Below, piece by piece: positions 1-64,000 of a DNA stretch of 64,000 nucleotides. The notes below the pieces were generated by a model. The model had not been told where the DNA came from. It saw nothing but the letters and a program-made list of their open reading frames with translations, and searched no databases. The translations under genes and the position numbers were made by a program. Position 1 is the first letter of the stretch. Each line of letters begins with the position of its first letter. Source of the DNA: Desulfobacteraceae bacterium (GTDB lineage Bacteria > Desulfobacterota > Desulfobacteria > Desulfobacterales > JAABSP01); contig JAABSP010000003.1 in the NCBI GenBank assembly GCA_011390345.1, forward strand, positions 1 through 64,000, read 5' to 3'.

Positions 1-1910
1 AGACCCTCTCTCCGGATGTGGTGATTCCGGGGGCCTATACGCTGGGGGGAAAGGCCTATATCGACAATTTCATCGAACAACTGATTCAGACCGCGCCCGA
101 TTCCGATGATCTGCTTGCCATGAAGCGGGCCTTTGACGAGGGATACCGTAAGGAGTATCTGGCGATCTGGGAGAACTTTGCCCAAAGCTTTGATCGGGGG
201 ATGGCGACCCTGCGGGGCCGAGAGGAGTGGGAGCGGACCATCGATCTCATCGCGACTGACCGGAACCCCTTCTTCCGTCTGCTCGATCTTCTCTACGAGC
301 AGGTAATTCCCGTCGCGCCCGAGGCCGCCATTCCGGAGTGGCTCGCCCTTTCCGACTATTTTCAGGAGATGCTCGCGTATGCGCCCGACGATATCGCGGA
401 TACTTCCCGAGGGAACAAGGCCCTATCCCGGCTCGGGCTCAACGCTCTGTCCAAGCTTGGTGAGATCGGCCGGACCGCATCCAGCACGGGCCGAAAAGCC
501 ATGATCACCCAGCGCCAAGTCGCATCGGACAGGAGTCCGGATGAGCGCAGACTGGTGCTGGAGGACGCAGGAAAAGCCCTGGGGGATTATCGCAGGGCAC
601 TGATGGACATCGCTTTCGATGCCCGGTCCCGTTCCGTCTCCTACAATGCGATGGCGCAATTCTTCAAAAATCCGGACCAGCCGACCGCGGGCGATACCCC
701 TCTTGCCAAAGCCTACACAGCAGTTCGCCAGTTGGAGGCGCTCATCGGCCGCTCCGGAGGCGATGCCCGGGCCTTCTGGGCCGTCTATGCGGGGCCCATC
801 GATGTGATTCGGGGCTATATGCTCAACGAGGCCGCGTGCCGGATTCAGGAACTCTGGGAGAACAAGTTTCTGGTCGAGATCGAAGGGGTTCCGGAATACC
901 GTAGAAACAGCCTGATGTTCGGCGACGAAGGCAAGCTCTGGACATTCATGGATAAACACGCAGGTCCCTTTGTCACCCGGGCTTACGGCAAGGGGTATGT
1001 CCCGGCCAGAGCCCGGGGCATGACCATTCCCTTCCAGCCCCAGTTTCTCGACTTCGTCTCCAGGGGAAGGGACAATATTCAGACCGCACAGGAATCCTAT
1101 TCGGTGCGGATCGAAGCTCTGCCTACGGACGCGAACCCCGATGCGGCCGAGATCCCCAGCGCGACGATCCTCCGCCTGGACTGCGGTGAAACGAGCCAGA
1201 CCCTCTACAACTACAACTTCACCATCGAAAAGACCTTCGAGTGGACATCACAGTGCGGGGATGCGCTCTTCTCGATGGAGGTGGGGGGCGTCACTTTGGA
1301 GAAACGGTATCCGGGCCCCAAGGGGTTTTCCGATTTTCTGAAGGATTTCCGGTTCGGGAACCGGCGCTTCACCCCGGCCGATTTTCCCGAGCAGGAGAAG
1401 AAGCTTTCGGAGATGGGCATCGAGTATCTGGATATTAAATACCGGATCGAGGGGCATGATGAGCTGATCCGGACCAAAGAGATTCTGCCAGCTGCGGTTC
1501 CCGGAACCATCGCAGTCTGCTGGCCCCCGCCGCCCCCGGACGCGCAGACAGGGCAGAGGCCAAAGCAACCCCCCAAAAGATCGGCCCGCGCCCGCTCCTC
1601 CGGGCAGGCATCGGTTTCCCGGGCAGAAGCAGAAAAGCGGGCATATTCCGTTCAGATCGCCTCGTTTCGCGAGGAATCCCGTGCCACTGATCTCGCCCGA
1701 AAACTCCGGGAGGAGGGATTTGATCCCGCGGTCTACTGGCTCAAGGACAAGCGGGACCGGATCTGGTATACGGTTCACCTGGGGCCCTATTCAGAAGATC
1801 GGAACACGGTGCAGGGACAGGCCGATCAGTACAACCGGGGACGGAAACGGCAATACGGCCCCCGCGGATTCGATCCGAATCTGCTGGAGGAGAGGAAGGT
1901 CGATTTTTGA
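1..1910 (+). CDS. tssM: TssM/IcmF-like T6SS membrane-complex protein, C-terminal part, with SPOR domain (5' end cut by window)
   Basis: The reading frame is open at the window edge (first whole codon at base 3), so the N-terminal membrane and cytoplasmic part lies outside. The motif VIPGAYTLGGKAYI near the edge resembles the PG-(F/Y)T-x-x-G(Y) motif that opens the conserved periplasmic region of TssM. About 480 residues of TssM-like sequence follow, then a Pro/Arg-rich linker (around 1520-1630), then a SPOR domain (about 1640-1885) starting YSVQIASF. TssM is the inner-membrane and periplasmic core of the T6SS trans-envelope complex; SPOR domains bind glycan strands stripped of stem peptides. 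A SPOR domain is not part of canonical TssM and would give the complex its own cell-wall anchor (inference). The stop codon overlaps the next gene by 4 nt, so the two are translationally coupled. The TssM call rests on motif memory and on the sheath gene next door. Confidence 0.75.
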   Translation, partial: TLSPDVVIPGAYTLGGKAYIDNFIEQLIQTAPDSDDLLAMKRAFDEGYRKEYLAIWENFAQSFDRGMATLRGREEWERTIDLIATDRNPFFRLLDLLYEQVIPVAPEAAIPEWLALSDYFQEMLAYAPDDIADTSRGNKALSRLGLNALSKLGEIGRTASSTGRKAMITQRQVASDRSPDERRLVLEDAGKALGDYRRALMDIAFDARSRSVSYNAMAQFFKNPDQPTAGDTPLAKAYTAVRQLEALIGRSGGDARAFWAVYAGPIDVIRGYMLNEAACRIQELWENKFLVEIEGVPEYRRNSLMFGDEGKLWTFMDKHAGPFVTRAYGKGYVPARARGMTIPFQPQFLDFVSRGRDNIQTAQESYSVRIEALPTDANPDAAEIPSATILRLDCGETSQTLYNYNFTIEKTFEWTSQCGDALFSMEVGGVTLEKRYPGPKGFSDFLKDFRFGNRRFTPADFPEQEKKLSEMGIEYLDIKYRIEGHDELIRTKEILPAAVPGTIAVCWPPPPPDAQTGQRPKQPPKRSARARSSGQASVSRAEAEKRAYSVQIASFREESRATDLARKLREEGFDPAVYWLKDKRDRIWYTVHLGPYSEDRNTVQGQADQYNRGRKRQYGPRGFDPNLLEERKVDF

Positions 1911-3655
1911 GTCCTGAAAGGATCCGCCTCACCTATGCCACAGATGAATCGGACGAGAACGAGATCCCCTTTCGCATCCTGATCATCGGGGATTTCACCC
2001 GGGCCGGGGATCGGCCAGAGCTGATCGAGCGCCAGCCTGTACCGGTCACGGCCAAAACCCTCGACGAGGTCATGGCACGGCTGGGGGTTAGGCTCAGGAT
2101 CGATCTTAGGGATCATCTATTTCCGGAAAAAGGGAAGGGGACAATATGCGCGGATCTGAAAATTGCCTCCCTCAGTGATTTTAAACCTGACGCGCTGGTC
2201 TCCGCGATTCCGGAAATGGCGCATCTGGTCAGTTTCAAGCATCGGATCGAGCGTTTGAAAAACGAGGCTGTCCGGGAATTCGATCCGGAAGTGCTGGATG
2301 AGAAGGAGCGGTCCATTTTCGACTTCCTATTTTCATCCCTTTCTCCGGAGGGCGAACCTGTGCCGGTTGAACGTCTCGATCTGCTGATCTCAGAAATTGT
2401 TCAGCGTCTCTCCCGGGGGATGGACGATCTGCTCCATCACCCCGATTTCGAAGCCCTGGCGTCTATCTGGCAGAGTCTCGATTTTTTGGTGAAGGGGCTC
2501 CGGCCGGATCAGAACTGTAGGATCGATCTCTTTGACGCATCCAGAGACGAGATCGAAGATGATTTCGAGGCGGCCGGGGAGATCTTCGATTCGGTTCTCT
2601 ACGGGCGGATCTATGTGGATGAGTTCGGCCAGTACGGCGGCAAGCCTTACGGGGTCATCCTCTCGGACTACGAGTTCGGCCCGGGTGATGCCGATATGCG
2701 GCTGCTGGCCCAATTCGGCCGCCTCGGCAATATCTGCCACGCCCCTTTTATAGCGGGCCTGCGGGAGGATTTCTTCGGGACCGACGATCTCTCGGAGCTG
2801 GCCTATTTCACCGATCTGCCCGAGCAGTTGGCCGAGAACCTGCGATACGTCAAGTGGCGCGCGTTTCGCGAGACCGACGATGCGCGTTATGTGGGGCTGG
2901 TTCTGCCGCGCTTTCTCCTCAGAAGCGCCTACGAGTTTCGAAAGGATGGCATCCGTTCCTTTCCTTACCGGGAGCGCCCCTATGCCCTCTGGGGAAACAG
3001 CGCGTTCGCGTTCGGAACCTGTCTGCTCAAAAGCTTTGCAAAGTACCGCTGGTGCCTCAACATCATCGGCCCGGACGGCGGCGCGGTCCAGGGGCTGCGC
3101 TGGTTGCAGGATACCGGATCAGCGCCCCGATCCGGAGCCCGGGAGCCGACCATCCCTACCCGGGTGCTGATCTCCGAAAAGAAGGAGGCACAGCTCGCCG
3201 GTGCTGGGCTGATTCCGCTGGTGCTCCACAGGAGCGACGACACGGCCGCCTTCTATTCGGCCTATTCGGTCAGGCGGCCCAAAACCGGATCATCGGCATT
3301 CCGGGAGCCGCAGCCCAACGAGATCATCGAAGCCCAGCTTCCCTACTCCTTTATCGTCTGCCGGTTTGCCCACTATATCAAGGCGATACAGAGAGACAAC
3401 ATCGGCGCCACAAAGACCCGCGTCGAGCTGGAGAAAGAACTCAACCGGTGGCTCATCCAGTATGTCTCGGACATGGACAATCCGGCGCCCGGGGTGAGGG
3501 CCCGGCGGCCTCTGCGCAAGGCCAAGATCGAAGTTTACGAGATCGACAGCGAAACCCAGAAGATCTGGTACAGGATGGAGTTGACCATCGTGCCCCACCT
3601 GCGATACATGGGCGCGGCCTTCTCCCTCACCCTCCAGGGGCGACTGGGCGATTGA
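1907..3655 (+). CDS. tssBC: TssB-TssC fusion, T6SS contractile sheath protein
   Basis: One 582-residue chain carries both sheath subunits. Residues 1-150 resemble TssB (VipA): RIRLTYATD, then PFRILIIGDFT, then LSDFKPDALVSAIPEM. From about residue 165 the chain is TssC (VipB): LLHHPDFEALASIWQSLDFL, WRAFRETDDARYVGLVLPRF, LWGNSAFAFGTCLLKSFA, RFAHYIKAIQRDNIGATK and a C-terminal VPHLRYMGAAFSLTLQGRL. In known T6SSs these are two separate genes whose products interlace to form the cytoplasmic sheath around the Hcp tube. The start is TTG at 1907, overlapping the upstream TGA by 4 nt, behind a strong GGAGGAGAGG Shine-Dalgarno at 1887-1896. The TssC part is about 415 residues, against roughly 490 in the usual protein. 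There is no internal stop or frame change, so this is a real fusion and not an assembly join, unless bases are wrong. Confidence 0.88.
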   Translation: MSPERIRLTYATDESDENEIPFRILIIGDFTRAGDRPELIERQPVPVTAKTLDEVMARLGVRLRIDLRDHLFPEKGKGTICADLKIASLSDFKPDALVSAIPEMAHLVSFKHRIERLKNEAVREFDPEVLDEKERSIFDFLFSSLSPEGEPVPVERLDLLISEIVQRLSRGMDDLLHHPDFEALASIWQSLDFLVKGLRPDQNCRIDLFDASRDEIEDDFEAAGEIFDSVLYGRIYVDEFGQYGGKPYGVILSDYEFGPGDADMRLLAQFGRLGNICHAPFIAGLREDFFGTDDLSELAYFTDLPEQLAENLRYVKWRAFRETDDARYVGLVLPRFLLRSAYEFRKDGIRSFPYRERPYALWGNSAFAFGTCLLKSFAKYRWCLNIIGPDGGAVQGLRWLQDTGSAPRSGAREPTIPTRVLISEKKEAQLAGAGLIPLVLHRSDDTAAFYSAYSVRRPKTGSSAFREPQPNEIIEAQLPYSFIVCRFAHYIKAIQRDNIGATKTRVELEKELNRWLIQYVSDMDNPAPGVRARRPLRKAKIEVYEIDSETQKIWYRMELTIVPHLRYMGAAFSLTLQGRLGD

Positions 3656-3659
3656 CCCG

Positions 3660-4586
3660 ATGGCGGTTTTTCGCAATTCCGAAGATCTGGGGCCTCCGGA
3701 TGCGGTGGCGATTCTCAGCGGCAAGGGAGGGACCGGTAAGACGAGCATCTCGGTCTCCTTGGGTTATCTGCTGGCCCGCTGCGGCTTCAAGACCCTGCTG
3801 GTGGATCTCGATCTCTTCACCCGGGGGATGACCTTCTATGCGCTGGGCGAGTATCCCCAGCGGGTGGAGACTTCCCTGGTCGATCTCTTTACGGAAAACG
3901 AGGCCCGGGAACGGAGCATCCGGCCTGTGCTGATTCCATCGGCCTTTACGGACGCGAATCTCTTTCTGCTGCCGAGCGTCGCGGAGGGAAGGGATTCCCC
4001 GGCCGATCTTCACCTGAGCCGGGATTTCTCTACTTTGGAGGGGTTTCGGGATCGACTGGAACGGATCATCGCCGGGGCAGTGGACTGGTACGGGTTCGAT
4101 TATGTCCTTATCGACACCCGGGGGGGAACCGATCATACGAGCATCGCTGCAGCCTATGCGGCCGGCAGCTTCATCCTGGTGACAGAGGCCGATAAGCCCT
4201 CCTGGGACATGGGGCGGACCCTGCTGGATGCAATGGACGCGGCCGGAAAAAACCGCGGGGGACAAGTACAGAACAGCGGGTTTATCATCAACAAGAGTGT
4301 TCTGCCGGCAAAGGCCGTTGGAGCCTATCTGCGCCGGGAGTGGGTGGCGCCCCATCTGGGGACGATCCCTTTGGACCAGGCCGTGATCCGCTGTTTTCAG
4401 CAGGATCGGGTTCCGGTGGCGGAAGATGTGAGCTGTCCCTTCAGCCGGGAGCTGGCAAAGATTCTTCGGAAGGGGTTTGTCACCCAAAACTGGACCGAGG
4501 GGAATCTTAAACGGCTGAAAAGGGTTTATGCTCCCGGCATTCTGCGCCTGCTTCGGCGGCTGGCCGGGGACGATGATGGGTTTTAG
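3660..4586 (+). CDS. MinD/ParA-family P-loop ATPase linked to the T6SS genes
   Basis: A 308-residue ATPase with the deviant Walker A motif SGKGGTGKTS (residues ~20-29) typical of MinD/ParA proteins, a VDLDLFTRG switch-like segment near residue 50, and Walker B-like YVLIDTRGG near residue 155. ATPases of this family dimerise on ATP and place cell machinery on membranes or nucleoids. It begins 4 nt after the tssBC stop with no clear ribosome-binding site of its own, so it is probably coupled to the sheath gene. No ParB, MinC or Tad-type partner is visible nearby. Its tight coupling suggests, by inference only, that it positions the secretion apparatus. It could instead be a BcsQ/CpaE-like protein of other function. 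It ends 40 bp before the convergent FlgO-like gene. Confidence 0.8.
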   Translation: MAVFRNSEDLGPPDAVAILSGKGGTGKTSISVSLGYLLARCGFKTLLVDLDLFTRGMTFYALGEYPQRVETSLVDLFTENEARERSIRPVLIPSAFTDANLFLLPSVAEGRDSPADLHLSRDFSTLEGFRDRLERIIAGAVDWYGFDYVLIDTRGGTDHTSIAAAYAAGSFILVTEADKPSWDMGRTLLDAMDAAGKNRGGQVQNSGFIINKSVLPAKAVGAYLRREWVAPHLGTIPLDQAVIRCFQQDRVPVAEDVSCPFSRELAKILRKGFVTQNWTEGNLKRLKRVYAPGILRLLRRLAGDDDGF

Positions 4587-4625
4587 GGGAGGGCACAGGA
4601 CTAAAGACCGGAGGGGCGAGGTTTT

Positions 4626-5201
4626 CTATTGCTGTTCCGGGAGGGGGCCGTAGAACATGGCCCGGAGGTTGGGGGTCAGGGGCAGCCGGTAGTCGCAGGA
4701 GGAGATTATCTTGCCGTCTGCGGCCTGAACGATCCGGGAGGAGAGGTAGAGGTCGGTGTTGGCCAGAGCATAGGTTCCCACCACCACGGCCTGCGCGTTG
4801 TGGCTGGTCGACATGTCCCGAACCCGCCGGGAGAGGAGAAACTCCCCGGCTCGCTCTTTGATGTAGACCGAGTTTCTCAGCTTCATCTCCACCACGGTGA
4901 ACCCGCTCTGGGAGAGGCGGGAGGTGATGCACTCGGCCATGACCCGGCCGAAGTCCGAGGTGCGCTCCATGTGCTTGACATCCACAAAGGAGGAGACCAG
5001 CACCGTCTTTTCCGCGTCCAGGGGGGTTTTCAGGTTGGCAATGAGCCGGTCCGTGATCTTGTAGCTCACCCGGACCAGGTTGGAATCCTCCATCTCGATG
5101 GCATGATCCGTCACCGGGGCCGGCGGCGGCAGGTGCAGAGCGCATCCGGACAGGAGAGTGAGAAAGAGCAGCGAATATACGAACCAGTGGTGTGCTTTCA
5201 T
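4626..5201 (-). CDS. FlgO-family outer-membrane lipoprotein
   Basis: A 191-residue lipoprotein. I start it at the ATG at 5201, giving MKAHHWFVYSLLFLTLLSGC with lipobox LSGC, because GGGAG lies about 10 nt upstream; an upstream ATG at 5234 would only add 11 residues before the signal peptide. The mature part has the FlgO-type pattern: TDRLIANLKTPLDAEKTVLVSSFVDV, then FGRVMAECITSRLSQSGFTVVEM. FlgO in Vibrio is an outer-membrane protein of the flagellar T-ring region, but many family members lie outside flagellar loci and their role is unknown. No flagellar gene is in this window. It converges with the ATPase gene and is divergent from the PKD-repeat gene. Confidence 0.75.
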   Translation of the reverse strand: MKAHHWFVYSLLFLTLLSGCALHLPPPAPVTDHAIEMEDSNLVRVSYKITDRLIANLKTPLDAEKTVLVSSFVDVKHMERTSDFGRVMAECITSRLSQSGFTVVEMKLRNSVYIKERAGEFLLSRRVRDMSTSHNAQAVVVGTYALANTDLYLSSRIVQAADGKIISSCDYRLPLTPNLRAMFYGPLPEQQ

Positions 5202-5372
5202 CGATCGTACTCCCGGGAATAAGGATTGATCCATGAATTCTCAATACCAGAAAAATGAGCGGAGATCAAACTGTATTCTTACTTTTTTTGCAGATCTCCG
5301 GAAGAGGAACCGCATCCGGGGAAATGATCTGAAAACCGAGCAGAAGGCTCGATCCACAGGAGGCCCTGTAGA

Positions 5373-8300
5373 ATGAGAATGAGAAAGTCTGTTTGCCATG
5401 CGTTTCTAATCCTGCTGACCATCCTCTTTTTTGCCTTAGCGGCGCTGGGGCAGGAGAACCAGCCTCCGACCGCTGACGCGGGGGCCGATCAGTCGGTTTC
5501 CGAGGACGAGACCGTAATGCTGGACGGGTCCGCCTCTTCGGACCCGGACGACGGGATTGCCGGCTTCTCCTGGCTTCAACTGGATGGACCCCAGGTGACG
5601 TTGTCGGATGCCACTGCAGTTCAGCCCACCTTTGATCCTGATGTGGGCATCGACGGGGAGACCTATGTCTTCCAACTGACGGTGACGGACCTCAACGGAG
5701 CGAAGAGTACCGATGAGACAACGGTGAATGTGGCCTGGGTGAATGAGCCGCCGAATGCCGATGCCGGGGTCGATCAGGTTGCGGCCGCGGGCATCGAGGT
5801 CACGCTGGATGGTTCCGGCTCTTCGGACCCGGACGACGGGATTGCCTCCTACTCCTGGTCCCAGATCGGGACCCCGGCAATCGCGCTCTCCGATTCCAGC
5901 GCGATCCGTCCCACATTTACGGTTCCGGAGAATACCGGCGGGGTCGATCTCACCTTTGAACTGACCGTGACCGATAATGGCGGGCTGACGGATCAGGACA
6001 AGGTGGTTGTGGAGATCACCATCATCAATCAGGAGCCCATCGCGGATGCGGGAGTTGACAGAACCGTTGCCGAGGGTGCTGCTGTAACGCTGGATGGTTC
6101 CGGCTCCTCAGACCCGGACGACGGGATCGCATCCTACTCCTGGCTGCAGACCGGGGGCGCGCAGGTGAGCCTTTCCGATGCCGGTGTGGTTCAGCCGACT
6201 TTTACCGCGCCCGAGGCCGGGGCCAGCAATATAATGATGCTGACCTTTCAATTGACGGTGACGGACAACAGCGGAAAGACCGACGCGGACAGCGTAACCA
6301 TCACGGTCTCCGGCGAGAACACGCCGCCTACAGCAGACGCGGGGGAGGACTTTACGGTCGCAGAAGGCGCGGAAGTGACCCTGGACGCCGCGGCCTCTTC
6401 GGACCCGGACGATGGAATTGCCGCCTATCTCTGGGAGCAGACCGGGGGAACCGAGGTGGAACTGTCGGACGGGACCGCGGACAGGCCGACCTTTACCGCG
6501 CCCGAGGTGGCGGCTGACGGCGCAGTCCTGACCTTCCAGCTCACCGTGACCGACACGGCCGGACAGACGGCTGTGGACGAGGTGACGGTGACGGTGGAAT
6601 GGGTTCCGGGAAGGCCCGTGGCCGATGCGGGCCCCGACCAGACCGTGGGGGAGAGCGTTGAGGTGACGCTCAACGGCTCCAACTCCGCAGATCCGGACGG
6701 CGATATCACCGGCTATCAGTGGCTCCAGACCGGCGGAACCTCGGTGGAACTGTCGGACCCCGCTGCCCCCCAACCGGTCTTCACCTCACCTGAAGTGGGC
6801 CCCGACGGCCAATCCCTGGTCTTCACCCTAACCGTTACAGACAGCGCAGAGCTGACCCACACGGACGAGACCATCGTAAACGTCTCTTGGAACAATACCG
6901 CGCCCGTGGCCAATGCGGGCCCTGACCAGGACGTTCAGGAGAATGTGCTGGTCTACCTGAACGGGACAAACTCCTCGGACCCGGACGACGGGATTGCCTA
7001 TTACCGATGGACCCAGACTGCAGGGCCCGTTGTGGCCCTGAGCGATGCGGAGACTGCGGTGGCCGGCTTCACCTCCCCGGATGTGAGCGATAGCGGTGCC
7101 TCCCTCACCTTTGTCCTGAGGGTGACGGACAACGGGGGGCTGCAGTCCAGCGATGATGCGATCGTCAATGTCTCCTGGCTCAACCGCCCTCCCGAAACGG
7201 ATGCGGGGGCCGATCAGACCTCGGCCGAGGGGGATGTCGTGACCCTGGACGGAAGCAACTCCTTTGATACGGATGACGGCATTTCAAGCTACCAGTGGCT
7301 CCAGACCGGTGGAACTCAGGTGACTCTGGCGGACCCGGCCGCGGTGAAGACTACTTTTACTGCCCCGGATGTGGGCACAGGTGGGGTGACACTACGCTTT
7401 CAACTGACAGTGACGGACAACGGTGGGCTTCAGGCCGCGGACCAGACTTTGGTCAATATCTCGTGGGACAACAAGCCGCCAGTCGCAGAGGCCGGAGCGG
7501 ACCAGGTTGCATATGAGGGGGTACGGGTGACCCTGGATGGCTCCGGCTCCTATGATTTAGACGACGGCATCGAGGGATACCGGTGGGCCCAACTCTCGGG
7601 AATCCCGGTTCAATTGAGTGATCCGCCTGCGGCACAGGCTGTATTTCTGACCCCGGATGTGGGCCCCGAGGGCGAGTCTCTGGTTTTCCGCCTCACGGTT
7701 ACAGACGCCGGAGGGCTTCAGGGAACTGACAAGACGACCATCAATGTCTCCTGGGTCAATGCCCCGCCCACCGCGGCGGCTGGCGGGGATCAGGAGGTCA
7801 GCGAAGGTGAGACGGTTCAACTCAATGGAACCGGCTCCACCGACCCGGACGGTGATATTCTCACCTATCGCTGGGAGCAGTCGGCCGGGCCTTTGGTGAC
7901 GCTGTCGAACCCGGCTGCGGCCGCCCCCTTCTTTGTGCCGCATCCGGTGAGGAACGGCGTTGTCGAATATGGTTTTTCCCTCACTGTGACAGATCTGAAG
8001 GGGCTCGCCGGAACCGATTCAATCACGGTTGCAGTATCTGACAACGGTATGGGGGGGTTTTCGGAGGATCTTTTGACCTTCCGGGCCGCGACCGGCGATT
8101 CCATGGCCATCCGGGCTGACGGTGGCGCGCTGATTCGCCTTTCGGCCAATTCGGCCAATTCGGCCAAAAACAGCGCAAACCGGCCCCTTGATATCCCCTA
8201 CGGCCTGATCGAGACCGAAATCCGGCTTCGAAACGGCGGAACCGCGACCACTGCCTTTGCTCTTCCGGGGCCGGCCCCGGAAGGGTATGAGTGGTTCCTC

Positions 8301-8531
8301 TATGATGGCGACAATGGATGGCGGAAATATCCGCACACCGTATTCAATGCGAATCGGGATGAGGTGGTACTCACCTTTGTTGACGGCGGGGCCGGCGATG
8401 GGGACGGCGAGGCCGACGGGACGATCACTGCCAAAACAGGTCTTGGCCTTCCGGACGTTGACGAAGGGGATGGCGGTGATGACGATGATGATACGGTCTG
8501 TTTCATCCGCGTCCTGTCCGCTTCTCCTTGA
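5373..8531 (+). CDS. Secreted protein with nine tandem PKD-like domains
   Basis: A 1052-residue exported protein. A Sec signal peptide (hydrophobic residues ~10-25, ending ALAALG) is followed by nine tandem domains of about 92 residues, each opening with a version of PPTADAGADQ and containing LDGSGSSDPDDGI-x-x-Y-x-W, the PKD/REJ-like Ig fold. The array covers residues ~30-885. The C-terminal 160 residues resemble the region called choice-of-anchor U (YGLIETEIRLRNGG, then EGYEWFLYDGDNGWRKY, then an Asp/Gly-rich stretch), and the protein ends in a Cys-Phe-Ile motif a few residues before the stop. PKD arrays usually act as extended spacers or adhesion stalks at the cell surface; no catalytic domain is visible. 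Adjacent repeats are similar at the DNA level too, which favours recombination between them. Confidence 0.85.
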   Translation: MRMRKSVCHAFLILLTILFFALAALGQENQPPTADAGADQSVSEDETVMLDGSASSDPDDGIAGFSWLQLDGPQVTLSDATAVQPTFDPDVGIDGETYVFQLTVTDLNGAKSTDETTVNVAWVNEPPNADAGVDQVAAAGIEVTLDGSGSSDPDDGIASYSWSQIGTPAIALSDSSAIRPTFTVPENTGGVDLTFELTVTDNGGLTDQDKVVVEITIINQEPIADAGVDRTVAEGAAVTLDGSGSSDPDDGIASYSWLQTGGAQVSLSDAGVVQPTFTAPEAGASNIMMLTFQLTVTDNSGKTDADSVTITVSGENTPPTADAGEDFTVAEGAEVTLDAAASSDPDDGIAAYLWEQTGGTEVELSDGTADRPTFTAPEVAADGAVLTFQLTVTDTAGQTAVDEVTVTVEWVPGRPVADAGPDQTVGESVEVTLNGSNSADPDGDITGYQWLQTGGTSVELSDPAAPQPVFTSPEVGPDGQSLVFTLTVTDSAELTHTDETIVNVSWNNTAPVANAGPDQDVQENVLVYLNGTNSSDPDDGIAYYRWTQTAGPVVALSDAETAVAGFTSPDVSDSGASLTFVLRVTDNGGLQSSDDAIVNVSWLNRPPETDAGADQTSAEGDVVTLDGSNSFDTDDGISSYQWLQTGGTQVTLADPAAVKTTFTAPDVGTGGVTLRFQLTVTDNGGLQAADQTLVNISWDNKPPVAEAGADQVAYEGVRVTLDGSGSYDLDDGIEGYRWAQLSGIPVQLSDPPAAQAVFLTPDVGPEGESLVFRLTVTDAGGLQGTDKTTINVSWVNAPPTAAAGGDQEVSEGETVQLNGTGSTDPDGDILTYRWEQSAGPLVTLSNPAAAAPFFVPHPVRNGVVEYGFSLTVTDLKGLAGTDSITVAVSDNGMGGFSEDLLTFRAATGDSMAIRADGGALIRLSANSANSAKNSANRPLDIPYGLIETEIRLRNGGTATTAFALPGPAPEGYEWFLYDGDNGWRKYPHTVFNANRDEVVLTFVDGGAGDGDGEADGTITAKTGLGLPDVDEGDGGDDDDDTVCFIRVLSASP
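8141..8167 (+). repeat. Three perfect copies of a 9-bp unit inside the PKD gene
   Basis: TTCGGCCAA occurs three times head to tail (8141-8149, 8150-8158, 8159-8167) and is in frame, encoding a Ser-Ala-Asn repeat in the linker after the last PKD domain. A unit divisible by three changes linker length without breaking the frame. Confidence 0.9.
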
Positions 8532-8671
8532 CGGATCAGCCGCCTGCTGACACGAACTTCTTCAGCGCTTCACTGGAGAGCAGAATCTTTTCGGAGGTAA
8601 GGGGGATAGAGAGCCATAAAGAAAGGATGATCATAAGTCGCGGCTCGTCCACTGCTTCGGCAAAACCGATT

Positions 8672-10216
8672 CTATGTAATTTCTCTCGCCTTACCCGCGC
8701 GGTTTCCATCGGTCTTAAAAAGTCCGATATCTTGGGCCAGTTCCTTTGCGCTCTTTGCATTATCCCCCACCACCCGATCGATCTCGTTGACTGCCTGGCC
8801 GATCCCGTCGATGCCCCGGGCCTGCTCGTCCGAATAGTCTGTGATCTCTCGGATCAGGTCCCCGATCCGGTCAATGTTCTGGGATAACTTCTCAAAGACC
8901 GCTGCGGTATTCTCCACGGATACTGTTCCCTGGTCGATCTTTTCCGTCATCCCCTGAATCAGCTCCTGGGTGTTCTTCGCGGCCTGGGCCGAGCGCATGG
9001 CCAGCTTTTTCACTTCTCCGGCCACCACGGCAAAGCCCTGTCCGGCCCCCCCGGCCCGGGCCGCCTCCACCGATGCGTTGAGGGCCAGAAGATTCGTTTG
9101 GAATGCGATTTCGTCGATGGTCTTGATGATCCCCTGGGCATCTGCGCTATTCCGGGAAAGGCGTCCCATGGATACGATCAGGGTCTCCATCAGCCCGTCG
9201 GCCTCTTTAACGATCTCCACTGCCTCCCGGGTCAGACCGTTGGCCTCTTTGGCATGGGCCGCGGTTCCTTTGATCTGTGCGGTGAGCTGTTCCAGGGCCG
9301 CGGCGGTCTGCTGGGTGTAGGCCGATTGGGTCTCTGCGCCCTCGGAAACGGTGCGGGAGGTCTTGCCGATCTTCCGGATACTCTCTCCTACATCTCTGCA
9401 GATCCGGTTGACTGCACGGATCAACTGTCCGGTCTCATCGTGGGAGATCAGAGTGATCTGACGGGAAAAGTCTCCTTTTGCCATCTGTTCGGAAAACTCG
9501 ACCACCTCGCGCAGCGGCCCTGTGACAGAGCCGATGACTTTGGCGGCGATGACCGCGGCTGTCACTGAGAAGATCAGGAACACCCCGATCAGTGCCTTCT
9601 GCACCAGGGAGAGGGCCCAAGCCGAAAGGTCTTGAACCCCTTTGGAAAAATGCTCGGGGAGGCTGTCCATGAACCTGTTGATCTCATCCATCTCCGCCAG
9701 CAGCACACCCTTCTCATGGTCGCTCTCAGCAGCCCGGTAGGCTCTGGCAATTTCAAGATACCGGCTGGCGGATTGATAAGCCTTCCGGGAGATCTCTACC
9801 AGATCCATCAGGATCGGATTGCCGGAGAAGAGCTTTGCCATGATCACGATGTTTCTCGACTGCCATGCGTCCACGGTGGGGAAACGCGCATCCAGTTCGG
9901 CTGCAACGGTCTGGATCGATTTGGCACGGACATCTTCGGTGATGCTGCCGAATGCCTTTGACTCCCCCAGGGTAATTTCCAGGTGCGCCTCCATTTCCTC
10001 CATCAGCCGTTCGTCTTGATCATGGACATACTTTTCAAACTTGCTCACGGCCTGATAATAGTGGACCGTGTGATCCCGCTCGGCCCGGGTCAGCGCGACA
10101 AGGGCGTCGATGGCATGAAGGGCAGCGATTGCCACCATCAGGACAATGACGGTGGAAAAGACCAGGAGCCCCACAGTGCCGTAGACCTTTTTGCCGATGG
10201 TTGTAAATACTTTCAT
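8672..10216 (-). CDS. Methyl-accepting chemotaxis protein
   Basis: A 514-residue chemoreceptor. I start it at the ATG at 10216 ([13 protein letters not shown]), which has AAAGGA about 11 nt upstream, rather than 22 codons earlier. Domains: first membrane helix (~12-34), a periplasmic helical sensor of ~150 residues, second membrane helix (~205-228), HAMP, and a cytoplasmic signalling domain with the conserved hairpin tip [20 protein letters not shown]. It relays ligand binding to CheA/CheW; its ligand cannot be read from the sequence. No che genes are next to it. It converges with the PKD gene, leaving a 140-bp gap in which I see no clear terminator. Confidence 0.93.
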
Positions 10217-10341
10217 GGATGGGCTGTCCTTTGTTTTGTTGAGTATCCCGCACCTTTTGCGGCATATTTCGGCTGGAGGCATCCGGGGAACTGGAGAAGA
10301 TCCGGAGCGGATATCGGTAACCGGCTTTGAGCCGGTTTTGG

Positions 10342-10377
10342 TGCTTCAGCCTTGAAAACGATTCCAAGGCTGAAGCA
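10342..10377 (-). terminator. Strong hairpin just after the dTDP-glucose dehydratase gene
   Basis: A perfect 13-bp stem (TGCTTCAGCCTTG at 10342-10354 with CAAGGCTGAAGCA at 10365-10377) and a 10-nt loop begins 3 nt after the stop of the minus-strand gene. There is no U-tract on that strand, so it may be an RNA-stabilising or Rho-assisted structure. A second small hairpin (CCGGC-TTTGA-GCCGG followed by TTTT) lies at 10321-10339. Confidence 0.45.
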
Positions 10378-10380
10378 TTC

Positions 10381-11430
10381 TCATCCATACTGCCGCTCGA
10401 TCCATTCCATATAGGCCCCGCTCCGGACCCGCTCCACCCAGTCGGGATTGTCCAGATACCACTCGATCGTCTTTTTAATCCCCGTCTCAAAAGACTCCTC
10501 GGGCCGCCATCCCAGCTCTTTTTCCAGTTTTGAACAGTCGATGGCATATCTCAGGTCGTGGCCGGGCCGATCCTTTACAAAGGTGACAAGATCTCTCCGG
10601 CAGGCGTTCCCTGCGTCGGGCCGGATACGGTCCAGCAGATCGCAGATCATCTCCACCACTTCGATGTTGGCCTTTTCGCACCGGCCCCCGATGTTGTAGG
10701 TCTCCCCCCGCTTTCCCCGGGACATGATCGCCCAGACCGCACTGCAGTGGTCCCGGACATAGAGCCAGTCCCGGACGTTCTTTCCCACGCCGTAGACCGG
10801 CAGGGGCTTTCCCTCCAGCGCATTCATGACCATCAGCGGGATCAGCTTCTCCGGAAACTGGTAGGGGCCGTAGTTGTTGGAACAGTTGGAGAGGGTGATG
10901 GGAAGGCCGTAGGTGATTGCATATGCCCGCACCAGGTGATCTGATGCGGCCTTGGATGCGGAGTAGGGGCTGCTGGGCTGGTACGGCGTGGTCTCGGTGA
11001 AAAAGCCCTCCATCCCGAGTGTGCCGTAGACCTCGTCGGTACTCACATGGTGGAACAGCTCCAGTTGATTATGGTGGTTTCGGGCCGCCTCCAGCAGGAT
11101 GAAGGTTCCCATGACATTGGTCTGGATGAAATCCTGAGGACCCAGAATGGATCTGTCCACATGGGTCTCGGCCGCAAAGTGGCAGACCGCGTCGATACTG
11201 TATTCCCTGAAGACCTTGAAAACCGCATCCGAATCGCAGATGTCGGCATGGACAAATACATATCGGTCCGGATACGCGGCCTCGATTCCGGCCAGGTTGT
11301 CGGGGTTGCCGGCGTAGGTGAGCTTGTCCATATTGATGATCCGGCCCGAAAAATTCGATTCCTCCAGCATGTACCGGATGAAGTTTGCGCCGATGAATCC
11401 GCAGCCGCCGGTGACGAGAATGTTCTTCAT
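10381..11430 (-). CDS. rfbB: dTDP-glucose 4,6-dehydratase
   Basis: A 349-residue extended short-chain dehydrogenase that converts dTDP-glucose to dTDP-4-dehydro-6-deoxyglucose, the second step toward dTDP-L-rhamnose and other deoxysugars. Seen: the NAD-binding [10 protein letters not shown] motif at residues 8-17, the active-site region VSTDEVYG, and [10 protein letters not shown] with the catalytic Tyr-x-x-x-Lys. The C-terminus [19 protein letters not shown] is typical of RmlB. Length matches the family. The partner genes rmlA, rmlC and rmlD are not in the window, so the pathway must be completed elsewhere. Confidence 0.95.
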
Positions 11431-11578
11431 GATGATGCGGGAAACTCCTTCGATTATAAAAACGATAATAAAAAAATATCCATGTCCGAAAAAGGTTTAC
11501 AAAATTGCACGATCCTGATAAATAGGAACGCTTGTCGAGACTATTATCGTTCACCGGTTTTTGCAAGTTTTTTTCTTT

Positions 11579-11686
11579 TTGAACCAGTTCACCTATCTCT
11601 ACGCAATCAGCAAAATCAATGCCGGGGCCGCGATCCTGCTATGGAACAACCTGATCCGGCTGATCCGGGCCCAGGGGAAGCGATGA
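11579..11686 (+). CDS. Possible 35-residue peptide ahead of the RNA methyltransferase
   Basis: A short open frame ends CGATGA, so its stop overlaps the ATG of the next gene in a classic 4-nt coupling. The C-terminal part (INAGAAILLWNNLIRLIRAQ) is amphipathic and uses codons like the neighbours. The only candidate starts are TTG codons at 11579 or 11561, with no convincing ribosome-binding site. It may be a coupled leader, the remnant of a longer gene, or chance. I recognise no family. Confidence 0.25.
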   Translation: MNQFTYLYAISKINAGAAILLWNNLIRLIRAQGKR

Positions 11687-12933
11687 CCAGCAACGCATTG
11701 GAAAAACGGATCAAACGCCATGTGACAGGCCGGGTGCGGGATTATTTCGTCATCATGAATCCGGGGATCGATTCCGGAGCAGTGGCCGAGGGAGAGGCGA
11801 TTCTGACCGATGCGGAGCGGGTGGTTCCGGCCCTCGGCGGCCTGGAATTCACCGGCAAACTGACCGATTGCCGGCGGGCAAACCTTTTCTTTCGGACCGC
11901 GACCCGGGTGCTGATGCGGATCGAGACCTTCAGATCGGAACGGTTCGACCGGTTGGAGAAGAAGCTTTTTGAAATCCCCTGGGAGCTTTATCTGAAACCC
12001 GATTCCCCGCTGCCCGAGATATCGGTGACGGCCCGCAGATCCAGGCTCTACCATTCCGATGCGGTGGCGGACAGGGTTAGGGCAGCGATCGCGGATGCAC
12101 TGCCCGCGGCTTCCGGGATGGGCAAAGGGGCCGATCAGAACGGGGAGGATTCGGAACTCCGGCAGCGGATCTTTGTGCGGGCATTGGAAGATCACTTTAC
12201 CGTTTCCATCGACAGCAGCGGCGAGCCCCTCTACAAGCGGGGCATCAAGGTCACGGGAGGAAAAGCGCCCCTGCGGGAGACCATCGGCGCGGCGATTCTT
12301 CGGTCTTTGGGGTATACCGGCGACGGACCCCTGGTGGACCCGATGTGCGGCACCGGAACCTTTTCCCTGGAGGGGGCCATGATCGCAGCCCATGTGCCTG
12401 CCGGACTCTACCGGCGGTTCGCGTTTGAAAGATGGCCTGCCCATGTACCCCGGCGCTGGGAATCGGACAGAGCCGAGGCCGCGTCTGTGATCCGGCCACA
12501 GAGCGGGCTGCCCCGGATCTTTGCCTCGGATCTGGACGGCGCCGCGTGCAACCGGCTGCAGGAGACGATTGCAAAGATCAACCTACTTTCCGATGCTGAT
12601 GGGCATCCCCGATGGGCCGATGCGATCGGCGTGGGCAGGGTCGATTTCTTCGATCTGCTGCCGAAAGACCTGACCGCGGAAAAGGGAACGCTGCTCCTCA
12701 ATCCGCCCTATGGCCTGCGCATGGGGGATCTGAAGAAGAGCCGGCAGATGTATGCGGAGATCTTCGGCCGCCTCCTTTCGGACTGGAAGGGGTGGCAGGT
12801 CGCCCTCATCGCGCCCGACAAGCGCCTGATCCTGCCCGATCCCGAAAACGGCAAGCCCCTCTTTCGGGAGCGGATTCAATCCTTTTCCCACGGAGGGCTG
12901 AAGGTTTTTCTGCTGACGGGTATCGTAAAATGA
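11683..12933 (+). CDS. THUMP-domain class I SAM-dependent RNA methyltransferase (RlmL/Trm14-like)
   Basis: A 416-residue protein. I start at the ATG at 11683, preceded by GGGGAAG; the frame runs much further upstream but that stretch is AT-rich and not coding-like. The N-terminal half is a THUMP RNA-binding region (FFRTATRVLMRIETF). The C-terminal half is a Rossmann methyltransferase with the SAM motif LVDPMCGTGTFSLEGAM and the catalytic N-P-P-Y motif (LLLNPPYGLRMG), which marks N2-guanine methylation of RNA. The closest known proteins are the 23S rRNA m2G2445 enzyme (N-terminal half of RlmL) and YpsC-like proteins. Exact target position is not decidable here. Confidence 0.88.
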   Translation: MTSNALEKRIKRHVTGRVRDYFVIMNPGIDSGAVAEGEAILTDAERVVPALGGLEFTGKLTDCRRANLFFRTATRVLMRIETFRSERFDRLEKKLFEIPWELYLKPDSPLPEISVTARRSRLYHSDAVADRVRAAIADALPAASGMGKGADQNGEDSELRQRIFVRALEDHFTVSIDSSGEPLYKRGIKVTGGKAPLRETIGAAILRSLGYTGDGPLVDPMCGTGTFSLEGAMIAAHVPAGLYRRFAFERWPAHVPRRWESDRAEAASVIRPQSGLPRIFASDLDGAACNRLQETIAKINLLSDADGHPRWADAIGVGRVDFFDLLPKDLTAEKGTLLLNPPYGLRMGDLKKSRQMYAEIFGRLLSDWKGWQVALIAPDKRLILPDPENGKPLFRERIQSFSHGGLKVFLLTGIVK

Positions 12934-12971
12934 AGTTTTCCGATTTTTTTTTCCTCCTCGACCGATTTTAC

Positions 12972-12997
12972 TTGACAATGATTCCCAATTATATAAG
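12972..12997 (+). promoter_or_regulatory. Possible sigma-70-type promoter of acsV
   Basis: A perfect -35 hexamer TTGACA (12972-12977) is followed by TATAAG (12992-12997), 33 bp before the acsV ATG. The 14-bp spacer is shorter than the usual 17, which weakens the call. The same hexamer pair recurs upstream of acsD. Confidence 0.35.
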
Positions 12998-13029
12998 AAA
13001 TATCCCCTTAACAATTTAAGGAGGAAACC

Positions 13030-14997
13030 ATGAGCGAACATACGGTCCGATTCCTGCCCCACGAAAAGTCGATCAAGGTTCAAGATGGCGAAAACCTGAT
13101 CCGCGCGGCAATGGATGCGGGGGTCCATATCAATGCCTCCTGCGGCGGCGAAGGCGTATGCGGGAAATGCCGGGTGATGATCGAATCCGGTGAGGTCGAG
13201 GGCGGAATTACGGACCGGCTCAAGGCCGGGGACCGGGAGAAGGGGTATCGTCTCGCGTGCCGCGCGTCTGTCCGGGGGGATCTGACGGTCCTGGTTCCGG
13301 TGGAGTCGAAGGTGGATATCAGCGCATTGACCACCCAGATTCCGCCCCGGAAGACCGCGGTAATCCGCCAGGTCGATTTCGAGGAGTTGAAGGAGCAGGG
13401 GCTTTTCCTCCCGCCGGTGGAGAAGATATACCTGGAACTGCCCCCGCCCACCGCGCAGGACAATCTGCCGGACGCGACCCGGCTGGTGAGCCATCTCAGC
13501 ATCAATTACAACGAACACCGGCTGGTGGTGCGCCTGCCTGTCATCCGCCGGCTGCCCGATGTGCTCCGGGAGGAGAATTTCAAGATCACCGCGACCCTGG
13601 CCCGGCCCGTGCATGAGGGCCGGAAATCCCATATCATCAATGTGGAGTCCGGCGACACCACAGGTCAGAACTATGCCATCGCGGTCGACATCGGCACCAC
13701 GACAATCTACGGACAACTGCTCGATCTCATCTCCGGAGAGGTCATGGCGGAACACGGCCTCTTCAACGCGCAGATCTCCTACGGCGAGGATGTGATCTCC
13801 CGGATCGTCCATGCGGAGAAGCCGGGGGGGCTTGAGCGGCTCAGCAAGGTGGTCACGGAGACCATCAACGAGATCATCGCGAATCTGGTCAAAAAGGCGG
13901 CTGTGGACTGCGATCAGATCTCGGCCATCACCTTTGCCGGCAACACCACCATGACCCAGCTCTTTCTGCAGATCAACCTGAAATACATCCGCCGGGCCCC
14001 CTATGTGCCGGCCTCCACCATCTATCCGCCCATCAAGGCGACAGTGCTGGGGCTCCATCTGGGAGATCATGTGACGGCCCTGGTCTATCCCGCGATCTCG
14101 AGCTATGTGGGGGGCGACATCGTGGCCGGGGTCATGGGATCGGGGATGTACCGCACCGAAAAGCTGACCTTATATCTCGACATCGGAACCAATGCAGAGG
14201 TGGTGGTTGGGAATAAGGACTGGCTGGCATGTGCGGCCTGTTCGGCCGGCCCCGCATTCGAAGGAGGGGGCGTCGAGCACGGCATGAGAGCGGCAAAGGG
14301 CGCGATCGAGGATTTCCTCATCGATCCGATAACCCTGGAGCCGATGAACATTACTATCGGCAGCGTCCGGCCTGTGGGGATCTGCGGATCGGGCCTCATC
14401 ACCATCGTTGCGGTGCTTTTCGAGATGGGGATCATCGACAGCCAGGGGAAATTCGACCGGGATCTCGACACCCCGAGAATCCGAAAGCGGGAGGACGGGA
14501 TCTGGGAGTATGTCCTCGCTTGGGAGGATATCACCGGCATCGACCGGGACATCACCCTTTCCGAAATCGACATCGACAATCTGATCCGGGCCAAAGGCGC
14601 CATCTATTCGGGCTGTCAGACCCTGCTGGAGGAGGTGGGGCTCGGGATTGAAGATGTGGAGGAGATCATCCTGGCCGGCGGCTTCGGCTCCTTTGTGGAT
14701 CTGGCCAAGGCCATGACCATCGGCCTGCTGCCCGAGACGGACCCGGAGAAGGTCACCTTCATCGGAAACGGCTCTCTCATGGGCGCGAAGATGAGTTCTC
14801 TCACCAACCGCATCCGCCGGGATGTGGTCGAAGTGACCCGGAAGATGACCAATTTCGAGCTTTCCGAGACCACCTCCTACATGGATCACTATGTGGCGGC
14901 CCTTTTTCTGCCCCACACCGATCTGGGAAAGTTCCCCCGCCTCCAAAAAAGGCTCGACGAAAAGAGAGCTGCAAAGAAAATGAACGCGGTTAAGTAA
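13030..14997 (+). CDS. acsV: Corrinoid activation/regeneration protein AcsV (2Fe-2S ferredoxin plus ASKHA ATPase domain)
   Basis: A 655-residue reductive activator. Residues 1-95 form a plant-type [2Fe-2S] ferredoxin with Cys38, Cys44, Cys47 and Cys77 (ASCGGEGVCGKC, then LACRA). The rest is the DUF4445/RACo-type region with an ASKHA-fold ATPase: VDIGTTTIYGQLLD phosphate motif, LYLDIGTNAEVVVG, and ILAGGFGSFVDLAKAMTIG. Such proteins use ATP to drive electrons onto a corrinoid that has slipped to inactive Co(II), restoring the Co(I) form needed for methyl transfer; the client here should be the AcsC/AcsD corrinoid protein encoded just downstream. An excellent TAAGGAGG ribosome-binding site precedes the ATG. 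It is separated from acsD by 236 bp and probably has its own promoter. Confidence 0.92.
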   Translation: MSEHTVRFLPHEKSIKVQDGENLIRAAMDAGVHINASCGGEGVCGKCRVMIESGEVEGGITDRLKAGDREKGYRLACRASVRGDLTVLVPVESKVDISALTTQIPPRKTAVIRQVDFEELKEQGLFLPPVEKIYLELPPPTAQDNLPDATRLVSHLSINYNEHRLVVRLPVIRRLPDVLREENFKITATLARPVHEGRKSHIINVESGDTTGQNYAIAVDIGTTTIYGQLLDLISGEVMAEHGLFNAQISYGEDVISRIVHAEKPGGLERLSKVVTETINEIIANLVKKAAVDCDQISAITFAGNTTMTQLFLQINLKYIRRAPYVPASTIYPPIKATVLGLHLGDHVTALVYPAISSYVGGDIVAGVMGSGMYRTEKLTLYLDIGTNAEVVVGNKDWLACAACSAGPAFEGGGVEHGMRAAKGAIEDFLIDPITLEPMNITIGSVRPVGICGSGLITIVAVLFEMGIIDSQGKFDRDLDTPRIRKREDGIWEYVLAWEDITGIDRDITLSEIDIDNLIRAKGAIYSGCQTLLEEVGLGIEDVEEIILAGGFGSFVDLAKAMTIGLLPETDPEKVTFIGNGSLMGAKMSSLTNRIRRDVVEVTRKMTNFELSETTSYMDHYVAALFLPHTDLGKFPRLQKRLDEKRAAKKMNAVK

Positions 14998-15015
14998 ATT
15001 GGTTATATTCATCTA

Positions 15016-15042
15016 TTGACAAATCTCTTCTGAAAATATAAG
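15016..15042 (+). promoter_or_regulatory. Possible promoter of the acsD-cooS-acsB-acsC-acsE operon
   Basis: TTGACA (15016-15021) and TATAAG (15037-15042) are 15 bp apart, about 190 bp before acsD. It mirrors the hexamers in front of acsV, suggesting both transcription units answer to the same factor. The short spacer makes this uncertain. Confidence 0.35.
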
Positions 15043-15233
15043 TAGAGAACCTTTATGAAAATATCGGGATTAGGTCCGCCGTCTGCGGACTCGGAAGGTA
15101 AAAGGGATGAAAAGAGTGCAAGAAAGGAGGGATGGAGCCGACAAAGGGAGGACCCGCTCGATGGAGCGAGACAAAGCGCATGAAACCTTAGAAGGCATCT
15201 CATTTTCTAAATCGATCAAAAGGAGGACGTAAA
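15043..15233 (+). other. Purine-rich 190-base leader of the acs operon with two small stem-loops
   Basis: If transcription starts near 15050, the message carries a long leader. It holds GTCCGC-CGTCT-GCGGAC (15074-15090) and CGCTC-GATG-GAGCG (15155-15168), separated by a purine-rich stretch; GGTCC at 15073-15077 can alternatively pair with GGACC at 15150-15154. That could be a switch between two folds. No known riboswitch core was recognised. Confidence 0.3.
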
Positions 15234-16802
15234 TTGGGCTTAGACATTTTCAAAGAATCCTATGCCGGTGGTATCAAGGAGATCACCCTGGGAAAAGGCG
15301 ACAAGTCCGTTACCGTCGGCGGTGAGACGAGCTATCCATTCTACCAGTTTGAAGGAGATCTGCCCAACAAGCCCAAAATCGCGATGGAGGTGTGGGACAT
15401 GACACCTGAAGATTGGCCCGAGTCTGCTCTGGCCCCCTTCAAGGATGTGGTCTCGGACCCCGCGGCATGGGCAAAGAAGTGCGTCGAGGAATACGGCGCG
15501 GACATGATAGTGCTCCAGCTCAAGAGCACTGACCCCAACGCGAAGAACGCGAGCGCAGACGATGCCGTTGCCACAGTGAAGAAGGTTTCGGCCGCGGTCA
15601 ACGTGCCCCTGATCATCTGGGGCGTGGCAAACGTCAAGAAGGACGAAGAGGTGCTGGGGAAGATAGCGGAGGAGTGCCAGGGCGAGAAGCTGGTGATAGG
15701 CCCTGTGGAGGACAAGAACCACAAGGGCATCGGTGCAAAGGCCATGGCCTACGGACACACGGTCATCTCCTCCTCCCCCATCGACGTCAATCTTGCCAAG
15801 CAGGTCAACATCCTTCTGGAGAACCTGGGCCTCTCCCTGAGCCAGGTGATCATCGACCCGACAACGGGCGGTCTCGGATACGGGATGGAGTACTCCTACT
15901 CAGTGATGGAGCGGATTCGGATGGCAGCGATGGCCCAGGGCGATGACAAGCTGCAGCTTCCCCTGATCAACAACCTCGGCAACGAGGTCTGGAAGTCCAA
16001 AGAGGCCAAGCAGACCGCAGACGACGCGCCCGAGCTGGGCGATCCGGAAAAGCGCGGCATCCTGATGGAGGCCACCGGCGCGATCAGCTATCTGATGGCC
16101 GGCTCCAACATCCTGATCATGCGTCACCCCGAGGCGGTGCGGATGGTCAAGTCCTACATCGACCTGCTGGTGGATGGCGGATCGGCAAAGGATGTGGCGG
16201 CCATCGACAAGAAGCTGGCCCCGGCCGATGTCGATTATGCCGCTCTGGCCCCCGAGCCGGATCTGACCATCAAGGAAGAAGAGAAGAAGGCTGCGCCGGC
16301 AAAGAAGGCCGCACCGGCAGCGCCCAAGGCCGAAACAAAACCCGCACCGGCAGCCGCACCCAAGGCAGAGGCCGCACCGGCAGCCGCAGCGCCCAAGGCA
16401 GAGGAGAAACCAGCGCCCCAGGCCGTAGCCGAAGAGACCGCGGAGCAGGCCAAAGAGCGGGCCCGGAAAGAGGCCGAAGACCAGGCCAGACAGGAGGCTG
16501 AAGCCAAGGCAAAGGCCGAGGCTGATGCAAAGGCCAAGAAAGAGGCCGAAGAGAAGGCCAAGAAGGATGCCGAGGAGAAGGCCAAACGCGAGGCCGCGGA
16601 GAAGGAGAAGGCCGCAGCCGCCAAGCGCGAGGCCGACGAGCAGGCCATCCGGGACCAGCGGGCCAAAGAGCGCGAGGAGCGCATGACCGGCAGAGGTGGG
16701 GAAGAGGAAGAAGCGGTTCCCATGACGGCTGCCGCACTACAGAAGTCCGCACTGGATCGCATGGTCGAGCGGCTCAACAAAATCCACAGAAGATCCGCTT
16801 AG
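15234..16802 (+). CDS. acsD: CODH/ACS delta subunit (small subunit of corrinoid Fe-S protein) with long charged C-terminal tail
   Basis: A 522-residue protein starting at TTG 15234 behind AGGAGG at 15221-15226. Residues 1-335 are the AcsD TIM-barrel that pairs with AcsC to hold the methyl-carrying corrinoid: KIAMEVWDM, DMIVLQLKSTDPN, VIIDPTTGGLGYGMEYSYSV and NILIMRHPEAV are family signatures. AcsD is normally about 310-320 residues. Here it is followed by ~180 extra residues (345-522) of low-complexity sequence: first an Ala/Pro/Lys linker, then a continuous Glu/Lys/Ala helix-former, ending in a short ordered-looking segment (AALQKSALDRMVERLNKIH). It heads the operon with cooS 52 bp downstream. 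The tail function is unknown; it could tether the corrinoid protein to a partner. Confidence 0.93.
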   Translation: MGLDIFKESYAGGIKEITLGKGDKSVTVGGETSYPFYQFEGDLPNKPKIAMEVWDMTPEDWPESALAPFKDVVSDPAAWAKKCVEEYGADMIVLQLKSTDPNAKNASADDAVATVKKVSAAVNVPLIIWGVANVKKDEEVLGKIAEECQGEKLVIGPVEDKNHKGIGAKAMAYGHTVISSSPIDVNLAKQVNILLENLGLSLSQVIIDPTTGGLGYGMEYSYSVMERIRMAAMAQGDDKLQLPLINNLGNEVWKSKEAKQTADDAPELGDPEKRGILMEATGAISYLMAGSNILIMRHPEAVRMVKSYIDLLVDGGSAKDVAAIDKKLAPADVDYAALAPEPDLTIKEEEKKAAPAKKAAPAAPKAETKPAPAAAPKAEAAPAAAAPKAEEKPAPQAVAEETAEQAKERARKEAEDQARQEAEAKAKAEADAKAKKEAEEKAKKDAEEKAKREAAEKEKAAAAKREADEQAIRDQRAKEREERMTGRGGEEEEAVPMTAAALQKSALDRMVERLNKIHRRSA

Positions 16803-16854
16803 CAAAAGAGCGGTTGAATATAGATACTTTTTATAATGTGAGGAGGAACCTCAA

Positions 16855-18879
16855 ATGGCAGTAGACAAAAAGGCTGAAAAGGCCCCGAAAGTGGCAGATC
16901 CCATCGCCGCTTCCATCGACACCGCTACCCAGCAGATGATCCGCCGGGCCCAGGAACTGAACATCGAAACGGTCTTTGACCGCGCGGTAACCATGAAGCC
17001 CTGTAACATCGGCATCCAGGGCATCTGCTGCAAGAACTGCGCAATGGGTCCCTGCCGCCTTCCCCTGCCCAAGGGCGGGATCGAGGGCGAGGACACCCGC
17101 AAGGGCCTCTGTGGCGCCACCCCCAACACCATCGCGGCCAGAAACTTCATCCGGATGATCGCGGGCGGCGCGGCCGCGCACTCGGATCACGGCCGCTGTG
17201 TGGCCGAGGTCTTCATGTCCGTGGCCCGGAAGGAGACCACCGACTATCAGATCAAAGATCCGGAGAAGCTGATTGCCGTAGCCCCCAATTTCGGCGTTGC
17301 CACCACGGTGGAAGTAGACGGCGAGACCAAAGATCGGGATTTCGACGAGATCGTTCTCGAAGTGGCCAAGAAGGCGATGGCCGAATGGGGCAAGCCCGAA
17401 GGCTCCCTCCACTATCTGAACCGGGCCCCCAAGCCCCTGCAGGAGAAGTGGAAGAAGGCCGGCGTCGAGCCCAGAAACATCGACCGGGAGATCGTCGAGA
17501 TCATGCACCGGACCCATATGGGCGTGGATCAGGACTACAAGAACCTGATGAAACAGGGAACCCGCGCAGCACTGGCCGACGGCTGGGGCGGCTCCATGAT
17601 CGCCACCGACCTGCAGGACGTGCTCTTCGGCACCCCGAATCCGATCCAGTCCGAGGCCAATCTCGGCATCATGAAAGAGGATCATGTCAACATCATCGTT
17701 CACGGCCATGAGCCGGTACTCTCCGAGATGATCGTTGCCGCATCCCAGTCCAAGGAGATGCTCGACTACGCGAAGACAAAGGGCGCAAAGGGCATCCAGC
17801 TCGGCGGCATCTGCTGTACCGCGAACGAGATCCTCCAGCGCCACGGCGTTCCCCCGGCAGGTACCTTCCTGCAGCAGGAGCTGGCCATCATCACCGGCGC
17901 ATGCGACGCGATGGTCGTGGATATCCAGTGTGTCTTCCAGAACCTGGCCAACGTGGCCAAGTGCTTCCATACCAAGGTGATCACCACCCATCCCATCGCG
18001 CGGATGGAGCAGGACAACGTGCTGCACATCGAGTTCGACGAGCACCACGCGATGGATGATGCCAAGCGGATCGTCAAGCTGGCCATCGACAATTTCACCA
18101 ACCGGGGCGCGGAGGTGATGATCCCCCGCCAGAAGGCGACTCAGATCGCGGGCTTCGGCGTGGAGGCGATCCAGTATCAACTGGGCGGAACCTTCCGGGG
18201 CGACTACTTCACCCTCAACGATAACATCATCAACGGCCGGATCCGGGGCATCGGCGGCGTGGTAGGCTGCAACAATGCCCGCGCCCGTCACAACGAGGCC
18301 CATATCGCAGTGGTCAAGGAGCTGATCAAGAACGACGTGATCGTGCTGACCACCGGCTGCAACGGCATCGCCTGTGCAATGGAAGGTCTGCTGACCCCCG
18401 AGACCGCTGGCGTCTTCTGCGGACCGGGTCTTGCCGAGGTCTGCGAGACCGTGGGTATCCCGCCGGTGCTGCATCTGGGTTCCTGCGTGGACAACTCCCG
18501 GATCCTGCTGGCGGCCACCGAGGTGGTGAAAGCAGGCGGTCTGGGCAAGGACATCTCGGATCTGCCCGCGGCAGGTTCCGCGCCCGAGTGGATGAGCGAG
18601 AAGGCCATCTCCATCGGCCAGTACTTCGTGGCCTCCGGCGTTTACACCGTCTTCGGCGTCAACCTGCCGGTGACGGGCGCGCCTGTCTTCCAGGACTATC
18701 TCTTCAAAGAGATGGAGAATCTGTACGGCGGCAAGTGGGATCTGATCGAAGACCCGATCAAGCATGCCCAGGCCATGATCGCCCATATCGACAAGAAGCG
18801 CAAGGCACTGGGCATCGACAAGGCCCGGGATCGGGTGCTCATGGATATGGCCGACCGTCAGAAGCTGGAGAGCGCATAA
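16855..18879 (+). CDS. acsA: Carbon monoxide dehydrogenase catalytic subunit (Ni-Fe-S)
   Basis: A 674-residue CooS/AcsA-type subunit that reduces CO2 to CO (or oxidises CO) at the [Ni-4Fe-4S] C-cluster and feeds CO through a tunnel to AcsB. Seen: the N-terminal cysteine-rich block CNIGIQGICCKNCAMGPCRL that binds the B- and D-clusters, the HGHEPVLSEM histidine region, GGICCTANE, VDIQCVFQNL, TTGCNGIACAMEG and HLGSCVDNSR, which supply the C-cluster ligands. Length is usual for the bacterial enzyme. It sits between acsD and acsB with good ribosome-binding sites (GTGAGGAGG upstream). The Ni-insertion ATPase CooC is not in the window. Confidence 0.97.
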   Translation: MAVDKKAEKAPKVADPIAASIDTATQQMIRRAQELNIETVFDRAVTMKPCNIGIQGICCKNCAMGPCRLPLPKGGIEGEDTRKGLCGATPNTIAARNFIRMIAGGAAAHSDHGRCVAEVFMSVARKETTDYQIKDPEKLIAVAPNFGVATTVEVDGETKDRDFDEIVLEVAKKAMAEWGKPEGSLHYLNRAPKPLQEKWKKAGVEPRNIDREIVEIMHRTHMGVDQDYKNLMKQGTRAALADGWGGSMIATDLQDVLFGTPNPIQSEANLGIMKEDHVNIIVHGHEPVLSEMIVAASQSKEMLDYAKTKGAKGIQLGGICCTANEILQRHGVPPAGTFLQQELAIITGACDAMVVDIQCVFQNLANVAKCFHTKVITTHPIARMEQDNVLHIEFDEHHAMDDAKRIVKLAIDNFTNRGAEVMIPRQKATQIAGFGVEAIQYQLGGTFRGDYFTLNDNIINGRIRGIGGVVGCNNARARHNEAHIAVVKELIKNDVIVLTTGCNGIACAMEGLLTPETAGVFCGPGLAEVCETVGIPPVLHLGSCVDNSRILLAATEVVKAGGLGKDISDLPAAGSAPEWMSEKAISIGQYFVASGVYTVFGVNLPVTGAPVFQDYLFKEMENLYGGKWDLIEDPIKHAQAMIAHIDKKRKALGIDKARDRVLMDMADRQKLESA

Positions 18880-18950
18880 TTCCCGTCGCTTATGCGGCGT
18901 GAAGTTGAAAATATTAAAAAAATATCCTCAATGAAGGAGGAGTATAAAAA

Positions 18951-21164
18951 ATGTCGAGATTAGTCGCATTTGCCGCCATCCAGGGTGGCTACAACATCGT
19001 TTCCAAGGTCGAGGGACAGTACAAGAGAGCCCTGCAGACCTATGACGCTTCCACCAAAGTCGGTTTCCCGAACACGGCCTACTATCTGCCGGTGATCTAC
19101 TCCCTGCTGGGGCTCAAGGTCGAGACCCTCGAGGACATCAAAAAGCCGCTCGATTTTGCCCGGAAGCTGCTCCCTCCGCATGTTAAGGGCGCACACCATC
19201 TGCCCTACCTCGGACCCCTGCTGGACGCGGGTATGGCAGCGCTCTTCGCATTCGAGATCGAGGAGGCGATCCGGTACCTGAATGATCCGGACTTCTACCT
19301 CCATTCCGAAGAGCCTGACATGGAAGCCGGAAAGATCTGGCTGGGCGCGGCCGATGATACCGTGTTCCGGAAAAGAGGCGTCGAGTTCGTGGACGGCTCT
19401 GCCCCCGGCTTTGCAGCGATCGTGGGCTCTGCCCCCGATCCGGAGATCGCCAAGATGATCGTCGAGGAGTACCAGAGACGTTCTCTGTACATCTTCTGCG
19501 CGGCCAACCAGAACGGCACCACCGTCATCGAGCAGCTCATCGAGGCCGGTGTCCAGGTGGGATGGAACACCCGTATCGTGCCCTTTGGGCCCGACATCTC
19601 CTCTGCCATCTTTGCACTCGGCTTTGCCAACCGTGCGGCCATGGCCTTCGGAGGCATCCAGCCCGGCGACTACAAGAAGATGCTCATGTACAACAAGAAC
19701 CGGATCTTCGCGTTCGTCAACGCGCTGGGCGATGTCAACGCGGAGTGGGCAGCGGCTGCGGCCGGATGCGTCAACTGGGGTTTTCCGACCCTGGCCGACA
19801 CCGACATCCCCGAGATCCTGCCGACCGGTATCTGCACCTACGAGCACGTCGTGGCCAACGTCTCCCACGAGGAGATGGTGCAGCGTTCCGTGGAAGTCCG
19901 GGGCCTCAAGGTCACCGTCTCCACGATCGACATCCCCTGCTCCTTTGGCCCGGCATACGAGGGCGAGCGGGTCCGGGGCGCGGATCTCTATGCCCAGACC
20001 GGCGGCGGCAAGACCCAGTGTACCGAGCTGGTGAAGATGGCCGAGATGACCGACATCGAGGACGGAAAGGTCATCGTCCAGGGTCCCGACATCACCGGGA
20101 TCAAAGAGGGCGGCACCTTCCCGCTGGGGATCTACGTCGAGGTCGCGGGCCGCGAGATGCAGGCCGACTTCGAGCCTATCCTGGAGCGCCAGATCCACCA
20201 TCTTATCAACTACATCCAGGGCATCATGCACATCGGACAGCGGGACATCTCCTGGGTCCGGATCTCCAAGGCCGCGATCGATAAGGGATTCACCCTCAAA
20301 GACATCGGCGTAGTGCTCCATGCCAAGTTCCATCAGGACTTCGGCAAGATCCTCGACAAGGTCCAGGTCACGCTGATAACCGAGCAGGCCGATGTGGACA
20401 AGCTGACCGAGCGGGCCCGGGGCGAGTACAAGACCCGTGACGAGCGCGTCGAGAAGATGAGAGACGAGGATGTGGAGACCTACTACTCCTGCACCCTGTG
20501 CCAGTCCTTCGCTCCCACCCACGTCTGCACCGTGAGCCCGGAAAGAACCGGCCTCTGCGGCGCATACAACTGGATGGACTGCAAGGCCTCCTTCGAGATC
20601 AACCCGACCGGCCCCAACCAGCCCATCGAAAAGGGCGAGTGTCTGGACCCGAAACTGGGCCAGTGGAAGGGCGTCAACGAATTCATCAAGAAAGCCTCCC
20701 GTGGCGCGATCGACCATTACAACTTCTACTCCATGGTCCAGGCGCCCATGACCACCTGCGGCTGTTGCGAGTGCATCGCGGCCATGCTGCCCCAGTGCAA
20801 CGGCGTCATGACCGTCAGCCGGGACTACACCGGCGAGACCCCCTGCGGGATGAAGTTCACCACGCTCGCGGGTGTGATGGGCGGCGGCGCATCCTCTCCG
20901 GGATTTGTGGGACACTCCAAGTTCAACATCACCCAGGGCAAGTTCATCCTCGGCGACGGCGGACTCCTCCGGGTGGTCTGGATGCCCAAGGTCCTCAAAG
21001 ACGAGATCAAGGACCGCCTCAACAAGCGCGGCGAGGCTATGGGATACCCCAACTTCTGTGACATGATCGCGGACGAGACCGTGGGCATCACCGAAGAGGA
21101 GATCCTGCCCTGGCTCAAGGAAAAGGGGCATCCGGCCCTGAGCATGGACCCCATCGTAGGATAA
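18951..21164 (+). CDS. acsB: Acetyl-CoA synthase, CODH/ACS beta subunit (bacterial type)
   Basis: A 737-residue acetyl-CoA synthase that joins CO, a methyl group from AcsC/AcsD and CoA at the Ni-Ni-[4Fe-4S] A-cluster. The ligands are all present: Cys514, Cys517, Cys526 and Cys536 for the cubane (CTLC-x8-C-x9-C) and the Cys603-Gly604-Cys605 motif for the distal nickel, a constant +8 offset from the Moorella numbering 506/509/518/528/595/597. The full N-terminal CODH-docking domain is present, so this is the bacterial and not the shorter archaeal form. GAAGGAGGAG precedes the ATG. A hairpin follows before acsC. Confidence 0.97.
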   Translation: MSRLVAFAAIQGGYNIVSKVEGQYKRALQTYDASTKVGFPNTAYYLPVIYSLLGLKVETLEDIKKPLDFARKLLPPHVKGAHHLPYLGPLLDAGMAALFAFEIEEAIRYLNDPDFYLHSEEPDMEAGKIWLGAADDTVFRKRGVEFVDGSAPGFAAIVGSAPDPEIAKMIVEEYQRRSLYIFCAANQNGTTVIEQLIEAGVQVGWNTRIVPFGPDISSAIFALGFANRAAMAFGGIQPGDYKKMLMYNKNRIFAFVNALGDVNAEWAAAAAGCVNWGFPTLADTDIPEILPTGICTYEHVVANVSHEEMVQRSVEVRGLKVTVSTIDIPCSFGPAYEGERVRGADLYAQTGGGKTQCTELVKMAEMTDIEDGKVIVQGPDITGIKEGGTFPLGIYVEVAGREMQADFEPILERQIHHLINYIQGIMHIGQRDISWVRISKAAIDKGFTLKDIGVVLHAKFHQDFGKILDKVQVTLITEQADVDKLTERARGEYKTRDERVEKMRDEDVETYYSCTLCQSFAPTHVCTVSPERTGLCGAYNWMDCKASFEINPTGPNQPIEKGECLDPKLGQWKGVNEFIKKASRGAIDHYNFYSMVQAPMTTCGCCECIAAMLPQCNGVMTVSRDYTGETPCGMKFTTLAGVMGGGASSPGFVGHSKFNITQGKFILGDGGLLRVVWMPKVLKDEIKDRLNKRGEAMGYPNFCDMIADETVGITEEEILPWLKEKGHPALSMDPIVG

Positions 21165-21178
21165 AGGGAACGTAAAGA

Positions 21179-21202
21179 GGGGCCGAAAGCGATTTCGGCC
21201 CC
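21179..21202 (+). terminator. Hairpin between acsB and acsC, possible attenuator or processing site
   Basis: A perfect 10-bp stem GGGGCCGAAA / TTTCGGCCCC closes a GCGA tetraloop 14 nt after the acsB stop. The following bases (TTCCCATTCC) are only moderately T-rich, so partial termination or message stabilisation is more likely than a full stop. Confidence 0.6.
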
Positions 21203-21265
21203 TTCCCATTCCTTTTCTGTCAGGATCGAAAAGACCCCTATCGGTAATCGAAAAAGGAGAAAGAT

Positions 21266-22606
21266 ATGGCATTAACCGGAATACAGATTTTCAAACTCCT
21301 GCCGAAGACCAACTGCAAGGAGTGCGGCGTTCCCACCTGTCTTGCGTTCGCCATGAACCTCGCCTCCGGCAAGGCTGAACTCGACAGTTGCCCCTATGTG
21401 TCGGACGAGGCCCGGGAGCAGCTTGCAGAGGCATCGGCCCCCCCCATCCGCCCTGTCAAGATCGGCAAGGGCGTCCGGCAGTTCGCAGTCGGCGGCGAGA
21501 CCGTGCTCTACCGTCATGAGAAGACCTTCTTCAATCCTCCGGGATTTGCGGCCCTGGTAAACTCCGACATTGCAGCCGGAGACCTGGAGAAGAAGCTCAA
21601 AGTGTGGAACGCGATCCAGTATGAGCGGGTAGGCCTGAATCTTCGGCCCCAGCTCGTGGCCCTCAAGGATGTGAGCGGCGATGCCGGCGCATTTGCGGAA
21701 AAGGCCAAGCTGGTTGCGGAGAAGTCGGAGTTCAACCTGGTGCTCATGACCGAGAAAGAGGACGTGATGAAGGCCGGCGTGGAAGCGGCCGGATTCAAAC
21801 GGCCCCTGCTCTATGCGGCCACCGAGGCCACAGCCGACGCGTTCGGCGCGATCGCCAAGGAGAACGACCTGCCCCTGGCTGTCAAGGCCGATTCCGTGGA
21901 GGCCCTGATCCCCCTGACCGACAAGCTGACCGGCATGGGCCTCAAGGATCTGATCATCGACTCCGGCTCCCGGGAGGTGAAAAAGGCCCTTGAGGATCAG
22001 GTGATCATCCGCCGCGCGGCTCTGAAGCAGTCCAACCGGTCTCTGGGTTTCCCCACCATCACCTTCCCCTGTGAGATGGCCGGCAACCTGGATATGGAGA
22101 CCCTGATCGCGGGCATGTTTGTGGCCAAGTACGGCGCGATCATCGTGCTGTCGGACTTCACCGGCGAGAGCCTCTTCCCGCTGCTGCTGGAGCGGCTCAA
22201 CATCTACACCGACCCCCAGCGGCCCATGACCGTGACCGAGGGGATCTACGAGATCAACGAGCCGACCGCGGACTCCCCGGTGCTGGTGACCACCAACTTC
22301 GCGCTCACCTACTTCATCGTCTCGGGCGAGATCGAGGCCAGCCGGGTTCCCACCTGGCTGCTCATCAAGGATTCCGAGGGCCTGTCGGTCATGACCGCAT
22401 GGGCGGCCGGAAAGTTTGCGGGCGACGATGTGGGGATGTTCGTGAAGAAGTGCGGCATCAGCGACAAGGCATCCAAGAAGGAGATCGTCATCCCCGGCTA
22501 TGCTGCAGCCATTGCCGGCGATGTGGAAGAAGAGCTTCCCGACTGGAAGGTGATCGTTGGGCCCAGAGAGGCCTCGCTCATCCCCGCGTTCTTGAAGCAG
22601 AAGTAA
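21266..22606 (+). CDS. acsC: CODH/ACS gamma subunit, large subunit of corrinoid iron-sulfur protein
   Basis: A 446-residue protein. Residues 1-60 hold the low-potential [4Fe-4S] domain with Cys17, Cys20, Cys25 and Cys42 (C-x2-C-x4-C-x16-C), which keeps the cobalt reducible. The middle is a TIM barrel that pairs with AcsD. The C-terminal third is the corrinoid-binding domain (LVTTNFALTYFIVSGEI, then WLLIKDSEGLSVMTAWAAGKFAGD). It takes the methyl group from AcsE and hands it to the A-cluster of AcsB. AAGGAGAAAG precedes the ATG. Its placement after acsB and before acsE matches acetogen-like order. Confidence 0.97.
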   Translation: MALTGIQIFKLLPKTNCKECGVPTCLAFAMNLASGKAELDSCPYVSDEAREQLAEASAPPIRPVKIGKGVRQFAVGGETVLYRHEKTFFNPPGFAALVNSDIAAGDLEKKLKVWNAIQYERVGLNLRPQLVALKDVSGDAGAFAEKAKLVAEKSEFNLVLMTEKEDVMKAGVEAAGFKRPLLYAATEATADAFGAIAKENDLPLAVKADSVEALIPLTDKLTGMGLKDLIIDSGSREVKKALEDQVIIRRAALKQSNRSLGFPTITFPCEMAGNLDMETLIAGMFVAKYGAIIVLSDFTGESLFPLLLERLNIYTDPQRPMTVTEGIYEINEPTADSPVLVTTNFALTYFIVSGEIEASRVPTWLLIKDSEGLSVMTAWAAGKFAGDDVGMFVKKCGISDKASKKEIVIPGYAAAIAGDVEEELPDWKVIVGPREASLIPAFLKQK

Positions 22607-22694
22607 TCCCGTTCCGGACGGCGGCCATCCCTGTGTAACCCATTATTCTGAAAGGGAGAACGCCGCCGTCCGATCACACGCATACGGAGGGTTT

Positions 22695-23591
22695 ATGTAT
22701 CTGATCGGCGAGAGTCTCAACGTAATTTCGAAAAAGATCGGCAAGGCGTACAAAGAGCGCGATCCCAAGCCCATTCAGGAGGAGGCGCTCTTCCAGAAGA
22801 AGCAGGGGATGGACTACATCGACATCAACCTGGGCCCGGCCAAGAAGGACGGCCACGAGCTGATGCCCTGGGTCGTGCAGACGGTGCAGGAGGTGGTGAC
22901 GGACGTGCCCCTGGCACTCGACACCTCCAATATCGACGCGATCGAGGCCGCGTTGAAGGTCTACAAAAGAGGGCCCGGAACCCCCGCGCCCCTGATCAAC
23001 TCCATCATGGTCCGGCCCGAGCGGTATGAGAAGATGATTCCCATCGCGGCCGAGTACGAGGCTGATTTCATTCTCCTGCTCTGGGGCCCCGAGGGACTGC
23101 CCAGAGACGAGAACGAGCGCGCGGCCCTCTGTGTGGAGCTGCTCTACTTCGCGAACGAGGCCGGTATTCCCAACGAGAAGATCTGGGTGGACGGGATCGT
23201 GACCCCGGTCAACATCCAGCAGCCCCAGCTCATCAGCCTCATGGAGTTCATGAAGATGATGCCGGACATCGCGCCCGGCGCAAAATCCACCTGCGGCCTC
23301 TCCAACATCTCCAACGGGCCTCCGGAACATCTGCGGCCCATCCTGAACCAGACATACATGGTCATGCTGGAGCGGTACGGGATGTACTCCGTGATCTCCG
23401 ATCCGCTCGACGAGAAGCTCACCGAGATCGCCAAGGGGAAGCGGCCCGACATCGTGGAACTGATCCACAACGAGATGGACGGCAACGGCCCCGATCGTTC
23501 CTCACTCTCCAAGGATATGCTCGAATTCGCGAAGACCGTGGATGTCATCCTCGGCCGGACCCTCTACTCCGACTCCTGGCTCGAGGTCTGA
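22695..23591 (+). CDS. acsE: 5-methyltetrahydrofolate:corrinoid/iron-sulfur protein methyltransferase
   Basis: A 298-residue pterin-binding TIM barrel that moves the methyl group from methyl-tetrahydrofolate to the cobalt of AcsC, linking the methyl and carbonyl branches. Seen: MYLIGESLNVISKKIGKAY at the N-terminus, the pterin-site signatures DYIDINLGPAKKDG and PLALDTSNIDAIEAAL, and STCGLSNISNGPPEHLRP. It is about 35 residues longer than the Moorella enzyme, mostly at the C-terminus. GGAGGG lies 6 nt before the ATG. It is the last gene of the operon; no folate-branch gene follows. Confidence 0.95.
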   Translation: MYLIGESLNVISKKIGKAYKERDPKPIQEEALFQKKQGMDYIDINLGPAKKDGHELMPWVVQTVQEVVTDVPLALDTSNIDAIEAALKVYKRGPGTPAPLINSIMVRPERYEKMIPIAAEYEADFILLLWGPEGLPRDENERAALCVELLYFANEAGIPNEKIWVDGIVTPVNIQQPQLISLMEFMKMMPDIAPGAKSTCGLSNISNGPPEHLRPILNQTYMVMLERYGMYSVISDPLDEKLTEIAKGKRPDIVELIHNEMDGNGPDRSSLSKDMLEFAKTVDVILGRTLYSDSWLEV

Positions 23592-23621
23592 TCCGAAGAG
23601 CGAGCTTTTTTATTGCAGCAA

Positions 23622-23664
23622 AAAAAAGGCCCCTCTCCCGATGGTGCGGAAAGGGGCCTTTTTT
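23622..23664 (+). terminator. Intrinsic terminator of the acs operon
   Basis: GGCCCCT (23628-23634) pairs with AGGGGCC (23652-23658), extended by six A:T pairs on the outside, and the right arm runs into TTTTTT. The A-rich left arm also makes it usable from the opposite strand. Confidence 0.88.
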
Positions 23665-23763
23665 GCGTGGTTTGTAATCGGCTGATCGTCTTCAACGCCT
23701 TCAAGCTGATCCCGGCATAAAGTTCACGGAGCTTCGGAGCGGAGATGGATGTCCCAGGTTTGA

Positions 23764-24024
23764 TCAACCGTTTGGTTCGGCTGCCGGTGCTGTAGCGGTT
23801 GACCCACGAAGTGCAAATTTATTTTCTTTTGTGATTCGAATTAGAAAACGTAAAGCTTCGTTTACCGATTCTGAATCCGGGAATACTTCAGCCACATCTG
23901 TTTCGATACGCACTGTTGGGCCGCCAAAATGCTTTCGTTTAGGACCTACTTTTCTCAATTTCAGGCTCTTCAGGTCGTATTCCGGACGAAGTTCGTCATT
24001 CATTTTTATTCTATCCTTCTTCAT
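23764..24024 (-). CDS. BrnA-like antitoxin
   Basis: An 86-residue protein downstream of a BrnT toxin. The core ELRPEYDLKSLK, then FGGPTVRIETDVAEVFPDSE, then VNEALRFLIRITKENK, has the ribbon-helix-helix layout of the BrnA/CopG-like antitoxin group that accompanies BrnT. Two starts are possible: ATG 24024 (AAAGGATT upstream, overlapping the toxin stop) and ATG 24003 (AGAAGGA upstream); the shorter form keeps the whole conserved core. Such antitoxins neutralise the toxin directly and repress the operon. The pair has lower GC than the flanking acs genes, in keeping with transfer. Confidence 0.75.
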   Translation of the reverse strand: MKKDRIKMNDELRPEYDLKSLKLRKVGPKRKHFGGPTVRIETDVAEVFPDSESVNEALRFLIRITKENKFALRGSTATAPAAEPNG

Positions 24025-24283
24025 AATCCTTTTGTTCCCTTCGTGTCGTCTTTCTTGCACTGATAATGCGAATTATCTCACCATGCTCGATGTATGAGAC
24101 AAGTAATAAACGGTTATTCGATGATTGGCCTATAATAATATATCGATATTCGCCATATGAATGATCTGGATCAAAGAAGTCGAGATATAAAGGATCATCG
24201 AATACTGTGATAGCTTCATCAAAAGAGACACCATGTTTTGACAGATTTGCTGCTTCTTTATTTTGATCCCATTCAAATTTCAT
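24011..24283 (-). CDS. brnT: BrnT-family ribonuclease toxin
   Basis: A 90-residue toxin: KFEWDQNKEAANLSKHGVSF, DEAITVFDDP, then RYIIIGQSSNNRLLLVSYIE and a C-terminal IRIISARKTTRREQKDYEE. These are the family signatures, including the F-x-W-D-x-x-K start, the KHGVSFDEA stretch, and the final R-I-I-S-A-R-x-x-x-x-x-E. BrnT folds like RelE and cleaves RNA, halting translation under stress until BrnA is remade. The start at 24283 is set by the conserved N-terminus; the frame extends 45 codons upstream without family similarity. Gene order toxin then antitoxin, with overlap, is typical. Confidence 0.88.
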   Translation of the reverse strand: MKFEWDQNKEAANLSKHGVSFDEAITVFDDPLYLDFFDPDHSYGEYRYIIIGQSSNNRLLLVSYIEHGEIIRIISARKTTRREQKDYEEG

Positions 24284-24332
24284 CTTCAACAAGTCTCTAT
24301 ATGCTTGAGAAATGCCTGGAAATTTAGTTAAC

Positions 24333-24351
24333 TGACAACAGGAGGTTGTCA
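24333..24351. promoter_or_regulatory. Inverted repeat upstream of brnT, candidate BrnA operator
   Basis: TGACAAC-AGGAG-GTTGTCA is a perfect 7-bp inverted repeat with a 5-bp centre, ending 50 bp before the brnT start. Ribbon-helix-helix antitoxins bind such short palindromes to autoregulate. The assignment is inference from position and symmetry. Confidence 0.4.
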
Positions 24352-24461
24352 TCCTGAACATCCCCAACGAGGTCAGAGATGGTATCGACTTCCTGCTGTT
24401 ACAATCGACTCCTGACACGGTTTCGAAAGATGAACATACAAAATCCAGAATTCATGGTTGA
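24336..24461 (+). pseudogene. Remnant resembling an AAA-ATPase-like/PD-(D/E)XK nuclease family protein
   Basis: A 41-codon open stretch without a start reads VVILNIPNEVRDGIDFLL, which resembles the conserved segment before the C-terminal nuclease domain in DUF1703/AAA-ATPase-like proteins (pattern V-L-x-I/F-P-N-x-E-V-R-x-x-F-x-x-x-L-L). It is cut by a TGA at 24333 and another at 24459. If right, this is the scar of a decayed accessory gene beside the toxin-antitoxin pair. The match is short and from memory. Confidence 0.35.
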
Positions 24462-24478
24462 GCATCAGGAGCGTGTCC

Positions 24479-24508
24479 GGAGTGCGCAAAATCAAATTTG
24501 CGCACTCC
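24479..24508. repeat. Perfect 12-bp hairpin between the toxin island and the rhodanese gene
   Basis: GGAGTGCGCAAA (24479-24490) is matched by TTTGCGCACTCC (24497-24508) around a 6-nt loop. No T-run follows on either strand, so it is not a standard intrinsic terminator. It lies just downstream of the rhodanese stop and could limit read-through or be an end of a lost mobile segment. Confidence 0.6.
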
Positions 24509-24521
24509 GTCAGAACCCTTT

Positions 24522-25076
24522 TCATCTATGCGCACGGCCGGATGATTTTTTTGATTCTGCGGCACCGGCATGGGTCTCTTCTTCAGGGATTGTAACGGGG
24601 CCTCCGGCCTCCTTCCACCGGTTCCAGCCGTTTGTCAGGTAATAGACATCGAAGCCGAGCATGTGGAGTTCCTCGGCAAGGCTTTTGCCGAGGTCGCAGA
24701 CCGGGCCGTCGGAGTAGGTGATGATGGTGGCTTCCGGATCTACAGCGCTGAGAAAGTCGTCGATCGCGGATTCGAATTCGATGATCGGCACATTCACTGC
24801 CCCCCGGATGCGGCCCTGTTCATAGTCCGATGCTGACCGCGCGTCGGCAAAGACGGCCATCTCCCTTTTGTGTATCTCCAGGGCGTCGGACAGGGGGATC
24901 TCCCCGATGCCTGCTTCGGTTTCGGTTTCGGTGTCGGCCGTCAAGGGATTGGACCCCGGAAAGAGTCGGATCCCCTGAGGCCGCAGGCCGTTCATCCCGA
25001 GGCCCACAATTGCAGAAATAATTATGATTACTGCAGCTTCCGTGAATATCTGTTTTGCGATCATTTCCCCATTCAT
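24522..25076 (-). CDS. Membrane-anchored rhodanese-domain protein
   Basis: A 184-residue protein with one N-terminal membrane helix (AVIIIISAIVGLGM, residues ~15-28) and a single rhodanese domain (residues ~60-160). The presumed catalytic cysteine lies in the active-site loop ITYSDGPVCDLGKSLAEEL, and the fold ends in FDVYYLTNGWNRWKEAGGPV. Single-domain rhodaneses carry sulfane sulfur as a persulfide; a periplasm- or membrane-facing one fits a sulfur-metabolising anaerobe. The start could also be ATG 25064, four codons later; neither has an ideal ribosome-binding site. The charged, Ser-rich tail after the domain looks disordered. Confidence 0.85.
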   Translation of the reverse strand: MNGEMIAKQIFTEAAVIIIISAIVGLGMNGLRPQGIRLFPGSNPLTADTETETEAGIGEIPLSDALEIHKREMAVFADARSASDYEQGRIRGAVNVPIIEFESAIDDFLSAVDPEATIITYSDGPVCDLGKSLAEELHMLGFDVYYLTNGWNRWKEAGGPVTIPEEETHAGAAESKKSSGRAHR

Positions 25077-25174
25077 TCCAAATTTCTTGAAAATCCATAT
25101 CCACTTATGGTAATTCTATAAAAGATAATTTTTGATTTTAACCCTTTATGTCCTTTATTGTAAAGGAGTTTATC

Positions 25175-28100
25175 GTGGTGCAATCCAAGGCGCTCGAGGT
25201 CAACCTGGCCACCTACCGGTTCGAGGTTTCCATCGATGAGAAATATATGGTCATCCAAGATGTGATGTCCCGTTACTACGGGATCATGGAGGGCGTCAAC
25301 ATCTTTTTGAAGGAACTCTCCCATCCTCACCGGAATCTGCCCTTCATCGTCCGGGAGGCCAGGAGTTATTCACTGAACTATTTTCATCTGATCCAGGCTC
25401 ATGAGCAGGGGACTGAAGCGGCCCTGCGGTTTGTGGAGATCTATCTGGATGCGATCGGGGAGGCCGGGGATGAGGGAACCCGAACCGATGCGGCCGACAA
25501 TCTTCTCTTCTTTCTGCAGAAGATCATCAAGGAGTCGGGAAAGGCTTTCAGGCAATTCGCTCCGGTTCTGCAAAGGGCCTTTGAAAAGATCATGCTCCTC
25601 GATCCTGATGATTTTTTTCTCTTTGTCAAAAGCTACTATCCGCTGGATCGGCTGGCCGAACTGATGGTGAAGACCATTGAAGATCAGACTGTAGATCAGA
25701 TTCCAGATCAGGGGGAAGCCGTAGCCGATCTTCTGTCGGCTCTCAATCGTCTTTTGGGGATCTACTACGGCCAAACCTACGGCTACTGGCTCAGTGCCTC
25801 GGACCCGGGGGAATGGTTCAAGGGGGAGGCCGGAAAGGATGTATCCCCCGATATCCTGGCGCCTATCTTCAAGGAGGTCTCCCATTCTCGGATACTTGAG
25901 CTGCAGAACCGCCTGAAGGAACTCTTTGATTCCGAAGCAGAAGAGGGGATCGCACTGACGCGGGCTCTTCTGGAGCTTTCAGGCTACAACGACATCGCCG
26001 GGGCCTATCAGGAAATCCCTCGCCGGCTTTTCGAGACCGGAAAGGAGAAGAGCCGGGGCAATCTCTGGAAGGTGATCTTTCTGCTGCACATCATGAACCT
26101 CGGAGGGCTCTCAGTGATCCATGAGGATGCGCTGCGGGAGATCAACCGGACCCTCACCTGGCTCATCAGCAATGAAAAGAACCTCAACCTGGAAAAGCTC
26201 ATCGAAAAGACCTTCTCCATCCTGAAGGCCCGCATCGTCCTCTATCCGGCCACGGTTTTAAACTGCGTGCTCAACATGGGTAAGGGTATCTACCGGACCG
26301 ATGACAGCGAGATGATCAATTTCTTCATCGACTCGGTCATCGATCTCGGATTCCGACGGCCCATGATCCGGGGGGTGGGCAACGACTGGCAGATCCAGGT
26401 CAATCCCGCGCATATCCTCAACATCCGCACCTGGATGGAGCTGATCGGCTTCAACCCCATCTACTCCTCACGGCTGCTCTCCGCGCTCATCATCAATCTG
26501 AGCCTGGGCGGGGTTTTCATCAAGGATACGGATCTCTTTCCCAGAGACATCACCCGGCTGCTGAATGCACGGATCGAGCCGGTCTACAACCTGGCCAAGC
26601 AACTCTTGAAGGTCTTTCCGGTCTACTTCAACGACATCGGCGCGGAGGGGGATCTGCGGGACATCTCCACAAAGCTCGACGAGATCACCCACCGGAAGGA
26701 CAAGCTGATCCATTTTCTGCGAAAGCAGATCCATGTGGAGAGCAGCAATCGGATCGTCGGATTTATGGAGGCCATCTTCTGCTTCTGGGCCGCGCGGGAG
26801 CGTGGAGTGCTGGAACCCTTTCTGCCCCCGAGCATTTACGAAGAGATCGAATCTCAAGGCATCTATACGGACGGGCTCCATGCAGCGGCCGTTTTTCTGG
26901 AAGCGGAGGGGGTGGATTTCCCCGGGGGGCTGTTGATCCGCAGTCAGGAGGCGCTCAATCAGCTTCTGCAGAAAGCCGGGGAGATCAGGGGTATACCCGA
27001 ATCGGAGATAGAGCGGTTCCGGCTGGCCATCGCCCTTTACAAACTGATCCGTCAGAAATATGAGCCGGCCCTCTTTGGTGCGGATGAGGAGCTTGACCAC
27101 TACCTGAACGGACTTCGATGCGAGGCCTTTCCGGACCTTAACCGGCTCCGGAGGGCCTTCCGGGAAAAGGATCTCAAAAGCCGCCTCTTTCAGCTCCTCG
27201 ACTATCTGGAGGACCTGAAGAGCATCGTCATCTCCCCCCAGACCTACGAGATCCGGGAGGACATCTACAAAAAACGACACTTCGCCATCGACATCCCCTC
27301 CATGTACGGCAGCTACCATGAGACCAAATTCGACGCGATGGGACTCACCTTCCGCCTCGAATCCCTGGTCAATGTGCTGCTGGAGCAGCTCATCGAGAAC
27401 ATCGATCTGACCCTGGTCACCAAGGCGACCTTCTATCAGATCTACGACAAGCTCATCCTCTTTGACAAGGCGTTGAAGGTGGATGGCATCGTGGCATCGG
27501 AGTTCGAAAGCCAGATCGACCTGCTGGCCCACTCCCTGGAGGTGCGGGGCTTCACCTTCACCCAGTATCTCGATATCTTCAAGGGGCTGGTCAGAGCCGT
27601 CAAGAACATCATCAGCGACTTTTTCAACAATATCCACGAGGAGAATCTGGTCAGGATCCTATCGGCCATCCCCGAAGCGGAGATCCAATCCAAATACCTC
27701 TCTCCGGAGCTGGCCGATGATCCGGAAAAGGCCGGCCACGGGGTGTCGGAGATCTTTCTGCGGGAGAAGCTCGCGCACTCCCTGGGGCTTCAGCAGTTGG
27801 ACCGGTTTCTCAGCCGGATTCTGCACACCCTCTTCCAACAGTCCCACAAACTTGCCTCGGACCGGCTGAAACTGCTGCTCAACTACGACCCCCAGCGGGC
27901 CATGATGTCGATTGTCCAGCCCAGCTCCCGGGCCGCGGGCATCATCTATCTAGGCAGCAAGGGCTTCAATCTGGTCAAACTGCGAAATTTCGGCTTCAGC
28001 GTCCCTCCGGGCTTCATCATCACCACCGAAGCCTTCCGGTGCCGGTCCATCATCGAGACCTATCCGCCGGCCCGACTCAACCTCCGGGAACAGCTTTCAG

Positions 28101-29416
28101 AGCATATCTCCCTGATGGAAATGGTGACCGGGAAGCAATTCGGAGACCCGAAAAATCCCCTCCTCTTTTCGGTCCGTAGCGGCTCCTCCATCTCCCAGCC
28201 CGGGATGATGGATACCTTTTTAAACGTAGGCATCAATGAGGAGATCACCCAGGGGCTTGCAGAACAATCGGAGAATTCCTGGTTTGCATGGGACAGCTAC
28301 CGCCGCTTTCTCCAATCCTACGGCATGGCTCATGGCCTGGCCCGGGACCAGTTCGACTCGATCATCCGCACCTTCAAGGAACTTTGGGACATCCCCTTGA
28401 AAAAGGAGTTTCCCGGAGAGATGATGCGCTCCATCGCGCTCGACTACAAGCGGCTGATCGAAGAGACCGGCATCGAGATCGTCTCGAACCCCTTTGAGCA
28501 ACTGCTCACAGTCATCTGGATGGTCTTTGACTCGTGGAATTCCTCAAAGGCCAAGACCTACCGCCGGATCATGGGGATCTCGGACGACTGGGGCACGGCC
28601 GTGACCATCCAGTCCATGGTCTTTGGCAACCGCTCCCGCCAGTCCGGAACCGGGGTCTTCTTCACCCACAATCCCCGCTGGCCCGGCGACGACACTGTCC
28701 GGCTATGGGGGGATTTCTCCTTGGAGAATCAGGGGGAGGACGTGGTCTCGGGGCTTGTCCATACCCTGCCCATCTCCATCAGCCAGCAGAATATCGAGAT
28801 GCGGGATACCGACACCACGCTGGAGACCCACTTCCCCGAGATCTACAAGACATTGAAGGAGTGGGCCGAGGATCTCATCTACAAGAAGCGGTGGAGCCCC
28901 CAGGAGATGGAGTTCACCTTTGAAAGCCCGGACCCGGAGCATCTCTTTCTCCTCCAGACCCGGGACATGGCGATCCGGGAGCGTAAAAAGGTGGCGATCT
29001 TCCGAAGCGAGGAGCTGGCAGAACAGAAGGTGCTGGGAACCGGCATCGGCGTGAGCGGCGGCGCGATGAGCGGCCGGGTCGTCTTCACCCTCGAGGAGAT
29101 CGACGGATGGCGACGGGAGGAAGCTGACACGTCGCTGATTCTGTTCCGGGCCGATACGGTTCCGGACGACATCCGGGAGATCAACGCGGCCGACGGGGTG
29201 CTCACGGCCCGGGGCGGGCTCACCTCCCATGCGGCTGTGGTGGCCCATCGACTGGGAAAGACCTGCATTGTGGGCTGCGGCGGCTTTGTCTGCAAGGAGA
29301 GCGAAAAGATCGGTATCTTCGACGGAGTGACACTCCGTTCCGGAGACTTTATCAGCATCGACGGCCAGGAAGGTACGGTCTATCAGGGCCGGATGACCAT
29401 CGATGCAAATCCATAG
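25175..29416 (+). CDS. Large PEP/pyruvate-binding-domain protein with phosphohistidine domain and unknown 870-residue N-terminal region
   Basis: A 1413-residue cytosolic protein. I start it at GTG 25175 because AAAGGAG lies 6 nt before it; an in-frame ATG at 25148 lacks one. Residues ~1-870 are helical and match no domain I know. From ~915 comes an ATP-grasp region of the pyruvate,phosphate dikinase/PEP synthase type (LGSKGFNLVKLRNFGFSVPPGFIITTEAF, written here in part; then FSVRSGSSISQPGMMDTFL). Residues ~1310-1400 hold the swivelling phosphohistidine domain TARGGLTSHAAVVAHRLGKT with the acceptor His in TSHAA. The PEP/pyruvate-binding TIM barrel of true dikinases is missing, so it should phosphorylate something other than pyruvate, or act with a separate partner, as do rifampin phosphotransferase and glucan, water dikinases. 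A GAPDH gene follows 33 bp later. Confidence 0.85.
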   Translation: MVQSKALEVNLATYRFEVSIDEKYMVIQDVMSRYYGIMEGVNIFLKELSHPHRNLPFIVREARSYSLNYFHLIQAHEQGTEAALRFVEIYLDAIGEAGDEGTRTDAADNLLFFLQKIIKESGKAFRQFAPVLQRAFEKIMLLDPDDFFLFVKSYYPLDRLAELMVKTIEDQTVDQIPDQGEAVADLLSALNRLLGIYYGQTYGYWLSASDPGEWFKGEAGKDVSPDILAPIFKEVSHSRILELQNRLKELFDSEAEEGIALTRALLELSGYNDIAGAYQEIPRRLFETGKEKSRGNLWKVIFLLHIMNLGGLSVIHEDALREINRTLTWLISNEKNLNLEKLIEKTFSILKARIVLYPATVLNCVLNMGKGIYRTDDSEMINFFIDSVIDLGFRRPMIRGVGNDWQIQVNPAHILNIRTWMELIGFNPIYSSRLLSALIINLSLGGVFIKDTDLFPRDITRLLNARIEPVYNLAKQLLKVFPVYFNDIGAEGDLRDISTKLDEITHRKDKLIHFLRKQIHVESSNRIVGFMEAIFCFWAARERGVLEPFLPPSIYEEIESQGIYTDGLHAAAVFLEAEGVDFPGGLLIRSQEALNQLLQKAGEIRGIPESEIERFRLAIALYKLIRQKYEPALFGADEELDHYLNGLRCEAFPDLNRLRRAFREKDLKSRLFQLLDYLEDLKSIVISPQTYEIREDIYKKRHFAIDIPSMYGSYHETKFDAMGLTFRLESLVNVLLEQLIENIDLTLVTKATFYQIYDKLILFDKALKVDGIVASEFESQIDLLAHSLEVRGFTFTQYLDIFKGLVRAVKNIISDFFNNIHEENLVRILSAIPEAEIQSKYLSPELADDPEKAGHGVSEIFLREKLAHSLGLQQLDRFLSRILHTLFQQSHKLASDRLKLLLNYDPQRAMMSIVQPSSRAAGIIYLGSKGFNLVKLRNFGFSVPPGFIITTEAFRCRSIIETYPPARLNLREQLSEHISLMEMVTGKQFGDPKNPLLFSVRSGSSISQPGMMDTFLNVGINEEITQGLAEQSENSWFAWDSYRRFLQSYGMAHGLARDQFDSIIRTFKELWDIPLKKEFPGEMMRSIALDYKRLIEETGIEIVSNPFEQLLTVIWMVFDSWNSSKAKTYRRIMGISDDWGTAVTIQSMVFGNRSRQSGTGVFFTHNPRWPGDDTVRLWGDFSLENQGEDVVSGLVHTLPISISQQNIEMRDTDTTLETHFPEIYKTLKEWAEDLIYKKRWSPQEMEFTFESPDPEHLFLLQTRDMAIRERKKVAIFRSEELAEQKVLGTGIGVSGGAMSGRVVFTLEEIDGWRREEADTSLILFRADTVPDDIREINAADGVLTARGGLTSHAAVVAHRLGKTCIVGCGGFVCKESEKIGIFDGVTLRSGDFISIDGQEGTVYQGRMTIDANP

Positions 29417-29449
29417 CATTATCCGACCGCCAAGGAAAGGAGAGGATCA

Positions 29450-30706
29450 ATGGTAAAACGTCAGGCAGGGGCTGTGAAACTGGGCATCAACGGACTGGGC
29501 CGCATCGGAAAGCTGACGGTATGGCACCATGTGGCGCGAAAGCACTTTGATGAGCTGGTGGTCAACATCGGCCGGGATGTGGGCACTTCTCTGGCCGATG
29601 TTGCCCATTATCTGGAGCGGGACTCCACCTACGGTCTCCTGCGGGGCTATCTCTACGGCCATGACTCGGAGCCGGTCATCCGGAAGGTGGATGAGACGGC
29701 CGGGATCATCGACATCGAGGGCATTACCGTGCGGATTCTCCGGAAGGAGCGGAATCCGGCCCAGATCCGCTGGCGGGAGCACGAGGTGCGCCTGGTGGTC
29801 GACACCACCGGACAGTTTCTGGACCCGACCGCGCCCGAAGAGAGCGCCAATGGTTCGGTGAGGGGCCACATCGAGGCCGGCGCGGAAAAGGTGATCACCT
29901 CGGCCCCCTTCAAGATCAAGGACAAGGGAAAGCCCATGCCCGAGGATGCGGTGACCACGGTGATGGGGATCAACGACATCTTCTACGATCCCCGGCAGCA
30001 CCGGATCATCTCCAATGCCTCCTGCACCACCACCTGTCTTGCCCACATGATGAAGCCGATGATGAATGTCTTCGGCCCCAAAAAGATCCTGTCGGCCTCC
30101 ATGGCCACGGTCCATGCCTCCACGGGCTCCCAGCAGGTGTTGGACCGCCTCCCCAAGAGCGGCGCGGGGGATCTGCGGAAGAACCGGAGCGTGATGAACA
30201 ACATCATCCTCACCAGCACGGGCGCGGCCAATGCCCTGCGGCTGGTGATGCCGGAGATGGAGGAGATCGGCTTTATCGCGGAGTCGGTGCGGATTCCCAA
30301 CTCGACCGGTTCATTGATCATCCTGGTGCTCAACCTTCAGGAGGATCTGGCTGGTGAGGATATCCGGCGGGAGACCATCAACCAGATCTATCGAGAGGCC
30401 GCAGAGAATGATCCGAACCGGTATCTCCACTTCACCGAAAAGCAGAACGTCTCCTGCGATATCATCGGCCTGCCCAAAGCCGCGGCCATCATCGAGGGCC
30501 ACGAGACCCACACCCGCACCGGCGAGGCCCGGATCAACCTGGAGAACGTCCCGGGGCTGGACAAGTCGGTCGTGGCCAATCTAAAAGACCCGGTGGTGCG
30601 CATCCCCATCACCCAGGCCGTGATCTACGGCTGGTACGACAATGAGATGGGCAGCTACGTCAACATCTTAGGGGATCGGACCGTCTCGATTGCCGAGAAT
30701 ATGTAG
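29450..30706 (+). CDS. gap: Glyceraldehyde-3-phosphate dehydrogenase, long form
   Basis: A 418-residue GAPDH that oxidises glyceraldehyde 3-phosphate with NAD(P) and phosphate. Seen: LGINGLGRIGKLTVW for the dinucleotide fold, catalytic Cys192 in ISNASCTTTCLAH, TVHASTGSQQVLD in place of the usual T-V-H-(A/S)-x-T-x-x-Q, and GWYDNEMGSYVN at the C-terminus. It is ~85 residues longer than standard GapA, with insertions after residue ~90 and between ~320 and 370. It follows the PEP/pyruvate-domain gene and probably shares its transcript, pointing to a link in lower glycolysis/gluconeogenesis. Its last 52 bp overlap the 3' end of the convergent rsmA. Confidence 0.9.
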   Translation: MVKRQAGAVKLGINGLGRIGKLTVWHHVARKHFDELVVNIGRDVGTSLADVAHYLERDSTYGLLRGYLYGHDSEPVIRKVDETAGIIDIEGITVRILRKERNPAQIRWREHEVRLVVDTTGQFLDPTAPEESANGSVRGHIEAGAEKVITSAPFKIKDKGKPMPEDAVTTVMGINDIFYDPRQHRIISNASCTTTCLAHMMKPMMNVFGPKKILSASMATVHASTGSQQVLDRLPKSGAGDLRKNRSVMNNIILTSTGAANALRLVMPEMEEIGFIAESVRIPNSTGSLIILVLNLQEDLAGEDIRRETINQIYREAAENDPNRYLHFTEKQNVSCDIIGLPKAAAIIEGHETHTRTGEARINLENVPGLDKSVVANLKDPVVRIPITQAVIYGWYDNEMGSYVNILGDRTVSIAENM

Positions 30707-31530
30707 TTGCTCAGGCGGACGAATTCTTCTACAGAGAGGGTTTCGGCCCGCCGCATCGGGTCGATGTCCGTCTCCTGAAGGGCTGCGCTTGCCGACGAGG
30801 CATCGAGCCGGAGTTCGCCCCCGGCAAGCGCATTCCGCAGGGTCTTTCGACGCTTGCCGAAAGCGGCCTTGATCACCCGGAAAAGGAACTCCTCGTCGAT
30901 GGCCTTTTGGGCCGGTTCATCGACAAAAAGGACTTCGATCACCCGGGAGTCGACCTTGGGTCTGGGATAGAAGGCTCTGGCCGGAACATCGATCAGAGGC
31001 CGGATCTTTGCGCAGTAGCCGAGCATTGCCCCCAGGCGGCCGTATTCCCTGGAGCCGGGGCCGGCGGCCGCACGCTGGGCCATCTCTTTTTGAAGCATCA
31101 GCACCGCTTTGGGGACCGCTGATCTTGCCCGGACCAGGCAGACCAGCACCTGTGACGAGATATTGTAGGGAAGATTGCCCAGCACCGTCAGCTTTCCCCC
31201 GGCCTCCTGCGCCAGCGCGGTGATGTCGGTTTTGAGAATATCCCCGTGGCGGATCTCCACATTTTCCAGCCGATGGAGCTTCAGTTCCGTCTCCAGCAGT
31301 TCCAGCAACTGCCGGTCCAGATCCAGGGCATAGAGCTTCTGAGCGTTTCGGGCTGCTGGAACCGTGATGGCTCCCAGCCCGGAACCGATCTCCAGCACCC
31401 TGTCTTCAGCGCGGATGCGGGCCTTTTGAACAATGGCATCAGCCATTGACGTATCCACGAGAAAATTCTGCCCCAAACTTTTTTTCGGGTGAAGGTTCCA
31501 TGCGTTGAGAAGGGCTTTTGGTGATGTCAT
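30655..31530 (-). CDS. rsmA: 16S rRNA (adenine1518/1519-N6)-dimethyltransferase
   Basis: A 291-residue KsgA/Dim1 enzyme that dimethylates two adjacent adenosines in helix 45 of 16S rRNA late in small-subunit assembly. Seen: PKKSLGQNFLVDTSMADAIV, the SAM-binding VLEIGSGLGAITVPAA, and the catalytic NLPYNISSQVLVCL. The C-terminal helical domain is complete. Its stop lies inside the last codons of the convergent GAPDH gene, giving a 52-bp tail-to-tail overlap that would make antisense transcript ends. Confidence 0.95.
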   Translation of the reverse strand: MTSPKALLNAWNLHPKKSLGQNFLVDTSMADAIVQKARIRAEDRVLEIGSGLGAITVPAARNAQKLYALDLDRQLLELLETELKLHRLENVEIRHGDILKTDITALAQEAGGKLTVLGNLPYNISSQVLVCLVRARSAVPKAVLMLQKEMAQRAAAGPGSREYGRLGAMLGYCAKIRPLIDVPARAFYPRPKVDSRVIEVLFVDEPAQKAIDEEFLFRVIKAAFGKRRKTLRNALAGGELRLDASSASAALQETDIDPMRRAETLSVEEFVRLSNYIFSAIETVRSPKMLT

Positions 31531-31687
31531 CGTCTCTTTTTCCTTCTATTCCTATGGGAAAATAATAAGATGGGGTGATCCACTGCTGCTCATTGTTTTT
31601 TCTGTTCATTTTCCCTTGAAGTCCAATTTAGTATGCTTATATTACTTAGGCTAAACTATTACTCTATCATTATCCAGGAGGATAACA

Positions 31688-32050
31688 ATGGCAAGAAAAA
31701 AGAAAAAGTCCATCAGCTTTGATGCGATGGTGAAATTTTTTATGCAGAACTACAATATTCCGACCAAAGATGACTTTGAGCGGCTCAGCAGCCGGCTCGA
31801 TCATATCGAGCAGTTGATCTTGAAATCGATGGAGATCAATGCCAGCAAGGGCAAAGGCAAAACCCGAACCGCGCTGACCGCTTCCGATACGGTTCTGGAG
31901 GTGATCCGGGACTTCAAGGAGGGCGTCGGATTCCGGGAGATCCAGGCCCGGACCGGTTATGAGGAGAAGAAGCTGCGCAACATCATCTTCCGTCTGAACG
32001 ATCTGGGCAAGATCCAGCGGAAGAGCCGAGGCGTCTATATCGTTCCCTGA
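31688..32050 (+). CDS. Small winged-helix-like DNA-binding protein
   Basis: A 120-residue basic protein. The N-terminal half has a Lys-rich start and a short helical stretch (FERLSSRLDHIEQLILKSM). The C-terminal half looks like a winged helix (DTVLEVIRDF, GVGFREIQARTGYEEKKLRNIIFRLNDLGKI, written in part; then KSRGVYIVP). A strong CCAGGAGGA ribosome-binding site precedes the ATG at 31688. The fold suggests a transcription regulator or nucleoid-associated protein; no sensor domain is visible, and its target cannot be read here. It stands alone between rsmA and the protease gene. Confidence 0.65.
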   Translation: MARKKKKSISFDAMVKFFMQNYNIPTKDDFERLSSRLDHIEQLILKSMEINASKGKGKTRTALTASDTVLEVIRDFKEGVGFREIQARTGYEEKKLRNIIFRLNDLGKIQRKSRGVYIVP

Positions 32051-32156
32051 TGCGGCAGATCATTCCCTCCTATAATGACCGGAGAGAGTCCACTTTCCGG
32101 TTCTTGCAATCCCTACACCGTCGAGACATAGATCATCGAGAAAGGATCACCAAAAG

Positions 32157-35138
32157 ATGAAGAGCAGCGATCAGATTCAGCCGAGGTACGCGATCGGGGA
32201 GGAGATCTTCGATTACCGCGTGGTGCGGGTCGAAGACCTTCCCCAGATCGATGCGGTTTTCTACGAATTGGAGCACGGACCCACCGGGGCCAGGCATATC
32301 CATATCGCAAGAGCCGATACGGAGAATGCGTTCAGCGTCGCGTTCAAGACGGTCCCCTCCGATTCCACGGGGGTGGCTCATATCCTCGAGCATACCGCAC
32401 TCTGCGGGTCCAAGAAGTTCCCGGTGCGGGACCCCTTCTTCTCCATGCTGAAACGGAGCCTTAGCACCTTCATGAATGCCTTCACGGCCTCGGATTGGAC
32501 CATGTATCCCTTCACGACCCAGAACCGGAAGGATTTTTACAACCTTCTCGATGTCTATCTCGACGCGGCCTTTTATCCGAGGCTCGACCGGCTCAGTTTC
32601 AAGCAGGAGGGGATTCGGATCGAGGCCGAGCCCAAAGGGGAGGAGGAGGATTTCGACCTCGTCTATAAAGGCGTGGTCTATAACGAGATGAAAGGGGCCA
32701 TGTCATCGCCGGATCAGGTGATGGGGCGGTCCCTTTTAAAAGCGCTGTATCCGCATACGACTTACGGCAACAATTCGGGCGGGAGCCCTGAGGAGATCCC
32801 GACGCTGACCCATGAAAAGCTCCTGACCTTTCACCGGCACCACTACCACCCGAGCAACGCATTTTTCTATACCTACGGAGACATTCCACTGAAGGATCAT
32901 CTCCAATTCATCGGAGAGAAGATTCTGAAGCACTTTGACCGGATCGATCCGGGAACCGATGTCCCGCCGCAGCCGAGGTTTTCCGAGCCCAGGACCGTGA
33001 CCGAACATTATCCGCTGGACAAGAGCGAAGATCCGGCCAAAAAGAGCCAGGCCTCGGTGGCCTGGCTGCTGGCCGATATCCAGGAGGGCTTTACGGTGCT
33101 TTCGCTCATCCTGCTCTCGGAGATTCTGCTGGGGAATCCCGCATCGCCCCTGCGAAAGGCCCTGATGGATTCAGAGCTGGGCAGTTCCCTGGCCGATGCC
33201 ACCGGATATGATTCCGACAACCGGGACACGATGTTTTCCGCGGGATTGAAGAATGTGGACCCAAAGGATGCCGAAGCCATCGAAAAGCTGGTGCTCGATA
33301 CCCTGAAAGGGCTGGCCCATGAGGGGATCGACCCCCGGCTGATCGAGTCGGCAATCCATCAGATAGAATTTCACCGCAAGGAAGTGACCAACAGCCCATA
33401 CCCTTATGGTTTGAAGCTCTTCCTATTTCTGGCCGGGACCTGGTTTCACCGCGGCAATCCGATTGAGGTGCTCAACATCGACGAGAACCTGAACCGGATT
33501 CGGGAGGAGATGGTCAAAGGCGGATTCTTCGAGGGTCTGATCCGGAAATACTTTCTGGAGAACAGCCACCGGGTTCTCTTCAAGCTTCTGCCGGATCAGG
33601 AGATGGCCCGGAAGGAGGAGGTGCGGGCGGTCCAGGAGCTGGAGCGGATCAAATCGGGCCTCTCCCGGGCCGAGATCGAAACGATTCAAGAAGATGCGAA
33701 GATCCTGGCCCGGATGCAGGAGAGCGAGGAGGATCTGTCGGTCCTGCCGACGCTGGAACTCTCCGACATCTCCCCTAAGATCCCCACGGTGGAGGAGACC
33801 GCGTTTCATGAGGAGTTGGGCGCGACCGTCTATGAGCAGCCCACCTCCGGGATCTTCTATTTCACCGCAGCCGCGGGCGCGGGAACGCTTTCCGCGGAAC
33901 TGCTTCCCCTGGTTCCCTTTTTCTGCTACGCCTTGACCAAAATCGGAACCCGGGGCCGGAACTGGGCTGAGATCGCCCAGGAGATTGACCAATACACCGG
34001 GGGGCTGGGGCTCTCGGGCCACTCCCGAACCGATTTTACCGAATCGGGTCTCTGCATCCCCTTTGTCACTCTTAGCGGCAAGGCGCTGATACGAAACGAG
34101 GCCAGGATGTTCGATCTTATCAGGGAGATCCTCCAGGAGCGGGATTTTACCGATATCGCCCGGTTAAAGACCCTGTTGCTGGAGTACCGTTCCGGGCTCG
34201 AATCCGGGATCGTGCGAAACGGCCATCGGCTGGCCATGTCGGCTGCATCCAGAGCCTTTTCCCCGGCGCAGGCATTGAACGAGCTGTGGAGCGGCATTCA
34301 CCAGTTGAAGAAGATCAAGGCGCTTGCCGATGAACTGGAAGAGGAGCAACTGAAGGCTCTTGGGGAAAATCTCGACAAGATCGCAGAGAAGCTTTTCCAG
34401 GCAAAGAATCTGAAGATAGCGCTCATCGGTGAGAATGAGGCCATCTCTTTGGCTCTGGCCGAGGTGCAGAAGCTGTTGGATGGCATCCCCAAGGGGCGGG
34501 CCCAGGGATTTATTCCGCCCGATATCGAGCTGGAATCCTTCCTTCCCCGGGAGGGGTGGACCACCTCCACCGCAGTCTCTTTTGTTGGAAAGACATTCAA
34601 GACCGTGCGGATGCTCCACGAGGATGCCCCGGCCCTTGCGGTGATCGCAAAGCTGCTCCGCTCCCGATATCTCCACCGGGAGATCCGGGAGAAGGGCGGT
34701 GCTTACGGAGGCTTTTCCCTCTACAACGGAGAATCCGGGGTCTTCAACTTCGGCTCCTACAGAGATCCCCATATCGCAGCCACCCTTTCGGTCTATGACC
34801 GGGCCAGTGAGTTCATTCTCTCGGGCGGATATTCGGACGAGGACATAAAGGAGTCGATTCTGCAGATCTGCTCGGACATCGACAAGCCGGACCCGCCAGG
34901 ACCTGCGGCCCGAAAATCGTTCTACCGGAATCTGATCGGGCTGTCGGACGAGGCTCGGAACCAGTACAAGCGGCGGCTGCTCAAGGTGGACCGGGATCAG
35001 GTGGTGGCGGTTGCAAAACGGTATTTCAAGGGGCTCGGAAAGGGGGAGGCTGGGGTATCGGTGATCTCTTCCGAGGAGAAGCTGAAGAAGGCAAACGAGA
35101 AGATGGCCGATGCGCCGTTGACGATTCATCAGATTTAG
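32157..35138 (+). CDS. M16C zinc metalloprotease (presequence protease/insulinase family)
   Basis: A 993-residue clam-shell peptidase that degrades short unfolded peptides inside its closed chamber. The inverted zinc motif His75-Ile-Leu-Glu78-His79 is intact (VAHILEHTALCGSKKFPVRD) and the distal Glu lies in YNEMKGAMSSPD. All four M16 repeats are present and the M16C-associated linker domain (KEEVRAVQELERIKSGL region, ~500-540) is seen. The arginine/tyrosine pair of the fourth repeat is suggested by SRYLHREIREKGGAYGGF. No signal peptide, so it acts in the cytoplasm. AAAGGA lies 11 nt before the ATG. Confidence 0.93.
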   Translation: MKSSDQIQPRYAIGEEIFDYRVVRVEDLPQIDAVFYELEHGPTGARHIHIARADTENAFSVAFKTVPSDSTGVAHILEHTALCGSKKFPVRDPFFSMLKRSLSTFMNAFTASDWTMYPFTTQNRKDFYNLLDVYLDAAFYPRLDRLSFKQEGIRIEAEPKGEEEDFDLVYKGVVYNEMKGAMSSPDQVMGRSLLKALYPHTTYGNNSGGSPEEIPTLTHEKLLTFHRHHYHPSNAFFYTYGDIPLKDHLQFIGEKILKHFDRIDPGTDVPPQPRFSEPRTVTEHYPLDKSEDPAKKSQASVAWLLADIQEGFTVLSLILLSEILLGNPASPLRKALMDSELGSSLADATGYDSDNRDTMFSAGLKNVDPKDAEAIEKLVLDTLKGLAHEGIDPRLIESAIHQIEFHRKEVTNSPYPYGLKLFLFLAGTWFHRGNPIEVLNIDENLNRIREEMVKGGFFEGLIRKYFLENSHRVLFKLLPDQEMARKEEVRAVQELERIKSGLSRAEIETIQEDAKILARMQESEEDLSVLPTLELSDISPKIPTVEETAFHEELGATVYEQPTSGIFYFTAAAGAGTLSAELLPLVPFFCYALTKIGTRGRNWAEIAQEIDQYTGGLGLSGHSRTDFTESGLCIPFVTLSGKALIRNEARMFDLIREILQERDFTDIARLKTLLLEYRSGLESGIVRNGHRLAMSAASRAFSPAQALNELWSGIHQLKKIKALADELEEEQLKALGENLDKIAEKLFQAKNLKIALIGENEAISLALAEVQKLLDGIPKGRAQGFIPPDIELESFLPREGWTTSTAVSFVGKTFKTVRMLHEDAPALAVIAKLLRSRYLHREIREKGGAYGGFSLYNGESGVFNFGSYRDPHIAATLSVYDRASEFILSGGYSDEDIKESILQICSDIDKPDPPGPAARKSFYRNLIGLSDEARNQYKRRLLKVDRDQVVAVAKRYFKGLGKGEAGVSVISSEEKLKKANEKMADAPLTIHQI

Positions 35139-35191
35139 GCCATAATGCGGCGAAGGCTTAAAACGGACACTTACATAGAGGAGGCTGTTTC

Positions 35192-35386
35192 ATGGACATT
35201 GAAAGAAAAGACATCATCGAGATCGCAGAGGGGCTCCGGCTCATCGAAGAGGGGGTGGAGAAGATTCAGAACGTGATGCGGGAGAAGAAGATCACATCCC
35301 TGCAGGAGGTCGCGGCCGGCCTTCTGCCGATCTTCAAGTCGGATGACGATACGATTCGGGAGGATGTGCTGCGGCATCTCGGATAG
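35192..35386 (+). CDS. Small acidic helical protein of unknown function
   Basis: A 64-residue protein with a very good AGAGGAGG ribosome-binding site. The sequence predicts helices (IIEIAEGLRLIEEGVEKIQNV, in part) and no motif that I recognise. It follows the protease gene by 53 bp and ends just before a strong terminator, so it is likely the last gene of that transcript. Confidence 0.65.
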   Translation: MDIERKDIIEIAEGLRLIEEGVEKIQNVMREKKITSLQEVAAGLLPIFKSDDDTIREDVLRHLG

Positions 35387-35391
35387 CCAAA

Positions 35392-35428
35392 CTTTGAGGG
35401 GAGGCCGGAAAACGGCCTCCCCTCAAAG
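35392..35428. terminator. Bidirectional terminator with 16-bp perfect stem
   Basis: CTTTGAGGGGAGGCCG (35392-35407) pairs perfectly with 35413-35428 around a GAAAA loop. It sits between the small helical gene and the convergent isomerase-like gene and can serve both. Confidence 0.85.
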
Positions 35429-35449
35429 TAGATATTTTCTTCCTTTCCT

Positions 35450-36298
35450 CTACTCGATATCCAGCCCCATCTCTGCAAACAGCGGCCGCAGAAACGCCGC
35501 GCTCTCCTTCCCTGCCGCCTCCGGATGATCTGTATAAGGATAGAGTTCCAGGCTGATATGGCCGGTATAACCCAGCCGCTTCATGGCTTTCAATACCGAC
35601 GGAAAATCGATGGCCCCCTGTCCTGCAATGAGATGATTGTGAACCCTCGTGGGCGCGATGTCTTCGATATGGACATGGCCCACCCATTCAAACAGCGACT
35701 CTAAGGCCGCGGCCGGATCTTCCCCCGCGCAGTAGAAATGGCCGATATCGAAGTTCAGCCCCACGGCCTTGGAGCTGATATCCCGGATAAAGGGAAGGAA
35801 CTCTGCGGTCTTTTCCATTAAAAGATCCGGCTCCGGCTCCACCAATATCTTCACCCCCAGCTCCTCTGCCACTGGAATTACCCGATCCAGCCCCTGATAG
35901 AAGAGGCGAAAGGCTTCGTTTCGGGTCATCCCCTTTTCCAATGGCCCCCCCGGCGGAATCGAGATGTTTTCGCACCCCAGAAACTTTGCAATCTTCAGGC
36001 ATTTCTCCGTATGGTCGATCCGGATCTCCCGCCTGTCCGGGTCGGGCTCGATCCAGGAGGGGAGATAGGTGTCGCCCACGGCAAAGAGGGTGAAGCTGTT
36101 CAGGTTTGTGGGCGTCAGGCCGTATTCATCCAGACGCTTTTTGATCTCCCCGAGCGCGCCTTCATCGTAGTCGCCCGGATAGAGGTGGGGGCGGTCCCCC
36201 ATGATCTCCGCGCCTTTGAAGCCAAGATCTGCAATTCTTTTCAGGGATTCCGCAAGGGGGTATTTGACGAAAGCGTTGGTGCTGTATCCGAAGATCAT
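35450..36298 (-). CDS. Sugar phosphate isomerase/epimerase-like TIM-barrel protein
   Basis: A 282-residue member of the xylose-isomerase-like/AP-endonuclease-2 barrel family. Seen: MIFGYSTNAFVKYPL, GFKGAEIMGDRPHL, the metal-site Glu in VKILVEPEPDLL, VGLNFDIGHFYCAGEDP, HVHIEDIAP and HISLELYPY, which give the expected Glu/Asp/His metal ligands. It lies 80 bp downstream of the inositol phosphate synthase gene on the same strand, so the two may share a transcript and act on inositol or a related polyol (inference). The exact substrate is not known. Confidence 0.82.
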   Translation of the reverse strand: MIFGYSTNAFVKYPLAESLKRIADLGFKGAEIMGDRPHLYPGDYDEGALGEIKKRLDEYGLTPTNLNSFTLFAVGDTYLPSWIEPDPDRREIRIDHTEKCLKIAKFLGCENISIPPGGPLEKGMTRNEAFRLFYQGLDRVIPVAEELGVKILVEPEPDLLMEKTAEFLPFIRDISSKAVGLNFDIGHFYCAGEDPAAALESLFEWVGHVHIEDIAPTRVHNHLIAGQGAIDFPSVLKAMKRLGYTGHISLELYPYTDHPEAAGKESAAFLRPLFAEMGLDIE

Positions 36299-36378
36299 AT
36301 GTGCAATTCTTCCTTTTTGTTTTCGTTGATTGTCTTTTTAAAAAGCCTTTGATTCGGAAAGCCATTTGGGAATAGGGC

Positions 36379-37527
36379 CTATCGGCATTTCTCCTCGAGC
36401 TGCTGCAGGCCGACCATCTGATCCTGAAAGGTCAATGGCGGGTCATCTCCCAACGGCCTTTTGTAGAAGAAGGCCAGCTCCGGAATCAATCCTTTAAGAC
36501 CGGCCTTGTGTGCGGCCGCGGTCCAGCGGGCAAGATCTAGAATCATGGGCGCGGCCAGAATCGAATCCCGGCCCTGAAGATTGAGGCGCAAACTCATGGG
36601 CATGCCGAAGATGCCGTTGAAGTCGATCACATCCCAGGCCTCCTTCGCGTCACCTCTTGGCGGATAGTAGTCGATATGCACCTTGTGGGTCGATGTCCCG
36701 TACCGCTCCCCCACGGAATATCCCAGAATCTCATCCAGGATCTCGGTCTTGTTGGCCAGCTTGCCCTTTGCGCAGGCCGGGTCCATCAGATTCTTGCCGT
36801 CCGCGTTTCCTAAAATATTCAGGCTGTACCAGCCATCCACATGGAGTGCCCGGGCCTTGAGCGCGGATGCCAGCACGATCTTCAGATAGGTCTGCCCAGT
36901 CTTTCCGTCCCGTCCTGATATGGGAACCCCCTGCCGGATCGCCTCCTGAACCAGAGCCGGAACCTCGATAGGATTGGGGGTGAAGTTGACAACGGGAACG
37001 CCGGAGCGGACCGCGGCCAGTCCGTAGGCCAAATCCGGGAAAGATTTCGGATCGGCCTTTGCATAGAGCGCTGCCATGTCCCGGCAATCCTGCAGGTCCC
37101 CGCCCGCACAGGAGGGGAGAAGATTGACCAGCACCGGCAGACTATGGGGATATTTGTTCAGAAGATCGCGGATATCGGAGATCAGGTGCTCGGTCTGGCC
37201 TTTGAGCCCCATCTCCGGGGGCGGGGCCGAAAGCACCGGGATCTCAGCCAGAAGCTGCCGACTCTCTCCCCAGATCGCCTCCGGGAGGACGCCATGTCCT
37301 CGGATTGCGCTCTCCATATCCGTTTCCGTCCGGTCCCATCCGGCCATCCGGACCTTTTCCGCAGCCCCCAATCCCGGCAGCCCCTCCCGGGTGATGAGGC
37401 TCGGCAGGATTCTTTCAGGTTCGGATTGCAACAGTGAAACCGCGGCCGCAATGGTGGAGCCGATGGCCCCTTTTGCGCCGGCGATGAGCAGCAGCAGATG
37501 GCTGCGGTTTCTTGAATCGTATGTCAT
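36379..37527 (-). CDS. Myo-inositol-1-phosphate synthase (inositol-3-phosphate synthase)
   Basis: A 382-residue NAD-dependent lyase that cyclises glucose 6-phosphate to inositol phosphate. I start it at ATG 37527 (MTYDSRNRS), with GGGAA 8 nt upstream; the frame runs 67 codons further without coding character. Seen: GAKGAIGSTIAAA for the NAD fold, FTPNPIEVPALVQEA, SGRDGKTGQTYLKIVLA with the catalytic lysine region, GWYSLNILGNADGKNLMDP and STHKVHIDYYPPRGD. The product can feed phosphatidylinositol-type lipids or the compatible solute di-myo-inositol phosphate. The downstream isomerase-like gene is the only local partner. Confidence 0.9.
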   Translation of the reverse strand: MTYDSRNRSHLLLLIAGAKGAIGSTIAAAVSLLQSEPERILPSLITREGLPGLGAAEKVRMAGWDRTETDMESAIRGHGVLPEAIWGESRQLLAEIPVLSAPPPEMGLKGQTEHLISDIRDLLNKYPHSLPVLVNLLPSCAGGDLQDCRDMAALYAKADPKSFPDLAYGLAAVRSGVPVVNFTPNPIEVPALVQEAIRQGVPISGRDGKTGQTYLKIVLASALKARALHVDGWYSLNILGNADGKNLMDPACAKGKLANKTEILDEILGYSVGERYGTSTHKVHIDYYPPRGDAKEAWDVIDFNGIFGMPMSLRLNLQGRDSILAAPMILDLARWTAAAHKAGLKGLIPELAFFYKRPLGDDPPLTFQDQMVGLQQLEEKCR

Positions 37528-37708
37528 AAGAATTCCCTTTCCCCGTATTTCTGATTTGACACCCATGCCTATATCCACTATATGTAAAACAGCCTGAAAA
37601 AGCAACGCAGTTGTTGCGCCTTCAGTCCCCATACAGATAAGAGTTATATACTTCCTTTTTTTTATGCATTGCTTCGTTAAAGAGGCTGGCGAAAGGCGGG
37701 AACGGGCG

Positions 37709-39355
37709 ATGACCCAAGAGAACTTCATTGAAAGACTGGTTCAGCGTCTGGAGGCCGGAGAGCCTCGGGCCGTGGTGGAGAAGATCCTGCAAAAGAACTT
37801 TGCAACCGCTCCGGATACCCTTGAAACCGAGGAGGACAGCTACTTCTCCGTCTTCAGCGAACACCTCTACCGGTTCATTGTCGAACATTACAAACATGGC
37901 CGGGAGGGATGCTGCTTCTGGCGCTTTATCAAGACCCTTTCGCCCAAACAGTTGAAAAATCCGCCGCCCGATGAGCTGCGGATGATCGACCGGCTGGTCC
38001 GGATCTACTTCCATTCCGAACCCCTGGATGATCTAACCTGCCTCTTCATTCCGGTGGAGTCCCCGCACCTGATCAATGATTATCTCGGATGGATCAAACG
38101 GTATTTCTACGATGCCGATTATCCAACAAGCCTTTTGTGGCTCTATGCCCTGGACAGCTCCCTGGCCAGCCTCTTTCCCGCGGAGATGACCTTTATGGGG
38201 ATTCGCAGGCCCGGTAATGATCCGGATATTTTGATCCCGGATTTCTATGCCACCGAGTCGGTGATGATCAAGCGGTATTCCCTGGACGGGAGCCGGTACG
38301 GGGTTCTGGAGGGGAAGGCGGCAAATTATGAGTTCCGCCAGTTTTTCGCGTTTCTGCGCCGGGAGCACCGGGATCGCTGTCTCTCCCGTTCCGGCAAAAA
38401 AGAGGAGTACAGCGATCCGGACGCCTATAAAAGGGAGTGGGAGAAGTTCAACGATGTTCTCAAATACGGGGTGTCGGACAAAAACGAGATCGGCTGCATC
38501 AGCTTTTCGGATCTGCGGGCCAGCACCCGCTTTCTCACCACCTACGGAAAGGATGTCTATCTCAACAAGATCCAGCAGCCCTTTTTCGAGCAGACCCGGC
38601 TCATCAGCCGCAAATACAGCGGCCGGATCGACAAATTCATGGGTGACAATGTCATGTGCGTCTTTATCGACCATTTCCTCTCCCCACAGGAGTCCGAGGG
38701 GATGGTGGCCCGGAACTTCTGTTCCCTCTTTGAACTCTGCCGGGTCCTCAACGGGCTCATCGAATCTTCGGGTCTCACCGGAGTGAATCTCGGCTTGAGA
38801 AGCGGCGCCACCTACGGGGATCAGATATTACGATCGAATCTCGGCAATGAGATCGTGCGGGATTTCACCGTGACCGGAGAGACCGTCAACCTTGCAGCCC
38901 GTCTGGAACATATCACCATCCATGAACTGATCCTTCACAACCGCTCCTATTTCGAAAAGGCCATCGAGCGGTTCCCCAAAATCTGCGATCTGCTCTCGAT
39001 CGGCCTTTGCTCGGATAACCTGAATCCAGAGACCCAGGCCGTGGTGGACAATTTCACCCTCTATCAGAACATCCATTCCAACCTGGAGTACCTGAACCAG
39101 GCTCGGTTCGATATCCGGTGCAACGAGGCCTATTACCGGATGTTGAAGGCCCATCTGATGCAAAAGGGATTCACCTGCCACAATCCGGAAAATGCCAAGG
39201 CTTTCGGATATGAAGAAATGGTCTCTGAAGGATTTGACCTGAAATTCTATTTGTCCTATTATAGCCCAAAGGGATTTACCGGATATGAACGCATATGGAT
39301 ACTGCCGTTGGAGCCGGATCTGCTCAAAGGGCTGGATGTGGGAAAAATCGTTTAA
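37709..39355 (+). CDS. Class III adenylate/guanylate cyclase with novel N-terminal domain
   Basis: A 548-residue protein from ATG 37709 (an in-frame ATG at 37664 has no ribosome-binding site). The first ~250 residues match no domain I know. The rest is a class III cyclase: metal-binding Asp in CISFSDLRASTRF, Lys and the second Asp in DKFMGDNVMCVF, and transition-state Asn and Arg in DFTVTGETVNLAARLE. The Lys/Asp specificity pair suggests cAMP. About 130 residues follow the catalytic domain. A stand-alone receiver gene follows 20 bp later and very probably shares the transcript. Confidence 0.85.
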   Translation: MTQENFIERLVQRLEAGEPRAVVEKILQKNFATAPDTLETEEDSYFSVFSEHLYRFIVEHYKHGREGCCFWRFIKTLSPKQLKNPPPDELRMIDRLVRIYFHSEPLDDLTCLFIPVESPHLINDYLGWIKRYFYDADYPTSLLWLYALDSSLASLFPAEMTFMGIRRPGNDPDILIPDFYATESVMIKRYSLDGSRYGVLEGKAANYEFRQFFAFLRREHRDRCLSRSGKKEEYSDPDAYKREWEKFNDVLKYGVSDKNEIGCISFSDLRASTRFLTTYGKDVYLNKIQQPFFEQTRLISRKYSGRIDKFMGDNVMCVFIDHFLSPQESEGMVARNFCSLFELCRVLNGLIESSGLTGVNLGLRSGATYGDQILRSNLGNEIVRDFTVTGETVNLAARLEHITIHELILHNRSYFEKAIERFPKICDLLSIGLCSDNLNPETQAVVDNFTLYQNIHSNLEYLNQARFDIRCNEAYYRMLKAHLMQKGFTCHNPENAKAFGYEEMVSEGFDLKFYLSYYSPKGFTGYERIWILPLEPDLLKGLDVGKIV

Positions 39356-39375
39356 CAGTGGCGAGGTAAAGTGAC

Positions 39376-39765
39376 GTGGCGCGCATATTGATCGCGGATG
39401 ATGAGGCGGTAATCCGGATGATGTTCAGAGCCTTCCTGGAACGGGACGGCTTTGATGTGCTGGAGGCCGCAAACGGAAACGAAGCCCTGGCGGTCTGCCG
39501 GAAGGAGCGGCCCGATCTTATCATCATCGATCTGATCATGCCGGACAAAGAGGGGATCGAGACCATCATGGAGTTGAAGCAGCTCTATCCGGATCTGAAG
39601 ATCATCGCGATCTCGGGCGGGGGGCGCATCCGGGCCGGAGAGTATCTCACCATCGCAGCCACCTTCGGGGTGGATCAAACCCTGCAGAAGCCTATCGAGC
39701 GGGAGGAGCTGCTGCGGGTGGTCCGGAGTCTCCTTCCGAGAGAAGGAGATCCCCCGGAAGAGTGA
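39376..39765 (+). CDS. Stand-alone CheY-like response regulator
   Basis: A 129-residue receiver with no output domain, starting at GTG 39376. Acidic pocket in ILIADDEAVIR, phospho-acceptor Asp in DLIIIDLIMPDKEG, switch Ser in IIAISGGG and Lys in TLQKPIEREEL are all present. It lies 20 bp after one nucleotide cyclase gene and converges with a second, so it may modulate cyclase activity or act in phosphorelay (inference). Confidence 0.92.
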   Translation: MARILIADDEAVIRMMFRAFLERDGFDVLEAANGNEALAVCRKERPDLIIIDLIMPDKEGIETIMELKQLYPDLKIIAISGGGRIRAGEYLTIAATFGVDQTLQKPIEREELLRVVRSLLPREGDPPEE

Positions 39766-39769
39766 TCCC

Positions 39770-42055
39770 TTATTTCTCCTCCATCACCCATACCCCTTTC
39801 CAATCTTCATCCGGGGGATTCTCCTGGAGATAGCTGCACCGCTTGATATACATCTTTGAGATCTTGTCTTCGGGATTGAGACGACAGGCCTCGTTGAACG
39901 CGGCCACGGCCTTTTCCCAGCTCCCCTGCCGATAGTAAGAGACCCCCTCCTTGAAGTAGTTGAGCACCTCCATCAGATTGGGGAAGCTCTTCTCGCTGTG
40001 GTAGTCGAGCACCTCAAAGACGCTCACCGGCTCGGTCTTTCCCTTGACCACCACCTTGTCGATCTCCCGGACCCGATAGATTCCCCGCAGCTTCTCCAAT
40101 GTATATTCGCTGATGAGGATGCGGGTGGAATACTGCTTGCAGGCGCTCTCCAGCCGGGAGGAGAGATTGACGCCGTCGCCGATCATGGTGTAGTTCATCC
40201 GCTTGGGAGAGCCGATGTTTCCGGTGACGATATTGTCGGTATTGAGGCCGATGCCCATGTCGATGGGCTTTTTGCCGTGGGAGATGCGGATCTGGTTCCA
40301 CTTGTCCAGCTCGACGATCATGGAGATGGCCGCGCGCATTCCCCGGTCCTCGTCATCCCCCTGGGCCACGGGAACCCCGAATCCGGCCATGATCGCGTCG
40401 CCGATGAACTTGTCAAGCATTCCCCCCTCCCGCTGGATACAGTCCACCATGATGGTGAAGTACTCGTTGAGCAGAGAGACTGTCCCCTGTGCCCCCAGCT
40501 CCTCGGTGAGGGTGGTGAAGCCCCGGATGTCAGAGAAGAGTACTGTGGCCACCATGCTCTTACCGCCAAGCTCCCCGCCCTCCATGAGCTGATCCGCGAT
40601 GCCCGCGTCCATGTAGAGCGACATGGTCGATTTCATCCGCTTCTCGTTGCTGATGTCCTCCATCATGATCATCACACCCAGCTTCCGGTTCTCCGCGCTC
40701 ACCAACGGGTGGAAGGTGAGATTCAAAGATTTCTTCTTGCCCCCGAAGGCCATCTCCTTGTCCATGATCACTTCGGAATCCTGGGATTCGGAGACCCGGC
40801 GGAGCCGGTCCATGAACCATGCGTTGTCTCCGGTGAAGAAGTCCTCGGCCTTTTTGTCCAGTACATGGTCGATGGTGGCCTCCATGATCTTCAGGCCCGC
40901 ACGGTTGCAGGTGATGATCCGGCCCTCCTCATCGATGGTGATCACCGCGTTGGTCATGCTCTCCAGCATGCTTTCGGAGTAGTTCTTCATGTTCTGAACT
41001 TCGTTGAAGAGCTTGGCATTCTCCAGCGCGATCGCGATCTGGCCAGTAAAGGTTCGCAGCCGGAACTCATCCTCGTCCGTAAAAGGCCCTCCCCGCTTGT
41101 TGAGCACCTGGGTGACGCCGATGGTCTTCCCCTCCTTGTTGATGACGGGAACGCAGAGAATGGAGCGGGTGAAGTATCCGGTCTGCCGGTCAAAGGTGGG
41201 GTTGAAGCGCAGGTCCGCATAGGCATGGGGGATGTTGACCGATTTGCCCGAGCTGAAGACCGTGCCCGCGATCCCCAAGTGGTTGGGCAGCCGGATCTCC
41301 GTGCCTAGCCCCTCGCCGACCCGGGAGAAGAGTTCCTTGGACTTTTCGTCATTGAGAAAGAGGGTGGAGCGCTCGGCATTGAGCAGTTTTGTGGCCTGGG
41401 ACATAACCTTCTGGAGAACCGTGCCCAGTTCGATCTCGGAGATGACGTCCGAGACCACTTTGAAAAACTCCATCTCCTGGTCCCGGCTCTTCCGGATCTT
41501 CTCCACGAACTGGACCGTCTGGAGGGCCACCGCGGCCTGGGTGGTCATGGCCGTGAGCATGGCCAGATTCTCCTCGGTGAACTTCCCCCGCCGCTTGTTC
41601 AGGGCCTGGGCCACCCCGATCACCACTCCCTTGACGGTCTTGATGGGCGCACACAGGATGCTTTTGGTCACATAGTTGGTCTTTTCGTCGATGCTCCGGT
41701 CAAAGTGTTCGTTCTGGTACGCGTCATGGACGATCATTCCCTTGCCGGTGCTGAAGACATGGCCGGCCACGCCGCTCTTCTCCAGAATCCGGATCTCCCG
41801 CTGGATATTGCCCCGGGCCACCCTGGAGTAGAGTTCATCGGTTTCCTGGTCGTGGAGGAAGATGGTTCCCCGCTCTGCATTGACCTCTCCGGTGATGATG
41901 TCGATGAGGGCCTCCAGCAGTTCATCCAGGGTCTCGTATGCGGCCATGGCCTGGGAGATATTCAGCAGCATTTCGGCTTTGTTATTGGCCGTTTCCCTCC
42001 CGGATATTTGGGGCGGGGTCTCTAAAACCGTCGTATCTGTATTATGCTCGTTCAT
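39770..42055 (-). CDS. GAF-GAF-PAS adenylate/guanylate cyclase with C-terminal TPR
   Basis: A 761-residue soluble cyclase. Domains in order: GAF (~30-190), GAF (~205-365), PAS (~375-485), class III catalytic domain (~500-690), TPR-like tail (~700-745, VSYYRQGSWEKAVAAFNEAC). Catalytic residues are intact: VLFSDIRGFTTL and DKFIGDAIMAGFG for the metals and Lys, NYTMIGDGVNLSSRLE for Asn and Arg. The two GAF domains are closely related to each other (both contain INKEGK or VKG-like then QVLNKR/QALNKR G-x-FT). It overlaps the upstream coiled-coil gene by 14 nt, so the pair is one operon; GAGGAG precedes the ATG. Confidence 0.93.
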   Translation of the reverse strand: MNEHNTDTTVLETPPQISGRETANNKAEMLLNISQAMAAYETLDELLEALIDIITGEVNAERGTIFLHDQETDELYSRVARGNIQREIRILEKSGVAGHVFSTGKGMIVHDAYQNEHFDRSIDEKTNYVTKSILCAPIKTVKGVVIGVAQALNKRRGKFTEENLAMLTAMTTQAAVALQTVQFVEKIRKSRDQEMEFFKVVSDVISEIELGTVLQKVMSQATKLLNAERSTLFLNDEKSKELFSRVGEGLGTEIRLPNHLGIAGTVFSSGKSVNIPHAYADLRFNPTFDRQTGYFTRSILCVPVINKEGKTIGVTQVLNKRGGPFTDEDEFRLRTFTGQIAIALENAKLFNEVQNMKNYSESMLESMTNAVITIDEEGRIITCNRAGLKIMEATIDHVLDKKAEDFFTGDNAWFMDRLRRVSESQDSEVIMDKEMAFGGKKKSLNLTFHPLVSAENRKLGVMIMMEDISNEKRMKSTMSLYMDAGIADQLMEGGELGGKSMVATVLFSDIRGFTTLTEELGAQGTVSLLNEYFTIMVDCIQREGGMLDKFIGDAIMAGFGVPVAQGDDEDRGMRAAISMIVELDKWNQIRISHGKKPIDMGIGLNTDNIVTGNIGSPKRMNYTMIGDGVNLSSRLESACKQYSTRILISEYTLEKLRGIYRVREIDKVVVKGKTEPVSVFEVLDYHSEKSFPNLMEVLNYFKEGVSYYRQGSWEKAVAAFNEACRLNPEDKISKMYIKRCSYLQENPPDEDWKGVWVMEEK

Positions 42056-42725
42056 GATGCTCCTCGAGTTTTAGGCGCAGGGTCCGGATCGCCTGCTGTA
42101 GATGATGGATTTCGTCCTCCCCGGCCCGCTGCTGGATTTCCATCTCCTCCTGATAACTTTTCTGCATCTCTTCCATGTTCTCCCGCAGGCTGATGATGGT
42201 ATCCTTCTGCGAAGCGATCTCCCCCTCCAGCTCCTGCCGAACCCGCTGTTCCGCCTCCATGCCCGAGAATTTCATCAGTTCCATCTCATCCCGCTGCTGA
42301 GTCACCATGGATTTGAGTTCCGCAGTCTCCTTTTCAGACTGGGCTTGGGCCCGCTGCTCCGCCTCCATGCCTTCGAACTTCATCACCTCAAGCTCCTCCC
42401 GAAGCCGGCCGATGGTCCCCTTCAGGTGTTCGACCTCCCGGGTCGCCTCCGCAGTTGCAGTGCGGGTCTTTTCCGCCTCCCGGGCCGAGACCTGATCCAT
42501 CTGATCCCGCTGCCGGTCTACTGTGGTCCTGAGGTGTGTGATCTTGTTCTCGACTTCGGCAAGGGTCTTCCGGATATTCTCATCTTCCAGTTCGACCCGC
42601 CTATCCAGTTCTTCCCGAATTCGGGCGATGGTCCCCTTCAGGTGGCGGTTCTCCTTCTCGAGTTCCTGCCGGGCGGTCTCATTGGAAATCTGCTCTTGAT
42701 TCTGTTCTGTATCCTGATTTTTCAT
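42042..42725 (-). CDS. Coiled-coil protein coupled to the GAF-GAF-PAS cyclase
   Basis: A 227-residue, nearly continuous coiled coil with few hydrophobic stretches and no membrane helix. It has internal repeats: HLKGTI-x-R-(I/L)REEL occurs twice (residues ~28 and ~104) and MKF-x-GMEAEQR twice (~118 and ~151). Its 3' end overlaps the cyclase start by 14 nt. It may scaffold or dimerise the cyclase (inference). Its start lies in the last of three 13-bp tandem repeats, described separately. Confidence 0.7.
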   Translation of the reverse strand: MKNQDTEQNQEQISNETARQELEKENRHLKGTIARIREELDRRVELEDENIRKTLAEVENKITHLRTTVDRQRDQMDQVSAREAEKTRTATAEATREVEHLKGTIGRLREELEVMKFEGMEAEQRAQAQSEKETAELKSMVTQQRDEMELMKFSGMEAEQRVRQELEGEIASQKDTIISLRENMEEMQKSYQEEMEIQQRAGEDEIHHLQQAIRTLRLKLEEHHERA

Positions 42726-42759
42726 CTCAATTTTTCATCTCAATTCTTCATCTCAATTC
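42721..42759 (-). repeat. Triplicated 13-bp translation-start repeat
   Basis: Three head-to-tail copies of a 13-bp unit (42721-42733, 42734-42746, 42747-42759) each contain an ATG on the minus strand (ATGs at 42751, 42738 and 42725). The first two ATGs open three-codon frames reading Met-Lys-Asn-stop; the third is the start of the coiled-coil gene. The unit is not a multiple of three, so each copy sits in a different frame. Confidence 0.85.
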
Positions 42760-42955
42760 GAGGAACGATATCGGTTGGGATTTGTGCCAATATGACGGAA
42801 TCGATCCGGGCTGTCAAGCCCCAACTGGTAAGTCCTGTTTTTCTCCATTTTTTTCTTGATTTGTTCAAATAAAGGAATATTTTCTTAAAAAAGTAGTATA
42901 GGATTCGGCCCCCTTGCAAGGCCATTCCAGGGGGAATTCTTTCAGGAGGTGAAAT

Positions 42956-43150
42956 ATGAAGTATGTATGGTATCTGATCATTCTACTGGCACTGGCCTTT
43001 GGTCTCGACTATTTCGGGGTGGTCTACATCCCCTGGTTCCATCTGGACAAGCCCGATGTACAGATTGAAAATCCGGTCAAGGGAACCAAGCGAAGCCGGC
43101 AGGCCATCGAGGAGAATCTGGAAGAGAAGCCGGATGATGACCGCTGGTGA
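42956..43150 (+). CDS. Small single-pass membrane protein
   Basis: A 64-residue protein with an N-terminal membrane helix (YVWYLIILLALAFGLDYFGV) and a short hydrophilic, charged C-terminus (cytoplasmic or periplasmic side not decidable). An excellent CAGGAGGTG ribosome-binding site lies 6 nt before the ATG. Unknown family; monocistronic by position between two minus-strand blocks. Confidence 0.7.
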   Translation: MKYVWYLIILLALAFGLDYFGVVYIPWFHLDKPDVQIENPVKGTKRSRQAIEENLEEKPDDDRW

Positions 43151-43175
43151 TGCCGGTCTTTTTCCAACTGCCTCT

Positions 43176-44309
43176 TCAGTGCTTTTCCACACCATATACG
43201 AGCAGAGGCCAGTATCCCCCCGGCTTGTCCGGAAACTTGGCGCTCAATCTCAGCTCCCCCTTTCGGGGCCGGATCTCGCCGGTGAAGCGGTCATTTCCCA
43301 ACGGCTGCAGGTCGATCCATTTCTCTCCCCAATCGCCTTTATTTATCAGCACCACTTCTGCCGCTTCCGGGGATCGGATCGTAAAGTTATAAGGAGCCTC
43401 TTCCGCCAGCCCCTTCTGCAGCGGCGCCTCAGAAATCAGAATCCGCCTTTCCCCCTGTTCATGTGTACGGGGAAAGCCGGTGAAATCTGATCTGCCGGCA
43501 AGTTCCCACAGGGTCTTGCCCGGGAATCCGTATCGGCAGAAGCTTCGGATCTGGGGTCTGCCCGGATAGGGGCGGGCCTCGAATTCGGATTTGGTGACGG
43601 GACGGGGCAGCAACTGCCATTTCGGATCTTCTGGGAAATGGTCGAAGATGAAGTATTCCGGGGGTGTGAGAAAGTAGTAGTCGTCGAACTTCCGGGCAAA
43701 TCGGCCCTTTTTGATGAATCCGCTGCCCCAGGTCGCGTCGATGAGATACCAGCGGCCGTCGATCTTCACCCCGTTCCACTCATGGTTGGGCGCTGAAAAC
43801 CGCTTGCCCGGATAATAGGTGTCGCCCTTGCTGTATCCCCGGATCCGGACGATCTCAAGACCCGAGCGTTCTGCCAGGGCCTCGAAGAGGGAGGAGTAGC
43901 CGTTGCAGACCGCGCTTCGCCGCTTAAATGCCTGTTCCGCACAGATCTCGGGCGGATACTCCCAGTATCCCTCATCGGTCTCGTAGTCGATCTTCAGGGT
44001 GATCCACCGGAAGATGACCCGGGCCTTTTCCGCGTCGGTTTGGGTCTTCTGAGTGAGGTATCGGGCCAGCTCGTCAATCGAATCCTCCACACTGGCCGGC
44101 GCAGTTGTGGCATGGCGGTCGATCCTGTCGAAATCATCGCTTTCCCTGATGGGTTGGTATGCGCTCTTGTGGCGCGCGGCCGGCTCCGGACGGTTTCTTC
44201 GGATTTCAGAAACCGCGGGATCGGCGCCGCAGCCGAATCCGACAGTTCCCAACAGCACGGATAAGAGGAGTACCGGAATGCTCATGTACTGACATTTTTG
44301 CCGTATCAT
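43176..44309 (-). CDS. Exported transglutaminase-like (cysteine protease fold) protein
   Basis: A 377-residue protein with an N-terminal hydrophobic export signal (IPVLLLSVLLGTVGF) ending near Cys27, possibly a lipoprotein although the lipobox is not canonical. The transglutaminase-like triad is visible: Cys135 (RRSAVCNGYSSLF), His176 (APNHEWNGV) and Asp191 (WYLIDATWG). The layout resembles the KY/CYK3-type peptidase group, with a C-terminal beta-rich domain. In bacteria such proteins may cleave or cross-link peptides in the envelope; the substrate is unknown. ATG 44309 and ATG 44285 are both possible starts. Its ribosome-binding region lies in a tandem repeat. Confidence 0.8.
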   Translation of the reverse strand: MIRQKCQYMSIPVLLLSVLLGTVGFGCGADPAVSEIRRNRPEPAARHKSAYQPIRESDDFDRIDRHATTAPASVEDSIDELARYLTQKTQTDAEKARVIFRWITLKIDYETDEGYWEYPPEICAEQAFKRRSAVCNGYSSLFEALAERSGLEIVRIRGYSKGDTYYPGKRFSAPNHEWNGVKIDGRWYLIDATWGSGFIKKGRFARKFDDYYFLTPPEYFIFDHFPEDPKWQLLPRPVTKSEFEARPYPGRPQIRSFCRYGFPGKTLWELAGRSDFTGFPRTHEQGERRILISEAPLQKGLAEEAPYNFTIRSPEAAEVVLINKGDWGEKWIDLQPLGNDRFTGEIRPRKGELRLSAKFPDKPGGYWPLLVYGVEKH

Positions 44310-44310
44310 T

Positions 44311-44343
44311 CTGAGTTCACCCTGAGTTCACCCTGAATTCATA
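44311..44343 (-). repeat. 11-bp tandem repeat over the transglutaminase-like gene's ribosome-binding site
   Basis: CTGAGTTCACC occurs twice perfectly (44311-44321, 44322-44332) and a third time with changes (CTGAATTCATA, 44333-44343), starting 1 bp upstream of the ATG. On the coding strand each perfect copy carries AGGGTGA or GGGTGA, a usable Shine-Dalgarno core, so copy number sets how many such sites precede the start. Confidence 0.8.
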
Positions 44344-44373
44344 CTGGGTTTATCCGAATCTTCGTTTCAAAAA

Positions 44374-45042
44374 CTACTCTTTGAAGACCAGCTTTCCGCC
44401 GAGATACCCGGCATAGGCAGCAAGGCCGAACATGACCAGATGGAGCAGCAGAAAGATCCATCGGCTTGATCCGGGCGAGACCGCGATGTCCGGGTCGATG
44501 ATCCACCACATGGTCAGCATCACCGCCAAAATCGTCACTAAGCCCGCACAGATCATCTTGTTCAGGAAAAGATCGGTGCGCGCGGCCTTGTATTTCCGCT
44601 GCCAGTTGAAATATCCGGTGTAGATTACGGCCGGCATCGCGAGCAGCACGATTACCATATTATAGAAAGCTGCGGTCTGAAGGGTCGAACAGCAGAAGAG
44701 AATGGCAAAGAGCAGAAAGAGGATGGAGATCGGCAGCACTCCGTTTGGGATGTGGATCGAGATGGGGTGGGCATGGTATCGGATAAGCGCATCCTGAAAT
44801 CTGTCATGGCGGGTCTTGGGGGGCTCGGGCCGCTCGATGGGGGTGACCGGGCCTCTTTTTTCCGCCCCTTCCGATCCCGGGGTTCCGGCCGCCGAGGCTT
44901 CGCCCTTCTCCTGGGCCGGTTCAGGGATATCTTCCGTAACCTCCACGAATTTGCTCTTGTCCGCACCGCAGACCGGGCACTCCTCCGGGGGCTCCTCTCC
45001 CGAATGAATATAGCCGCATACCGTACATTCCCATTTCTTCAT
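44374..45042 (-). CDS. Rubredoxin-like domain fused to a four-helix DUF2231 membrane domain
   Basis: A 222-residue protein. Residues 1-35 form a rubredoxin-like iron knuckle pair with Cys6, Cys9, Cys22 and Cys25 ([14 protein letters not shown], then [12 protein letters not shown]). A Pro/Glu/Arg-rich linker (~40-80) leads to a DUF2231 membrane domain with four helices and conserved histidines ([17 protein letters not shown]) that could bind haem. This suggests electron transfer from the cytoplasm to a membrane haem or quinone, perhaps for oxygen or peroxide defence in an anaerobe; that role is inference. It could be cotranscribed with the kinase gene upstream (47-bp gap). Confidence 0.85.
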
Positions 45043-45089
45043 CGCAATCCTCCATCCGTGTCTAGAAATTCAATCGGTTTGAAAAAGGC

Positions 45090-46760
45090 TCAATGGCTCC
45101 GTTTTGGCCGGGTCAAGGGCGCGCTCAACGTCAGACAGGTTCCGAGCCCCGGCTCACTTTCGATCGTAAGCTCTCCTCCCATCAGCCCCAGCCGTTCCTG
45201 AATGCTGAAGATGCCGTATCCGCCCTCCTTTTCTCCTCTTTTGCTTTTCAACTGCTCGATATCGAACCCGATGCCCTGATCGATGATCGTAATCCGGAGG
45301 GTTTCATCTTCCATCTGCTTGAGGCGCAGGGAGATCCGATCCACCCCCGCATGTTTGACCACATTGAAGATGGCCTCCCGAACCGACTCGAAAAGCAGCA
45401 GCTTCACATCCTCCCGCACGGCTGGGATCTCCCGGTCCAGGGAGAGATCCACCTTCAGACCCTGTTTCTCCTCAAACCACTGGGCAAGCCATTCCATTCC
45501 CGCACCAAGTCCATCCGCGCGCAGGGCCGGCGGGGCCAGTTCAATGGTGAGGGAACGGGAGGCCGCAATCGATTCATCGATCACCTCCTTGATCTGTGCG
45601 GCCAGCTCCTGGTGCGCGGGATCGATTCTGCGGGAGAGGATCTGCAGACGCATCTGTGCGCTCACCAGCAGTTGCTGAAGGTGATCGTGGAGGATCTGGG
45701 CGATCCGCTGCCGCTCCCGATGTTCCGCCAGGGTCAGCTCCGAACTGAGCCGGGCCAACTGCGCAGCCCTGCGCTCCAGCTCCCCGGTCCGCTCCTGCAC
45801 CCGGGTTTCCATCTCCGCCAGGGCCTTTTCCAATGCCGCTTCGGTCTGGCGGAGGGCTTCTTCCAGGGGGAGAACCCAGCTCCGGGTCTCCTGAAAGGCC
45901 GCAAAGATCGCGAACAGCATATAGATGCCGCCCAGATACTGCGCGGACCGGCCCATCCATCCCAGAACGCTGCCCACATTCTGGATGATCAGCACCCCGA
46001 AAAGACCGGTCGCGATCAGCCCCAGTGAGAGGCCGTACCAGTAGAGATAGGCGGAGCGCACTTTGCGGAAGGTGGCGATCAGGATCAGGGCCGAAAGCGC
46101 GAGAAGGCCGATGCCGAGGCTGAGGACCGCCTGGCGCATGGGGGTTGCACCCTCTCCCTGGATAAAGAAGAGCGGGATGATCCCCTCATGCGCACCGATG
46201 CTGACCATAAGGACAACGGCCAGGGCGGCCCCATAGACCCAGGGCAGCAGAATCCGCTGCCGCGGTTTGGGATCGCTCCGGTTCACTAGCCCCGAGACGG
46301 CCCCCAGCAGGTGGCAGATCCCCGTCAGCACCATACCGATATTATAGACGGTGACACCGTCATTCAACTGGCCGAGATTGATGAGGATCGAAGCGATGAG
46401 GCTGACGCTCCCGAAAGTGAACATGCCGGCCCCCAGCAGCAGCACCGAAAGGGAGCCGCTGGTCAGATAGCTTCTGGCCCCGAGAAAGGCCACAACCAGG
46501 GAGACGGTTGTGCAGAAGGTGAAATTGAGGATCGTCAGCAGGTAGGGCGGCTCGAACGCGCCCTCGATGTGGTTGATCCGCAACAGGATCATCACCATCA
46601 GAAAGAGGGGGATCGGAACCCAGGCCAGATGCGCCCATCCGGTGATGGGCCATGGCAGGTATGAAGCTGCTAACCCGGATGGGGCCTCTGATGCGCTTAT
46701 TCCGATTCCCGAGGAGATGGTTCTGGGAGCGCCGGTGATTCTCATTCTTTGGTCAATCAT
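45090..46760 (-). CDS. Seven-helix-type membrane sensor histidine kinase, NarX-like
   Basis: A 556-residue kinase from ATG 46760, with AAAGGAAG 10 nt upstream. Seven or eight membrane helices fill residues ~20-305, without an obvious periplasmic sensor loop, then a coiled coil (~315-360), a HisKA_3 dimerisation domain with the phospho-acceptor His in RQRIAQILHDHLQQLL, and an HATPase domain (FNVVKHAGVDRI, IDQGIGFD, GGYGIFSIQERLGLMGG). This class phosphorylates NarL/LuxR-type regulators. No such regulator is adjacent, so the kinase is an orphan here. Confidence 0.9.
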   Translation of the reverse strand: MIDQRMRITGAPRTISSGIGISASEAPSGLAASYLPWPITGWAHLAWVPIPLFLMVMILLRINHIEGAFEPPYLLTILNFTFCTTVSLVVAFLGARSYLTSGSLSVLLLGAGMFTFGSVSLIASILINLGQLNDGVTVYNIGMVLTGICHLLGAVSGLVNRSDPKPRQRILLPWVYGAALAVVLMVSIGAHEGIIPLFFIQGEGATPMRQAVLSLGIGLLALSALILIATFRKVRSAYLYWYGLSLGLIATGLFGVLIIQNVGSVLGWMGRSAQYLGGIYMLFAIFAAFQETRSWVLPLEEALRQTEAALEKALAEMETRVQERTGELERRAAQLARLSSELTLAEHRERQRIAQILHDHLQQLLVSAQMRLQILSRRIDPAHQELAAQIKEVIDESIAASRSLTIELAPPALRADGLGAGMEWLAQWFEEKQGLKVDLSLDREIPAVREDVKLLLFESVREAIFNVVKHAGVDRISLRLKQMEDETLRITIIDQGIGFDIEQLKSKRGEKEGGYGIFSIQERLGLMGGELTIESEPGLGTCLTLSAPLTRPKRSH

Positions 46761-46908
46761 GCTGCCGACTTCCTTTCGGAGATAGCTGTCGAATCCCACA
46801 AAAACGAGAGCGACGTGCATTGGCCTGCTTTTTGAACTTCGGCTCTCTATACCATGAAGAAGCGGATCAGGACAAGCAGATTTTTACCCGGGAAAAAGGG
46901 GGTTTCGG

Positions 46909-47445
46909 CTACAGTCTTTCCATGAGGGCCAGCCGGAAATCTCCGAAATCCTTGTTCAGGATCATCTTGATCGGAAAAATCGAAACAATAATACCGATGA
47001 TCAAGCCGATGGGCGTTGTGATCATGGCGATCATCTCCGGAGAAATCCCCACAATGCCCAAACCCATTCCTATCACTCCGCCCACCACCATGCCGATCAC
47101 CGTGGCGCCGATGGCCACCAGAATGCTGCGCCAGAGATAGGCCCACCAGACCCGAACCACCCGGCCCCAGGTGACAGGAACCTCTCTGGCTGCAGCGGCT
47201 GAACCCAGGGCAGAGGGTCTTGGGTGCGGCGGTTCCGAATCGGGTGTGATCGGGCTCTTTTCCGCAATGGGCATCGACCCCCCGCTGCTCTCCGGCTCCT
47301 CCACAGGGGTGGCTTCCACCGGCACAGCCATATCTGAGATCCGCACGGGCCCCTTGCAGTTGGGACATTTGACCATCTTTCCTGCAAATTTTTCCGAGAC
47401 CTCCTTTGTGATGTTGCACCCTTCGCATTGAAATAGGGCCATCAT
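46909..47445 (-). CDS. Zinc-ribbon protein with C-terminal membrane helices
   Basis: A 178-residue protein. Residues 1-40 have a zinc ribbon (CEGCNITKEVSEKFAGKMVKCPNC, in part). A Pro/Glu/Ser-rich disordered linker (~45-90) precedes two hydrophobic Gly-rich helices (~105-160). AGAGAGG lies just before the ATG. Such ribbon-linker-membrane proteins are common and mostly uncharacterised. No operon partner is certain. Confidence 0.65.
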   Translation of the reverse strand: MMALFQCEGCNITKEVSEKFAGKMVKCPNCKGPVRISDMAVPVEATPVEEPESSGGSMPIAEKSPITPDSEPPHPRPSALGSAAAAREVPVTWGRVVRVWWAYLWRSILVAIGATVIGMVVGGVIGMGLGIVGISPEMIAMITTPIGLIIGIIVSIFPIKMILNKDFGDFRLALMERL

Positions 47446-47500
47446 TTACCTCTCTTTTGCCTGAATCATAATCTTCATCTCTCCCACAACTTCTTTCATC

Positions 47501-47725
47501 TCATTTGCGAATCCATTTGAGCTGAAATTCGATCTCCTCCTCGTCTCCCTCCCGCTCATGTTCGATGCTGAATTTGGCATCGGCCGGCACATAGATCCGC
47601 TCTCCGGCCACCTGGATATTGAAGCGCTCCCCCTTCTCCAGAGCATCGGCAAGGCGGCGCAGCTTTGCCACGAACTCGGCCGTGGGGTAGTGTTTTTCGA
47701 TGTCACGATCGGTTTTGTCGGCCAT
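47501..47725 (-). CDS. Amphi-Trp domain protein
   Basis: A 74-residue protein, starting at ATG 47725 behind GGGAGGT; the frame extends 14 codons upstream. It has the short amphi-Trp pattern: AEFVAKLRRLADALEKGERF, then VAGERIYVPADAKFSIEHER and the terminal EIEFQLKWIR with its conserved Trp. Function unknown; these proteins are small, soluble and widespread in anaerobes and archaea. Confidence 0.8.
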   Translation of the reverse strand: MADKTDRDIEKHYPTAEFVAKLRRLADALEKGERFNIQVAGERIYVPADAKFSIEHEREGDEEEIEFQLKWIRK

Positions 47726-47941
47726 GATTTTACCTCCCGGATTATGGGTCTTCAGAAATGCCTCCATTTGCTGATTTGAAATTATAGGCGATTGTATCGG
47801 GAGAAATCAAGGCAATAAATTGTTATATTTTTGAATCCGATCATTGAAATCCCAGAACCGGTAGATATATTTAATCAGGAACGGTTATTGATAAGGCTAA
47901 CCCAAAGAAATGGCAGATCGTCTGCCGGAAGAGGTGACCGG

Positions 47942-48277
47942 ATGAAAGATCAATTAGAGAATGTTTTGGCAAAAATCGGCGAGTCTTACAGGGACAACAT
48001 CGAAAAGGAGAGCAGATACTATGTGGAAGTGGACATCGGAAAACAGGCGGAGCGATTGGGATACAGCGATATCAAAGACCGCTACAGCAATGTATTTGCC
48101 ATTGTTCCCCTGAAGAACCCGTTTCCCGGAATGACTGTCCGCATCGACGGCAGGACCTTTGTGGACTATGCCCTCTACGACTCGGGCATCGCTGTGCCCG
48201 GCTATGTGGCAAAGGATGCAGGGCTTCCCCATACCCCCTTTGTTCCCAACCACAGCATGATCCTCAATTTCGCCTGA
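47942..48277 (+). CDS. Conserved small protein of unknown function
   Basis: A 111-residue soluble protein. The start at ATG 47942 is preceded by GGAAGAGG; the frame runs 37 codons further upstream with a weaker coding look. It has an alpha/beta feel with IVPLKNPFPGMTVRIDGRTFVDY (in part) and PGYVAKDAGLPHTPFVPNHSM. I recognise no family. It converges with the hybrid kinase gene, leaving 20 bp. Confidence 0.6.
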   Translation: MKDQLENVLAKIGESYRDNIEKESRYYVEVDIGKQAERLGYSDIKDRYSNVFAIVPLKNPFPGMTVRIDGRTFVDYALYDSGIAVPGYVAKDAGLPHTPFVPNHSMILNFA

Positions 48278-48297
48278 AAGATCGGCTCGAAGGGGTC

Positions 48298-50772
48298 TCA
48301 CGGGGTTCTCGATTCCGCGTTTTCGGGATGGAGAACCCTGTGAATGGTCTTGGCCAGTTCTCCTCGAATGATCGGTTTCAACAAAAACCCGTCCGCGCCC
48401 ATCTCCCTTGCCCGGTCCTCATCGATCTGGTCGCTGTAGCCGGTGCAGATGATGACCGGCAGATCCTTCCGGATCTCCTTGATCTTCCGGGTCAGCAGGT
48501 CTCCGGTGATCCCCGGCATGGCCATATCGGTGATTACCAGGTCGATCTCATACCGGTTTTCGTTCAAGTAGGAGAGGGCATCGAGACTGCTGCTCCGGGT
48601 TGTAACCCGATACCCGAATCCCTGAAGCATCTGGGTCAGCATCTCCACAATGAGCTTTTCATCATCCACCAGAAAGATATGCTCGGCCCCGCCCGTACCG
48701 ATGAGTACTTTCGGCGCGGTTTTCTCCTGGATCTCTCCGTGGCACAGGGGAAAATAGACAGAGAAGATCGAACCCTTGCCCAGTTCCGTACTCAGACTCA
48801 TGAAACCCTGATGATCCCTGACGATCCCGTCCACGACCGCCAGCCCAAGTCCTGTGCCCTTGTCCGGCTGTTTTGTGGTGAAATAGGGCTCGAAGATTTT
48901 GTTGAGGATGGTCGGGTCCATTCCCGTTCCCGTATCCTGTACTGAAAGCAGTAGGTAACTGCCGGCCGTGGCCTCCGGATGCAGTCCGGCCGCACTCTTT
49001 GGGTCGATCTCGGTCTCCTTCAGGCTCACTTCGAGGATGCCCCCGGACTGCTGCATGGCATGGTAGGCGTTGGTACAGAGATTGATGACGATCTGATGGA
49101 TCTGTGTCAGGTCCGCGATGATGGAACCCGTCTCTTCGATATCCTGCCGAATGAAGATATTGGCCGGGATGGTCGCGCGAAGCAGTTTCAGGGATTCTTT
49201 GACAATCGGGCCGATCTGAACCGGAGCCATCTCCTTTTCATAGTTCCGGCTGAAGGTGAGGATATGGGCCACCAGATCCTTGGCCCGGAGCGCGGCGATC
49301 AGTATCTGGTCGATATTTTTGGCCACCCTCGGCTCCAGATCGAAGGAGTCGATCATCATCTCCGCATATCCGATGATGGGGAATAAAATGTTGTTGAAAT
49401 CATGCGCTATGCCTCCGGCAAGGGTTCCGATGGCCTCTCGCTTCTGGGCCGTGGCCAACTGCTCCTCCAGCAGTTTCCGCTGTTTCTCCTCCTGATCCCG
49501 CTGCAGGCGCGCGTTGAGGATGGGCGCGATATAGCCGGCAATGCTCTCCAGCAGTTGCTGATCGGCCTTATGATATCCCCCCCTCTTATTGGCGATCGTC
49601 AGCAGACCCTGCCGTCTCTTTTGGTAGAGAATAGGAACCGATATCGCGTTTTCGATCTCCATATGCCCTTTGGGCACATTTCCCGGCTGATTGGATAGAA
49701 TGGATCTTTTCTGCTTCAGGGCATCTCCCCAGCTCCCTTTCCAGCTCTTATGGGGAAAAAGGATCTGTTTCTTCTCCATCCGGCACTTCTCCCAGATCAC
49801 ATTCTGTGAAAGCGAGACGGCCATCAAGTTCTTTTCGGCCTCATCTATATAGCCGAACAATCCATACTGGCTTTCCAGGGTTTCGAGGATGATGTCGATG
49901 ACCCTTTCATAGATCTTTTCATCCGGAGAGGTGAGAAAGGTCTGCGCGATCCGGTTGCGGACCTCCAGCTCCCACTCTGACCGCTTCAGCCGTTTTTCGC
50001 TCTTTTTCAGGGCATCCTGCGCCTGTTTCGAATCGGTCATGTCCAGAATGAACTCCACCAGACCATTGATCTTTCCTCTTTCGTCACAGATCGGATAGCC
50101 GCGCAGCAGCCAGTGCCTTCCGTCGGGAGTGATCATCTCGCCCTCCTGGGAAATCCCGGTTTCAAGAGCCAGGACCACCGGGCAGTCCGGGCAGGGGGCA
50201 AATCGGTGGTGCAGAATCTCGTAACAGTATGTCCCGATCATCTCCTCCGGCGTCAGTCCCATGGTTTCGGAGGCGGCCTTGTTGACCCACCGGATCTTCA
50301 TGTCCAGGTCAAACAGGAGAAACATCTCCTTTGTGGAGCTGAGGATCAGATTTTTGAGCGCCTCGGACTGCTGCAGCTCCAACTGCTGTATCCGAAGGGT
50401 AAGTTGGGTCTGGATGCGGGCATAGACCTCCTCTTTGAAAAAGGGTCGTGTGATATAGTCGGCGGCCCCCAGCTCGAATCCTTTGACCTTTTCCCTCGGT
50501 TCCGAGATCGCAGAGATGATGATCACCGGGATGTCCGATGTCTTCTGGTTATTTTTCAGCCGGCGGCAGACCTCGAAGCCGTCCATCTCCGGCATGAGGA
50601 GGTCCAGCAGAATGAGATGGGGCCGGATCTCTTCGGCATATCGAATCCCTGTTTCGCCTTCCGGCGCGGTGATGATGCGGAAGTTCGAGAGAATGATGCC
50701 AAGTACCTTGCGGTTGGTCGGATCATCGTCGATGATGAGAATGGTCGGGGGATCAGACGGAATATTTTCCAT
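48298..50772 (-). CDS. Hybrid histidine kinase: REC-PAS-GAF-kinase-REC (copy 1)
   Basis: An 824-residue cytosolic kinase, starting at ATG 50772 behind AGGAACG; an ATG 25 codons upstream is also in frame. Domains: receiver (ILIIDDDPTNRKVL, Asp in LILLDLLMPEMDG), PAS (~150-270), GAF (~290-440), HisKA with His in LAGGIAHDFNNILFPIIGYA, HATPase (DTGTGMDPTILNKIFEPYF, in part), and a C-terminal receiver (HIFLVDDEKLIVEML, Asp in LVITDMAMPG). It has no membrane segment. Receivers at both ends suggest a phosphorelay hub taking input from another kinase. It is 110 bp downstream of a close paralogue. Confidence 0.93.
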   Translation of the reverse strand: MENIPSDPPTILIIDDDPTNRKVLGIILSNFRIITAPEGETGIRYAEEIRPHLILLDLLMPEMDGFEVCRRLKNNQKTSDIPVIIISAISEPREKVKGFELGAADYITRPFFKEEVYARIQTQLTLRIQQLELQQSEALKNLILSSTKEMFLLFDLDMKIRWVNKAASETMGLTPEEMIGTYCYEILHHRFAPCPDCPVVLALETGISQEGEMITPDGRHWLLRGYPICDERGKINGLVEFILDMTDSKQAQDALKKSEKRLKRSEWELEVRNRIAQTFLTSPDEKIYERVIDIILETLESQYGLFGYIDEAEKNLMAVSLSQNVIWEKCRMEKKQILFPHKSWKGSWGDALKQKRSILSNQPGNVPKGHMEIENAISVPILYQKRRQGLLTIANKRGGYHKADQQLLESIAGYIAPILNARLQRDQEEKQRKLLEEQLATAQKREAIGTLAGGIAHDFNNILFPIIGYAEMMIDSFDLEPRVAKNIDQILIAALRAKDLVAHILTFSRNYEKEMAPVQIGPIVKESLKLLRATIPANIFIRQDIEETGSIIADLTQIHQIVINLCTNAYHAMQQSGGILEVSLKETEIDPKSAAGLHPEATAGSYLLLSVQDTGTGMDPTILNKIFEPYFTTKQPDKGTGLGLAVVDGIVRDHQGFMSLSTELGKGSIFSVYFPLCHGEIQEKTAPKVLIGTGGAEHIFLVDDEKLIVEMLTQMLQGFGYRVTTRSSSLDALSYLNENRYEIDLVITDMAMPGITGDLLTRKIKEIRKDLPVIICTGYSDQIDEDRAREMGADGFLLKPIIRGELAKTIHRVLHPENAESRTP

Positions 50773-50887
50773 GTTCGTTCCTGCTTTAAAAAATTCTGTT
50801 TGAAATATTGTGATAGGATCTTGAAGGAGAAAGATATCGGCATTCATGTAGAATAAGGATTAATTTCAGGACAATATTTAAAAGGGA

Positions 50888-53383
50888 TTACCCGAAATCA
50901 TCGGGCATTGCGGATGCTCTCTTCCGGCCATCGAGAATATCCCGAATGGAACGGGCCAGATCGCTCCTCGATATGGGTTTGAGGAGAAATCCATCGATGC
51001 CGATTCGCTTTGCCCGTTGCTCATCCATCTGTTCGCTGTAACCGGTGCAGATGATGATCGGAATCTCCTCCCGGATCGCCTTGATCTTCTGTGCCAGCCG
51101 GTCTCCTGTCATTTGGGGCATGGCCATGTCGGTGATGACCAGGTCGATCTCTTTGCCTCTGGCCCTGAAAAATTCCAGGGCATCGAGGCTGCTGTACCTG
51201 GCAGAGACCCGATACCCGAGCCCCTGGAGCATCTGGAGCAGCATATCCACGATGTGCTTCTCATCATCCACCAGGAGGATATGCTCATCACCGCAGGGCT
51301 CCGGGGTGTTCAAGGCCGGTTGAAGTGGGATCACCTTTGTTTCGATCAGGGGAAAGTAGACCAAAAATTTTGATCCGACCCCCGGTTCCGATTCTACAGT
51401 TATAAAACCGTGATAATCCCTGACTATTCCATCCACCACCGCAAGTCCCAATCCCGAACCCTTGTCGGGCCCTTTTGTGGTGAAATAGGGCTCGAAAATC
51501 TGGTGGATGATCTCGGGGGCGATTCCGAACCCTGAATCCTTGACGGAGAGCAGCGCATATCTGCCGGCCACAGCCTCCGGATGCAATATTTCGGCCTCCT
51601 CACTGCCGATCTCCGTCTCCCGGAGATTCACCGCCAGAACGCCGCTATTTTCCTGCATTGCATGATAGGCATTGGTGCAGAGATTGATTACGATCTGATG
51701 GATCTGGATCATATCCGCGATGATGGGACCTGTCTCTTTGATATTATTCTGAATGGCGATATTGGTTGGAATGGTGGATCGGAGCAGTTTCAGCGCCTCT
51801 TTCACGATGGGGGCGATCTGCATCGGCCGCAGATCCTTTTCATAATTCCGGCTGAAGGCGAGGATCTGAGCCACCAGATCCTTTGCCCGCAGCGCGGCCT
51901 TAAGGATCTGTTCCAGGTTTTTCAAAGCTTTGGGCTCCAGTTGAAACCCGTGGATCATCATCTCCGTATATCCGATCACGGGAAAGAGAATATTGTTGAA
52001 GTCATGGGCGATGCCTCCGGCCAGGGTTCCCACAGCCTCTCGCTTCTGGGCCTGAACCATCTGCTCTTCGAGCTGTTTCCGCTGGATCTCCTCCTGCTCC
52101 CGCTGGATACGGTCGCTGATGATGGGCGCTATGTAGCCGGCAATACTTTCCAGAAGCTCTTGATCAGCTTCATCATAATCGCCCTTTTTATTTGCCACGG
52201 TCAATGTCCCCACCCGTTTTTCCCGATAGAGAATCGGAACCGACATGGCATTTTGAATGGCCAGATGCCCTTCCGGCACAATTCCTCTGCTGTTGGAGAT
52301 GATCGATTTCTTCTGTTTAAGGGCCTCTCCCCATACGCCTTTCCAGCTTTCCCGGGGGAACCGGAATTCTTTGCCCTCCATTTGGCAATCCTCCCACCAG
52401 ATATCCTGGGTCAGAGAGGCCGCGATCATGTTCTCTTCCGCATCATCTACATAACCGAAAACCCCAAAGCGGCTTTTCATGGCTTCGAGAACCACATCGA
52501 GGATTTCGGCATAGAGATCACAATCTGAAGATGTCAAAAAGATATGGGCAATCCGGTTGCGGATGGCCAGCTCCCACTCGGATCGCAGCAGCCGCTGTTC
52601 GCTTTCGATCCGTTCGATTGCCGATTGCTTCTGTTCAGTGATGTCGGTCGATACGCCTGTGATCCGAATGAGGCGGCCATTCTCGTCTTTGACCGGATAG
52701 CTCCGGTTGGAAATCCATTTGGTCGATCCGGACTCCGTGAGAATGCGAAATTCCTGCTGGTTCGCTTCCCCCCGGAACTGTCTTTTCTGTTTGGCTTTTA
52801 CCGCAGGAAGGTCCTCCGGATGGATCGATTCCAGCCAGAGTTTCGGGTTTGAATAGAGATCGGCAACCGGATGTTCCCATAATATTTCAAAGGCCGGATT
52901 GATATAGAGGAATTCTTTGGATCGGGTATCGAACATCCAGAAGATCTCTTCGATGGTCTCGGCCATCTGTCGGAAGCGCTCCTCGCTCTTCTGGATCTCG
53001 ATCTGCTGCAGCCGGATCGTCAGATGCGTGCGTATTCGGGCCAGTACCTCTTCTCTATTGTAGGGTCTTGTAATGTAATCGGCAGCCCCTATTTCAAAAC
53101 CCTTCACCTTTCCATCGGTTTTTGTCATCGTGGAGATAAAGATGACGGGGATATCGGCCGTGGCCCGATTCTCTTTAAGGCGGCGGCAAACTTCGAAACC
53201 ATCCATCTCCGGCATGATGATGTCCAGAAGAATGAGATGGGGTCGCTTTTGGAATGCGGTTTCTAACCCTTGCTTTCCACCGCTTTCGGTGATGATCTTG
53301 TATTCCCTAAGAATGTTACTCAGAAGCATCAGGTTGGTCAGATCATCATCGATGATGAGAAGGGTAGGGGGATTGCTTTTCAT
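50888..53383 (-). CDS. Hybrid histidine kinase: REC-PAS-GAF-kinase-REC (copy 2, paralogue)
   Basis: An 831-residue kinase with the same domain order as its downstream neighbour: receiver (LLIIDDDLTNLMLLSNILRE, Asp in LILLDIIMPEMDG), PAS with PAC (~160-290, SGSTKWISNRSYPV), GAF (~300-450), HisKA (His in LAGGIAHDFNNILFPVIGYT), HATPase, and receiver (HILLVDDEKHIVDMLLQML, Asp in LVITDMAMPQMTG). Kinase and GAF portions are very alike between the two, while the PAS regions differ more, as expected for a tandem duplication with diverged sensing. Soluble; inputs are unknown. Confidence 0.93.
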   Translation of the reverse strand: MKSNPPTLLIIDDDLTNLMLLSNILREYKIITESGGKQGLETAFQKRPHLILLDIIMPEMDGFEVCRRLKENRATADIPVIFISTMTKTDGKVKGFEIGAADYITRPYNREEVLARIRTHLTIRLQQIEIQKSEERFRQMAETIEEIFWMFDTRSKEFLYINPAFEILWEHPVADLYSNPKLWLESIHPEDLPAVKAKQKRQFRGEANQQEFRILTESGSTKWISNRSYPVKDENGRLIRITGVSTDITEQKQSAIERIESEQRLLRSEWELAIRNRIAHIFLTSSDCDLYAEILDVVLEAMKSRFGVFGYVDDAEENMIAASLTQDIWWEDCQMEGKEFRFPRESWKGVWGEALKQKKSIISNSRGIVPEGHLAIQNAMSVPILYREKRVGTLTVANKKGDYDEADQELLESIAGYIAPIISDRIQREQEEIQRKQLEEQMVQAQKREAVGTLAGGIAHDFNNILFPVIGYTEMMIHGFQLEPKALKNLEQILKAALRAKDLVAQILAFSRNYEKDLRPMQIAPIVKEALKLLRSTIPTNIAIQNNIKETGPIIADMIQIHQIVINLCTNAYHAMQENSGVLAVNLRETEIGSEEAEILHPEAVAGRYALLSVKDSGFGIAPEIIHQIFEPYFTTKGPDKGSGLGLAVVDGIVRDYHGFITVESEPGVGSKFLVYFPLIETKVIPLQPALNTPEPCGDEHILLVDDEKHIVDMLLQMLQGLGYRVSARYSSLDALEFFRARGKEIDLVITDMAMPQMTGDRLAQKIKAIREEIPIIICTGYSEQMDEQRAKRIGIDGFLLKPISRSDLARSIRDILDGRKRASAMPDDFG

Positions 53384-53422
53384 TTGATTCCCGTATGGCT
53401 TATTTTTGTGTCATCGCGGAGC

Positions 53423-53467
53423 CCGGGGCGTTGCCCCGGTCTGGTATGTTTTGCCCTTTCAGGGCAA
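53423..53467. repeat. REP-like double hairpin
   Basis: CCGGGGC-GTT-GCCCCGG (53423-53439) is followed, after the spacer TCTGGTATGTT, by TTGCCCT-TTC-AGGGCAA (53451-53467). This layout of two GC-rich hairpins around CTGGTATG is one I recall as a dispersed extragenic repeat in many bacterial genomes, often tied to REP-associated transposases. Only one copy was noticed here, and no transposase. Confidence 0.6.
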
Positions 53468-53538
53468 GGATTCGCGCGGGTTTGTGTCGGGGTTTTTTTC
53501 GGTTGCCGGAGGCAATGAAGGCGTCCCGCCAGGAGGGG

Positions 53539-55134
53539 TCATGCGGCGTCCTCCTGGTCAATTTTAAAGAATGCCGCCGTATTTTGCAGTTGCTTTGCAT
53601 AACCGTTGAACTCCTCCGCCATGCCGGCGATCTCTTCCGAAGCGCTTGCGTTTTGCTGCACCATTTGATCCAACTGCATCAGCGCCTGGTTGATCTGGTC
53701 CGCGCCGCTGTTTTGCTCGTTGCTGGCGGCGCTGATCTCCTGAACCAGTTCAGCGGTTTTGCGGATATCCGGAATGATCCGGCCGATCATCTCCCCCGCC
53801 TTTTCCGCGACGCCGACGCTGCTCGAAGAGAGACTGGCGATTTCAGCCGCCGATTCCTGGCTGCGCTCGGCAAGCTTCCGCACCTCGTTGGCCACGACCG
53901 CGAAGCCTTTGCCGTGTTCTCCGGCCCGGGCCGACTCGATGGCCGCGTTGAGCGCAAGGAGGTTGGTATTACGGGCGATCTCGTCGATAATTTTGATCTT
54001 GTCAGCGATCACCCGCATGGCTTCCACGGTCTGGGCGACTGCTTTGCCGCCTTCCTCGGCGTTTTGAGCCGCTTGCCGCGAGATGCGATCCGTCTGCATC
54101 GCGTTGTCCGCGTTCTGACGGATATTGGCCCCCATCTCCTCCATGGATGAGCTGACCTCCTCGGCGGATGCGGCCTGTTCCGCGGCGCCTTGAGCAAGCT
54201 GCTGGGCGGTGCCGCTCGTTTCATCGCTGATGGAAGCGATGCGGTCGGAAGCCGTTCTGACATCCGCGATAACGCTTCGCAGTTTTTCGCTCATCCGTTG
54301 CACATCGGCGATCAAACCTGATTTTCGTTCTTCCAGGGATATTTCATTCAGCGTTAGATTGCCGTTTGCTATCTGATTGGCGATGCTTGCGGCATCGGAC
54401 GGCTCGCCGCCCAGTTGCTTCAATATCAACCGGATGTTCCAGAGAAACGCGCCAAAGAGAATGCCGATGATGACCTGGAATATAAAAGAGGTCGTCAGCC
54501 AGAACGAAGCGAGATGTTTAGATTTTTTCACCTCATTTTGGGTTCTGAGATTAATGGCTTCGAAAAACCGATCCACCGGGTTCATGATCTTGACGACTTC
54601 TCCATGATAGCGGTGGTCAAATACAATTCTCAACGCGAATTCTCGCGGTGTTTCCCCTGGGTCGGGCTTACGGGGTCCTTCCACCACCCGGCCTTTTTCG
54701 ATGGTTTTCATGGCCTGTTCCTCTGTGGCGATCAAGGCGTTGGAATTGTTCGAAGCGTCTTGCAGAAGCGCTAATTCCTTCTTTGTAAACCCCAGTTCCT
54801 TCATGATATCCGTCTGCTTCTTGACCCGTCCTCTGTACAGATCTTTGCTGACGTAATCGGGCCGGGAAATCTCGCCGGCCCTCCAGTTGACTATATCCCA
54901 GTAAGCGTCCCGGTATTTTTCTTTCCCTGTCGCGACATAGGTCCTGCAGAGTCGGGTCAAATCCATGGACGTCTGACGGAATTCGTCGGCGATAAGATAA
55001 GACATGTATCGTGTTGTGTGAGTTTCATTCCCGGCGTCATTCGCATCCCTGGAAATCAACTGAGAAACGACCGATCCTGAAATAACGAAAATGGCGGCGA
55101 TAATCAGACAGATCATTTTTTTCTTGACGGTCAT
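53539..55134 (-). CDS. Methyl-accepting chemotaxis protein
   Basis: A 531-residue chemoreceptor from ATG 55134 ([15 protein letters not shown]), with GGGGGG 7 nt upstream; the frame extends 30 codons further into a repeat. Membrane helices at ~7-25 and ~205-230 flank a ~180-residue periplasmic sensor of helical type. HAMP and the signalling domain follow, with tip [20 protein letters not shown] and the E-x-G-K-G-F-A-V-V motif. The gene has a slightly different codon flavour and is bracketed by a REP-like element and an inverted repeat, hinting at local rearrangement. Confidence 0.92.
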
Positions 55135-55159
55135 CTGTTTACCCCCCTGAAAAAATTTT

Positions 55160-55351
55160 ACTCGATGCTCAAGTTTTTTCTTGTTGACTGAATTTATTGA
55201 CATTTTTTCAACAGGCAACTTCACAGCCCTGTCAACAAATTCATCATCTTATGATCATACAGCCTCAAAAACAGGATTGGCAGCTCGAATTTTTAACATA
55301 TTGAAAACACATGTGTTTCAAAATCAAGCTCAAAAAACTTGAATATCGAGT
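55160..55351. repeat. 192-bp segment bounded by 20-bp inverted repeats upstream of a chemoreceptor gene
   Basis: ACTCGATGCTCAAGTTTTTT (55160-55179) recurs inverted at 55332-55351 with 18 of 20 matches. The segment between is AT-rich and non-coding, and contains a perfect 14-bp palindrome AAACACATGTGTTT at 55306-55319. No target-site duplication is evident. It may be a small MITE-like element or paired regulatory sites. Confidence 0.6.
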
Positions 55352-55404
55352 GATAGGAAATTGATCAGGGCGGGGTCCATCATTTCTGATGAACCCCTCT
55401 CTTG

Positions 55405-55599
55405 TCAGCTCTCTTCGATGACGATGGCATCGGCTCCGCACTCATCTGCCGCCTGCCGGACTATCTCTTCATATTGTTTCGGGACCGGATTGACCTTGAC
55501 AATGGCCTCCAACTGGTCTTCGCTGTATCCGAAAACCTCAGGGCAGAGTTTGTGGCAGTTGCGATCTCCCATGCATCTTTCGGTGACCTGTACTTTCAT
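55405..55599 (-). CDS. Single-cluster ferredoxin with Asp in place of the second Cys ligand
   Basis: A 64-residue ferredoxin. The binding motif is Cys9-M-G-Asp12-R-N-Cys15-x3-Cys19-Pro, with the fourth Cys at 54. The second position, normally Cys, is Asp, as in the Pyrococcus furiosus ferredoxin (CIGDAICASLCP), where the Asp ligates a [4Fe-4S] cluster that readily converts to [3Fe-4S]. AAAGGAAGG precedes the ATG. It is a low-potential electron carrier; the likely partners are oxidoreductases elsewhere, since its neighbours are chemoreceptors. Confidence 0.9.
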   Translation of the reverse strand: MKVQVTERCMGDRNCHKLCPEVFGYSEDQLEAIVKVNPVPKQYEEIVRQAADECGADAIVIEES

Positions 55600-55696
55600 G
55601 GCATCCCTTCCTTTCTGTCTTGAATGATCGAAAACAACTCTTAAAAAGAGTCCTCTTGCTCGATATTGATTGTACCTTATTTATTGCGCAGATGGC

Positions 55697-55717
55697 AAAA
55701 AAACTGGTTATAACCAG
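55697..55717 (-). terminator. Weak intrinsic terminator of the downstream-facing chemoreceptor gene
   Basis: On the minus strand CTGGT-TATA-ACCAG (palindrome 55704-55717) is followed by seven T residues (55697-55703), starting 16 nt after the chemoreceptor stop. The stem is short. The palindrome is also ~105 bp upstream of the ferredoxin start and could double as an operator. Confidence 0.5.
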
Positions 55718-55733
55718 GATAATTCCCTTTTTT

Positions 55734-57761
55734 CTAGTATCTTTCGAACCCGTCCTCCATATCATCTTCGATCTCGATTTTAAAGTCCTGATCTCTCTGG
55801 GCTCCGGTTTTTTTCCGGATCACCGGCTTATGCTGCTGTTGCCGGGGGGCGGCCGGGGCCGGTTTTCTGTCGGAAAAGCCTCTCTTTTCGTCCAATTTGA
55901 AGAAGCCGATGGTCGTCTTCAGGTATTCGGCCTGCTCGGAGAGTTCGGTGGAGATGGAGGCCATCTCCTCGGTGGCCGATGCGTTCTGCTGGATCACCTC
56001 GTCAAGCTGGGTGATGGCTTTGGTGATCTGATCCGCGCCTGAATCCTGCTCCCTGCTGGCCGCAGTGATCTCCTGGACCAGCTCCGCGGTCTTCCGGATG
56101 TCCGGCAGGATCTGGGAGAGCATTTTCCCGGCCCGCTCCGCCACGTCGACGCTGGAGGCCGAAAGTTTGTTGATCTCGTTGGCCGCGATCTGGCTCCTCT
56201 CGGCCAGCTTTCGGACCTCAGACGCGACCACGGCAAAGCCTTTTCCGGTCTCCCCGGCCCTTGCCGCCTCGATGGCCGCGTTCAGGGCCAGCAGATCGGT
56301 CTGCCGCGCGATATCTTCGATAATGCCGATCTTCTCCGCGATGGTCTTCATGGCATGAACCGCCTCTTCCACGGCCTTGCCTCCCTCTTCAGCCTGTTGG
56401 GCCGCCTTGAGCGCGATCTTTTCGGTCTGGATGGCATTGTCCGCGTTCTGCCGGATGTTGGCCGCCATCTGCTCCATCGACGCTGAAGCTTCTTCTGCCG
56501 AAGCGGCCTGCTCAGAAGCCCCTTGGGAGAGCTGTTCCGTGGAGGCATTCAGCTCATGGCTTCCTGAAGAGACATTGTCTGCCGCGGACTGGACATCTCC
56601 GACAATTCCCCGAAGGCTCTTGACCATCTCCCGCAGGGATTGGGCCAGATCGCCGATCTCATCCTTCTGATCGATCTTGAGATCCGCGTCGAGATCTCCG
56701 CCGGCAACGATTCCGGCAAATTCGATCCCCTCCTTCATGGGGCCGACGATGCTTCGGGTGATGAAGACCGCGATCCCGAAGCCGATGATCAGGGCAAAGA
56801 AGAGGCCGATCACCATCATGTTTGTGGAGAATGAGAGGGCATTCTCCGCAGACAATGCAATGTCGTGCGTCTCCTCGATTCCCTTTTTCGCGACGCTTTG
56901 GGCCTGTTCCAGAACCTTGTTCGCGGCCGCCTGCCGCATTTCTGTAATCCGGTTAAGCTCGAGCCAGTTTTCCAGCAGGGTACTCATGGCCTGTTTATAG
57001 GCATTTGCCGATTCACGGATCTCTTTGAGCTGTTCGATGTTGGCCTCTCTTTCAATCATTTCCCGAAGCTGATTGAAGATCGTTTCAAGGGATTCGAATC
57101 GCTTCAGGGCCTCTTTGAGCATCTCGTGATCTCGAACCGCCTGTGCCTTGAAATTGGCCACCCGGACCTCATTGCCGGCATCGATGATGTCGTTGATCAG
57201 GTTGATCTTCGTCAGCCGGTCTATCAGGGCCTGGGGCTCTGTATATCCGCCGATCTCGGTCTTCATCGATTCATTTTGAGTGTCGAGAAGCTCCTGGCTT
57301 TTTTGCATGAACCGGGCCGCAGCAATATTCATCTGCTCCCGTTCGGCTGCGATCTTTTCATTGGTCGCAACGGTCTTTTCAGCCAGCTCCTCATACTTTC
57401 CGACATCGGTCTTGACCTGACTCACCGCATCATGCAATTTTACCAGCACCGGTTGAGCTTGGGCCAGATCCTCAGCCCGGCGAATTTCTGCCTTGATCGA
57501 TTCCAGGTTTTCCCGTCCCCTTTGCAGGTAGATCGGGTTGCGGCTCAAGGCATACCCCCGCATCTCGTACATGGTCTGAAGGGAGGTCCTTTCGATATTA
57601 TTGGATATCTCCACCTCCGGCACATAGGCATATGTCAGATGCCGGGTATCCCCCCGCACATCCAGCATGTTCCAGACGGCCATACCGCCAAGAATCGCTG
57701 CAATGGCGATCAGGATACCAAAGCCCAGACCGATTTTTTTTGCCAGTTTCAGATTTTTCAT
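55734..57761 (-). CDS. Methyl-accepting chemotaxis protein with long helical periplasmic sensor
   Basis: A 675-residue chemoreceptor from ATG 57761 ([11 protein letters not shown]), with GGAG 8 nt upstream; the frame extends 63 codons upstream without merit. First membrane helix ~9-30, a ~290-residue all-helical periplasmic region (a helical-bimodular size), second helix ~320-345, HAMP, then the signalling domain with tip [20 protein letters not shown]. It ends in a ~50-residue Lys/Arg/Gln-rich tail that continues past the last heptad; no clear CheR-tethering pentapeptide (W/F-x-x-F/Y) is seen, although the end reads GFERY. The ligand is unknown. Confidence 0.93.
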
Positions 57762-58152
57762 TTTTTTTCTCCATAAAGAGTTGGGAAAGAGATAGGGTAC
57801 AATTTTAGGCGGATTGTAGGATACCTCTTTTCCGGATTCAAGTAAACAATGGTTCGTTAATTTTCCCGGTTTACAGGGCTGTAAACTATAACCACCCGAA
57901 ATTATTGAAAGCAGGGTTTTAGGCGGCCTGTCATAACCAATTGAAATCATAAAATTTAAAATTTTTTACCGGACTACCGGACTATTGGTAAAATTAAGTT
58001 TAATAAAATAATATCCCCTCATTCTCTGAAGGTTTCTCCGACAGTATCGTTGAAAAATTTGACACCGGTGCGGGATTGGTGGTAGAAATTTCAAGATGCC
58101 GCTGCTCTGAACCTGACCGTCAATCAAAAGGGATGCACAGGAAAGGGAGAAG
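57762..58152. other. 391-bp AT-rich intergenic region between divergent genes
   Basis: No gene is visible. It holds upstream regions for the chemoreceptor (minus) and the flavoprotein (plus). Symmetric sites: an 18-bp palindrome GTTTACAGGGCTGTAAAC (57870-57887) and a tandem ACCGGACT pair (57968-57975, 57976-57983). I could not find a clean sigma-54 or sigma-70 promoter. Confidence 0.6.
57870..57887. promoter_or_regulatory. 18-bp palindrome, candidate operator
   Basis: GTTTACAG-GG-CTGTAAAC is a perfect 8-bp inverted repeat with a 2-bp centre, 109 bp upstream of the chemoreceptor ATG at 57761. The size and symmetry suit a dimeric regulator such as a GntR/LacI-like or Crp-like protein; which one is not known. 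Confidence 0.45.
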
Positions 58153-58749
58153 ATGAATATATCAAAGAAAATCATGGGGATCGGCGCAAGCCCCCGGGCA
58201 AACGGAAACTCTGATATCCTGTTGAAACAAATCCTAAAAGGAGCAAAAGCGGAGAAGGTCGATGCCGCTGCCTTCTTTCTGCGGGATTATGATTTCAAAT
58301 CCTGCATCGGATGCGAACGGTGCAGAAAGGAGAAAATCTGCACCGGCCTTAAAGACGGGATGACGCTGCTCTACCCGGAGATCATGGAATCCAAGGCCAT
58401 GGTCTGGGTCTCTCCGACCCACACCTACAACGTCACCGCGATGATGAAAGCCTTCATCGACCGGCTCTACTGCTTCTACACCTTTGAAGATACCCGCCCC
58501 AGAAACTGGGCGAGCCGGCTTGCGGGGCAGGATCGGAAGATCCTCATCGCAACGGTCTGCGAGCAGGTCGATGCAGAGGACATGGGCGTGACCATGGAGG
58601 CCATGCGGCTTCCGGCAAAGGCGATGGGGTATGAAGTGGTGGAGGAGATCGTGGTCTTCAACAAGTTCGACCGGGGGATCATCAAGGAGGATGGGGCGGT
58701 GCTGGAAAGGGCCTTTGAGGCCGGAAAACAACTTGCGCTTCTTCTCTGA
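58153..58749 (+). CDS. Iron-sulfur flavoprotein / NADPH-dependent FMN reductase family protein
   Basis: A 198-residue flavodoxin-fold protein. The FMN phosphate loop is GIGASPRANGNSD (residues ~9-21), and the compact cysteine motif Cys51-x2-Cys54-x2-Cys57-x5-Cys63 (CIGCERCRKEKIC) matches the unusual cluster-binding site of iron-sulfur flavoproteins from methanogens and sulfate reducers. WVSPTHTYNVTAMMKAFIDR is the second flavin-contact region. It should shuttle electrons between ferredoxin and FMN, possibly in oxygen detoxification. AAAGGGAGA precedes the ATG. The binding-protein gene follows by 32 bp and may be cotranscribed. Confidence 0.88.
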   Translation: MNISKKIMGIGASPRANGNSDILLKQILKGAKAEKVDAAAFFLRDYDFKSCIGCERCRKEKICTGLKDGMTLLYPEIMESKAMVWVSPTHTYNVTAMMKAFIDRLYCFYTFEDTRPRNWASRLAGQDRKILIATVCEQVDAEDMGVTMEAMRLPAKAMGYEVVEEIVVFNKFDRGIIKEDGAVLERAFEAGKQLALLL

Positions 58750-58781
58750 TCGGCCCATACCCTTACCATATTGGGGACAAA

Positions 58782-59804
58782 ATGATCGCCTTTTTTCGAT
58801 ATGCCCTCTTTTCGATCGTTCTGATCCTGCTGGGGGGAACCGTGCTGCTCCGGCTTGCCGACTCGAACCATCCTACCCATGCAGATAATGTTCCGGATGC
58901 GATCCGAATCGCCACCACCGAGAAGAGCATCCTCGGGTGGAGCACCCGGATCGCACACAAAAAGAACTTCTTCCAAAAGAACGGGATAAGGCCGGTATTC
59001 CTCTACAACCGGTACGGCAAAGAGAATCTGCAGGATATGTTGGAGGGAAAGGCCGATATCGCGATCTCCTCGGAGACGCCCTTTGTCCGTGCGGTCCTGA
59101 AAAAAGAGCCGATCTGCGCACTCGCTGTACTCACGACGGCCCGGGATCATATCCGAATCATCGCAAGAAAGGATAGCGGGATCCAATCCCCGAAAGATCT
59201 CAGGGGCAAGCGCATCGGTTTGGTCCCGGATTCCAACGGCGAATACCTGCTCGATCTGGTGCTGACAATGGATGGGCTGGAACCGGATGCGGTCCGGCGG
59301 ATCGATCTCTCCCCAAAAGAGATGATCCATGCGCTGGAGAAGGGAGAAATCGATGCGGCAACGATCTGGAAGCCCTTCAATGTCCGGCTTCTGGCGGCAT
59401 TGGGGGAAAATGGGATCGCTTTCGATGCCAAAGGGATCTATTCCAGCTATTTTGTCCTCTCGACCCGGAAAAGCTTTCTGGAAAAAGAACCGGAAAAGAT
59501 CGAAAAAGTGCTTCGATCCCTTGCCGAGGTTCCCCGTTTCTACGAGGAGAACCCCCAGGAGATGATCGATATCCTTTCCGAATACGTTCCGGAGATAAAA
59601 AGGGAGGGGATGCAGTTATCCTCTAAGAATTACGATGTCGGGCCCCGGCTGGATCAGGCATTTGTCTATACGCTGGAGGATCAGGCCCGATGGATGATAC
59701 GCAAAGGAGAGGTTGAATCTGCTGAAATGCCGAATATCCTAAACTACATCTGCCCTGAGCCGCTCGGCCGGGTCCTGCCGGAAAACATGCGGATTATCCG
59801 GTAA
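58782..59804 (+). CDS. NMT1/SsuA-like solute-binding protein (copy 1)
   Basis: A 340-residue periplasmic-type binding protein with an N-terminal hydrophobic segment (FSIVLILLGGTVLLRLA) that may stay as a membrane anchor, since no lipobox Cys is present. The ligand-binding fold follows: IRIATTEKSILGWS, GKADIAISSETPFV, PKDLRGKRIGLVPDSNGEY and KGEIDAATIWKPFNVRL, all typical of the NMT1/THI5/SsuA group that binds sulfonates, nitrate, thiamine precursors or similar. No ABC permease or ATPase is nearby; a second such protein and a hybrid kinase follow, so it probably presents a ligand to the kinase. Confidence 0.88.
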   Translation: MIAFFRYALFSIVLILLGGTVLLRLADSNHPTHADNVPDAIRIATTEKSILGWSTRIAHKKNFFQKNGIRPVFLYNRYGKENLQDMLEGKADIAISSETPFVRAVLKKEPICALAVLTTARDHIRIIARKDSGIQSPKDLRGKRIGLVPDSNGEYLLDLVLTMDGLEPDAVRRIDLSPKEMIHALEKGEIDAATIWKPFNVRLLAALGENGIAFDAKGIYSSYFVLSTRKSFLEKEPEKIEKVLRSLAEVPRFYEENPQEMIDILSEYVPEIKREGMQLSSKNYDVGPRLDQAFVYTLEDQARWMIRKGEVESAEMPNILNYICPEPLGRVLPENMRIIR

Positions 59805-59857
59805 AGCAAAAAAAATTTCAACAGGATGTTCCGATTCCACTAAGGAGAGGATGCGGA

Positions 59858-60868
59858 ATGAGTACAAAAAAGCGGTTTGCAATTCTGATCCCGGCGGCGC
59901 TCTTTCTTCTCATCGTCGTCAGCTATTGGTTCCATCTCTGGCTTCCGAAAGAGAAGAGAACGACTCATCTCATCTTGGGCACATCGGCTTCGATAAGCGC
60001 GGGACTTTTGAGCATTGCGGAAAACCAGGGCTATTTCCGGGAAGAGGAGATCCGGGCCGAGATCCGTCGGTACAGCTCAGCAGGCGTCGCTTTTAAAGAA
60101 ATGCTGGACCGTAAGATCGATATGGCCGGTGTCTCGGAAACGCCTCTGGTCTATAAAGCCTTTTCCCGGGAGAATTTTCGGATCGTTGCGGTCGGCTCCA
60201 CAACCAGCAGCGATCCCAAGATCGTCGTCCGAAGATCGTCCAATGTTTTCTTCCCCAAAGATCTTTCCGGGAAGCGGATCGGAACCACCAGAGCAGGCCA
60301 ATCAGCGCACTTCTTTTTGTCGCTTTTCCTGCTGAAACACACGATACCCGAAGAGGAAGTCACGATCCTTCACGATTCCCCGGCCGCGATCGTCGATCGT
60401 CTGGTCTCCGGAGATCTTGACGCGGCATCCCTTTTCGAGCCATTCGCGTTTGAGGCCGCAAAGCGGCTCGGAGAGGGCGGTCTTCTCTTCGAGGAGGCTG
60501 GCCTCTACCATAAAACCTTCTGCCTGACCGCGAGACCCGAATGGATCGAACGGAATCGGGAACCGCTCAAAAGTTTTCTTCGGGCCCTGATCCGGGCCGA
60601 AAGCTTCTGTCAGAACCATCCGGATGCGGCAATGAAGATCATTGCAGAAGATATTTCCGCAGATCCGGAGGTGGTTCAAAATTTTATCCGCAAAGCTTCC
60701 TTCGGGGTCAATCTTCACGGCTCCCTTATCGAAACCCTGCGGGATCAGGCCCGTTGGGCCCTTCGACAAAAACTTGTCCGGGATGAAAAGATCCCCCTTT
60801 TCCATCGCCTGATCGACCCGACCCTCCTGCGGGAGATCGATCCGGGCCGGGTCGGCATCGGTCTATGA
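59858..60868 (+). CDS. NMT1/SsuA-like solute-binding protein (copy 2)
   Basis: A 336-residue paralogue of the preceding protein, again with an N-terminal membrane-anchoring helix (FAILIPAALFLLIVVSYWF) and no lipobox. Seen: LILGTSASISAGLLSIAENQ, DRKIDMAGVSETPLVYKAF, PKDLSGKRIGTTRAGQSAH and SGDLDAASLFEPFAFEAA. Divergence between copies is large, so the ligands probably differ. AAGGAGAG lies before the ATG. The gap to the hybrid kinase is 13 bp, so the three genes form one operon. Confidence 0.88.
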   Translation: MSTKKRFAILIPAALFLLIVVSYWFHLWLPKEKRTTHLILGTSASISAGLLSIAENQGYFREEEIRAEIRRYSSAGVAFKEMLDRKIDMAGVSETPLVYKAFSRENFRIVAVGSTTSSDPKIVVRRSSNVFFPKDLSGKRIGTTRAGQSAHFFLSLFLLKHTIPEEEVTILHDSPAAIVDRLVSGDLDAASLFEPFAFEAAKRLGEGGLLFEEAGLYHKTFCLTARPEWIERNREPLKSFLRALIRAESFCQNHPDAAMKIIAEDISADPEVVQNFIRKASFGVNLHGSLIETLRDQARWALRQKLVRDEKIPLFHRLIDPTLLREIDPGRVGIGL

Positions 60869-60881
60869 AGGTTCATATCCG

Positions 60882-63230
60882 ATGAAGCTCTCCACAAAGC
60901 TGCGGCTCAATGCTTCACTTCTGATCGCCCTGGCCATTCTGATCAGTTTCGGCGCTTTTGCCAGCTATAAGAATGTCATAGATGCCTTTGCCAAAAGTGC
61001 GCGGGTCGATCTCATCCGGATTGAGGCATTCGAGCTGAACTCCCTGACCCTCGATTTCCTCCTGAGCCGGACCGAGCGGGCAAAGGTCCAGTGGCTGGCC
61101 AAACATGAGGAGATGGCCCAAGGCTGGAACAGCGGTCAATTTTCCTTGAAAAGCGAACAGGCGCTGCTGGCGAAGATCCGGCGGAACCATTCCGATCTCA
61201 TGACGATCTTTCCGATGATCGCCCAAAGGCTTGAGGGAGCATACGGGCAGGAACTGTCTGAGGATGAGTTCGTCAGCCGCTTTTCGTCCCAGATTCTGCT
61301 CAAGACCCGGGTGATCGTCTCCGCAGCCGAGCAGCTCGAAGCCATGACCAAGATCCGGGTGGTAAAGGATCTGAAAAAGGCCGGATGGATCATCTTCTTT
61401 TTGAACGGCGCGGCGCTCTTTATGGTGGCGCTTATCTCCCTGGGCATTCAGCAATCCATGCTCCAACCCCTGGTGCGGCTCCATCAGGCAGCGGTCCGGA
61501 TCAGCAGCGGGGATTGGGCCGCAAGAACCGGTGTGCAGTCCGATGATGAGATGGGGGAGGTCTCCGCGGCCTTTGACGACATGGTGGAAAATCTTGCCAG
61601 GACCACGGTCTCCCGGGATCGCCTGCTCGCGGAGATCGACAGCCATCAAAGGACGTTTTCGGCGCTTAGGGAGAGCGAAGAGAAGCTGCGATCCATCATG
61701 GCCGCGGCCAAGGATGCGATCATCATGATGGACGAGGAGGAGATCGTCACCTTCTGGAATCCGGCTGCAGAGACGATTTTCGGTTATGAGGCCGGTGCGA
61801 TCATCGGGCAAAATCTCCATGAGACCCTCTCGCCCCATTATGGGGAGGTGGATGCGGAGAATATCCGCGCCTTTGTCCGCACCGGAAACGGAAAGATCCC
61901 GGGCCAGAGCATCGAAGTGACCGCACTTCGAAAGGGGGGCGAAACATTTCCGGCAGAAATCTCCCTCTCCCGGGCCAGAATCGAGGGGCGATGGAATGCT
62001 GTGGTCATTCTGCGGGACATCACCGAGAAGAAGGGGGTGGAGGCCCGCCTGCGCCAGTCCGAGAAGATGGAGTCGATCGGACATCTGGCCGGAGGAATCG
62101 CGCACGATTTCAACAATATCCTCTATGCAGCGATGGGCTACACCGAGCTGTCGCAGGATATCATCGAAGAGGGATCGCCTGCAAAAAAATATCTGAAGGA
62201 GGTCTACGAATCCCTGGAGCGGGCAAAACACCTGGTGCAGCAGATACTGACCTTTGCCCGGAAGGGGGAGGAGAAGGTCCAGCCGGTTCCGGTGGCCGGC
62301 ATTGTCCGGGAGGCATTGAACCTGATCCGCTCCACGGTTCCCACCACCATCGAGATCCGACAGGAGATCGACAGCAAGAAATCGGTCATGGCCGATCCCA
62401 CCCAGCTCCATCAGGTGGTGATCAATCTCTGCGCAAATGGGGCCCATGCCATGGAAGAGGAGGGAGGAATCCTGACGGTTCAAGTCGAAGAAACCTATCT
62501 CGATTTCGAGATGGCCAAAGGATTTACGGACCTGAATCCAGGCGATTATCTGGTGCTGAAGGTATCGGATACGGGCATGGGCATCGAACCGGATCTTTTA
62601 GACTCGATCTTCGACCCTTTTTTCACCACAAAGGAGACCGGAAAGGGAACCGGGCTGGGGCTTTCGGTGGTTCACGGCATCGTCCGGAGCTGCTGCGGCG
62701 ACATCCGGGTGAAAAGCCGGGTGGGGAGAGGAACCGATTTTTCGGTCTATCTGCCCCTCATCGATTCCCAAAAAGAGGCCAGAGCCCATGAAGCTGAGGC
62801 TGAAGTATCCCTGCCGCGCGGAGAGGAGCGGATTCTGGTGATCGATGATGAGCCCCCCATCGCCCGGATGGTGGGCAAGATGCTCACAAGGCTCGGCTAC
62901 ACCGTTTTCACCCTGACCAGCAGCACAGAGGCGCTGAAGCGATTCAAGGCCGCGCCCGAGGCATTCGATCTGGTGATCACCGATATGACCATGCCGGCCA
63001 TGGCCGGAGATCGGCTGGCCCGGGAGATGATCCGTATCAGGCCCGATCTGCCCGTGATTCTATGCACCGGATACCATAACAGGATCTCGGACGAGAGTGT
63101 TCAAAAGTCCGGAATTGCGGCATTCGTGATGAAGCCGGTGGGAAAGCAGGAGCTGGCTGAGGCTGTGCGCAGGGCGCTGGATAGGGAAGATCCCCCTCGG
63201 CTGTTGGGGGAAACCGCGGTCGTCAAATAA
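60882..63230 (+). CDS. Membrane hybrid histidine kinase: sensor-HAMP-PAS-kinase-REC
   Basis: A 782-residue kinase. Membrane helices at ~10-30 and ~170-190 flank a ~140-residue periplasmic helical region; then HAMP (QPLVRLHQAAVRISSGDWAA), PAS (~265-385, EEIVTFWNPAAETIFGYEA), HisKA with His in LAGGIAHDFNNILYAAMGY, HATPase (DTGMGIEPDLLDSIFDPFF, in part), and a C-terminal receiver (RILVIDDEPPIARMV, Asp in LVITDMTMPAMAG). Its position 13 bp after two binding-protein genes suggests that ligand-loaded binding proteins are its input. No output regulator is adjacent. Confidence 0.93.
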   Translation: MKLSTKLRLNASLLIALAILISFGAFASYKNVIDAFAKSARVDLIRIEAFELNSLTLDFLLSRTERAKVQWLAKHEEMAQGWNSGQFSLKSEQALLAKIRRNHSDLMTIFPMIAQRLEGAYGQELSEDEFVSRFSSQILLKTRVIVSAAEQLEAMTKIRVVKDLKKAGWIIFFLNGAALFMVALISLGIQQSMLQPLVRLHQAAVRISSGDWAARTGVQSDDEMGEVSAAFDDMVENLARTTVSRDRLLAEIDSHQRTFSALRESEEKLRSIMAAAKDAIIMMDEEEIVTFWNPAAETIFGYEAGAIIGQNLHETLSPHYGEVDAENIRAFVRTGNGKIPGQSIEVTALRKGGETFPAEISLSRARIEGRWNAVVILRDITEKKGVEARLRQSEKMESIGHLAGGIAHDFNNILYAAMGYTELSQDIIEEGSPAKKYLKEVYESLERAKHLVQQILTFARKGEEKVQPVPVAGIVREALNLIRSTVPTTIEIRQEIDSKKSVMADPTQLHQVVINLCANGAHAMEEEGGILTVQVEETYLDFEMAKGFTDLNPGDYLVLKVSDTGMGIEPDLLDSIFDPFFTTKETGKGTGLGLSVVHGIVRSCCGDIRVKSRVGRGTDFSVYLPLIDSQKEARAHEAEAEVSLPRGEERILVIDDEPPIARMVGKMLTRLGYTVFTLTSSTEALKRFKAAPEAFDLVITDMTMPAMAGDRLAREMIRIRPDLPVILCTGYHNRISDESVQKSGIAAFVMKPVGKQELAEAVRRALDREDPPRLLGETAVVK

Positions 63231-63247
63231 AGCGGGGCCTAAAGGAT

Positions 63248-64000
63248 TCAAAGATGTTTCTTTTGGCTCACCAGCACCATGAGTTCGACAATCAGCTCCC
63301 GCACCCGCGTCACCTGCTCATTCATCTCCTCGGAGACCGAAGCCGCGTTCTCCGCGCTGGCCGCATTCTGCTGGACGGTCTCATCCATATCGGCCACGGC
63401 CCGATTGGTCTGCTCTATGCCTCTGGCCTGATCTTCGGACGCGGCGCTCACCTCCTGGATGAGGCTTTGGACCTTCTCGAAGATCTCCGTATTCTTCTCC
63501 ATGATCTCGGCAACCTGCTTTCCCGATTCCCAGGTCTCTTCGATCTGTTTGATGGTATCTTCGATCAGTTTTGTGGCATCTGCGGCCGAAGCGGACGCGT
63601 GCATGGCAAGCTTTCCCACTTCATCGGCTACCACCGCGAACCCTGCGCCGGCCTCGCCGGCCTGTGCGGCCTCGATGGCCGCATTGAGCGCCAGCAGTTT
63701 TGTCTGAAATGCATTGCTGGTGATGTCGTTGACAATCCCGGCCGTCTTTTTGCCTACTTCCGTGGTGGCCTGCATCGAGGCCTCCATCTTTTTCACCCGA
63801 TCCCGCATGGTGCGGAAATTGGGCGCGGCATCTTCCTCCATGAAACGGGTCGCCTTGTTGGCATTCTCTGCATTGTTCCGGGTCATGGCCGCGGTCTCCT
63901 CGAGAGAGGCCGAGGATTCCTCCAGCGCGGCCGCCTGTTTATATGTTCCATCGGCCAGTTTCCTGCCGATGGTTTCCACCTGTTCGGAGACATCAGATAC
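63248..64000 (-). CDS. Methyl-accepting chemotaxis protein, signalling domain (5' end cut by window)
   Basis: The frame stays open to the window edge, so sensor and membrane parts lie outside. Seen: the methylation helix start ([20 protein letters not shown]), the tip region, and the C-terminal helix ending QKKHL. The tip reads [20 protein letters not shown]: the usual Asn after QT is Lys and the Arg of AAR-A-G is Gln. It converges with the hybrid kinase gene, 17 bp apart, so the two may be functionally linked. Confidence 0.9.

Follow-up and report, generated by a model that had tools for sequence, protein, structure and literature searches.

A single-chain TssB-TssC sheath paralogue accompanying separate tssB and tssC genes in a type VI secretion cluster of a Desulfobacteraceae bacterium

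INTRODUCTION

In known sheaths of the type VI secretion system (T6SS), each disc donates the N-terminal strand of TssB and the C-terminal strand of TssC to the disc beneath it, where they extend a two-stranded sheet close to the C-terminus of TssC; a similar sheet is presented by TssE in the baseplate (PMC5924787). In E. coli, ClpV binds the N-terminal helix of TssC and removal of this helix abolishes binding (PMC5048182); in some systems TagJ, acting via TssB, aids the contact between ClpV and the sheath (PMC10433429). Natural TssB-TssC fusions have been described already: the roseobacter TssCL proteins, reported in 2022, are encoded in clusters that also possess separate tssB and tssC genes, can be as long as 1684 aa and have two VipA domains and one VipB domain (PMC9515649). 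Agrobacterium has two non-redundant TssC homologues, TssC40 and TssC41, in one T6SS (PMC3702570).

We analysed a 64 000-nucleotide stretch of DNA (contig JAABSP010000003.1, positions 1 to 64 000; hereafter the window) in which a sequence-only reading had noticed a TssB-TssC fusion. That reading took TssB and TssC to be separate proteins in every known T6SS, which is contradicted by TssCL. The fusion of the window shares its fold, domain content and interlocking domain with canonical TssB/TssC (VipA/VipB), but it is one chain, is devoid of the TssC N-terminal ClpV helix and is an accessory to a normal pair. It coexists with separate tssB and tssC genes, as TssCL does, whereas the domain plan of TssCL, VipA-(VipA)-VipB without VipB_2, is not that of the window protein, which has VipB_2. 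The window type is an independent and differently built variant, and no report of it was found in the open-licence literature searched. The Agrobacterium proteins are set apart by their description as TssC homologues, in which a fused TssB part is unmentioned (PMC3702570). Sheaths of phages and of extracellular contractile injection systems (eCIS) also have one chain per protomer, with a sequence identity to the fusion of only ~6-11%; there the single chain is the main sheath protein, whereas in the window it is an extra beside TssB and TssC.

RESULTS

A TssB-TssC fusion directly after tssM

The features of the window that are needed below are the following.

1..144 (no strand): stretch shared with the end of contig C40, tssM being in the same frame on both
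3..1910, + strand: C-terminal half of tssM, ending in an additional SPOR domain (residues 546-598, about 1638-1796)
1907..3655, + strand: tssBC, single-chain TssB-TssC sheath paralogue, 582 codons
1913..2269, + strand: TssB (VipA) part, residues 3-121 (Pfam), opening with the N-terminal strand segment ERIRLTYA
2270..2365, + strand: variable junction, residues 122-153, replacing the TssB tail and the ClpV-binding TssC helix
2384..3271, + strand: TssC (VipB) core, residues 160-455 (Pfam)
3314..3646, + strand: VipB_2 gp25-like interlocking ('handshake') domain, residues 470-580 (Pfam)
3467-3526, + strand: best conserved 20-residue block of the fusion family, residues 521-540, within VipB_2
3660..4586, + strand: MinD/ParA-like ATPase directly downstream of tssBC

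The tssBC frame runs from a TTG at 1907, which shares bases with the TGA stop of tssM (1908-1910), to a stop ending at 3655, and its translation has no internal stop; the succession of TssB and TssC in one unbroken chain was thus correctly read from the sequence. Profiles of both families match the product. Pfam identifies T6SS_VipA at residues 3-121 (7.2e-22, 78 bits; cut-off of PF05591, 24), VipB at residues 160-455 (4.1e-87) and VipB_2 at residues 470-580 (1.3e-34). With the NCBIfam TssC model TIGR03355, positions 47-472 of 473 are aligned at 432.9 bits, above the cut-off of 271.5; with the TssB model TIGR03358, positions 9-130 of 160 give 77.7 bits, below the equivalog cut-off of 97.25. 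Together with the predicted sheath fold (see below), these matches place tssBC in the TssB/TssC superfamily. The TssC part is indeed short, as had been remarked, because the first ~46 profile positions (the N-terminal helix region) are absent; the remainder of TssC is complete. The best conserved block, VSDMDNP...RRPLR in VipB_2, is conserved at 64% among the fusions of this type and at 71% in canonical TssC. The TssB half is divergent (~31% within the family).

Separate sheath genes in the same cluster

The window opens at the first base of its contig (C126), inside tssM. Over 144 bases, the end of C40 and the beginning of the window agree at 142 positions. A search of the genome with full-length TssM returned only two pieces, at the end of C40 and at the start of the window, with complementary coverage. 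Judging from this overlap and from the division of the sole tssM across both contigs, C40 and the window are adjacent in the genome, apart from a small chance that the assembly mixes strains. On C40 the gene order is tssB, tssC, clpV, two hcp, tssJ, tssK, tssL and the first half of tssM; further upstream lie a tssA-like gene, vgrG, tssF, tssG and a third hcp. The separate tssB (165 aa; TIGR03358, 165 bits) and tssC (TIGR03355, 649 bits) are both intact and adjoin clpV ~13 kb upstream of tssBC, in the same cluster. This tssC retains the ClpV helix and the clpV is full. The sequence-only reading had proposed that this T6SS builds its sheath from the single chain; it had itself named separate tssB and tssC genes in the cluster as grounds for refutation, and their presence via the tssM joint refutes the proposal on genomic grounds, provided that the canonical pair is expressed. 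The product of tssBC is almost certainly an accessory and not the main sheath.

Several other properties of the region were observed. The SPOR (peptidoglycan-binding) domain lies at the end of TssM here (1638-1796), whereas the TssM proteins of genomes G047 and G389 stop before that region. The three hcp genes of the T6SS region in this genome are at L006 1531-2049, L006 2065-2700 and L116 18541-19014; the product of the second is extended at its N-terminus by ~40 residues rich in Arg. The MinD/ParA-like ATPase follows the fusion in two of the six loci described below, the window (3660-4586) and that of G047 (L040 3029-3901; 48% identity between the two), and had no match in the other four loci read. 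Positions 5373-8531 of the window encode a 1052-aa protein with nine PKD-type repeats and a choice-of-anchor U domain at its end.

Predicted fold and absence of the ClpV-docking helix

The fused chain is predicted to fold as a complete TssB:TssC protomer. An AlphaFold2 model computed from a 63-row alignment reached a pLDDT of 90.8 and a pTM of 0.91 (an 18-row alignment gave a pLDDT of 61), and structure prediction thus agrees with a sheath-like protomer. Compared with solved TssC chains, the model has TM-scores of 0.80-0.89 (target-normalised), the nearest being the Myxococcus extended TssC (0.89, rmsd 3.0). Phage and eCIS single-chain sheaths (T4, AFP and PVC; Foldseek) match it more weakly.

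An HMM was built from 78 N-termini of canonical TssC. None of the six window-type fusions matched this ClpV-docking region (≤0.2 bits), while canonical TssC proteins, most of which had contributed to the HMM, scored 58-86 bits and nine TssCL-type proteins scored 1-8 bits at the expected place. The N-terminal helix bound by ClpV, which characterizes canonical TssC, is missing from tssBC. The earlier suggestion that the ClpV-docking end is altered therefore stands as far as the TssC N-terminus is concerned; the helix is absent, rather than just joined to TssB as had been supposed. The fusion very probably does not dock ClpV by the known route. In practice it would probably be blind to ClpV, but since TagJ offers a route through TssB, loss of the TssC helix need not equal full blindness.

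Distribution of the window-type fusion

Genomes were scanned at the level of the order (389 genomes, with the TssB family), the class (again 389 genomes, largely those of the order, searched with a fusion-specific N-terminal alignment) and the phylum (395 genomes). For a gammaproteobacterial relative, its order (13 genomes) and its class (369) were also scanned. The window-type fusion is rare, since these scans led to only five: those of the window, G047, G389 (a gammaproteobacterial MAG, JALUUH010000053), G406 and G767. The canonical TssC proteins of the fusion genomes grouped with one extra sequence, from G528; its locus was checked because of this grouping, and a sixth fusion was found there, directly after tssM. 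A search of the small orders around G528 and G767 yielded no additional window-type fusion. A sequencing error at the junction, which had been raised as an alternative, is not the explanation, since the same fusion is present in five other genomes. A locus of Thiomargarita (L004), considered as a candidate, was rejected because it encodes an ordinary separate TssC.

The fusion lies directly after tssM in all six genomes, and all six have canonical tssB and tssC. In G389, G406 and G528 they share a contig with the fusion, and in the window genome the tssM joint connects them to it. The fusion's contig in G047 includes the canonical tssC and stops at that point, tssB genes being located on other contigs; G767 has tssB-tssC-clpV on a contig other than that of the fusion. 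The survey of clpV that had been suggested alongside found a true clpV in five of the six genomes. In G528, only ClpB- and ClpA-like matches were obtained: its cluster has no clpV, and nothing in the genome passes the curated cut-off for ClpV. ClpV blindness cannot therefore be the whole purpose of the fusion there. The locus itself (L114) is a T6SS cluster with a canonical tssC and a fusion but no clpV. In four of the six loci, the window not being one of them, hcp and the baseplate genes tssE, tssF and tssG come directly after the fusion, and this downstream hcp is a second, distinct hcp gene.

Phylogeny and rate of change

In a tree of 57 rows, the six fusions form one clade (SH-aLRT 96) and their six canonical TssC partners another (95). 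The tree was made by a quick method and has long branches, there are six members, and the fusions themselves had in part led to the clade. Both clades pair G389 with G406 and G767 with G528, and the remaining branching is compatible. For the same genome pairs, identities are 31-47% between fusions and 58-77% between partner TssC proteins (r 0.82). The other five fusions are 35-42% identical to that of the window, and each fusion is 41-53% identical to its own partner TssC over the core. By these comparisons, the fusion travels with its cluster and evolves faster than the main sheath protein; the difference between the two ranges of identity indicates that it is constrained differently.

TssCL-type and other fusions

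The scans also uncovered fusions of another type. Shorter proteins (~520 aa), with the TssC N-terminus and without VipB_2, are present in many genomes of the order, with canonical tssB and tssC in their clusters wherever enough sequence was read. One of them is 32-34% identical over ~94% of its length to a long sheath protein of the roseobacter TssCL kind, and occupies the same place after clpV. The TssCL-type proteins examined differ from the window type in having no VipB_2, and their genes follow clpV and are close to vgrG. In the window's order they retain an LLDQI-type helix core. TssCL-type and window-type fusions come out apart in the tree, and their grouping in one clade was rejected (AU p 0.008).

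TssCL-type loci include L041 10441-12006, L042 13199-14770, L044 11982-13556, L048 1988-3541, L049 and L050, among others, as well as L128 5776-7713. These fusions extend beyond the Alphaproteobacteria, to which they had been confined (PMC9515649), and one is on a betaproteobacterial plasmid. Three plasmid matches that looked like one-piece fusions by tblastn (H42, H44 and H45) were rejected, because tssB and tssC are distinct genes in them. TssB-TssC-like proteins of a third group (~525 aa), which is very divergent, were noticed at L051 8507-10078, L052 4500-6086 and L053 8630-10297; in L051 and L052 they are near genes resembling FHA and PP2C phosphatase genes.

DISCUSSION

How could such a protein act beside a normal sheath? 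The cluster's separate TssB and TssC would supply the main sheath, which ClpV would recycle via the TssC N-terminal helix. With its complete predicted fold, its free TssB N-terminal strand and its intact TssC C-terminal interlocking domain, the fused protomer should be able to join the beta-strand mesh of that sheath, and we consider the chances of actual co-assembly with canonical TssB/TssC to be evenly balanced. Having no docking helix, it would be left in place by ClpV and would form a minority ring whose position in the tail is fixed. This whole reading, an accessory single-chain subunit that forms a ring in a canonical tail and is not extracted by ClpV, is our preferred one and about an even bet. 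Where the ring would sit is more doubtful. As a first guess we tentatively favour the baseplate end, perhaps indicated by the location of the gene between tssM and the hcp/baseplate genes in four of the six loci; counting against this, the other two loci, including the window, have the MinD-like ATPase next instead of baseplate genes. The weak conservation of the TssB N-strand in the fusions (28% versus 71%) was also considered as proof of the baseplate-end position and dropped: the hydrophobic pattern is kept and the stretch includes variable linker.

Among the other explanations, the one that survives best, although we consider it unlikely, is that the fusion polymerises alone into a second, ClpV-independent (single-use) sheath, perhaps around the second Hcp, while sharing the baseplate and membrane complex with the canonical sheath. 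All elements of the mesh are kept, the model resembles single-chain phage sheaths, and the second, distinct hcp lies directly downstream in four of the six loci; in the window genome, however, the second hcp type is with tssF/tssG and not by the fusion. Moreover, the fusion diverges faster than canonical TssC, unlike a protein bound by every self-contact of a long polymer, and it is always a single extra gene within one canonical cluster.

It is similarly improbable that the fusion is a distal cap or assembly-control factor, which caps or halts sheath growth or passes between the membrane complex and the sheath, instead of being a ring of the contracting tail. The constant adjacency to tssM, the divergence of the TssB half and the existence of extra non-redundant sheath paralogues, i.e. 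roseobacter TssCL and Agrobacterium TssC40 (PMC9515649, PMC3702570), would suit such a factor, but the fusion has a well conserved interlocking domain as well as both strand-donating ends, a combination that a cap would not require.

A decaying, functionless duplicate would also diverge faster than its canonical counterpart, as the fusion does; the open frame at the same position in six well separated genomes, the conserved interlocking-domain motif and the confident predicted fold make this very unlikely. That this T6SS builds its sheath from the fusion, with a fixed 1:1 stoichiometry and altered recycling, agrees with the lack of another tssB/tssC among the window ORFs examined, but is hardly tenable: this cluster has intact separate tssB, tssC and clpV, and each of the other five fusion genomes also has tssB and tssC as distinct genes.

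If the fusion is a minority ring in a canonical tail, the T6SS tail could be a mixed polymer: recyclable TssB/TssC would form the majority of rings, and ClpV-blind one-piece protomers would form one defined ring or segment that remains on the baseplate after firing and seeds the next sheath. We regard this extension as improbable. The usual view of a T6SS sheath is that of a uniform polymer in which one TssB:TssC pair is repeated. A specialised position in some sheaths is suggested by an extra protomer that is conserved, has kept the mesh domain, has lost the ClpV handle and is co-inherited with its canonical partner across distant bacteria. Two independent fusions have come to opposite designs, the window type with the mesh domain and no ClpV helix, and the TssCL type with no mesh domain and, in the window's order, a helix core, so that the role of each feature is directly testable.
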